From: Bacteriovoracaceae bacterium
GTDB lineage: Bacteria; Bdellovibrionota; Bacteriovoracia; Bacteriovoracales; Bacteriovoracaceae
NCBI GenBank assembly: GCA_023137315.1
Contig: JAGLPP010000052.1
Span: 1 to 34,271 of the forward strand
Length of the DNA stretch: 34,271 nt
Direction: 5' to 3'
This document shows positions 1-34,271 of the stretch, piece by piece. Every line of letters begins with the position of its first letter. The first letter of the stretch is position 1. The notes below the pieces were generated by a model. That model worked only from the letters and a program-made list of their open reading frames with translations, was not told where the DNA came from and made no database searches. The position numbers and the translations under genes were made by a program.

Positions 1-647
1 TCAAGCCTCATCATCATTCTGGCATTCGCGTCTTTCGAGGACACACCCAATTGAACGGTTCCACTCGCTTTGAGTGAGTAGAATATTCCCACACCAATGG
101 ATATAAAGTCGAATCCTGGAAGTTTTATTGCCAGAGCTGAATAGAGTTCCGGTCTTTGTGCCCTGTCGTCATATAGAAGATAATAGACTTCGTTGCCTGT
201 AAAGGCATGAATACTTGCAAAACCATCGGCAGGTATAAGGCCGGCGAGACCGAAAGATAGAACAGTTCCAATCGGTATCGTAATACCAAAACCGATATTT
301 CTCAAATTACCGGCTGAAGCGGCATTATAGGTGTCGCGTGTAATGCCTGATTCATTGCTTGTAGTCGGGACAGGATTTGTTTGTTTAAGATTTAAATCGG
401 TCTCCAGATAAGAGAAAGCGAAGCGACCGTTTTTGTTTCCGGTCATGGTTGCAGGATTTTCCTTTGCGGCGTAACTTCCCGGGTCTGTGAGATTATTAGC
501 GTTGCCTATGGCAATATTACGTGCACTGACACCGAAGGTTTCACCGGTACTGGCAAAAAGATCTTGAACAGAAATAAATACGAAGGAAATCATCGCAAAT
601 ATGAGAAACTTCTTCAAACATTCCCCCAAAGACGAAATTTTATTCAT
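1..647 (-). CDS. Outer-membrane protein, OmpP1/FadL-like (partial, C-terminus outside window)
   Basis: Open reading frame running off the left edge with no stop; about 215 N-terminal residues are visible. A hydrophobic signal segment ends near LFAS. It is followed by a Gly/Asn/Ala-rich region containing ENPATMTG, which resembles the N-terminal plug of OmpP1/FadL-type transporters. After that come alternating aromatic/polar stretches typical of beta-barrel strands. The ATG at 647 has no clear Shine-Dalgarno. A TTG at 617 (codon 11) has a GGGGGA element five bases upstream and would give a more classical signal peptide starting MKKFLIFAM, so the true start may be 617. Divergent from the lipoprotein gene at 790. 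Role as an outer-membrane channel or long-chain substrate transporter is inferred from pattern only. Confidence 0.6.
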   Translation of the reverse strand, partial: MNKISSLGECLKKFLIFAMISFVFISVQDLFASTGETFGVSARNIAIGNANNLTDPGSYAAKENPATMTGNKNGRFAFSYLETDLNLKQTNPVPTTSNESGITRDTYNAASAGNLRNIGFGITIPIGTVLSFGLAGLIPADGFASIHAFTGNEVYYLLYDDRAQRPELYSALAIKLPGFDFISIGVGIFYSLKASGTVQLGVSSKDANARMMMRL

Positions 648-789
648 AGATAAATACCAGAATAACCAGTCGGATTCACTAGATTTCTGTATTTCTTGTA
701 AGTTTTACCAGGGAACAATTAATTGACATTTGATCTTTTGATTTCAAGAGGCTAAGCTGTACAAAATTTCAACAAGTTGGCAACCTACA

Positions 790-1584
790 ATGAAAAGATT
801 TCTGATTCTTTTATTTCTCTTGTTTTTTCCTCTTCTGGCATGTTCCTACGGAACGATTCCTTCCGATAATAATGTTTACAAAAATTGGGGAAATTCCAGT
901 GTTGAAAGATTTGATCAATCAAGATTACGTATTTTGGTGTGGAATATTCTCAAGGCAAAGAGAGAAGGGTTCAAAGAGGATTTTTTTAACCTAAGTAATG
1001 AATACGATCTGATACTGCTCCAGGAATTTATTTCAGATAATTTTATTGAAAAATTTTGGAATTCATTGACGGCATTCAGAGCGGACTACGCTGTGAGCTT
1101 TATACGTAACGGACAATCAACAGGTGTGGCAACTTTGTCCCGCGCTCCAATCAAAAGCTCATCATGGATTAGAAGTGTTCCAAGGGAACCTATAACAGGT
1201 ACCCCGAAGATGATTATTATTAATAACTACGAATTTGGTTCCCACGACCTACTGGTTGCAAATATTCATGGAATCAATTTTGTAAGTACTTATAATTTTC
1301 AACAACAGTTAAACCAGTTGAAAAATGCCATAAAACTCCATGACGGCCCGATGATTGTGGCAGGCGATTTCAATACATGGAATGAAAATCGAATGAAAAT
1401 TCTTGATAAAATGTGTGACAGGCTTAAACTGACCCGAGTGTCGTTTCCGGGAAGGTATAAATATAATACCAGCGAGCTCGATCATATTCTTGTGAGAGGT
1501 CTTGTTGTAAAAAATCAACGAGTTCTGTCAAACATCACCACTTCGGATCATTTTCCTCTTTCTATTGAACTTTCAAGTAAATAG
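790..1584 (+). CDS. Endonuclease/exonuclease/phosphatase (EEP) family lipoprotein
   Basis: 264 residues. Residues 1-18 form a lipoprotein signal with lipobox LLAC (Cys18), so the protein is probably anchored in the outer membrane or inner leaflet of the envelope. The rest matches the EEP (DNase I/exonuclease III) fold: N52 in LVWNIL, E79 in LLQEF, ANIHG at 158-161, GDFN at 192-195, DHIL at 231-234 and SDHFP at 252-256. All the usual metal and catalytic positions (Asn, Glu, Asp/Asn, Asp-His) are present, so an active Mg-dependent phosphodiesterase is likely. The substrate could be nucleic acid, a phosphoinositide or a sugar-phosphate; the sequence does not decide. Its stop lies two bases from the convergent flagellin stop. 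An envelope nuclease would suit nucleic-acid scavenging (inference). Confidence 0.85.
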   Translation: MKRFLILLFLLFFPLLACSYGTIPSDNNVYKNWGNSSVERFDQSRLRILVWNILKAKREGFKEDFFNLSNEYDLILLQEFISDNFIEKFWNSLTAFRADYAVSFIRNGQSTGVATLSRAPIKSSSWIRSVPREPITGTPKMIIINNYEFGSHDLLVANIHGINFVSTYNFQQQLNQLKNAIKLHDGPMIVAGDFNTWNENRMKILDKMCDRLKLTRVSFPGRYKYNTSELDHILVRGLVVKNQRVLSNITTSDHFPLSIELSSK

Positions 1585-1586
1585 TG

Positions 1587-2417
1587 TCAGCCAATAAGTT
1601 TTAGGGCGAGGGAACTTCTTGTATTGGCATTAAGAAGCGAGGATATTGTTGTTTGTTTGAGAATTCCATCTCTGGCAAGATTCGATGTTTTTCGGGCGAA
1701 GTCGGCATCCTGGATCCGTCCTTTGGAATCCGAGGCATTTTCGGCCGTGACGGTAAGTTTATTTTTTGTCATTTCCAGCGCATTCATTAATCCACCAACA
1801 TGAGCACGTGCACTATTGATCTTTACAATTGCATCATCAACGATGTTAATCGCCAAATGTGCCCCATCACGAGTCTTATTGCTCATTCCCGAAAGGCCAA
1901 TGGCGCCGACTGTGGTATTAAAATCCCTCATATTCAGTGTTTTTCTACCCATGCTATCGTGATTGATACCAATCTGGATGTCCATGGTACCACCAAGTCT
2001 GTTAAGAAGTTTTGTCCCATTAAATTCAGTGCCATTTGCCAAACGATCAATATCCTTCAAAATTGCCTGTGTTTCCACATCAATAGCACCACGCTCGCGA
2101 TCATGAATAGTATCAGTTGCCGATTGAATGGAAAGCTCCTTCAGGCGAATTAAATATTCAGAAAGTGTATTTTGCGCGCCATCTAAAACCTGCAACATAC
2201 TGATGGCGATATTTGTATTTCCAAGGGCCTGATATGTACTCTTTATATCCTTTTTCATTTTTTCCGCAATGGCAATTCCAGCGGGATCATCTGCCGATGT
2301 TACAATCCTGCGGCCGCTGGCAAGCTGCTGAATAGTTCGATTATAACGCAAGTTACAACCATTCAAATGGCGAAGAGATTCCATGGCCGAAACGTTTGTA
2401 TTAATAACAAAACTCAA
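1587..2417 (-). CDS. fliC: Flagellin
   Basis: 276 residues, the filament subunit exported by the flagellar type III apparatus. The N-terminal D0/D1 region begins with the hallmark INTNVSAM and continues through LASGRRI, ADDPAGIAIAEKM and NEFNGTKLL-like text (TEFNGTKLLNR). The C-terminal D1/D0 region includes ENASDSKGRIQDADFA and ends LNANTRSSLALKLIG. The middle is short, so the variable D2/D3 outer domains are essentially absent. The start is TTG at 2417, eight bases after a perfect AGGAGG (2431-2426 on the minus strand). An ATG directly abutting that AGGAGG opens only a three-codon frame. I saw no convincing sigma-28 or sigma-54 promoter in 2418-2627. There are no other flagellar genes in the window, as is common where several flagellin genes are dispersed. 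Confidence 0.95.
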   Translation of the reverse strand: MSFVINTNVSAMESLRHLNGCNLRYNRTIQQLASGRRIVTSADDPAGIAIAEKMKKDIKSTYQALGNTNIAISMLQVLDGAQNTLSEYLIRLKELSIQSATDTIHDRERGAIDVETQAILKDIDRLANGTEFNGTKLLNRLGGTMDIQIGINHDSMGRKTLNMRDFNTTVGAIGLSGMSNKTRDGAHLAINIVDDAIVKINSARAHVGGLMNALEMTKNKLTVTAENASDSKGRIQDADFARKTSNLARDGILKQTTISSLLNANTRSSLALKLIG

Positions 2418-2627
2418 AAGGACATCCTCCTGATAAGGTTCCTCTATTTTATTTCAACATATTTTGTAAATTCATGTTAGTGGGGGAAGAACCTTCGTTA
2501 TACAACTATATAAAATTCTGTAATGAAACCGACCAATTAACTCGGAGAAGCGTTTATACCACAAGCGTCTGTTTACCTTTAGGCGGCCCTTGGATAAACT
2601 GATATAATTGATAGAGAGGTATTTTGC

Positions 2628-3800
2628 ATGACAACAACTCCAAAACATACTTCATGGATAGAAATAAAATCCTGCGCTCTAAAAAACAATTTGGAAATTT
2701 TCAGAAATATTATCGGAAAAAATACCTCTCTTGGAGTGGTTCTTAAAAGCAACGCTTACGGGCACGGACTTGTGGATGTTTTAAGTATTCTCCATGATAA
2801 AGTGGATTTAATTCATGTCATCTCGCCGGAAGATGCCCTTTTCATAAGGGGGTATGAGAAGAAAAATAATCTTTCCCCGAAAAGAATACTGGTGCTTGGT
2901 TCCATCGACAAAAATCATCTGTACGATATGATGGAAAATAATATTGAATTGGTACTTTATGGCAGTGAGTTCCTTTCGCTTTTTGAAAATATTAATACGA
3001 AACAAAAATTTCAAATTCATCTGCATATAGATACAGGGCTTGGACGGGAAGGTCTGAAGGTTTCTCAAATTGATAATGAGATGATCTGCCTTGAAAAGAT
3101 TTTTGATAAAGTGGAAATAAAGGGTATCATGTCACATTTTGCAAATACCGAGGATGTCACCGATCAGACCTATGCAAAAGAACAACTTGGTGTCTTCAAC
3201 GAAACAGTTATAAAACTTCAGAAAAAATATCCCGGACTTGCAAATATAGAGAAACATTTTGCAGCTTCTGCGGCCACCATGCTTCTTCCTGAGTCACGCT
3301 TTGACTCTGTCAGAATTGGAATTTCATTATATGGACTTTGGGCATCAAGTGAAACAAAGGTTTCTTATAATGTTCTTTCAAAAGAACTTCCAGACCTTCA
3401 ACCTGTAATGAGCTGGAAAACGAAAAGCCAAACCGTAAAAAAACTGGAACCAGGAAGCTTTATCGGATACGGCCGTAGTTATAAATGTGAATGTCCTACA
3501 AGAATTGCCGTTTTACCGGTTGGATATTTTGATGGTTACCCAAGAATTTTGGGAAACAAGGCCCATGTTCTTGTTGAAGGTCAAAGATGTCCGGTCATCG
3601 GACGAATTATGATGAATCACATCGTAATCGACATCACCAATGTGACAAATGACAACAGACAAATCACCGTCACCCTTCTCGGGGAGGATCACGGAGAAAA
3701 AATAACCGCCGAGATGATTGCAGAATGGTCTTCCACCATCAATTATGAAGTTGTAACCAGGATTGGGGCCCATCTTCCAAGAATACTCCGTACAGACTGA
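2628..3800 (+). CDS. alr: Alanine racemase
   Basis: 390 residues; PLP-dependent interconversion of L- and D-alanine for peptidoglycan. The PLP lysine is K40 in LKSNAYGHG. The catalytic Tyr is Y281 in IGYGRSY, and the PVGYFDGYPR segment (298-306) and GRIMMN (325-330) mark the C-terminal beta domain. The family usually has CMDQ where this protein has MMNH, so the Asp after the substrate-contacting Met is Asn. Length is normal for the family. Shine-Dalgarno AGAGAGGT at 2613-2620 sits seven bases before the ATG. The gene is divergent from flagellin and followed closely by a run of smaller genes on the same strand. A cytoplasmic housekeeping enzyme. Confidence 0.95.
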   Translation: MTTTPKHTSWIEIKSCALKNNLEIFRNIIGKNTSLGVVLKSNAYGHGLVDVLSILHDKVDLIHVISPEDALFIRGYEKKNNLSPKRILVLGSIDKNHLYDMMENNIELVLYGSEFLSLFENINTKQKFQIHLHIDTGLGREGLKVSQIDNEMICLEKIFDKVEIKGIMSHFANTEDVTDQTYAKEQLGVFNETVIKLQKKYPGLANIEKHFAASAATMLLPESRFDSVRIGISLYGLWASSETKVSYNVLSKELPDLQPVMSWKTKSQTVKKLEPGSFIGYGRSYKCECPTRIAVLPVGYFDGYPRILGNKAHVLVEGQRCPVIGRIMMNHIVIDITNVTNDNRQITVTLLGEDHGEKITAEMIAEWSSTINYEVVTRIGAHLPRILRTD

Positions 3801-3844
3801 ATATTTTGTGAATGTAATAAAATAAGAATTTGGGATGGTTTATT

Positions 3845-4162
3845 ATGAGAAAATTAATAATTGCGTTGTGTGTTTTATTCTGCAGTGTCAGTTTTGCGAG
3901 TGATTACTTTGGTTGTGATACTGGTGCGTTGGACTACGCCGCCAAGATGGCTTCGGCTAAATATAATCTCTGCGCCGAAACCTTGAAATCAAACGCCGAA
4001 GTTGAAATGCAAGAATGGAATGAAACCTATGGGCAAGGTTCATTTGTTGTAACATTCTATAATACCAAACTTCCATACGGATTAGTTGAGTATTTTGTAG
4101 CAATTATTTTGTGGGATGATTATAGCTGTGAAGTCAATGAAGGAGACAGCTACGAAATCTAG
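3845..4162 (+). CDS. Small exported protein of unknown function
   Basis: 105 residues from the ATG at 3845. That start follows a GGGATGG element (3832-3838) and yields a clean signal peptide (MRKLIIALCVLFCSVSFAS), cleaved before DYFG. An upstream in-frame TTG at 3830 would add five residues and is less likely. The mature part is about 86 residues and acidic, with three Cys (FGCDTG, NLCAE, YSCEVN) that could form a disulphide in the periplasm. I do not recognise a family. It lies 44 bases after alr, so it may be cotranscribed with it. Confidence 0.6.
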   Translation: MRKLIIALCVLFCSVSFASDYFGCDTGALDYAAKMASAKYNLCAETLKSNAEVEMQEWNETYGQGSFVVTFYNTKLPYGLVEYFVAIILWDDYSCEVNEGDSYEI

Positions 4163-4199
4163 CAGACCGTCATACTGAAATTACTTATCAGGGGCAAAA

Positions 4200-5237
4200 G
4201 TGCGAGAATCCATTAAAAAGGCATGGTTGTTATTCGAGAGCGGAAAATTTCAGGAGGCTAAAGCTGAGTGGGAGTTAGTTCTTGCCAAAAATGCTTCAGA
4301 TGAAAATTTGTCTTCATACTGCTATACACTTTGCTCTTTAAAAGAATTTGAACAAGCAAGAGATATCTACCATAAGTTATGGGATAAAACAGAAAATCAT
4401 AGATACTTGCATCAGCTCTGTATGGTGGAAAGAGAGGCAGGAAACCTTGACCTGGCCATGGATTACATCAATCGTGAAACGAAGTTAATAGATACAAGTG
4501 ATGCTTTGGCGAACTCTGCTAACTTATATGAGAAAGGAAAACTTTTAGAGTTAAAGGGTGAGATTGATTTAGCGCTCGAGCAAGCTTTGAAGTGTGATTC
4601 CGTTGCAATGAAGTGCGATGACTTGACGATGAAGGCTTGTGCAAAAAGATTGCTTGGAGATATTTACAGGGCCCAGAAAAATATAGATTCTTTGATGTTT
4701 TATCTGTCTTCATTGATGTTTTTTTCCAAGGCCCGAGATCATTATGGGGTTATGGAGCTTATGAATAAATTATCAGATATTGAGATTTCTAATCCTCAAA
4801 ATGAAGATGTTGGTAAGCTTTATGAAATAGAGTTTGAAAACTACGGAATAGGGGAAGCAACAGAGAAAAAGACATTTAAAGAAATAGTTTCTTATATTAA
4901 CAAGCAGAAGGTATGCGATTATATTTTAAAGAAAATTTCAATTCAAAATGAACTTGTTGGGTTTTATTGCGCTGTTATTGATGAGGAAAATTGTGATTTT
5001 GTGGACATTGCTGTTTCAAAGCAGTGGCAAGGTAAAGGAATTGGTTCAATTTTGATGGGAGATTTTTTTGCTTTACTTTCTTCAAGTATACAAGAGGTTA
5101 ATTTAGAAGTAAGAGCAGGAAACAAGTCCGCGATAAAGCTCTATGGGAATTTTGACTTTCAGCAAGTTCGACGTATTGAAAATTATTATGAAGATGGCGA
5201 AGATGCTTTAAAAATGAGATACACCGTTCATTCCTAG
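4200..5237 (+). CDS. TPR-like repeat protein with C-terminal RimI-like GNAT acetyltransferase
   Basis: 345 residues, GTG start preceded by AGGGG. Residues 1-190 are helical pairs of TPR type (for example FEQARDIYHKLW, GNLDLAMDYINRE, GEIDLALEQALK). Residues about 203-342 form a GNAT domain. The acetyl-CoA loop is QWQGKGIG (275-282), preceded by the strand FVDIAVSK. The RimI-like C-terminal signature follows: LEVRAGN (302-308), AIKLYGNFDF, then YYEDGEDALKM (329-339). RimI acetylates the N-terminal residue of ribosomal protein S18, and this domain closely follows that pattern. The N-terminal TPR-like half is an addition to the ordinary 150-residue RimI and may select the substrate. Soluble, cytoplasmic. 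Confidence 0.8.
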   Translation: MRESIKKAWLLFESGKFQEAKAEWELVLAKNASDENLSSYCYTLCSLKEFEQARDIYHKLWDKTENHRYLHQLCMVEREAGNLDLAMDYINRETKLIDTSDALANSANLYEKGKLLELKGEIDLALEQALKCDSVAMKCDDLTMKACAKRLLGDIYRAQKNIDSLMFYLSSLMFFSKARDHYGVMELMNKLSDIEISNPQNEDVGKLYEIEFENYGIGEATEKKTFKEIVSYINKQKVCDYILKKISIQNELVGFYCAVIDEENCDFVDIAVSKQWQGKGIGSILMGDFFALLSSSIQEVNLEVRAGNKSAIKLYGNFDFQQVRRIENYYEDGEDALKMRYTVHS

Positions 5238-5381
5238 ACAAAATCAGTTTGAATAGACTTTTTGATACTAAAAAACATAATGATTGCAGTAGGATAAACA
5301 CCAGTGCCCGAACTCTGTTACTTTGACTATAAGTATCTAAAAAGATAGATTTTCTTAAGTACCAAACAGGTGGTTTAATTG

Positions 5382-6167
5382 ATGACGTATACTACTAAAG
5401 ATGAAATTCATGATTATATTTTAAGTGATCTTGGTTTAAACAACTCAAGGATATTGGATGCTGCTACAGGTGCGGGGCAATCGACTCAATATTTAGCAGA
5501 ATACATTCATCATCATGATGTCAATTCAGAAATTATTTCAATTGATTGTGATTTATCAAAAGAATGGATTGCTAAACTTACAACAAAATTAGGCCCATTA
5601 TCAAAATATGTTAATTTCTCAGAGTGTAACATTTTTGAAATGCCTTTCGAGAATAAAGTATTTGATGTTATTAACTGTCATGACACACTTATTTTTTTGA
5701 ACCAACCTTCCTTGAAAATCACTGACGCATTATTAGAATTTAAGCGAGTATTAAAATTGAGTGGTACATTGATAATAACGTCTGAACTTGCTCCCGAAAA
5801 AGATACGGATTTGCTGGAATGGCGACGCTGGAACTTGAGCAAGGCAATCTCTTGTTTGTTGGGCAGAACATGGTGTGACCAGATGCACTATACCGAATTA
5901 AAAAGTTTGTTGAAAATATTGTGTTTTGAAATAATTGATTGTAAGCAATTTTCTGCCAGGAAAAATGAAAATATTGAAGATCTTGTTCAGGAGTGGAAAG
6001 AGATGAATATCAAACGAGTTCAAGATTTTAATTATAGTAATAAATTGCATGATTCAATTGTTGAAGAAATGGAGCAGATTTGCTCAGAGATTTTTAATCG
6101 TGGGTACCTATACAGTCCATCAAAATATGTAATTAAATGTAAAAAAATAAACAGTGGTATCAATTAA
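5382..6167 (+). CDS. Class I SAM-dependent methyltransferase
   Basis: 261 residues from the ATG at 5382; AGGTGG at 5369-5374 supports this start over the adjacent TTG at 5379. Rossmann-type methyltransferase. Motif I is ILDAATGAGQST (24-35). An acidic residue ends strand 2 (SIDCD, 53-57), motif II lies around CNIFEMPF (82-89), and FDVINCHDTLIF (94-105) and LKLSGTLIITSE (124-135) complete a Methyltransf_11-type core. Residues 140-261 are Lys/Glu-rich helices without a recognised domain. Substrate unknown. It sits between the TPR-acetyltransferase gene and a RidA gene on the same strand. Confidence 0.85.
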   Translation: MTYTTKDEIHDYILSDLGLNNSRILDAATGAGQSTQYLAEYIHHHDVNSEIISIDCDLSKEWIAKLTTKLGPLSKYVNFSECNIFEMPFENKVFDVINCHDTLIFLNQPSLKITDALLEFKRVLKLSGTLIITSELAPEKDTDLLEWRRWNLSKAISCLLGRTWCDQMHYTELKSLLKILCFEIIDCKQFSARKNENIEDLVQEWKEMNIKRVQDFNYSNKLHDSIVEEMEQICSEIFNRGYLYSPSKYVIKCKKINSGIN

Positions 6168-6226
6168 AAGTGAGAGGATTGCCTGAATTTTAATTCATTT
6201 TGTTCTCATTATAAAAAGGAAAATAA

Positions 6227-6577
6227 ATGGAAATAATTAGGAAAGAGACAAAGCAAAGAATGAGCCGAACAGTTATTCACAATGGTACCGTTTATTTCTG
6301 TGGTCAAGTTGCCAAAGACACATCAAAGGGTATTGAGGATCAAACTCGAACAACACTTGAAAAAATTGATGAACTTCTTGCTGGTATCGATTTGGATCGT
6401 TCAAGAATCTTATCTACAACCATTTACATCAAGGATATGAAGGACTTTAAGGCGATGAATGAGATATGGGATAGGTGGATACCGGAAGGTTATGCCCCGG
6501 CAAGGGCATGTGTCCAGGCAAGTATGGCAAGAGAGGAAATCCTTGTTGAAATGAGTGTTATTGCAGCATTAAATTAG
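6227..6577 (+). CDS. RidA/YjgF/UK114 family protein, enamine/imine deaminase
   Basis: 116 residues. Rid proteins are trimeric and hydrolyse reactive 2-aminoacrylate and related imines to 2-oxoacids, protecting PLP enzymes. The key features are present: GQVAKD (26-31), the PARACVQA motif with R93 (equivalent to the catalytic Arg of RidA) and E108 near the C-terminus in EILVEMS. A purine-rich AAAAGGAAAA Shine-Dalgarno precedes the ATG by about five bases. Slightly shorter than E. coli RidA (128). It is 59 bases downstream of the methyltransferase gene. Whether this is a true RidA or another Rid subgroup cannot be settled by eye. Confidence 0.9.
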
Positions 6578-6750
6578 TTTTATACCAAACTCGGATTCCA
6601 AGCCGATTATTTGTCAATATCACTATTTTAAATTTTCTCAATAAAGCTTACGATGTAGTTATGAAAAAACTATTTATCTTAATAATTTTTTAAAATCAAT
6701 GAGCAGGGAAGGGGAATAGACAAAATTATCAATCAGTATGTTGAAAAGCT

Positions 6751-7596
6751 CTAATTTAATTCTTTTTGGATTGTGGATGATAGAAAATTAAAATAGGGTT
6801 TTCTATATTCATCGATCTCGTTGTGGATTTCGTGGAATGCCCCCACATAGGCTTCAAGATGGAATTTCTTTTCCACTATGGAAAAGTATCTTTTAATTGC
6901 CTTGAAGCTGACAATGCCATCGGCGGTTCCGGCCACAACGTATGCCGGACATGCTGGTTTTATCGGTTTGCTGAACACCTTTCTTGCCGCAACAATGAGT
7001 TTAAGCAAAAGTTTTGTATGAAGATTAAGAATATTCAATTCATCCTGCTTATATTCCTCAACCACATTGCCGTCATGCGACAGGTAATTAATGTCAACAA
7101 GACCCTTCACCTTTACGCTCCAGCTAAATTGGGACAGCATTTTTACCGGAGTCACTTTTAACAATGTTCCAAGCACTCCCGGAACACCAACTGGAGGTGC
7201 ACTCATAAAAAGACAGGAGGGATAGAAATCATCCTGGACGTATTTCTGCATATATCCGGCAACAATTAATGCCCCCATGGAATGTCCAAACAGACAATAT
7301 TTTTCAGGTTTGTATGTTTGCCTGACATAATCCACAACCTCGTTCAAATCCTCCATATACATGCGAAATTTTTTGATGAATCCACGACTTCCCGAGCTTT
7401 GGCCGTGACCTCTGAGATCATATTGAAAAATATTGTAATCTTTTCCAAAAAGCTCCAAAAAATAATCATGTCTTGAAAGATGTTCACCAACGCCGTGGGT
7501 GATGATAATCCAGGGCCGGTTTTCACCAGCACTGGTAGTCACCCTTGTTTTGAGTTCTTTGCTGTCGCGAAGTTTTAATAATTTCTCATTTCCCAT
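6751..7596 (-). CDS. Alpha/beta hydrolase, monoacylglycerol lipase-like
   Basis: 281 residues, Hydrolase_4/lysophospholipase family. The oxyanion-hole segment is THGVGEH (33-39), the family's YDLRGHGQSSG is at 59-69, and the nucleophile is S106 in GHSMG. The acid is probably D226 (GTADGIVS) and the catalytic His H255 (AFHEIHNE). The complete triad predicts an active esterase or lipase on monoacylglycerols or lysophospholipids. No signal peptide. The gene begins 12 bases after the stop of the secreted subtilase gene and is very likely cotranscribed with it. Its own Shine-Dalgarno is weak, in keeping with translational coupling. Confidence 0.88.
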   Translation of the reverse strand: MGNEKLLKLRDSKELKTRVTTSAGENRPWIIITHGVGEHLSRHDYFLELFGKDYNIFQYDLRGHGQSSGSRGFIKKFRMYMEDLNEVVDYVRQTYKPEKYCLFGHSMGALIVAGYMQKYVQDDFYPSCLFMSAPPVGVPGVLGTLLKVTPVKMLSQFSWSVKVKGLVDINYLSHDGNVVEEYKQDELNILNLHTKLLLKLIVAARKVFSKPIKPACPAYVVAGTADGIVSFKAIKRYFSIVEKKFHLEAYVGAFHEIHNEIDEYRKPYFNFLSSTIQKELN

Positions 7597-7608
7597 AATC
7601 AGGATGTC

Positions 7609-8949
7609 TTAAAAAGCAAATCCACTTTGAAGAGGCAGGGTAAAGACAAATTCAGGAATAGTATTTATTCCCTTCTCAACCGGAATATCGGTCACGTCTT
7701 TTATTGCCATCCCAATAGCTTGCTCAAGAGTACCGGAACGGGTCAAGTTTGCTGCATACAGTGCCCTGTCGGAGTTTACGATTCCTCCACTTTTTACCTT
7801 TCCTTTCAGAAAGTCTTTCTTGTCAACTGTATCCATTAGAATTTTTTTCACCTGTGCCGGTTCCAGGCCGGAATTTATTTCATTGATTTTGGATGCAACA
7901 TTGGCCACATATGGGGCAGCCTGTGATGTGCCTGAAACAACAAGATATTCATCTCCAGGAATTGAGGAATTGATTCCTAGTCCTGGGGCCGCAACATCAA
8001 CTGTTTCCACGCCAAAATTCGAAAATGATGCCAAACTATTTCTTTTATGGGTTGCCGCAACCGAAATGGAATTGGTACCACCCAAATTTGCAGGAGAGGT
8101 GGGGTATTCATCATTGTTTGTTCCATCGTTGCCGGCAGCAAAAACAAAGAGTGTGCCGGAGGCACCACCAAGCATTCTTTGTCCCTCACTTATTAGAGAA
8201 TTCAAAAAATGAATGGAAATTTCGTGAAGTTCCTCTTCGGTGGCATCACGCCAAAAAATTCCCTTGAACACAATTGCTGAAATTTTCTTCGCTTGAGCGT
8301 ATCCAGTCCCAAAAGAGCCATTGGCAACCTTGGCACCATGTCCGTCAATATAGATGGAGATTTCTTCCATGAGATTCATTTGCTGGGCAGCCAGTTCTTT
8401 TAGAGCACTTTTGACAAGGGTCATTCTGAAGTCCTTGGTCGCATTTTTGTCATTATATTTCGGAAGGCTGACTTCAGTTGGAAGAAGTTTTATTGCGAGA
8501 ATTTTTGAATCTTGAAGATCTCTGATAGCAATACCGGAAACATGGGTTCCATGAATGAAATTACCAAAAGTTGAAAGCTCGCGGATAAAATCCTGATCTT
8601 TAACTTTTTCACGTATCCATGCCAACTCCTCTTCAGTAGCCTGTCCGATCATTGCCTTATACTGAACGTCGAAAAAACGGTAGGTATCCGGGGAAAAAGT
8701 TCCAAGATATTTGTAATCAATAACTTCGTGATTATTTTCCGCAAAATTCCAGCCATGGATGTCATCCTCATAGCCGTTTTTGTCATCGTCACGATTGTTG
8801 TCCGGTATTTCTTCTTGATTTACCCACGCAAATGGAGCTATGGCCCGGTGTTTCATATCCACACCTGAGTCGATTATGGCGATAGTGGAAGCGAGTGATA
8901 GATTAAAAAACAGAGCAAGGACTACGGATAAGAAAATTTTACCTGGCAT
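7609..8949 (-). CDS. Secreted subtilisin-like serine protease (S8 family), apparently without propeptide
   Basis: 446 residues from the ATG at 8949, which follows AAGGAGG by four bases. An upstream in-frame ATG at 8976 would add nine residues and is less likely. Signal peptide MPGKIFLSVVLALFFNLSLA, then almost at once the catalytic Asp D27 in IAIIDSGVD. His is H133 in HGTHVSG, the oxyanion Asn N274 in AAGNDG, and Ser S342 in SGTSQAAP. A calcium-type acidic stretch typical of the family (DNNRDDDKNGYEDD, 50-63) precedes HGWNF. An insert of roughly 50 residues lies between the Asp and His blocks (about 75-125). There is no room for an I9 inhibitor propeptide between signal and catalytic domain. 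First gene of a two-gene unit with the lipase-like hydrolase. Confidence 0.92.
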   Translation of the reverse strand: MPGKIFLSVVLALFFNLSLASTIAIIDSGVDMKHRAIAPFAWVNQEEIPDNNRDDDKNGYEDDIHGWNFAENNHEVIDYKYLGTFSPDTYRFFDVQYKAMIGQATEEELAWIREKVKDQDFIRELSTFGNFIHGTHVSGIAIRDLQDSKILAIKLLPTEVSLPKYNDKNATKDFRMTLVKSALKELAAQQMNLMEEISIYIDGHGAKVANGSFGTGYAQAKKISAIVFKGIFWRDATEEELHEISIHFLNSLISEGQRMLGGASGTLFVFAAGNDGTNNDEYPTSPANLGGTNSISVAATHKRNSLASFSNFGVETVDVAAPGLGINSSIPGDEYLVVSGTSQAAPYVANVASKINEINSGLEPAQVKKILMDTVDKKDFLKGKVKSGGIVNSDRALYAANLTRSGTLEQAIGMAIKDVTDIPVEKGINTIPEFVFTLPLQSGFAF

Positions 8950-9012
8950 GACTCCTCCTTCTTTTAGGTAGGGCAATTTTTACCTCAAAACGAATGATAA
9001 TTCCAAATAATT

Positions 9013-9038
9013 TTTATAAACTACCTGGCCCATGTCAA
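9013..9038 (-). promoter_or_regulatory. Possible promoter of the subtilase unit
   Basis: A perfect TTGACA (minus strand, 9038-9033) and TATAAA (9018-9013) lie upstream of the protease gene. The spacer is only 14 bases, shorter than the usual 16-18; a poorer AAAAAT hexamer would give 17. Weak support. Confidence 0.3.
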
Positions 9039-9079
9039 CCTGATTTTAGGATTTTATATCGTTATATAGGAGTTCCGAC

Positions 9080-9145
9080 ATGCTAAAATTAAAACAAAAC
9101 CTTACATTGTTTCCGCCTGGTGCAATTAACTATGTGGTGAGTTAA
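9080..9145 (+). CDS. Candidate 21-codon small ORF
   Basis: ATG at 9080 with TAGGAG (9067-9072) seven bases upstream, ending at TAA 9143-9145. It encodes 21 residues beginning MLKLKQNLTLF and ending NYVVS. Nothing about the peptide is recognisable. It precedes the secreted protein gene at 9196 by 50 bases and could be a leader peptide or chance. The Shine-Dalgarno and spacing are the only support. Confidence 0.2.
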   Translation: MLKLKQNLTLFPPGAINYVVS

Positions 9146-9195
9146 AATAGACCAACATCAGTAAATTTAATGGTTTCAAGCGTCAAGGAGGATTA

Positions 9196-10407
9196 ATGAG
9201 ACTTACAATGATAACTGCAGCACTTGCACTGATTTTTACAATTTCCGCATTTGCGGCACCAACAACGGAAGGGTTCCATAAACGTTTCAATATCATTCGA
9301 GATGACGGTGGAAATATAATCGCTATCTCTGACAGGTCCATTGGACTCGATTTTTCCATTTTGACGTATGTAAAGGCCCTTAAAAGCGAACTTCAGAATG
9401 AACAGATAAGATCGAGAAACAGGGGAGATTATTACGCAGAAGCGGAACAGGTTCTTTTTGAGGATTTTGGTGAAAAGGGAAAATACAAGACAAGATTTCC
9501 GGAGCATATGATTGAATCCATCAGGGAGGTGAATAAACTTCCAATTGAAAAAATATTCGAGAATCCGAAGTTTAAGGAACTGATTACAAAATTTGAAGAC
9601 AAGCTAAAATCCCTGATGCTTGAGCTTCGACTTGATCTTCTGACAAAGCTTGATGACCCGACTTATTATTACAAAAGAAATGTAGGTTACCAGGCTGTTC
9701 AATTCGGCCTTAAACTTGCGAAAAAATACTTCAGTCAGATACAATTTTTAAACACCGCAAGTTACGTTATCGTCCAGGTTGAAAAACTCATTCGTGAAAG
9801 AAGGATCTATCACCAGAACATACTTATGTACTATTTCAATAATTTTTCCGAGGCGGAACTTGGCATGACGAAGGACGAGGTTGATCGCGCCATGAGTTCC
9901 ATCTATGAATCAAGAATTGACTGGTTTAATATCTTTGAATCACGTCGCGCCAGAAATACCTGGCAAAACTATGGTTTTGACAAATTCTACACCACATGGA
10001 GAGCGGCCACGTCCACGTTGAGAAAGAATAATGCCCGTTATGATTCCGTTGGAGATAGATTGAACTTTGCATTTAATGATGTTGTTTTCGAGGAAAAGAA
10101 AGTCATTATAAACCTCTTTGACAATGAATCAATTATTCAATGGTATCCATCCGTGGCATTTGAATATGACAGACCGGAATACATAAAGAGGAAGAGAGAA
10201 CTTCTTCGTCTGGTACAGATTGGTGTAAGCTTTATCCCAATTCCCGGTTGGATCAAGGATATTGTCGATAGCTATGTTGATTCTACATACACAAAACAAA
10301 GGCTGACAGAAGGTTCTCTCTATGCACATTTTGAGGCAAACGGAATGAGTGACATGAGAAAGCTCATTTTGAAACAAACAATGAATCCTTTTGAAACTCT
10401 GGAGTAA
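9196..10407 (+). CDS. Exported protein of unknown family
   Basis: 403 residues with strong Shine-Dalgarno AAGGAGG (9184-9190). The signal peptide (residues 1-20, ending SAFA) is cleaved before APTTEG. The mature part is about 383 residues, predicted largely helical, charged and rich in Tyr, Phe and Trp (for example around 230-265, with WFNIF, WQNYGF and TTW). It ends with a hydrophobic patch FIPIPGW followed by a charged tail. Only the signal suggests location (periplasm or secreted). I do not recognise a domain or catalytic motif. Convergent with the DUF502 gene, seven bases away. Confidence 0.75.
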   Translation: MRLTMITAALALIFTISAFAAPTTEGFHKRFNIIRDDGGNIIAISDRSIGLDFSILTYVKALKSELQNEQIRSRNRGDYYAEAEQVLFEDFGEKGKYKTRFPEHMIESIREVNKLPIEKIFENPKFKELITKFEDKLKSLMLELRLDLLTKLDDPTYYYKRNVGYQAVQFGLKLAKKYFSQIQFLNTASYVIVQVEKLIRERRIYHQNILMYYFNNFSEAELGMTKDEVDRAMSSIYESRIDWFNIFESRRARNTWQNYGFDKFYTTWRAATSTLRKNNARYDSVGDRLNFAFNDVVFEEKKVIINLFDNESIIQWYPSVAFEYDRPEYIKRKRELLRLVQIGVSFIPIPGWIKDIVDSYVDSTYTKQRLTEGSLYAHFEANGMSDMRKLILKQTMNPFETLE

Positions 10408-10414
10408 TGTAGTC

Positions 10415-11014
10415 TTAGGTGGAACGTTTAATAATATGTTTTGAGCCGGCACCGCAGCTGATGATGGATTTCATTGTCAGCTCGACGGAGGCATCCACCT
10501 TCTCCACAAATTCGGATTTTAGATGAAAGATCTGTCCTGATGTTGGATTTGGACCGGTTGGGACAAAGACAGAATAACTTCCGTCATCGTGTTCATCAGT
10601 GATAAATGCCGTACATTTTGTTTCATTTCCAAAAATCCTTACCAGGGCAACCTGTGAGAACGGGGTATTTTTACCGCCGATAAATTGAACAATGGTGTCC
10701 TTGATAATTGAATATCCCGGAATTTTCGACAATAAATTATTTTCCAGAATATTAAAAAGAAATTTTCCAAGTTTGGTTCTTTCCATGAGTCCAATAAGAA
10801 AACAAACCAGAACCAGAAAAAAAATAACAACGATGTTGGCAAAAAATTCGCGAGTATGGGAATTTTCGACAATAAAACTGGTTATCGGACTTATCAGAAC
10901 GGTAACCTTGTCCAGTATCCAACCGAAGACCATCAGAATAATGGTGGCAGGAAGAATAACGGTCAGACCACCAAGAATGGATGTAAGAATAAATGATTTT
11001 ATTTTTTGCATCAT
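10415..11014 (-). CDS. DUF502 family inner-membrane protein
   Basis: About 199 residues from the ATG at 11014; a TTG at 11023 would add three. Two transmembrane helices are visible (roughly 9-32 and 55-78 from the ATG). Then comes the DUF502 pattern: a short basic stretch, NNLLSKIPGYSIIKDT, a hydrophilic domain with VALVRIFGNE, and VFVPTGPNPTSGQI, which is the family's best-conserved motif. Function of DUF502 proteins is unknown. The gene starts 12 bases after the stop of the basic exported protein gene on the same strand, so the two are probably one transcript. Confidence 0.85.
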   Translation of the reverse strand: MMQKIKSFILTSILGGLTVILPATIILMVFGWILDKVTVLISPITSFIVENSHTREFFANIVVIFFLVLVCFLIGLMERTKLGKFLFNILENNLLSKIPGYSIIKDTIVQFIGGKNTPFSQVALVRIFGNETKCTAFITDEHDDGSYSVFVPTGPNPTSGQIFHLKSEFVEKVDASVELTMKSIISCGAGSKHIIKRST

Positions 11015-11026
11015 GAAGTTCAACCC

Positions 11027-11554
11027 CTATTTGAAATATTTTCCCCAAAGCATTTTTACTCTGAGTTTGGCGCGCTTATATTTTGGGACAATGACCTTTG
11101 TCTTGAAATTGGAATATTTTTCCTTCCACCGTCCCCAGGCAGATTTTTTTGGAATGATTTTTCGTGGAGTCTTTTTTGTAACTTTTGTAACAACTTTCAC
11201 TTTTTTTCCGGAATTGTTAATCAGTTGACTTTTTTCTTTTTTTGCAGCGATTCTCTTTTTGGGAACGACCATATCGGTATATTTCTTGTGATCCAGAAGT
11301 TCAAGCTTCTTTTTTACCTCACCCTTTTTGAAAAAAACCGCCTTGTCTCTCTTTCTTTTTTTTCTGTTTCTGCGCCTTGAAATTTTTTTATTTCTTGATT
11401 TTTCCGTCTTTTTTTTCTCGTAATTAAATTGAGGGGCACTTTCATCATCATCCAGACAAAACTCCACATCCTTATCCTTGCATCCGTCGTACGAGAAGGA
11501 TAATTCAATGTAAAAAAATGACGATAAAATTATGAAGATAAAAAAGATCTTCAT
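11027..11554 (-). CDS. Exported, extremely Lys/Arg-rich protein of unknown function
   Basis: 175 residues from the ATG at 11554, which has a GGGG element five bases upstream and gives a clear signal peptide (MKIFFIFIILSSFFYIELSFS). Earlier in-frame starts (to 11620) lack that support. The mature region opens with a short acidic part holding two Cys (DGCKDKDVEFCLDDDE). After that it is dominated by Lys and Arg (for example RRRNRKKRKRDK, then many KK/KR pairs) with a few Trp and Tyr near the C-terminus (SAWGRWKEKYSNF). Such charge suggests binding to a polyanion: nucleic acid, LPS, teichoic acid or peptidoglycan. That is inference; no family is recognised. Upstream partner of the DUF502 gene. 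Confidence 0.65.
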   Translation of the reverse strand: MKIFFIFIILSSFFYIELSFSYDGCKDKDVEFCLDDDESAPQFNYEKKKTEKSRNKKISRRRNRKKRKRDKAVFFKKGEVKKKLELLDHKKYTDMVVPKKRIAAKKEKSQLINNSGKKVKVVTKVTKKTPRKIIPKKSAWGRWKEKYSNFKTKVIVPKYKRAKLRVKMLWGKYFK

Positions 11555-11662
11555 TAAAACCCCGCTGATAAGATGTTGCGTATTTACAACAATAATAACT
11601 CCCAAGTAGGAAAAGGGCACGATGCTTTTTTAAATGTGACGCACCTCGGAAGGATTCTTTTT

Positions 11663-11691
11663 TTGAAGAAGGATAATTTTTGAACTATAAT
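11663..11691 (+). promoter_or_regulatory. Sigma-70-type promoter of lepB
   Basis: TTGAAG at 11663-11668 and a consensus TATAAT at 11686-11691, separated by exactly 17 bases. Predicted transcript start near 11698, leaving a leader of about 27 bases with AGGGA at 11714-11718 before the lepB ATG. Confidence 0.65.
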
Positions 11692-11724
11692 CCGTACACT
11701 ATAGTTTTTTAACAGGGATTTGTT

Positions 11725-12444
11725 ATGAGTTGGACCAGGAAAAAAATCATCAAGGAAATCAAATCGATAATCCTTATTATTGTTGTCGTTTTTGCCTTTC
11801 GCTCAACATTTTTTGAGCCGTTTACAATTCCCTCCGGTTCCATGATACCGACTCTTGTAATAGGTGATTTTATTCTGGTGAATAAATTTTCTTATGGCTT
11901 TAAGGTTCCGTTTTCCGATATGTTCTGGGATCCGATTTACATTGGGTCATTTAAATCTCCCGAAAGGGGTGATGTCGTTGTCTTTAAATATCCGAAAGAC
12001 AAAAGCATTAATTATATCAAACGTGTTGTAGGACTTCCCGGAGATACGCTGGAAATTGTGGATAATTTTGTTTATATCAACGGTAAACAAATTGAAACCC
12101 ATCCTCATGATGGCGGAAAAATCATAGAAGATATGGATGCAAAATTCAAAAACTACAGCTTTAATTTTTACAAGGCTAAAACCGGAGAACATGATCATAT
12201 TATCCAATTCAGAAAAAAATGGTATGCCACAAACAAGTCAGAAATGAAAATTCCCGAAGGGAATTATTTTGTCATGGGAGATAACAGGGACTTTTCGGCA
12301 GACTCGCGTTACTGGGGTTTTGTTCCTGAAGAAAACATCAAGGGGCGAGCTTTGTTTGTATGGTTTTCCATGGTCATGCCGTGGAGCGAACATCCATTCA
12401 GGTTCCGTCCACACAGAATCGGAAAAGCGGTCGATTCAATTTAG
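11725..12444 (+). CDS. lepB: Signal peptidase I
   Basis: 239 residues; membrane-bound serine protease that removes signal peptides from exported preproteins. One N-terminal transmembrane helix (about 14-29). The catalytic Ser is S39 in IPSGSMIPT, the catalytic Lys is K99 in YIKRVVGLPGD, and the C-terminal box MGDNRDFSADSRYWGFV is intact. One transmembrane helix instead of the two of E. coli, similar in size to the smaller SPase I enzymes. Its stop overlaps the convergent kinase gene by four bases (12441-12444). The many signal peptides encoded nearby are its expected substrates. Confidence 0.95.
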   Translation: MSWTRKKIIKEIKSIILIIVVVFAFRSTFFEPFTIPSGSMIPTLVIGDFILVNKFSYGFKVPFSDMFWDPIYIGSFKSPERGDVVVFKYPKDKSINYIKRVVGLPGDTLEIVDNFVYINGKQIETHPHDGGKIIEDMDAKFKNYSFNFYKAKTGEHDHIIQFRKKWYATNKSEMKIPEGNYFVMGDNRDFSADSRYWGFVPEENIKGRALFVWFSMVMPWSEHPFRFRPHRIGKAVDSI

Positions 12445-14093
12445 TAGTCGAAAGCACTTCCGCCTATGAATTCCCTGAGAATAGAGGTTGCCGGAATATC
12501 CTTTGGCTCTATTGGAAGAAAATAGGATAGAAATTTTAGAAGTCTTCTCGCTTCGGCATAGACTGGAGATTCACGCTCCACTCTTCGAAGCTCTCTTTCA
12601 GCATGAAGTTTTAAAACAGAAAGTTCATAAAAAAGTGCGGAATTAAAAATCATGTTCGCATTTTCCTGTAGTGGAAAGATGTTTTTCTTTTCTCCGGCCC
12701 TTACTGATCTCCATCTTTCCAGGGTTTCCTGGGCGGAATATCCCCTGAAGTAACTGTCACGAACAATTCTTCGTATCAATCTTGTGTCCGATGTGGGAAT
12801 CCTGTCGTGCATATGTGTGTTAAGTTGCGTGAGGGCCGAAATGTAGATGCTGAATTTGTTACTGGCATCTATTGAATTTGTTAATTTTGGATTAAGTCCA
12901 TGAATTCCCTCTATAATGATAATCTGATCAGATTCAAGTTTCATTTTTATGCCGTTTTTTTTCTTACGTCCTGTATGAAAATTGAATTTTGGTAATTCAA
13001 CCAGTTCACCATTTAAAAGTTTTGTAATATGCTCGTTGAAGAGTTTTATATCAATTGCATCAATTGACTCAAAATCATAGTTTCCGTTCTTGTCATGTGG
13101 GGTTTTCTCGCGATCAACAAAATAATTGTCAAGATTTATTGATACCGGACGAAGTCCATTTACACGAAGCTGTATGCCAAGCCTTTTGGAAAAAGTGGTC
13201 TTTCCTGCTGATGAGGGGCCTGCAATAAGAACAAGTTTTGGAATAGGATTTTCGGTGGCGATATGATCGGCAATTTCGGCCATTTTTTTTTCGTGAAGGG
13301 CCTCTGCAACCCTGATAAGATCCATTATCTCATCATTCATTATATATCGGTTTAACTGTCCAACCATGCGTACTTTTAAAATACGACTCCATTCATGGTA
13401 TTCCTTGTAAGTGTTAAACAGCTTTGGGCGGTCCACAAATTCAGGGATGGACACATCTTCTTCAAAATCAGGAATAATAATTACAATCCCCTGCTGGTAT
13501 TTTTTTAGTTTGAAATATTTTAAATATTTGGTGTTTGGCAGTTGTGGCAGATAAAGATTTTCCTCAACTCCGTTAAGTTCATAATACTTGTATTGGGTTG
13601 GGGTGTAATAACGGTATAGATTTAACAAATCCTGGCGTTCCTGATGTTTCAAAATATCCATGGAGATATCCCAATCCCTGGTCTTTCTCTCCAGTGGAAG
13701 ACATTTTTTCACCATATCCTCCATTAATTTTTCTATTGAATTGATATCTTCTTCTGAAAGTTCATTGTCTCCCGCCACTTCCGCGTAGACTCCCATATGC
13801 AGTGAGTGGTTGATAAATACCTTGCCTTCAGGAAATTTTTTATGAAAGGCAACCCAGAAAAGAAACAGAACACCGCTTTCGTAAACTCTTCTTCCCTGGG
13901 AGGTGTCAAGCTCCACAATTTCCAAATTACTGTCCACCTTGAATTTTTTATTCAATCTTGTAAGGTAACCATTAACGACAGCAGCAACTGGAAATTTCAC
14001 CGGAATATTATGTTGAGTAATAAACTCAAGTGTATTGGTTAGTGGTGCCACCTTGTATGATTTTTCATGGTATTCAATATTTAAAGGTTCCAT
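12441..14093 (-). CDS. TGS/ThrRS-like N-terminal domain fused to uridine kinase-like nucleoside kinase
   Basis: 550 residues. Residues about 1-65 look like a TGS (ubiquitin-like) domain. Residues 75-215 resemble the ThrRS/AlaRS second additional domain region (VFINHSLHMGVY, YYELNGVEENLYLPQLP). Residues about 285-490 form a P-loop kinase of the uridine kinase/phosphoribulokinase type: Walker A GPSSAGKTT (292-300), the NLDNYFVDREKTP block, the DAID segment, and IIIIEGIHGL as the strand ending in the acidic residue. This fused architecture is known in several bacterial groups and is annotated as uridine kinase or nucleoside kinase. Substrate range is not visible. Cytoplasmic; it could phosphorylate salvaged nucleosides. 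Confidence 0.85.
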   Translation of the reverse strand: MEPLNIEYHEKSYKVAPLTNTLEFITQHNIPVKFPVAAVVNGYLTRLNKKFKVDSNLEIVELDTSQGRRVYESGVLFLFWVAFHKKFPEGKVFINHSLHMGVYAEVAGDNELSEEDINSIEKLMEDMVKKCLPLERKTRDWDISMDILKHQERQDLLNLYRYYTPTQYKYYELNGVEENLYLPQLPNTKYLKYFKLKKYQQGIVIIIPDFEEDVSIPEFVDRPKLFNTYKEYHEWSRILKVRMVGQLNRYIMNDEIMDLIRVAEALHEKKMAEIADHIATENPIPKLVLIAGPSSAGKTTFSKRLGIQLRVNGLRPVSINLDNYFVDREKTPHDKNGNYDFESIDAIDIKLFNEHITKLLNGELVELPKFNFHTGRKKKNGIKMKLESDQIIIIEGIHGLNPKLTNSIDASNKFSIYISALTQLNTHMHDRIPTSDTRLIRRIVRDSYFRGYSAQETLERWRSVRAGEKKNIFPLQENANMIFNSALFYELSVLKLHAERELRRVERESPVYAEARRLLKFLSYFLPIEPKDIPATSILREFIGGSAFDY

Positions 14094-14130
14094 AATTCAT
14101 TTCTTCCAAATTTTGATGTAACTTATTAGT

Positions 14131-14159
14131 AGTATAGTTAAGTTTACAAGTTCAATCAA
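14131..14159 (-). promoter_or_regulatory. Sigma-70-type promoter of the kinase gene
   Basis: On the minus strand, TTGATT (14159-14154) and TATACT (14136-14131) with a 17-base spacer, about 38 bases upstream of the kinase ATG. It lies in the divergent interval shared with the PEP-binding protein gene, whose own possible minus-ten (TATAGT, 14133-14138) overlaps it on the other strand. Confidence 0.55.
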
Positions 14160-14176
14160 TACCGAGGTATGTTTAC

Positions 14177-17128
14177 GTGAATTTTAATTTCAATCTATTC
14201 AAGGAACTCATGGCCCATCGAGTGGAGGACATTCTGATTATTTCAAGTCCGTACGAGGCATTTGTAATGCAAGAGGATGGTGGCATGCTTGAACATGTTT
14301 TTGCAAGCTACAGGGGGATATCTCTCACAAGACCTCCAACATTTACCAAGGTATCAACTGCTCAAGAGGCCCTGAAGGTCATTGAAATAAAAAAATTTGA
14401 TCTTGTTGTGATTCACTATCCAAAATATCTTGGTATGAACGCTGTAACTCTCGGAAAAAAAATCAAGGAGGTTGATAAAAATGTACCTGTTGTTCTTCTG
14501 GCACACGGGTTTCGCTCTATTTCACAGGAATATGTTCAGAAACTTCCTCCGGACAGTATTGATAAAATATTTGTCTGGTCAGGAAACAGGCATATTATGT
14601 GGACTATCATCAAGTGGGTTGAAGACCAACTAAACATTGATCATGACATCGAAATTGCAAAAGTCAGGGTATTGATTCTCATTGAAGATTCACCATATTA
14701 TTACTCATCAATTCTTCCCATACTTTATAAGGCAATTGTTTCACAAACACAGGAAGTCATTGATGACACGCTGAATGAGGAACAGAGTCTCTGGAAGATC
14801 AGGGCACGGACAAAAATTCTTCTGGCGAGTAACTATGAAGATGGAATGAGACTTTATGAAAAATACAGGCCATATCTAATAGGGGTTTTTTCGGACACAA
14901 GATACAGCAGGGACGGAAAAATCGACGAAAAGGCCGGACTTGTCTTTTTAAAGCGAGTTAGGAATGAGTTGCCACATCTTCCCATCTTATTATTGTCCAA
15001 CGAGGGGATCAATCGTAAAAATGCAGTTGAAAATAAAATTTACTTTCAGGATAAAAACTCCGCAGCACTCCATAATGAAATTCGGCGATTTATGAAGAAA
15101 CATATGGGATTCGGGGATTTTGTTTTTCGTCTTCCTGACGGCAAGGAAGTGGCCAAGGCGGGGAATTTATATTCACTGGAAAAAAGTCTGAAGGACATTC
15201 CCAACCAGTCACTGCTTTACCATATAAAACTCAATCATTTTTCAAGTTGGCTCATGGCAAGAACGGAAGTTAATCTTGCATCAAAGTTTATCAAGGCGAG
15301 ACAACAGGATTTTTCCAACATGGATGAAATCAGAAAATTTCTTATATCCTCGCTTCGCCAACACAGGCTGAATATTCAAAGAACAACTGTGGCGTCATTT
15401 CAACAAGACCATGATTACGCCCTGGATATTGATTTTCTTCGATATGGTGAAGGGTCACTTGGCGGCAAGGCCCGTGGTCTTGCCTTTATGGCAAAATATC
15501 TTCATGACAATCAAAAAGAATTTGATGAATTTGATGAGATAAAAATTTCAATTCCTAAAACCCTGGTGATATCCACTGACAGTTTTGACGAGTTTATTGA
15601 AAAAAACGACCTTGCTTATTTTGCAGAAACAGATAGTCCAAATGAAAAGACCGCACAAATATTTAAAAGTGCCAGTTTGCCCGACTCACTACTTAAAACA
15701 CTTAAAATCTTTCTTGAGAAAATACACACTCCTCTTGCCGTACGATCATCAAGTCTTTTGGAAGACAGTCGCGATACCCCGTTTGCCGGCCTCTATTCAA
15801 CATATATGCTGCCAAATAACAATTCATCTCTTGATTCCAGACTTAATGAACTTACAACTGCAGTTAAACTTATTTATGCTTCTGTATTTTTTCGTGAACC
15901 GATGGCATTTTCGAGAACGACCCAAAACCGTACTGAAGAGGAAAAAATGGCAATTCTCATTCAGACTGTCGCTGGAAACATGTATGATAACTACTATTAT
16001 CCTGCGATTTCCGGAACTGCCCTGTCATATAATTTTTATCCAATTGAGCCGATGAAGGCCGAAAATGGTGTTGCAAACATGTCTCTTGGACTTGGGAAAA
16101 TTGTTGTTGAAGGCGGACAGACTTTGCGTTTTTGTCCTGAATACCCTGAAATACTGCCACAGTTCTCTATCGTAGATGATACGCTTAAAAACTCACAAAA
16201 ATCATTTTATGCCATTAAAATGGATGAAGGGCCCAAAGAGCTTGGAATAGATAACGATGCCTCTCTAAAAAAACGAGATATTCATGATGCTGTTAACGAA
16301 GAGCCGATTCAAATGCTTGCTAGTGGATACGATCCATTGGACCATAGAGTAAGGGATATTTTCATGAACGGCCAAACACCAATCATAACTTTTTCCCGAA
16401 TTTTGCGTTACAAACAAATTCCGCTTCCAAAATTAATCGGAAAAATGCTCCAAGTCGGTCGTCTTGGTTTTGGCCATGAAGTGGAGATAGAATTTGCCTT
16501 TAATGTGGCATCAAAACAAAATGAATCACATGAATTTGTCCTGCTTCAGATCCGTCCATTAACAACCATACATGAAAGCATTGATGCAAAGATTACAAAA
16601 AAAGAAATTTCAAAGAGTATATGTCATGCAACCAATGCCCTTGGGCAGGGAATTATTTCCAACATCATGGATATAATTCTCGTAAAGCCGGAATCCTTTA
16701 GTGCACATAACAGTCGGAATATTGCAATGGAAATTGGAACCTTGAATGCCAAACTTGCAAAAGAAAATCGGCAATATCTTCTGGCAGGTCCAGGACGCTG
16801 GGGTTCCAGTGACCACTGTCTCGGAATACCCGTAAAATGGAATGATATCTCAAATGTTTCCACAATAATCGAGGCAAAGGTTAAAAATCTCAATGCGGAT
16901 CCATCACAAGGAACCCATTTTTTTCAAAATATCACATCCCTGGGAATACCATATTTTACCGCCTGTGATCCAGATAGCCACGTTGACTGGGAATGGTTTT
17001 TAAACCAAAAGGTTTGTCTTGAAACAGAATTTATTCGCCATATCCGGATAAGCAAGCCGATAACTGTCAAGATTAATTGCAAAACAAACGAGGGGGTGAT
17101 CCTTCCACCTGGCGATCATTCAAAGTAA
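14177..17128 (+). CDS. Receiver-like domains fused to PEP/pyruvate-binding ATP-grasp domain (PEP synthase-like)
   Basis: 983 residues, GTG start after GAGGT (14164-14168). Residues 15-150 look like a degenerate response-regulator receiver (FDLVVIHYP has His80 where the phospho-Asp is expected). Residues 163-310 look like a second receiver that keeps an acidic pair (E170-D171), a candidate phospho-Asp D240 in IGVFSD, S274 and K293. Residues about 423-830 are the PPDK/PEP-synthase N-terminal ATP-grasp: LRYGEGSLGGKARGLAFM (421-438), AVRSSSLLEDS (521-531), FAGLYSTY, and LLQIRPL at its end. The phosphohistidine swivelling domain (TSHA-type motif) and the PEP-binding barrel of true PEP synthase are missing. 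The C-terminus instead has a GPGRWGSSD block and a PSQGTHFFQN block, seen in large PEP/pyruvate-binding proteins of unknown role. Cytoplasmic; a regulated phosphotransfer function is inferred. Confidence 0.8.
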   Translation: MNFNFNLFKELMAHRVEDILIISSPYEAFVMQEDGGMLEHVFASYRGISLTRPPTFTKVSTAQEALKVIEIKKFDLVVIHYPKYLGMNAVTLGKKIKEVDKNVPVVLLAHGFRSISQEYVQKLPPDSIDKIFVWSGNRHIMWTIIKWVEDQLNIDHDIEIAKVRVLILIEDSPYYYSSILPILYKAIVSQTQEVIDDTLNEEQSLWKIRARTKILLASNYEDGMRLYEKYRPYLIGVFSDTRYSRDGKIDEKAGLVFLKRVRNELPHLPILLLSNEGINRKNAVENKIYFQDKNSAALHNEIRRFMKKHMGFGDFVFRLPDGKEVAKAGNLYSLEKSLKDIPNQSLLYHIKLNHFSSWLMARTEVNLASKFIKARQQDFSNMDEIRKFLISSLRQHRLNIQRTTVASFQQDHDYALDIDFLRYGEGSLGGKARGLAFMAKYLHDNQKEFDEFDEIKISIPKTLVISTDSFDEFIEKNDLAYFAETDSPNEKTAQIFKSASLPDSLLKTLKIFLEKIHTPLAVRSSSLLEDSRDTPFAGLYSTYMLPNNNSSLDSRLNELTTAVKLIYASVFFREPMAFSRTTQNRTEEEKMAILIQTVAGNMYDNYYYPAISGTALSYNFYPIEPMKAENGVANMSLGLGKIVVEGGQTLRFCPEYPEILPQFSIVDDTLKNSQKSFYAIKMDEGPKELGIDNDASLKKRDIHDAVNEEPIQMLASGYDPLDHRVRDIFMNGQTPIITFSRILRYKQIPLPKLIGKMLQVGRLGFGHEVEIEFAFNVASKQNESHEFVLLQIRPLTTIHESIDAKITKKEISKSICHATNALGQGIISNIMDIILVKPESFSAHNSRNIAMEIGTLNAKLAKENRQYLLAGPGRWGSSDHCLGIPVKWNDISNVSTIIEAKVKNLNADPSQGTHFFQNITSLGIPYFTACDPDSHVDWEWFLNQKVCLETEFIRHIRISKPITVKINCKTNEGVILPPGDHSK

Positions 17129-17179
17129 ACATGGACTTTTTTCATTCGTTGTAAATATCACCCGATATTAAAAATCGTC

Positions 17180-17208
17180 TTGGAATTTTGTTTTCCGGTT
17201 GTTATAGA
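17180..17208 (+). promoter_or_regulatory. Sigma-70-type promoter of the small coiled-coil protein gene
   Basis: TTGGAA at 17180-17185 and TATAGA at 17203-17208 with a 17-base spacer. Predicted start near 17215, then AAAGGGG (17234-17240) seven bases before the GTG at 17248. Confidence 0.5.
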
Positions 17209-17247
17209 AAACACACATTTTTTTTTCAATCATAAAGGGGTTTTATA

Positions 17248-17541
17248 GTGAGAATAATACTTGTTCTTTGTTTTCTGGCATGTTTTTTCAATCTTTCATT
17301 CGCTGGTAATCCTGAACAATCTATAAATTACGAACCTTTATCCATTGATGGAACTCATGTCACCAAAAAGGAAACAGCGTCCGATCGAATGAAGAAGCTT
17401 CGGGCACGACTTGAAAAACAAAATGAGCTTTTAGTCAGAAAAAAAATCGAACTTCTTCGACTTCGAAAAGAGTTTGCACTGCAAAAAAGAATCGAAAAAA
17501 TGTTTGAGAATCAAATGCAAACATCAGGAAAACTTAATTAA
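17248..17541 (+). CDS. Small exported coiled-coil protein
   Basis: 97 residues, GTG start with AAAGGGG at 17234-17240. Signal peptide MRIILVLCFLACFFNLSFA, cleaved before GNPEQ. Residues about 43-90 form a strongly charged heptad-like helix (KKLRARLEKQNELL, RKKIELLRLRKEFALQ), suggesting a coiled-coil dimer or trimer in the periplasm. No family recognised. It has its own apparent promoter. Confidence 0.65.
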   Translation: MRIILVLCFLACFFNLSFAGNPEQSINYEPLSIDGTHVTKKETASDRMKKLRARLEKQNELLVRKKIELLRLRKEFALQKRIEKMFENQMQTSGKLN

Positions 17542-17561
17542 ATAAAATATCTAGAATAGGG

Positions 17562-17690
17562 TTATTTTCCGGCCCCATGGGAAATTTCGTTCTTTGAAAT
17601 CATGATGTCAGAGCGACCTGAAGAGGTTGAACCACTTGAAATATATCCTACCAACGCAATCATGGCCATTATGAGAAGTAGATGTTTCAT
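17562..17690 (-). CDS. Candidate 42-residue exported or membrane peptide
   Basis: ATG at 17690, TAA at 17564-17562. The N-terminal segment MKHLLLIMAMIALVGYISSG has the shape of a signal peptide or single transmembrane helix. A hydrophilic Ser-rich tail ending SHGAGK follows. AAGGAG lies at 17707-17702, eleven bases upstream, which is somewhat long. It fills most of the gap between two plus-strand exported-protein genes and points toward the 97-residue gene. The peptide pattern (charged start, hydrophobic core, small residues) is unlikely by chance, but homology is untested. Confidence 0.45.
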   Translation of the reverse strand: MKHLLLIMAMIALVGYISSGSTSSGRSDIMISKNEISHGAGK

Positions 17691-17797
17691 TTTCCGTTTG
17701 TCTCCTTAATAAGTGTGAAACATATGCATCGTAACAAAAAATGCTGCACCGCACAGTAACAATCTGTTTTTTTGAAAAATTTTCAGGAGAAAAAGGG

Positions 17798-17841
17798 TTG
17801 ACATGATTAGTAGTTGATACGCAGCGCGCAAAAAGTGTACT
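17798..17841 (+). promoter_or_regulatory. Possible promoter region of the tandem-domain exported protein gene
   Basis: Contains a perfect TTGACA (17798-17803) without a good partner. It also contains TTGATA (17814-17819), followed after 16 bases by TGTACT (17836-17841, four of six consensus bases). The start would be about 50 bases before the ATG at 17900. Tentative. Confidence 0.3.
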
Positions 17842-17899
17842 TATGTTTCAAATTTTAAGGAATTAAAGGAAAAAGAAACGCGAAAAAATCGGAGAAAGC

Positions 17900-20800
17900 A
17901 TGAAATTTTCGAAAGCAATGAAATTCCTGTTAATCAATGTTCTGATCTTATGTTTGGTAAAAGGTGTGCTGGCAACGGGACCAGTTCAGGATCAGATTCC
18001 TTCCGGAAGCACCAGGGAAATTAAAACTGCTTATGAAGCTTACAAAATGCTAAGACGCTCACACCATACGAAAGAGCCTATTGGACTGGAAGTAAGAAAT
18101 GCCACAAAAGAAATTAATCGAGGGCTTGTTTCCTATGGAGCTGAAAAAGAGGGTTCATCCAGTCGTATTACCAAGGTCATGGGCCCTACAGTCCAGACGT
18201 TGGATCTTTCACTAAAAAAACTTTCCGAAGAGGAGAGGAAGGCCTTTCTTTCTGAATTCATGGATCGGGTAAAAAGGGGAAAGGGTGTTGTAAGTTCCGT
18301 TAGAAAACTTGATGGTACAACCATAACCGTTGATCGATCCAAATTTCAAAATATTGATTTTTTCTCCCTTGATCTGAATAAACTTGAACAGCATTTTAAC
18401 GCTTGGACAGATCAAACCGAGGATAATCCGTTTTCTTTTATGTCGAGGAAACTCAGGCAGGATATTCATGGTGGAAATGTTTCCGGGCTATCGCCACCGT
18501 TTACAGAATCAATAACCGACTTCGATAATGTTAAATGGGTACCACTTTTTGGCGATGCTGAACGTTTTATAGAGGCCTGTCACTCGCTTGATACAATCAC
18601 CGGATGGGAAATCAATTTCAAGCCACAGTATTCCTACGGTGAATTCGAGGAAATGATTGATTGGTTTAGAAAAATCATGGGAACAAACGGAAATCTTTTT
18701 CAGTCCCCCGGACACCAAAGAATTGTTTTTACCACTCCGGAACTCGCGGAAAAATCTGATAAAATTTTTAAACGTAAAATGGCACATATGTACAAACTCA
18801 CCCAGGCCTATATCATTTTAAGGGGACTTTCAGGAAATACAGGTATCAACCTTTCACGCTATAAGGAAGTTCAATACGATAGATATATAGAGACGCTTGA
18901 TACTGGTCGTGGCTCCATAAGACTCGAAAATGATTATATAATGGATGGAACACGCTCGATTGAACTTCGGGCCGGAACAAAAGATCCCGTCGTAAGCAGT
19001 TTTATTCACCAGATGATATCCTCCAGGGTTGCAACCCAGGATTTTTCAGGAATTACGTTTTCCGATAAGTGGACATTGATTCCAGAAGAGATGATAGAAA
19101 CTTCAGATAAAAATATCGGTATTTGGGAATTGAATAAAAACATCGGTAAACGTTTTGATGTTGAAGATGATATTGTTAATCAATGTACTAAAAATATCAA
19201 GGAAATCAGAAAATCCTACTACTCGCTTGGTTCTTCCAACAGTATCTCCATAGAAATGGGTTACTGGGCACCATTCTGGCAGTGGGATGAGGCCCCATTT
19301 CTTTCTGATGGCAAAAAGAAACTTTTAAAGAAGGCCACAAAATCATTTATCGAAACCATGGCAAAATTGGAATCTCCTAATGAGGACAACGTAAAAAGAC
19401 TTTTTCAGGATTGGGCGAGGGTATCCGAACTTGACAGGGATATTGAAAACTATCTTAGACCTAAGAAGGCAAGTACCGGAAAACAACCGGATATTTTCAA
19501 GATACCAGACACAATGAATAGAAAATTTGATGTCAACAAAATCGACATGGGGATTGAATATTCTGCCCATTTTCCAATGGATAACAAGTCTATTATGACA
19601 AATGAATTAAGTGATCACAAAAGGGCATGGCTTGTTTCAACATTCGATCTTACCAACGATGAACGTGCTGATGTCATGAAGGAACTTGCTGAAAAGATGG
19701 CAAAAAATCTTGGAGTGAAAAATCCCGAAGTGAAAATGATTGAGGCTTCCAATGAACATGGACACAAGCTTGATCTTGCTTTTGAATTCAAGGATGCAAA
19801 GGACAGGAAGTGGCGCATAGAGTGGGATGGTATTGGAAGGAGTTATACAAAGACAGGAGAGCTTGTTTCCGAATCACCAAGAGGTGGACATATTGAAATT
19901 GTTACTCCCAAATTCAATCCGAATTTTAATGAGATTAAGTCAGTCTACGAGGCATTAAATGAGTCCAGCGTCGTTCCATATTTTAAACTCGGTGGTTCCC
20001 ATATCAATGTCGATTTAAAACCATTTATGGAAAGTGATCCCAAATCTCTCGCAAGAGTAACCTCACTTTTTCTTCAATACAGGGGACTCCTTTCTCTCAT
20101 GTATCAGCACCCAAACCGATTTATGGCCGCAGAGCCTTTAAAGATTTCCAGTAATCTGGCGGCTCAGCTTGCCAACTTTAATGGAACACATGATGATTTA
20201 AAAAAACTTCTTTTTAATGAAAGATATTTCAATACCCGTATTGGAAGAAAGAGCCGTTATACCCAGCTTGATCTTTCATCCTATTATCAGGATATTATTC
20301 CTGAAGAATTTATTACTGAGGACTTTGATATTAAAAATCCAAAGGTACAGTGGAGAAGACAATTTCGTGTTGATCCCGATATCAGAAAAATGGAATTCAG
20401 ACTTTTTGGCGCTCCGGAGGATGCTTATGAATCCGCTCTTCAACTAAAACTTGTTCGTGCCATTTTAAACAAGGCCATGAATGATGACACTCCTCTAACT
20501 GGGGTGGTTTCCAAGTACAGTTACGAAGATTATTTGAATAATCCAAAACTTGCCTATAAACATCTTGATGAAATGTGTGACGATCTTCATCTGCCAAAAG
20601 ATCAATATGATATGGCCGTCTCACGTGGACTCTCACAGAGTAAATTTACGATTAATTCAAATAGCTACAAACCTGTTTCTTACAAGAAAAGTCTTCATCC
20701 TGAAATAGAAGGATGGGGAAAGGCACTTGATAGATCACGACCAAAGGCCGAGGAAATTAAAAGCGAAGGGCGAAAAGCGAATATAAGCGAAAACGTTGAG

Positions 20801-20968
20801 GAACCTATCGCCAGATGGGATAAAAAACGTTTAGACGCCATTTCCAGGGCCGATGAGTTACGCTCAAATGTTAGTGTGAATGATTTAAAAAAATCCGGAC
20901 ATATAATAAGAAATACCAAAGAGGCTTCCGATGCAGGTTGTGCCAGTATAATTGCCAACTTCTTTTAA
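17900..20968 (+). CDS. Large exported protein with two tandem amidoligase/glutamine-synthetase-fold-like domains
   Basis: 1022 residues with GGAG five bases before the ATG; signal peptide 1-25 (ending GVLA). The second half carries an ordered series resembling putative amidoligases (COOH-NH2 ligase fold): GIEY (551-554), WRIEWDGIGR (638-647), HIEIVTP (664-670), GGSHINVDL (698-706), GRKSRYTQLDLS (782-793) and MEFRLFG (831-837). The first half repeats the same order more loosely: IGLEV (61-65), GWEINFKP (235-242), GHQRIVF (271-277), GRGSIRLEN (336-344) and SIELRAGT (353-360). I infer an internal duplication. In half two the second Glu of the usual GxExE is lost (Ser555). The His pair has become His-x-Asn, so ligase activity, which would need ATP outside the cytoplasm, is doubtful. 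A charged Lys/Glu tail (940-1010) follows. Function unknown. Confidence 0.65.
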   Translation: MKFSKAMKFLLINVLILCLVKGVLATGPVQDQIPSGSTREIKTAYEAYKMLRRSHHTKEPIGLEVRNATKEINRGLVSYGAEKEGSSSRITKVMGPTVQTLDLSLKKLSEEERKAFLSEFMDRVKRGKGVVSSVRKLDGTTITVDRSKFQNIDFFSLDLNKLEQHFNAWTDQTEDNPFSFMSRKLRQDIHGGNVSGLSPPFTESITDFDNVKWVPLFGDAERFIEACHSLDTITGWEINFKPQYSYGEFEEMIDWFRKIMGTNGNLFQSPGHQRIVFTTPELAEKSDKIFKRKMAHMYKLTQAYIILRGLSGNTGINLSRYKEVQYDRYIETLDTGRGSIRLENDYIMDGTRSIELRAGTKDPVVSSFIHQMISSRVATQDFSGITFSDKWTLIPEEMIETSDKNIGIWELNKNIGKRFDVEDDIVNQCTKNIKEIRKSYYSLGSSNSISIEMGYWAPFWQWDEAPFLSDGKKKLLKKATKSFIETMAKLESPNEDNVKRLFQDWARVSELDRDIENYLRPKKASTGKQPDIFKIPDTMNRKFDVNKIDMGIEYSAHFPMDNKSIMTNELSDHKRAWLVSTFDLTNDERADVMKELAEKMAKNLGVKNPEVKMIEASNEHGHKLDLAFEFKDAKDRKWRIEWDGIGRSYTKTGELVSESPRGGHIEIVTPKFNPNFNEIKSVYEALNESSVVPYFKLGGSHINVDLKPFMESDPKSLARVTSLFLQYRGLLSLMYQHPNRFMAAEPLKISSNLAAQLANFNGTHDDLKKLLFNERYFNTRIGRKSRYTQLDLSSYYQDIIPEEFITEDFDIKNPKVQWRRQFRVDPDIRKMEFRLFGAPEDAYESALQLKLVRAILNKAMNDDTPLTGVVSKYSYEDYLNNPKLAYKHLDEMCDDLHLPKDQYDMAVSRGLSQSKFTINSNSYKPVSYKKSLHPEIEGWGKALDRSRPKAEEIKSEGRKANISENVEEPIARWDKKRLDAISRADELRSNVSVNDLKKSGHIIRNTKEASDAGCASIIANFF

Positions 20969-21124
20969 TAATTTTAAGGAGTTAGCTCTTTGTCTTTGTC
21001 TGTTACTTTTTTAGACATGGTATGAATTATTTTCAAAAACAGTCCTTGTTCATGAAATTTATATGATTTCAGATTAAATTATATACTGCGTCACATGTGT
21101 ATGATTTTTTCAAGGAAATTTGTC

Positions 21125-24100
21125 ATGAGAATAAAAACCACGTTTTTCATCATTATATCACTGCTTTTTTTGGGAATGTTTTCAGTTATGGACAATGCCT
21201 TGGCCAAAAACGTCTATGGGGAACTCAAAAAGAATGTACCAGTTACTGAAGAGGCCTTGGTCGTTGTAAATATTCCACTGGATGACATTCGCCAGGAAGT
21301 AAAAAATAATCTCATAAAAGAAGGTTCTCCGATTAAAAAGCTCACGCGTTTTGATATGGACCCTGTAAATCGCCTGGTCATCCTTGCTGGAGAAATAGAA
21401 CTTCCAGCTTCGACATTTGACTCTATAAAAGAACAATCAGACGGATTGGCGGAGATCTCAAAATCCTTCAACTTTAATGTCAGCTTTAAACTTCCAACAG
21501 CGAAAAAACTTGCTTTTACACGTTATATGCAACTTGAATTTGTATCCTTGAAACTTGACGGAGTTGAATATATCAGCGCTCTTCCGATCTTTACAAGGAT
21601 TGCTTCCATCATTATGGCAAACAGCAATCTCGTAAACTTTTTTTTGGATAAGAATATACAAGGCAAAAATGAACTTTCTAAAAACGATATAAATCTTAGA
21701 ATCAGACAGTTTATTGAAAACAAAAACATTCGCTTCAGGGATAAAACTGTAAGTTTCAAACTTGATCTGGCTCAATTTGCGGATACAAAAAGATTCGCCT
21801 TCATGGAACATCTGCGTCTTTGGCAATTTTGTCCGATTTTATTCAAGGGAACAAAAGATGAGATTTATTTCAGATTGGAGGCCGGTAAGGGGAAACCGTC
21901 AGGGAAATGGCTTAAAGATCTGAAAAACAGAAATGAAAATGACAAGCAGACTCTCACTTCTGTTCGTGAAGAGTTTTACAGTAAAAACTCCGATACGAAT
22001 GTTCTTATAAAGGAATTAAGATCATATTTTGAGGCATTCAAAAAGCAGATTAACCTTCCAAAAACCACAAAACGTGCAGACGCTGAAATCAGCGGTTTCT
22101 TCAGAAGGATAGGCGTGAAGGCATTTTCGGCATTAAACAAAAAAAATGAAATTTTCACGGCAGATCCAGAACAGGCCTGGTTTGATTTTCAAAAGTCAGC
22201 AGAAGAACAGATAAATTACTTTCTGACTGACATGAAGAGACGTCTTATCTCTGAAACGAACCGTAAAAATGGTGGTAATGTCTCTACAGACAATCCTTTT
22301 CTTGAAAAGAGGTTGAGTCAAGCAGCTTTATCACAGTCCATAAGATATTTTCGCGATATAAAAATAAACGGACAAAATCTTTTTGGCGAAATCAATTTAA
22401 TACTTGCTCCGCAACTTCCAGGACTTATTGTAAGAGGAACAGTAAATATTGATCTTGGATTTCTTTTCAAAATGGCCGATGAAAATGCTGATATCGACAT
22501 AGATAGCATTCCCGCATCCGTCTATGGCAGCAAGTTTGGAAAGGGTATCCCGTTTGAACTTAGTCTAAGAATTGAAATGTTTGATAACGGTCAACTGGGT
22601 ATTGATGTAAAACAGATTTCCCTGCTTGGCAAACCAAGACTTTATTTTTCACACGAACAGGGAACAGGAAAGTTTCTCATAGATTTTACAAAAATCATGA
22701 TCGCAAAAACAATGGCCTCACAAATTATTGATATGTATGAAAATCAAAATGAAACTCCGGTAGAATTGAGTGCCAGAAGGGAAAAAGAGCATCAGGAACT
22801 TATTAAAAATATCGAAAATCAGATCAGTCTCTATGGAAATCTTGATAAAACATCACTTGCAGCTTTGCTAAAACTTACCAAAATTGACATTGAAAGCAAT
22901 CCTTTCATTCAAAAGGGCAGGGAGTATGTGGAAACCAAGGCGAAACAAATATTCAAGGATCTTGTGAAGTATGATCAACAATCCGGTCTTCTGATATTCA
23001 AGCTTGATCCTGCGGCATTTTCGCCAAAAATAATGGAAAGCAAAAACACTGTTCAGGTGTGGAATATTGAACCTGTTTATGATTCAATAATGGATTCGAC
23101 TTTTATTGATATTGCCATTGGAAGTGGAGTGCGTTCCAACAACTACGTGAAGAACATTTTTGCGAGAAAGGAATACATTGACAGCGAAATCTTCACAAAC
23201 ACTGGTGATGATGAAGGTCCGGTGGATATGCATACCAAGATGAATCTTGAATATTTCAACAAGTTTCTCAATAAAATTCTTACTGATGCTTATAATAAGC
23301 AGAATGAGGATGTTAGAAGGCAAATGGAGGAACAGATTGAAAAAAGCAGCTATCTTGTAAAAGATGCCAATATTCAGGTGAAGAAAAACAATGTCATGCA
23401 TGTAAATGCAACATTTACACATCTTAAAAAATCAAAGAGGGGATGGTACAACCCTGTTCGCTGGATAAGAGGGGAGTGGCCAAAAAATATCAAAATGAAA
23501 AGTATTTCCATGAGTGCTGAAATGGGTATTTCCGTTGATCGACTCTCAAAGTATCTTGACGGTCTTAATTTAGCCGAGAATGAAGTATTCTGGGGGGAAG
23601 AGGTTTTGAAAATTGATCTTCAAAAAGCACACTTTACCATGAAAGGTGATACCTCCATTTTTGATCAGATCGTAAATCTTGCTGCTGGTGATATTGATTT
23701 CACCACTTCCACCATTGGTAGAAAACTCAAGGTTGTAATTCTTCGTGCTCTTGGCGATTATCTCAATCCAACTAATCCAAAAGAGAATGGAAATGCCACG
23801 CTTGGTGGTATCAAGATCAACCGTTACGCAAAACTCTTTACTCACAAACATGAGATTTTAATTCAGATTAATCCACGTATGGCCGGACCGGCCTTTGAAA
23901 TGAATCTTGTTCCAAATGGAGAATGGAATGGAAGAAAAGTCGGACTGATTCTTGACAAGGATCAAAATTATCTAAGTTTCGATTTCAAAATTGATGGAAC
24001 CGTTGCTGCCATTGATAAGGTGCGGCTCCTTGAAATAATGAAAGATGCACAAATTATGCTTGATGATTGTATTAAAATCAATAGCGGAGAAAAACTTCTT

Positions 24101-24625
24101 AAGATCTTAAATGAGAAGTCCTTGTTTGATAAACTCTTTTATAACTCTGATATCGCAAGGCCAAGTCTTATGCATAAATTCAAGGCAGTTGTATATCTCT
24201 ATAACGGTCTTGTGGATATTCAAGGGAGTGACATTCTCTATATTAATTCAATATATGAAAATGTTGGTATAAATCCCGGCGAAATCAGCAAAAAAGGAGT
24301 TAAGAGAATTACGGCCACAGGAGTTGAGTTAATGTATTTTCTGGCCCCTGCTGTTATGATTAATCTCAAATTGGGACAACTTGTCGAGAAGATCAAATCC
24401 TTTGGAATTCAAGACAAAGTTCAATACTTTAAAGATTTTGAAAAGGAGCATGCCGATCTTGCAAATCGCATAATAAATCCAATTCTGGAAAAATACGAAA
24501 GCGATTACGCCGAACAAAACCAAAAGATCGTCAACAAAGGCCCAACAGACTGGAACTTCGCTTTTTTTCCGGACGCTTTATTTGCCAATAAAGCTTACAA
24601 GGTGATCAGCAAAAACTATAAATGA
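21125..24625 (+). CDS. Giant exported protein of unknown family
   Basis: 1166 residues from the ATG at 21125, supported by AAGGA eight bases upstream and a clean signal peptide (MRIKTTFFIIISLLFLGMF to DNALA). An in-frame ATG at 21095 would add ten residues. The mature protein alternates long amphipathic strands (such as SFKLDLAQF, LIVRGTVNIDLGFLF, ELSLRIEMFDNGQLGIDVK, FKIDGTVAAI) with charged helices. There are no obvious catalytic motifs and no transmembrane helices after the signal. The mix of strand pairs and helices resembles large lipid-binding or envelope-spanning proteins (TULIP- or AsmA-like), but that is only an impression. A possible minus-ten TATACT lies at 21082-21087. It follows the tandem-domain protein gene by about 155 bases on the same strand. 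Confidence 0.7.
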   Translation: MRIKTTFFIIISLLFLGMFSVMDNALAKNVYGELKKNVPVTEEALVVVNIPLDDIRQEVKNNLIKEGSPIKKLTRFDMDPVNRLVILAGEIELPASTFDSIKEQSDGLAEISKSFNFNVSFKLPTAKKLAFTRYMQLEFVSLKLDGVEYISALPIFTRIASIIMANSNLVNFFLDKNIQGKNELSKNDINLRIRQFIENKNIRFRDKTVSFKLDLAQFADTKRFAFMEHLRLWQFCPILFKGTKDEIYFRLEAGKGKPSGKWLKDLKNRNENDKQTLTSVREEFYSKNSDTNVLIKELRSYFEAFKKQINLPKTTKRADAEISGFFRRIGVKAFSALNKKNEIFTADPEQAWFDFQKSAEEQINYFLTDMKRRLISETNRKNGGNVSTDNPFLEKRLSQAALSQSIRYFRDIKINGQNLFGEINLILAPQLPGLIVRGTVNIDLGFLFKMADENADIDIDSIPASVYGSKFGKGIPFELSLRIEMFDNGQLGIDVKQISLLGKPRLYFSHEQGTGKFLIDFTKIMIAKTMASQIIDMYENQNETPVELSARREKEHQELIKNIENQISLYGNLDKTSLAALLKLTKIDIESNPFIQKGREYVETKAKQIFKDLVKYDQQSGLLIFKLDPAAFSPKIMESKNTVQVWNIEPVYDSIMDSTFIDIAIGSGVRSNNYVKNIFARKEYIDSEIFTNTGDDEGPVDMHTKMNLEYFNKFLNKILTDAYNKQNEDVRRQMEEQIEKSSYLVKDANIQVKKNNVMHVNATFTHLKKSKRGWYNPVRWIRGEWPKNIKMKSISMSAEMGISVDRLSKYLDGLNLAENEVFWGEEVLKIDLQKAHFTMKGDTSIFDQIVNLAAGDIDFTTSTIGRKLKVVILRALGDYLNPTNPKENGNATLGGIKINRYAKLFTHKHEILIQINPRMAGPAFEMNLVPNGEWNGRKVGLILDKDQNYLSFDFKIDGTVAAIDKVRLLEIMKDAQIMLDDCIKINSGEKLLKILNEKSLFDKLFYNSDIARPSLMHKFKAVVYLYNGLVDIQGSDILYINSIYENVGINPGEISKKGVKRITATGVELMYFLAPAVMINLKLGQLVEKIKSFGIQDKVQYFKDFEKEHADLANRIINPILEKYESDYAEQNQKIVNKGPTDWNFAFFPDALFANKAYKVISKNYK

Positions 24626-24644
24626 TTCCAAGTCACACTAACGG

Positions 24645-25469
24645 CTACTGAAAATATTTTTCGGGATTTTCAAATACCATATGTAACCCCTTGGCCATTT
24701 TTGCCAGAAGGGCACCGTCACAAAATCTGTGATCAATAGTGGCATTAAGAGTTATAATTTCTCGAATTTCCACCTTGTCATCAACTACTACTGGACGTTT
24801 TTTTGCCTTTCCTAAAAGGATCACCACGGGAACACGACTATATGGGACAAGCGGTGCGTAGGCAGTATCAAGCCCCAAACTTCCAACATTTGACAACATT
24901 AATCCACCAAAGGAATCTTCAGGCATCCCCAGAGGCTTGAGATTCAACGTATATCCAATGAAGGAGGTAAGCCACAGTAGAAATTTGACAACAATACCGG
25001 GAAAAAGACTTAACATTTTTGCCGACTTTTGAAGCGCACTATTTTTCTTATCTCTGACTTTATTTGCTTTGGACATTGTTTCGCTTGCAATATCAATGAC
25101 GCTTTTCTTATTGATGTCGGTTATCTTTATTCCAGAAAGATCATCTCTTCCTGAATGATGTTTGACACTTACTTGAAAAAAAGCATCAACACTTTTTCTC
25201 AAATAAATTTTTCCAAAACGAATATAACCGTTCAAGTCTGGATATTGCTCCATAACCACACCGAAGGCACGTGCCACCATGTGAAGCACTGTAATTTTGG
25301 GGCAGTCAGGATTGGATTTTCGTATTTTGTCCTTCCACTCATGTGCCTTTGTTAATTCAATTTCGATTGTTCCGTAGATTTGTGGATCAGTTGGCCTTCC
25401 CCACGTCCCAATCGCAATTTTTCTAAATGGTGGCATTTTTTTAAGTGGCTTGATTTGAACATATCCCAA
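24645..25469 (-). CDS. Stand-alone 2-oxoacid dehydrogenase-type acyltransferase catalytic domain
   Basis: 274 residues, TTG start with a strong GGAGG six bases upstream. It matches the catalytic domain of E2 components: an early PPFRKIAIGTW strand, GTIEIELT, the SNVGSLGLDTAYAPLVPYSRVPV region and the active-site motif TIDHRFCDGALLAKM with H247 and D251. There is no lipoyl domain or E1/E3-binding segment, and no E1 or E3 gene is nearby. A hydrophobic insert (around FPGIVVKFLLWLTSFIGYTL) interrupts the middle. The family transfers acyl groups to or from CoA; the acyl donor here is unknown. Proteins of this stand-alone type occur in several proteobacterial and bdellovibrio-like genomes (family knowledge, not checked). 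Confidence 0.85.
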   Translation of the reverse strand: MGYVQIKPLKKMPPFRKIAIGTWGRPTDPQIYGTIEIELTKAHEWKDKIRKSNPDCPKITVLHMVARAFGVVMEQYPDLNGYIRFGKIYLRKSVDAFFQVSVKHHSGRDDLSGIKITDINKKSVIDIASETMSKANKVRDKKNSALQKSAKMLSLFPGIVVKFLLWLTSFIGYTLNLKPLGMPEDSFGGLMLSNVGSLGLDTAYAPLVPYSRVPVVILLGKAKKRPVVVDDKVEIREIITLNATIDHRFCDGALLAKMAKGLHMVFENPEKYFQ

Positions 25470-25541
25470 AATAATCCTCCGTGAAAAAAATAATTGTTTT
25501 CAATAAAACTACCAGATTAAAAAACACGTCGCAACAATTCC

Positions 25542-25570
25542 TTGCACAAATTTTGAATAAAGAACATAAT
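25542..25570 (+). promoter_or_regulatory. Possible promoter giving a near-leaderless arfB transcript
   Basis: TTGCAC (25542-25547) and CATAAT (25565-25570) are 17 bases apart. Transcription would begin near 25577, one or two bases before the arfB ATG at 25579, which has no visible Shine-Dalgarno. Both facts fit a leaderless message. The minus-35 match is poor. Confidence 0.35.
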
Positions 25571-25578
25571 CATTATAG

Positions 25579-25992
25579 ATGGATGCCAATAAAATCAAAA
25601 TACCCATTAATGAACTGGATTTTACATTTTCGAGAAGTACCGGAAAAGGTGGACAAAACGTTAATAAAGTTAACACAAAAGTCACCCTTCGCTGGAATAT
25701 TCAAGATACAAAGTCCTGCTCAAAAGAGGCCGTGGAACGGTTTTCCGGGAAATACCCAAAAAGAGTTCTAAAGGATGGAACAGTTATCATTACAAGTCAA
25801 AGATTTCGGAACCAGGCAAGAAATATTGCAGACTGCATTCAAAAACTTCACGATATGTTGGAAAAGATCAAAACTCCCCCTAAAAAAAGAAAACCAACAA
25901 AACCCACCAGGGCATCCGTTGAAAAACGACTAAAGAACAAGAAGGTGTTGGGAGAAAAAAAGAAAACTCGAAAGAAACCAATCAGGGATTAA
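25579..25992 (+). CDS. arfB: Ribosome-rescue peptidyl-tRNA hydrolase ArfB (YaeJ)
   Basis: 137 residues. ArfB enters stalled ribosomes lacking a stop codon and releases the nascent chain. The catalytic GGQ is residues 24-26 in SRSTGKGGQNVNKVNTKV, the hallmark of codon-independent release factors. Residues about 100-137 are a Lys/Arg-rich tail (PKKRKPTKP, RLKNKKVLGEKKKTRKK) that threads into the empty mRNA channel. Length equals that of E. coli ArfB (140), and there are no codon-recognition domains, which excludes RF1/RF2. No Shine-Dalgarno precedes the ATG. The 3' end overlaps the convergent lipoprotein gene by 11 bases. Confidence 0.92.
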   Translation: MDANKIKIPINELDFTFSRSTGKGGQNVNKVNTKVTLRWNIQDTKSCSKEAVERFSGKYPKRVLKDGTVIITSQRFRNQARNIADCIQKLHDMLEKIKTPPKKRKPTKPTRASVEKRLKNKKVLGEKKKTRKKPIRD

Positions 25993-27529
25993 TGATCAAG
26001 CCTGTTGATCCATCAGTATAGTTATCGGGAGTATCTGTGGCAGTAAGAGTGATTGAGTCTGTCGATGCTTTCTTGAAATAGAAATCAAAACTGCTATTAT
26101 CTACAGCTATTTGCATTTGTGTATAGGTGGTACTTGCGCAAGTTGAATCAGTTCCCCAATAAAAGCCTCCATCCTGCAGTGTTGCAGTGTAGGTTAGATT
26201 CACTGAAACAGGAATTGATGCGACTTCAACAGGACTACTGGAGGCGTCCAGCAACGTAACTGTATATGGCCCAATACAGGAATTAACATTTCCGGAACCA
26301 GGGCCGGACATGGAAAGCTGCGTTGGGTTCCCCGTAACATTGAGTGTGGAAGTACCATCAACCAATCCAGAAGCAGCTGCTGTCAATGAAACGGCTGAAT
26401 CATCAGTGGTTTTTTTGAAATAAAAACTATGCTCACTGGAGCTGGCCGTAACTGATATTTGCGTAACGGATGTCGAAATACATCCGGAATCCTCATAAAA
26501 TAAACCATCCTGTGTTCCACTGTGAGTCAGATAAACTGCTGTATCGGCAGCGACATTAATAGGTACGGAAATGGAATCAACTACTGATACAGTGTATGGC
26601 CCCAAACAGGAACTCAGAGGTCCTATTGACGGGCCGGCAAGATTCAATTTATATGCAACACCGGCTTCCGGTGTTGGAGGTTGTCTTAAAAACACCTCGG
26701 TGTAACTTGTTCCTGCAAATACGGAAGCGTCACCTGTTCCATGTATAAGACCTTTTACAAATGGAAAAATTTTGACAAATGGATGATAGCCACTGCAATC
26801 CTCTGATTCATATGCTTTTACTGCCACACCAAAGGCGGAAATTCCAGCACTGCCTGTTGGAATTAAAATTCCCGTATCTGTTCCAGAGATGGTTCCAGAA
26901 GAACCTGTAATACAACTGCTTGTAACTGACGGTATAAGAGGAAGATGCATCTGATCAGCTTTCGATATGGGATACGATGACATTATTACCCTGTATGATC
27001 CGCTGGCACCCTTGGCACCATCATCACAGTTTCCTCCGGCACTTACTCCCGATAAGCTTTTGCAGGTGATGAGCCTTAATGGCTTGAATTGATTTTCGAA
27101 CAAAAAATCCGGTGGAGCAAAAGTACTTGAACCACATTTAGCGTCACTTATTACAATATTTACTGTCTGTATTCCTCCGTACAGGGAGGCATTGGCAACC
27201 CCGCATTTTACAGTCCCTTCCAAATAATTCCCGGTCCAACCTGCCACGTAAAAGGACCACTCGGCATTTTTGAGTTCCACCCAATCAGTGTCGGATTGAT
27301 TGACAAATGCCATGCCAAAGACATCGCCAATTCCGCTTGCCTGCCCCCAAATCATCATTCCGCCGGTAAGAGACAATGGAAAGGCCTTGTCGCCGGCATT
27401 TCCTGAATTGGAAAATCTTACCATGGTGAAGTTTTCCAAATCCGTTTTTTTGGAACAGGAAAAACCGCATGATAAAACAATCAGTAAAATAATAAACTTT
27501 TGAATATGAAAATTATTTCCTCTCAACAT
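25982..27529 (-). CDS. Lipoprotein with two C-terminal ~110-residue repeats (Ig-like)
   Basis: 515 residues. The N-terminal lipoprotein signal ends VLSC (Cys21). Residues 40-290 are Ser/Gly/Thr-rich with scattered Cys and no recognised domain. Residues about 292-399 and 402-513 are two repeats with a period of 110. Each starts near SC(L/I)GPYTV (307-313 and 417-423), has a second Cys in a GC/TC pair (350 and 464) and ends with FYFKK (369-373 and 483-487). The two Cys per repeat suggest a disulphide-stabilised beta-sandwich of Ig/invasin type. Probably exposed at the cell surface, perhaps adhesive (inference). It follows the PRPP synthetase-like gene by about 30 bases on the same strand. Confidence 0.75.
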   Translation of the reverse strand: MLRGNNFHIQKFIILLIVLSCGFSCSKKTDLENFTMVRFSNSGNAGDKAFPLSLTGGMMIWGQASGIGDVFGMAFVNQSDTDWVELKNAEWSFYVAGWTGNYLEGTVKCGVANASLYGGIQTVNIVISDAKCGSSTFAPPDFLFENQFKPLRLITCKSLSGVSAGGNCDDGAKGASGSYRVIMSSYPISKADQMHLPLIPSVTSSCITGSSGTISGTDTGILIPTGSAGISAFGVAVKAYESEDCSGYHPFVKIFPFVKGLIHGTGDASVFAGTSYTEVFLRQPPTPEAGVAYKLNLAGPSIGPLSSCLGPYTVSVVDSISVPINVAADTAVYLTHSGTQDGLFYEDSGCISTSVTQISVTASSSEHSFYFKKTTDDSAVSLTAAASGLVDGTSTLNVTGNPTQLSMSGPGSGNVNSCIGPYTVTLLDASSSPVEVASIPVSVNLTYTATLQDGGFYWGTDSTCASTTYTQMQIAVDNSSFDFYFKKASTDSITLTATDTPDNYTDGSTGLIINP

Positions 27530-27559
27530 GGGAAAACGTTATCAGGAATACCTGAATAA

Positions 27560-28672
27560 TCAAACATTTTCTTCGATAAAATATTCAGTGATAGACCTGT
27601 TGAAATGCAGTCTGTTAATAGTGGATGCCATAATTCCAGTAATTGAATGCATTTTGACAAAATCAAGCTTGAGCAGTTCCGGTATTTGAGGAATTGTATC
27701 CGTAATATGCAGTTCCTTGAGGCCGTATTTTTCAAATGCCTCAACGAATCCATCAAAATATTCCTTCCTGACTTTTAAATGGGAAACGGCTACATATGTT
27801 TCCTTGATTCCGTGATCTTCATAAATAGATTTTACGGTATTCAATATCGACTTTCCGGTGACCGTTTCATCGTCAGTGATTATCGCGATTTTTTTATCTT
27901 CGAGATCTCCAATGATTCCAATCAAGTTGGAATCATCTTTTTTGCGCCTGAATTTACTTGATATGGCGTAAGTGATTTTTAGAATTTCAGACAAACGTAT
28001 TGCGAACTTTGCGCCACCAGCGTCAGTCGAAATTACTGCTACATCCCTTCGTTCTTTAAACTTTTCAAAAATCTTTAGAAAGAGATATAATCCACTTAAT
28101 GCTACAAATTTAATTTCCGGTTCATAAAATCCGCATAACCCTATTGTGTGTGCATGATATGTAAGATAAACATCGGCCCCTGCAATTTTGAGTTGATCTG
28201 CAAAAAGACTTGCCAGTGCCGCCTCCCTCTTCATAAATGTCGGCTTATCCTGCCTGGAATATGGACTGTAAGGGGTTAGTACTGTAATCGTTTGTGCTCT
28301 GTGGGCCTTTATTGTTCTAACGACCTGTAAAAGCTGTTGAATATTTTCATTTACGCTGTTTCCTGACAGGTTTTCATGAACTGACTGAAAAACAAATACA
28401 TCCGAACCTGCCACATGGGCAGAAAGTCTCGGCCTGGTTTCGGTATCGGAAAAAATATTTGTAACAGGCGATTCATGTGTTCCTATAATTGGAACTTCGC
28501 TGTATATGCTTTTTGTTAACTTCAGCATTTTTTCGTATTCTTTTTTTACAGAATTCGCAAAATCAATTCCTGAATTACAAGCAACAAACAACAAGCTTCC
28601 GTTAGGACCTGTACTAATGGTCCTTTCCAAGGTTTTAAATTTATGTGAGGTGATAAATAATTCTGTGTTCAT
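27560..28672 (-). CDS. Ribose-phosphate pyrophosphokinase (PRPP synthetase)-like protein, divergent
   Basis: 370 residues; the family makes PRPP from ribose-5-phosphate and ATP. The ATP-binding YSPYSRQDK is at 135-143, the flexible-loop KFRR at 240-243 and the PRPP-loop Asp pair at 267-268 (IITDDETVTGKS). Departures from the canonical enzyme: the third acidic residue and Gly of the PRPP loop (usually DTAGT or DTGGT) are Val271 and Lys274. The usual DLH metal site reads TYH (H173). The chain is about 50 residues longer than ordinary PrsA. It may be a functional paralogue with altered control. AAGGA lies seven bases before the ATG. It would use ribose-5-phosphate from the pentose phosphate operon. 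Confidence 0.75.
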   Translation of the reverse strand: MNTELFITSHKFKTLERTISTGPNGSLLFVACNSGIDFANSVKKEYEKMLKLTKSIYSEVPIIGTHESPVTNIFSDTETRPRLSAHVAGSDVFVFQSVHENLSGNSVNENIQQLLQVVRTIKAHRAQTITVLTPYSPYSRQDKPTFMKREAALASLFADQLKIAGADVYLTYHAHTIGLCGFYEPEIKFVALSGLYLFLKIFEKFKERRDVAVISTDAGGAKFAIRLSEILKITYAISSKFRRKKDDSNLIGIIGDLEDKKIAIITDDETVTGKSILNTVKSIYEDHGIKETYVAVSHLKVRKEYFDGFVEAFEKYGLKELHITDTIPQIPELLKLDFVKMHSITGIMASTINRLHFNRSITEYFIEENV

Positions 28673-28852
28673 AATGAATCCTTCAATTTCATTTTGAGCT
28701 GAATATCATTTCATGGCAAACATTTTCAATTCGAGAATCTAACTAACTGAAAATACAATGTGGATACCTCTATACATGGTAAGATGCATAGTGTTATTGC
28801 TGGTTGGTTTTTCATTTATTATAATAAAAAAATGTTTGTCCGAATTATCGGG

Positions 28853-28869
28853 TCTGTGCTAGACACAGA
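28853..28869 (+). promoter_or_regulatory. Perfect 6-bp hairpin/dyad upstream of the RRM protein gene
   Basis: TCTGTG and CACAGA arms around a five-base CTAGA loop, extendable by two G-T pairs, 82 bases before the RRM gene start. It could be an operator or a 5' leader hairpin. It is not a terminator, since no T-run follows. The rest of 28673-28951 shows AT-rich sequence and a weak 7-bp inverted repeat (28722-28728 with 28748-28754). Confidence 0.35.
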
Positions 28870-28951
28870 TTAATCAATTGACCGCTTTCATGAGTTTATT
28901 GTATTTCCAATTTCCTCTTTAGCGGACCCCCCATATCCAAAAGGAGGAATC

Positions 28952-29257
28952 ATGGGACAGAAATTATACGTAGGTAACTTGTCATTTTCACTAACAGAAG
29001 ATTCACTATCAAATGCATTTGCAGAATGTGGAACCATCGAATCTGTCAAAATTATCACTGACAGAGACACTGGCAGAAGTAAAGGCTTTGCTTTTGTTGA
29101 AATGTCTTCAGATGAAGAAGCACAAGCTGTTATTGAGAAATTTGATGGAAGTGAATTGGATGGTCGTAATATTAAAGTTAATGAGGCCAAGCCAAGAGAG
29201 CCACGAGACAGTCGCGGCGGCGGCGGCGGCGGCGGCGGACGAGGAAATCGTTGGTAG
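28952..29257 (+). CDS. Glycine-rich RRM RNA-binding protein
   Basis: 101 residues with Shine-Dalgarno AAAAGGAGGAAT before the ATG. One RNA recognition motif: RNP2 is LYVGNL (5-10) and RNP1 is KGFAFVEM (about 44-51). A short Arg/Gly tail (SRG, eight Gly, RGNRW) follows. Proteins of this type act as cold-shock or RNA-chaperone-like factors in cyanobacteria and other bacteria. A rho-independent terminator follows. The long upstream interval with a hairpin would fit regulation through a 5' leader. A paralogue begins at 34192. Confidence 0.93.
   Translation: MGQKLYVGNLSFSLTEDSLSNAFAECGTIESVKIITDRDTGRSKGFAFVEMSSDEEAQAVIEKFDGSELDGRNIKVNEAKPREPRDSRGGGGGGGGRGNRW
29215..29238 (+). repeat. (CGG)8 trinucleotide run coding polyglycine
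   Basis: Eight uninterrupted CGG units inside the RRM gene, read as GGC codons for the polyglycine tail. A striking GC-rich microsatellite in otherwise AT-rich DNA. In-frame slippage would change the tail length without breaking the protein. Confidence 0.9.
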
Positions 29258-29291
29258 TACCGCTAAAATTTAAATAGCATTCAAAAAGATT

Positions 29292-29325
29292 AAAAGGCCT
29301 CTTGGAAACAAGGGGCCCTTTTTTT
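29292..29325 (+). terminator. Rho-independent terminator of the RRM protein gene
   Basis: A stem of 13 positions, with one G-T pair and one A-C mismatch, closes on a GAAA tetraloop (29305-29308). The 3' arm ends in a run of seven T (29319-29325). It begins 35 bases after the RRM stop. Only ten bases separate its end from the next start codon (29336). Confidence 0.9.
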
Positions 29326-29335
29326 GGTGTAAGAT

Positions 29336-29971
29336 ATGAACTGTCCACTTTGTAATAAGAATCATATACATCACTATCTCAGCGATTTACGCAGAGATTA
29401 CTTTAAATGTGAAAATTGCGCTCTTGTTTTCGTTCCCCCTGAGCAAAGACCTTCCTGTGTGGAAGAAAAACGTCGATATGATGAGCATCAAAACAATCCT
29501 GATGATCCTGGATATAGAAAATTTTTATCGAGAATTTTTTATCCAATAAGAGAAAGAGTTTCACCTCCTGCAAGAGGACTGGATTTTGGTTCAGGTATCG
29601 GTCCCACTCTTTCTGTCATGTTTGAAGAGAGTGGTTACGATATGGTGATTTATGACAAATTCTATGCTGACAATCCATCAGTATTGACTGGTAAGTACGA
29701 TTTTATCACCTGTACGGAAGTCGTGGAACACCTGTTTAATCCGTTGAGTGAAATTAAAAGATTAACATCCATGCTTAAGCCGGATGGATTGTTGGGTATT
29801 ATGACAAAATTGGTAATTGACAGGCAGGCATTTTCCAAATGGCATTATAAAAACGATTTCACTCATGTGTGCTTTTTTTCCATGAAGACTTTTCAGTGGC
29901 TTGCTGCGAACTTGAAATGTGAACTTGAATTTATTGGTAAGGATGTAATCTTGCTTGTTCCTGTTCATTGA
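29336..29971 (+). CDS. Zinc-ribbon class I SAM-dependent methyltransferase
   Basis: 211 residues. The N-terminus has two Cys pairs (MNCPLCNK and FKCENCALVF) typical of a zinc ribbon. The methyltransferase core follows: GLDFGSGIGPT (motif I, about 81-91), acidic strand VIYDKF, FITCTEVVEHL (motif with EVVEH, about 121-131) and a LKPDGLLGIMTKL post-motif. A Trp/His/Phe-rich C-terminal part (KWHYKNDFTHVCFFS) resembles family members annotated simply as class I methyltransferases. Substrate unknown. The terminator immediately upstream means expression depends on read-through or a promoter inside the RRM gene. Confidence 0.85.
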   Translation: MNCPLCNKNHIHHYLSDLRRDYFKCENCALVFVPPEQRPSCVEEKRRYDEHQNNPDDPGYRKFLSRIFYPIRERVSPPARGLDFGSGIGPTLSVMFEESGYDMVIYDKFYADNPSVLTGKYDFITCTEVVEHLFNPLSEIKRLTSMLKPDGLLGIMTKLVIDRQAFSKWHYKNDFTHVCFFSMKTFQWLAANLKCELEFIGKDVILLVPVH

Positions 29972-29989
29972 TATTATACAATTGATGTA

Positions 29990-30622
29990 TCAATGCGTGT
30001 CTTGTGTGTTGTTTTTTATCCTTATTCTCAAATTTTTGATACCAAAAATTAAGACGCCAATCGTTTCATTCCAGTCTTTAACGGGAACAGAAACCTGTAT
30101 TGAGTGTGTTTTTGCGCTTTTGTCATAGAGCAAAGGGCCATAAAATATTGTTCCCTGACCTGAGTTATAGCTTTTTATAAATTTATCCTCGTCTCCCTGC
30201 CAATAGTCTGTTGTTACTGGATATAATCCAACAATAGCTCCATTTTTATCACAAAGGAATGCCTCTGTATAAAGTTGATTATTAATAATTTTATCCTTTA
30301 AAAATTTCCCAACTTCATTTGTTTGTAATTCTTTTTTCAGCTTTAAATTATCATTTTTAATCCAATCAGCGTCAATTTTCTTGATTGTTTTAAGGGATTG
30401 AGGATTCATATTACGATTTTTTAGTGCCTTTATAATTATTGGGTTAAAACTCCAGTTCAGTATAAAGGAGGCATGTTTTTGGACAAGGTATTTCATGCGA
30501 TTGGAAATGTTTTTACCATTAATATCGTTACCATTATTAGCCAATGATGATGATGATGAAAATAGGTTTGTTAGTGAAAAGAGTGTGATAAATATAATAA
30601 TCGTCTTTTGATGAATGGTCAT
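29990..30622 (-). CDS. Periplasmic Cache (PDC-like) sensor-domain protein without output domain
   Basis: 210 residues. Signal peptide with a Ser-rich end (about 1-28, SSSSSLA). The mature part has a helical stem, then a PAS-like Cache pattern: TEAFLCDKNGAIVGLYP, TTDYWQGDEDKF, GTIFYGPLLYDKSAKT, HSIQVSVPVKDW and TIGVLIFGI. Cache domains normally sit in the periplasmic part of chemoreceptors or kinases and bind small ligands such as carboxylates or amino acids. Here there is no transmembrane anchor and no signalling domain after it, so it may be a soluble binding or partner protein. Convergent with the methyltransferase gene, and 104 bases beyond the zwf stop on the same strand. Confidence 0.75.
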   Translation of the reverse strand: MTIHQKTIIIFITLFSLTNLFSSSSSLANNGNDINGKNISNRMKYLVQKHASFILNWSFNPIIIKALKNRNMNPQSLKTIKKIDADWIKNDNLKLKKELQTNEVGKFLKDKIINNQLYTEAFLCDKNGAIVGLYPVTTDYWQGDEDKFIKSYNSGQGTIFYGPLLYDKSAKTHSIQVSVPVKDWNETIGVLIFGIKNLRIRIKNNTQDTH

Positions 30623-30726
30623 TCAAGCAGATCCTTGACAGCGTTATTTTTATATTCCAACTACGACAATATATATCAGTATGTGTTAAAAATCCAGAGT
30701 GTCAACAGCATGTACAAAATGAAACT

Positions 30727-32211
30727 TTAATTAATCCATTTTCTACCACTGGCCCCAAGCAGGTCACACGCCTCTTTTGGCCCGGTTGAACCAGGGCCAT
30801 AGTATGAAAGGTCTTTATTTTTTGCGATGTCAAGAATATGGTCAGTGTACTTCCAACTGCTTTCTACTGAATCCCAACTGGTGAAGATTGTTTGATCTCC
30901 ATTTATAATTGCTTGAAATACAGCTTCATAAGCTTTCGGAGTGTTTAGGTTAAATAGACAGTGGTGACAGAAGTCCATCTTAACCGGCATTATCTCCAGT
31001 CCCGGTCCTGGTTTTTTTATGTTAAATGAAAGAGCGATTCCGGTATCTGGTTGTATTCTTATGGTGATGGTATTTGAAGAGTTGTTATAGCATGTTCCCT
31101 TTGGGAAAAGCTTGCAGCTAACATCCTTAAAAACAATATTCATTTCGGCAAAAGTACTCTTAAGTCTTTTTCCAGTCCGGACATAGATTGGAACACCTCT
31201 CCATCTATTGTTATCAATCTCCATTTTCAGGGCGACAAATGTTTCTGTTTTTGATTTGTTTGAAACACCGTACTCTTCAATATAGGAAGTATCAGTGTTC
31301 TTATTATCGAGATATCTTTTGTATTGACTGATAACCAGATCATTTTTGTGTGGCAATTTAAGCGACGTTGGAATTTTGGACATTTCACGACGAACATGAA
31401 CAGCATTAAATGATTGAGGTTCATCCATGGCGACAAGTGATAGTAATTGCATTAAATGGTTTTGCAGCATATCCTTGATTGCTCCGGTTTTATCGTAATA
31501 TCCTGCACGATATTCAACACCCATTGACTCAGAAATTGTGATTTGAATATTATCAATAAATTTATTATTCCAGACCTGTTCATATAGAAGATTGGAAAAT
31601 CTGAAAAGCAGTATATCTTGAACAAGGGCCTTTCCCATGTAGTGATCAACGCGATATATTTCATCTTCATTGAATATTGTTGAGATTGATTTGTTTAATT
31701 TTCTGCTGGATTCAAGATCGAAACCGAATGGTTTTTCAAAGGCGATTTTCATTTGACCTTTACAATTTTCAGGTAATGTCTTTCTGATAATTCTGGAAAT
31801 ATTTTCGAAGGTGGACGGAGGTGTTGCAAGGTAAAAAATTCTGTTCCCGTGGCACTGATTATTCTTGTCCAGCGTATTGATGGCCATGGCCAGTGTCTTG
31901 CAATTGTCACAGCTTTCGCATTTGTCAATATTGCAGTTTTCTGAAAAGTCAAGAGAGTGGTATTTAATAAGTTTTATGAAGTCGTCAAGATCATCTTTGG
32001 TAACTTTTGGTATGTATTTTTTCATATCCAAACGAGAGATGAAATTATCGTTGGACATGTCGGATCTGGAAATGCAGACAATCGGATTTTTTGTACTGAT
32101 ATTATTTTTTTTATATAGCTGAAACAGTGCGGGAATCAGTTTGCGTTTGGTTAGATCACCGGTTGCTCCAAAAATTACAATCATCAATTCTTTTTTTATA
32201 TCATTATCCAT
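30727..32211 (-). CDS. zwf: Glucose-6-phosphate 1-dehydrogenase
   Basis: 494 residues; oxidises glucose-6-phosphate to 6-phosphogluconolactone with NADP or NAD. The nucleotide-binding FGATGDLTKRKL is at 14-25. The substrate-site YRVDHYMGK has H190, the catalytic-base region DMLQNHLMQ has H252, and a VRTGKRL signature appears later. Unusual is a Cys cluster at 93, 98, 101 and 104 (CNIDKCESCDNC), plus C120 and C150, in the N-terminal Rossmann domain, where most homologues lack it. Last gene of the gnd-pgl-zwf unit, 15 bases after pgl, with AGGAT eight bases before the ATG. Confidence 0.96.
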   Translation of the reverse strand: MDNDIKKELMIVIFGATGDLTKRKLIPALFQLYKKNNISTKNPIVCISRSDMSNDNFISRLDMKKYIPKVTKDDLDDFIKLIKYHSLDFSENCNIDKCESCDNCKTLAMAINTLDKNNQCHGNRIFYLATPPSTFENISRIIRKTLPENCKGQMKIAFEKPFGFDLESSRKLNKSISTIFNEDEIYRVDHYMGKALVQDILLFRFSNLLYEQVWNNKFIDNIQITISESMGVEYRAGYYDKTGAIKDMLQNHLMQLLSLVAMDEPQSFNAVHVRREMSKIPTSLKLPHKNDLVISQYKRYLDNKNTDTSYIEEYGVSNKSKTETFVALKMEIDNNRWRGVPIYVRTGKRLKSTFAEMNIVFKDVSCKLFPKGTCYNNSSNTITIRIQPDTGIALSFNIKKPGPGLEIMPVKMDFCHHCLFNLNTPKAYEAVFQAIINGDQTIFTSWDSVESSWKYTDHILDIAKNKDLSYYGPGSTGPKEACDLLGASGRKWIN

Positions 32212-32226
32212 TTAAAAATCCTGTTT

Positions 32227-32928
32227 TTATAATTCTAAATCTGTGAAGATGTAACTGTTTGGAATGCTTTTAATGATTTTAGCAGGGCAGTCATATACGG
32301 ATAACGAATCATTTTTAAAATTGGAAAAGGCATTTTGCTTGGAGGTTCCAAAAGAGAGCAATAGCGAGGTGTGTGTATTCATTAAAAGTTTTTTTGATGA
32401 ACTCATTCTGGACGGAGGAGGTTTTGGAGAGTTCTTTATACTTATAAAGAATTCATCTTCATTTTTTATTGAGTCATGATGTGGAAAAAGACTGGCAATA
32501 TGTCCATCGTCACCCATTCCGATGATGATGAGATCGAGTTTACCGCCAAGATTTCTCAGTTGCTGATTGTAATTTGAAACCCCGAAATCATTCAGTAACT
32601 CATTATATGAAAATGGATGTACGTTAATCTTTGGGAGCAAGCCCTTATCTGTAAGTCTGTTTATGAACAGATCATTGGCGAGTTTATAGTTACTGTCTTC
32701 ATGTGTGATTGGCACGCATCTTTCATCAACTGTAAAAATATGAACAAGGTTCCAGGGAATGTTTGTGCTGTTTCCCATGAGTTTGAATAGTTCTGTGACT
32801 CCTCGTCCTCCTGAAATTCCAAGAGTTAAATGGTTTTTATTCTTTAGGATATTCAGAATGGACTCTTCAAGTATTCTTAGTGCGGAAATATTCAACTTTG
32901 ATTTATCTGTGTTGCTTATTATTTTCAT
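32227..32928 (-). CDS. pgl: 6-Phosphogluconolactonase
   Basis: 233 residues, DevB/Pgl type; hydrolyses the lactone made by Zwf. Signatures: GISGGRGVTELF (37-48), TVDERCVP (66-73), GMGDDGHIASLFP (137-149) and PPSRMS with R174. It starts four bases after the gnd stop and ends 15 bases before zwf, in one transcript. The catalytic His of the GHxAS motif (H143) is intact. Confidence 0.95.
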   Translation of the reverse strand: MKIISNTDKSKLNISALRILEESILNILKNKNHLTLGISGGRGVTELFKLMGNSTNIPWNLVHIFTVDERCVPITHEDSNYKLANDLFINRLTDKGLLPKINVHPFSYNELLNDFGVSNYNQQLRNLGGKLDLIIIGMGDDGHIASLFPHHDSIKNEDEFFISIKNSPKPPPSRMSSSKKLLMNTHTSLLLSFGTSKQNAFSNFKNDSLSVYDCPAKIIKSIPNSYIFTDLEL

Positions 32929-32932
32929 GGCA

Positions 32933-33844
32933 TTATCTTTTTACTGGATGTCCGCCAAATTCATTTCTCAAAGCGGATAACATTTTAAAGGTATATGAGT
33001 TTTTATCACGTGATTGAAATCTAGCCTGTAGAGCATAGGTATTGGCAATGAATGGAACGTTGTTTGCTATTGCCTCTTCAACAGACCATTTTCCCTCTCC
33101 GCTATCCTCTACAAAAGCTTTAATTTGATCAAGGTTGATATCTTTTTCCAAAGCATTTTCCGCCATTCGCATTAGAAAGGAACTGATAATCGTTCCATGA
33201 TTCCAAAGGTGGGAAATCTTTTTTAGATCAAGGCCCTTCATGCTTCCATTTTTCAGCAGATCAAATCCCTCAGATATTGCCTGCATCATGCCATATTCAA
33301 TTGCATTGTGAATCATTTTTACGTAGTGTCCGCTTCCAGGGCCTCCCATTAAATCCACACCCTCTGCAATTCCAAAACTTGTAAAAACAGGGGCCAGATA
33401 GTCAAATGTCTTTTTGTCACCTCCAACCATCATTGGATAGCCGGTTTGAGCAGCAATTATTCCTCCACTGACGCCGACATCCAACATTTGAATCCCTTTT
33501 TTATCAGCTTCTTTATGTCTTCTAATGCTGTCCTTATAGTTTGAGTTTGCTCCTTCAATGATGATGTCATCTTCTCCAAGTAGGTTAAGAAGTTGTTGGA
33601 ATATTTCTTCAGTGACGTTGCCGGCAGGTAGCATTAGCCAGACAATCTTGCGAGAGTGGTTTAATGACTTTACAAGATCCTCGATATTTTTCGCACCATT
33701 GGCACCTTGATCAACCATTTGTTGAACTTTTCCCCAGGTACGATTCCATACAGTTACTCCTATCTTTTTTGAGGATAGCATTTTGGAAACCATGTTCTGT
33801 CCCATTCTTCCAAGACCAATAAATCCGATTTCAAAATTTTCCAT
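32933..33844 (-). CDS. gnd: 6-Phosphogluconate dehydrogenase, short (GntZ/YqeC-type) form
   Basis: 303 residues; oxidative decarboxylation of 6-phosphogluconate to ribulose-5-phosphate. GLGRMG (10-15) binds the dinucleotide. NRT at 34-36 follows strand 2, and an Arg-Thr pair there is typical of NADP preference. The catalytic region GPGSGHYVKMIHNAIEYGMM has K176 and E183. The chain is about 170 residues shorter than E. coli Gnd, lacking the long C-terminal part, as in the GntZ/YqeC class. First gene of the operon; GGAG lies eight bases before the ATG. Confidence 0.93.
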   Translation of the reverse strand: MENFEIGFIGLGRMGQNMVSKMLSSKKIGVTVWNRTWGKVQQMVDQGANGAKNIEDLVKSLNHSRKIVWLMLPAGNVTEEIFQQLLNLLGEDDIIIEGANSNYKDSIRRHKEADKKGIQMLDVGVSGGIIAAQTGYPMMVGGDKKTFDYLAPVFTSFGIAEGVDLMGGPGSGHYVKMIHNAIEYGMMQAISEGFDLLKNGSMKGLDLKKISHLWNHGTIISSFLMRMAENALEKDINLDQIKAFVEDSGEGKWSVEEAIANNVPFIANTYALQARFQSRDKNSYTFKMLSALRNEFGGHPVKR

Positions 33845-34191
33845 ATAATAATCTCCAATAAAATTGCTTGTTATCTTGGAATTATAGTTTTAAAAAATGC
33901 CGGTTGTAATCATATTAACTACATTCACTTGTCGTACTGGTTGATTAGAATGTAAAATCTCTTAATAAAAACAACCTGTTATAAAATATGATCAATATAC
34001 TAAAATAAAATCTGCTGACATTTTCAATTGTGCGATATTTTTTTCTCATTTCCGTTGCAATGCTTAATATCGTGTGTTAATTAAATGATCACGTTTAACC
34101 TTGGTGACTGTTCCGGGATTTTTATCAGATTTTCTGTTGAATTTCTTTCGAGCAGGGTGCCAGGCCATTTAAAAAGATAGGAGAAATCAAA
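33845..34191. other. Intergenic interval between divergent gnd and RRM genes
   Basis: 347 bases with no coding frame I would support. It holds the gnd promoter near its left end and a possible plus-strand promoter (TTGTCG at 33929-33934, TAAAAT at 33953-33958, 18-base spacer). The rest is AT-rich. If that promoter is real, the RRM message has a leader of over 200 bases. Confidence 0.6.
33881..33910 (-). promoter_or_regulatory. Promoter of the gnd-pgl-zwf operon
   Basis: Consensus TATAAT on the minus strand (33886-33881) with ATTACA (33910-33905, four of six) 18 bases upstream. Predicted start near 33874, giving a leader of about 30 bases that contains the gnd Shine-Dalgarno. Confidence 0.5.
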
Positions 34192-34271
34192 ATGGGTAGA
34201 AAATTGTATGTAGGGAACCTTCCCTTTTCTGTAACTGAAGAATCGTTGATCGACAAATTTTCACAGTGTGG
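34192..34271 (+). CDS. Second RRM RNA-binding protein (partial, runs off the right edge)
   Basis: Only 26 codons are visible, starting MGRKLYVGNLPFSVTEESL, with the RNP2 motif LYVGNL. AGGAG (34179-34183) lies eight bases before the ATG. It closely matches the N-terminus of the RRM protein at 28952, indicating paralogues about 5 kb apart on the same strand. The C-terminus is outside the window. Confidence 0.9.
   Translation, partial: MGRKLYVGNLPFSVTEESLIDKFSQC

Follow-up and report, generated by a model that had tools for sequence, protein, structure and literature searches.

Amidoligases, the Amidoligase_2 family (PF12224) among them, were reportedly described by Iyer et al. in 2009. The protein studied here resembles Amidoligase_2 in its C-terminal half, which matches the family profile, carries the GxE, D-G, E-x-x-x-P, H, R and E-x-R motifs and belongs to the same fold class. 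It differs in that it scores at the profile cut-off, lacks the second Glu of ExE and the second His, is exported, is fused to a second, probable and diverged glutamine synthetase (GS)-like domain and ends in a C-terminal Cys tail. YbdK and related glutamate-cysteine ligase-type enzymes (1r8g, 1tt4) share the fold of the C-terminal domain (Z 12.1 and 12.0) but have no detectable sequence similarity to the protein. YbdK has one domain and no export signal. Glutamine synthetases share the fold of the C-terminal half and probably that of the N-terminal half, but identity is ~10% over the aligned part and no GS profile matched. The ExE, H and ExR residues appear to be placed as in glutamine synthetase. 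PafA and Dop are GS-fold enzymes acting on protein side chains and are among the structural matches of the N-terminal domain, but they are cytoplasmic and no sequence similarity to them was found. The actin crosslinking domain of bacterial toxins is a GS-family ligase delivered into the host cytosol (PMC2908040), and is named here as a precedent alone for such a ligase acting in another cell.

The window, by which we mean the whole stretch of DNA that was analysed (34,271 nucleotides from a Bacteriovoracaceae bacterium), contains an ORF of 1022 aa for an exported protein with an Amidoligase_2-like and a probable second GS-like domain (17900..20968, forward strand, as are all features below). 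A GGAG ribosome-binding site precedes the ORF, which starts with ATG at 17900 and whose stop codon ends at 20968. Its GC and GC3 are those of the neighbouring genes, giving no sign of recent foreign origin. The predicted signal peptide spans residues 1-25 (MKFSKAMKFLLINVLILCLVKGVLA; 17900..17974), with cleavage probably after VLA, and residues 23-37 form a low-confidence segment in the full-length model. The sequence-only reading had called an exported ORF at these coordinates, which we confirmed, and the signal holds at the level of the family: most members have their strongest hydrophobic stretch at the N terminus, 29 of 44 qualify under a strict cut-off and six have a clear lipobox.

To define the family, we searched related genomes. 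Homologs were found in 14 of 59 related genomes and, with an alignment search, in 64 of 369 Bdellovibrionota genomes. A scan of species-representative genomes found no homolog when the window protein was the only query; an alignment scan of such genomes yielded 48 loci. Most of these 48 are labelled Bacteriovoracaceae, Halobacteriovorax, Bacteriovorax, Bdellovibrio or other Bdellovibrionota, and one lies in a MAG that has 44% GC and carries the label Lysobacteraceae; either a wrong label or a transfer may explain it. The family is almost confined to Bdellovibrionota. The family alignment comprises 46 sequences, with individual positions covered by fewer (44-46 for most, 38 for R337). Identity to the window protein is 21-42% across the homologs, and 23 positions are invariant even so. 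NCBIfam has no name for the window protein, and the family is unnamed in Pfam too. The literature searched, made up mostly of papers available without subscription, yielded nothing on the family; searches for amidoligase with periplasm or signal peptide returned no title on exported amidoligases, and the papers naming amidoligase and Bdellovibrio, as far as their accessible text goes, did not concern the family. This silence is weak evidence of novelty.

The sequence-only reading had proposed two diverged copies of an amidoligase/GS-like domain. For the C-terminal half (residues 541-924; 19520..20671) this is borne out by both sequence and fold. PF12224 matched the window protein at 8e-4 to 2e-4, with 19.8 bits for the whole protein, 21.8 for the C-terminal half and 22.4 in the genome search, against a curated cut-off of 22. 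The profile check proposed with that reading thus gave a match near the cut-off, and 35 of 39 homologous C-terminal halves also matched at E≤1 (best 1.9e-9). The full-length model, built from the 46-sequence alignment, had a mean pLDDT of 90.7 and a pTM of 0.90. Its best matches among solved structures were glutamine synthetases (Z 13.8, rmsd 4.6 over 271 residues), and YbdK matched model residues 546-924 (Z 12.1, rmsd 5.1 over 251). The C-terminal half is securely a divergent Amidoligase_2 domain of the GS superfamily.

In this domain E553, H620, H622, E641, D643, E666, H701, R783, E832 and R834 are invariant across ~45 homologs. The Amidoligase_2 motifs D-G/S, E-x-x-x-P, R and E-x-R are present in order and invariant: E641-W-D643-G644 (19820..19831) and the strand E666-x-x-x-P670 (19895..19909) in 46/46, and R783-K784 (20246..20251) and the terminal strand E832-x-R834 (20393..20401) in 44/44. 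H620-G-H622 (19757..19765; 46/46) is an invariant specific to the family. The GxExE first strand, for which canonical members have RRVGFEIEF, is incomplete. In G551-x-E553 (GIEYS; 19550..19558) the G and E are kept in 46/46, and the position of the second Glu, residue 555, is Ser or Thr in 46/46 (S in 35, T in 11). In the segment GGSHINVD (698-705; 19991..20014) the first His of HxH (HVH) is kept as H701 (45/45) and the second is replaced by N703 (44/45), with D705 in 45/45; the canonical relatives compared here vary at that position as well.

The N-terminal domain (residues 43-520; 18026..19459) was modelled alone with high confidence (pLDDT 92.5, pTM 0.90), and its probable relationship to the superfamily is seen by structure only. 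A search of 40 N-terminal halves against Pfam found no relevant family, including Pup ligase/depupylase (PafA/Dop); a search against the sequences of solved structures found no related match; and a comparison of N-half and amidoligase profiles gave nothing significant. The self-alignment of the two halves suggested by the sequence-only reading failed to detect similarity, with hhalign giving ≤5% probability, predicted secondary structure included. Foldseek with the N-half model was weak, with a best E of 0.045 to a type III glutamine synthetase. A second structural comparison returned GS, PafA, Dop, YbdK and McsB in nearly all of the best 50 rows, at Z 5.7-7.2 (best 7.2, rmsd 4.9 over 223), which falls short of what the tool regards as a clear match; the fold is for this reason called only probable. 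The PafA and Dop rows (Z 6.5-6.6) were tied with GS.

The motif order of the C-terminal domain is repeated on predicted strands of the N-terminal domain, which adds support for a GS-like fold there. E82-K83-E84 forms the ExE motif on strand 76-85 (18143..18151) and is kept in 45/45 sequences of alignment A2. E237 lies on strand 236-240 (WEINF; 18608..18610), at 40/45 in A2 and invariant once the N-terminal halves were realigned, and H272 (GHQ, strand 272-278; 18713..18715) is present in 46/46. The GRGSIR segment (18908..18922) holds R337, found in 35/38, and R341, invariant in alignment A3; the terminal strand carries E355-x-R357 (18962..18970), both in 46/46. E82, K83, E84, H272, E355 and R357 are present in every homolog covering them. 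The series that had been read from the letters, GAEKE 80-84 with GIE 551-553, WEINFKP from 236 with HIEIVTP from 664, GH 271-272 with SH 700-701, GRGS 336-339 with GRKS 782-785 and IELR from 354 with MEFR from 831, thus stands in the order described. It exceeds chance, because its polar residues are invariant or nearly so across the 46-member family.

We also considered that only the C-terminal half is GS-like, the N-terminal half having an unrelated fold and the parallel motifs being coincidental. The missing sequence similarity between the halves would agree with this, as would Z values of 5.7-7.2, a range in which the tool warns that a match can reflect a common arrangement, and Foldseek, which alone gave no E below 0.04. 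However, five families of one superfamily fill nearly all of the best 50 rows, and both the order of the motifs and their placement on strands are repeated; a forced, non-significant alignment of the halves places GAEKE opposite GIEYS and GHQ opposite GSH. We therefore regard an unrelated N-terminal fold as unlikely, though worth keeping in mind. Collectively, these comparisons suggest that the N-terminal half probably has the same GS fold in a much more diverged form, so that two copies of one fold are secure for the C-terminal and probable for the N-terminal half. The structure predictions and fold search proposed earlier revealed neither unrelated folds nor the absence of a GS-superfamily match.

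By motif order, the residues of both domains appear to correspond to the GS active-site set. From what is known of GS, the E...H...E set would presumably hold metal at the ATP phosphates, and E-x-R would end the sheet. The protein had been described as having lost part of its metal and His set. This is correct for the second Glu of ExE and the second His of HxH in the C-terminal half, but the remaining set is strictly conserved, and the implied decay by active-site loss finds no support, given the invariance of the remaining residues in both halves. This pattern argues for a maintained function rather than a decayed relic. A catalytically silent binding protein, its GS-like pockets kept for a metal, nucleotide, amino acid or muropeptide and serving in sensing, scavenging or adhesion, is a possibility that we consider unlikely but serious. 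ATP is normally absent from the periplasm, and export away from ATP would suit such a protein, as would the two missing C-domain residues and the long C-terminal extension that is HEAT-like in the one relative examined (PF13646 match). Such residues are, however, often relaxed in binding-only proteins, and here the E...H...E and E-x-R set is invariant in ~45 homologs at 21-42% overall identity.

The protein ends in a tail with a conserved Cys, C1014 (CASIIANFF; 20939..20965). A Cys lies ≤17 residues from the end in 36 of 43 complete homologs and is the only Cys in several members, including proteins of 2020 and 2075 aa; it stays terminal even with a ~1000-residue extension after the C-terminal domain. 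Seven complete proteins without this tail (L104, L108, L109, L110, L111, L013 and L018) form a divergent group whose single Cys instead lies just behind the signal peptide. The idea that a C-terminal Cys serves as a sorting signal throughout the phylum found no support: in 800 kb of a relative's genome, the ends of exported proteins showed only ~twofold enrichment in Cys.

Searching the phylum with PF12224 revealed many further proteins with an amidoligase domain. The canonical short ones have no signal, and several among L112-L141 have a signal peptide or lipobox, in architectures of ~370-1050 aa (exported examples are L120, L125, L127, L130, L132 and L138-L141). Export of this fold is thus not an isolated curiosity in the phylum. 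A Cys near the C terminus is also seen in the Amidoligase_2 proteins L127, L130, L132, L134, L137 and L139.

An exported CxxC/CFF protein is encoded directly upstream in 20 of 63 loci (some loci being the same contig twice), and papain-like peptidases (PF00112) lie near many of the loci having it. Other loci have a protein-glutaminase-like enzyme (Gln_deamidase_2, PF18626), a BPL_N-type protein or a subtilase as neighbour. Members of the CxxC/CFF family, for which Pfam and NCBIfam gave no name, are exported, have an invariant CxxC and end in a Cys tail that is mostly CFF plus one residue; examples are L185:8914-9954 (contig C215 of the window's genome), L019:6972-7952 and L202:9585-10574. The family occurs in 52 of 369 genomes, many of them without the double amidoligase, and often has a second copy elsewhere, so that the tie between the two is loose. 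In the window's genome, a CxxC homolog and a distant papain-like homolog are on other contigs, not adjacent to the ORF. The neighbouring exported papain-like peptidases and protein-glutaminase-like enzyme, together with the restriction to Bdellovibrionota, favour an extracytoplasmic protein or peptide chemistry. The data do not discriminate between the roles suggested by the sequence-only reading, namely binding, envelope modification or action as an effector in prey.

The CxxC gene of L202 adjoins a gene for a 454-aa lipoprotein (L202:10596-11957), which shares 47% identity with the N-terminal ~400 residues of a relative of 2118 aa. A protein-glutaminase-like gene lies on the other side of the CxxC gene, and the alignment search found no double amidoligase in that genome. 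In L070, a relative of this lipoprotein (L070:6705-7937) precedes the double amidoligase in one fused protein. The lipoprotein family has a conserved SPHSQNFL...RDLGDS motif and gave no family match; an IucA/IucC-like identity considered for L202:10596-11957 found no support in the sequence.

Within the window, a small ORF of ~97 codons with a GTG start (17249-17541) is directly upstream; it has a signal-peptide-like start and a coiled-coil-like body rich in Lys, Arg and Glu. An ORF of 983 aa (14177-17128) has a PPDK_N ATP-binding domain and, at its N terminus, a weak match of response-regulator type. Downstream, an ORF of 1176 aa (21095-24625) encodes an exported protein with no Pfam or NCBIfam match and with homologs of similar length in 10 other of 58 related genomes. 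It was rejected as a missing half of the ~2000-aa relatives, whose extensions do not match it, and as a partner, since genomes lacking the family have homologs of it too, and where both are present they are on different contigs.

We propose, with a probability of roughly 0.4, that the exported double-GS-fold protein is an active periplasmic or outer-surface enzyme that makes or breaks Glu/Gln amide bonds. The family member, exported and composed of a divergent Amidoligase_2 C-terminal domain and a more diverged superfamily relative at the N terminus, would act in the periplasm or on the outer surface, at the predator-prey interface, a placement suggested by the several relatives that look like lipoproteins. 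There it would make or break amide bonds at glutamate or glutamine side chains of peptides or proteins. Its partners may be among the products of genes that adjoin those of relatives: the exported CxxC protein, the papain-like peptidases or the protein-glutaminase-like enzyme. The N-terminal domain may provide a second active site or act as a substrate- or nucleotide-binding partner. If ATP is needed, its likeliest source would be the contents of prey under digestion. Against this proposal stand the normal absence of ATP from the periplasm, the missing second Glu (ExE) and second His (HxH) of the C-terminal domain, an N-terminal domain with Z below 8 and no sequence support, and the window itself, where the partner genes do not adjoin the ORF. 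For Halobacteriovorax marinus, a member of a nucleotide transporter family has been recorded (PMC5381601). We found no ATP/ADP transporter in the window's genome and a patchy occurrence in relatives, so that the H. marinus transporter does not decide the ATP question. The most specific form of the proposal, an exported, two-site amidoligase that draws its ATP from digested prey, which modifies or crosslinks proteins or peptides with exported partners and whose Cys tail is an attachment or partner-recognition signal, is one that we hold to be decidedly doubtful.

A related reading, which we consider rather improbable, is that of an ATP-independent or reversed enzyme on the GS fold, such as an isopeptidase, amidase or glutamyl transferase, with the depupylase Dop as a parallel. 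It would need no ATP outside the cytoplasm, where ATP is normally absent, and would fit both the Dop and PafA rows among the best N-domain structural matches (Z 6.5-6.6) and neighbours that act on proteins (proteases and the protein-glutaminase-like enzyme); however, no sequence motif links the protein to Dop, and the Z values are tied across all superfamily members. An effector delivered into the prey cytoplasm, modifying or crosslinking prey proteins with prey ATP, has a precedent in the actin crosslinking domain (PMC2908040) and would suit a family mostly confined to a predator-rich phylum, but it is very unlikely, since only a Sec-type signal is seen, lipoprotein-like relatives would stay on the predator, no delivery domain was recognised and some members come from MAGs of uncertain lifestyle.

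Amidoligases and glutamine synthetases are classical ATP-using enzymes of the cytoplasm, their fold normally serving to join acids to amines. An exported family with invariant active-site residues, together with the further exported amidoligase architectures of the phylum, raises the question of how this fold functions where no ATP is expected. Predators living inside other bacteria offer a possible answer, the ATP of the prey. Together, the conserved active-site residues and the export of this family suggest that this chemistry, or one derived from it, may occur beyond the cytoplasm.
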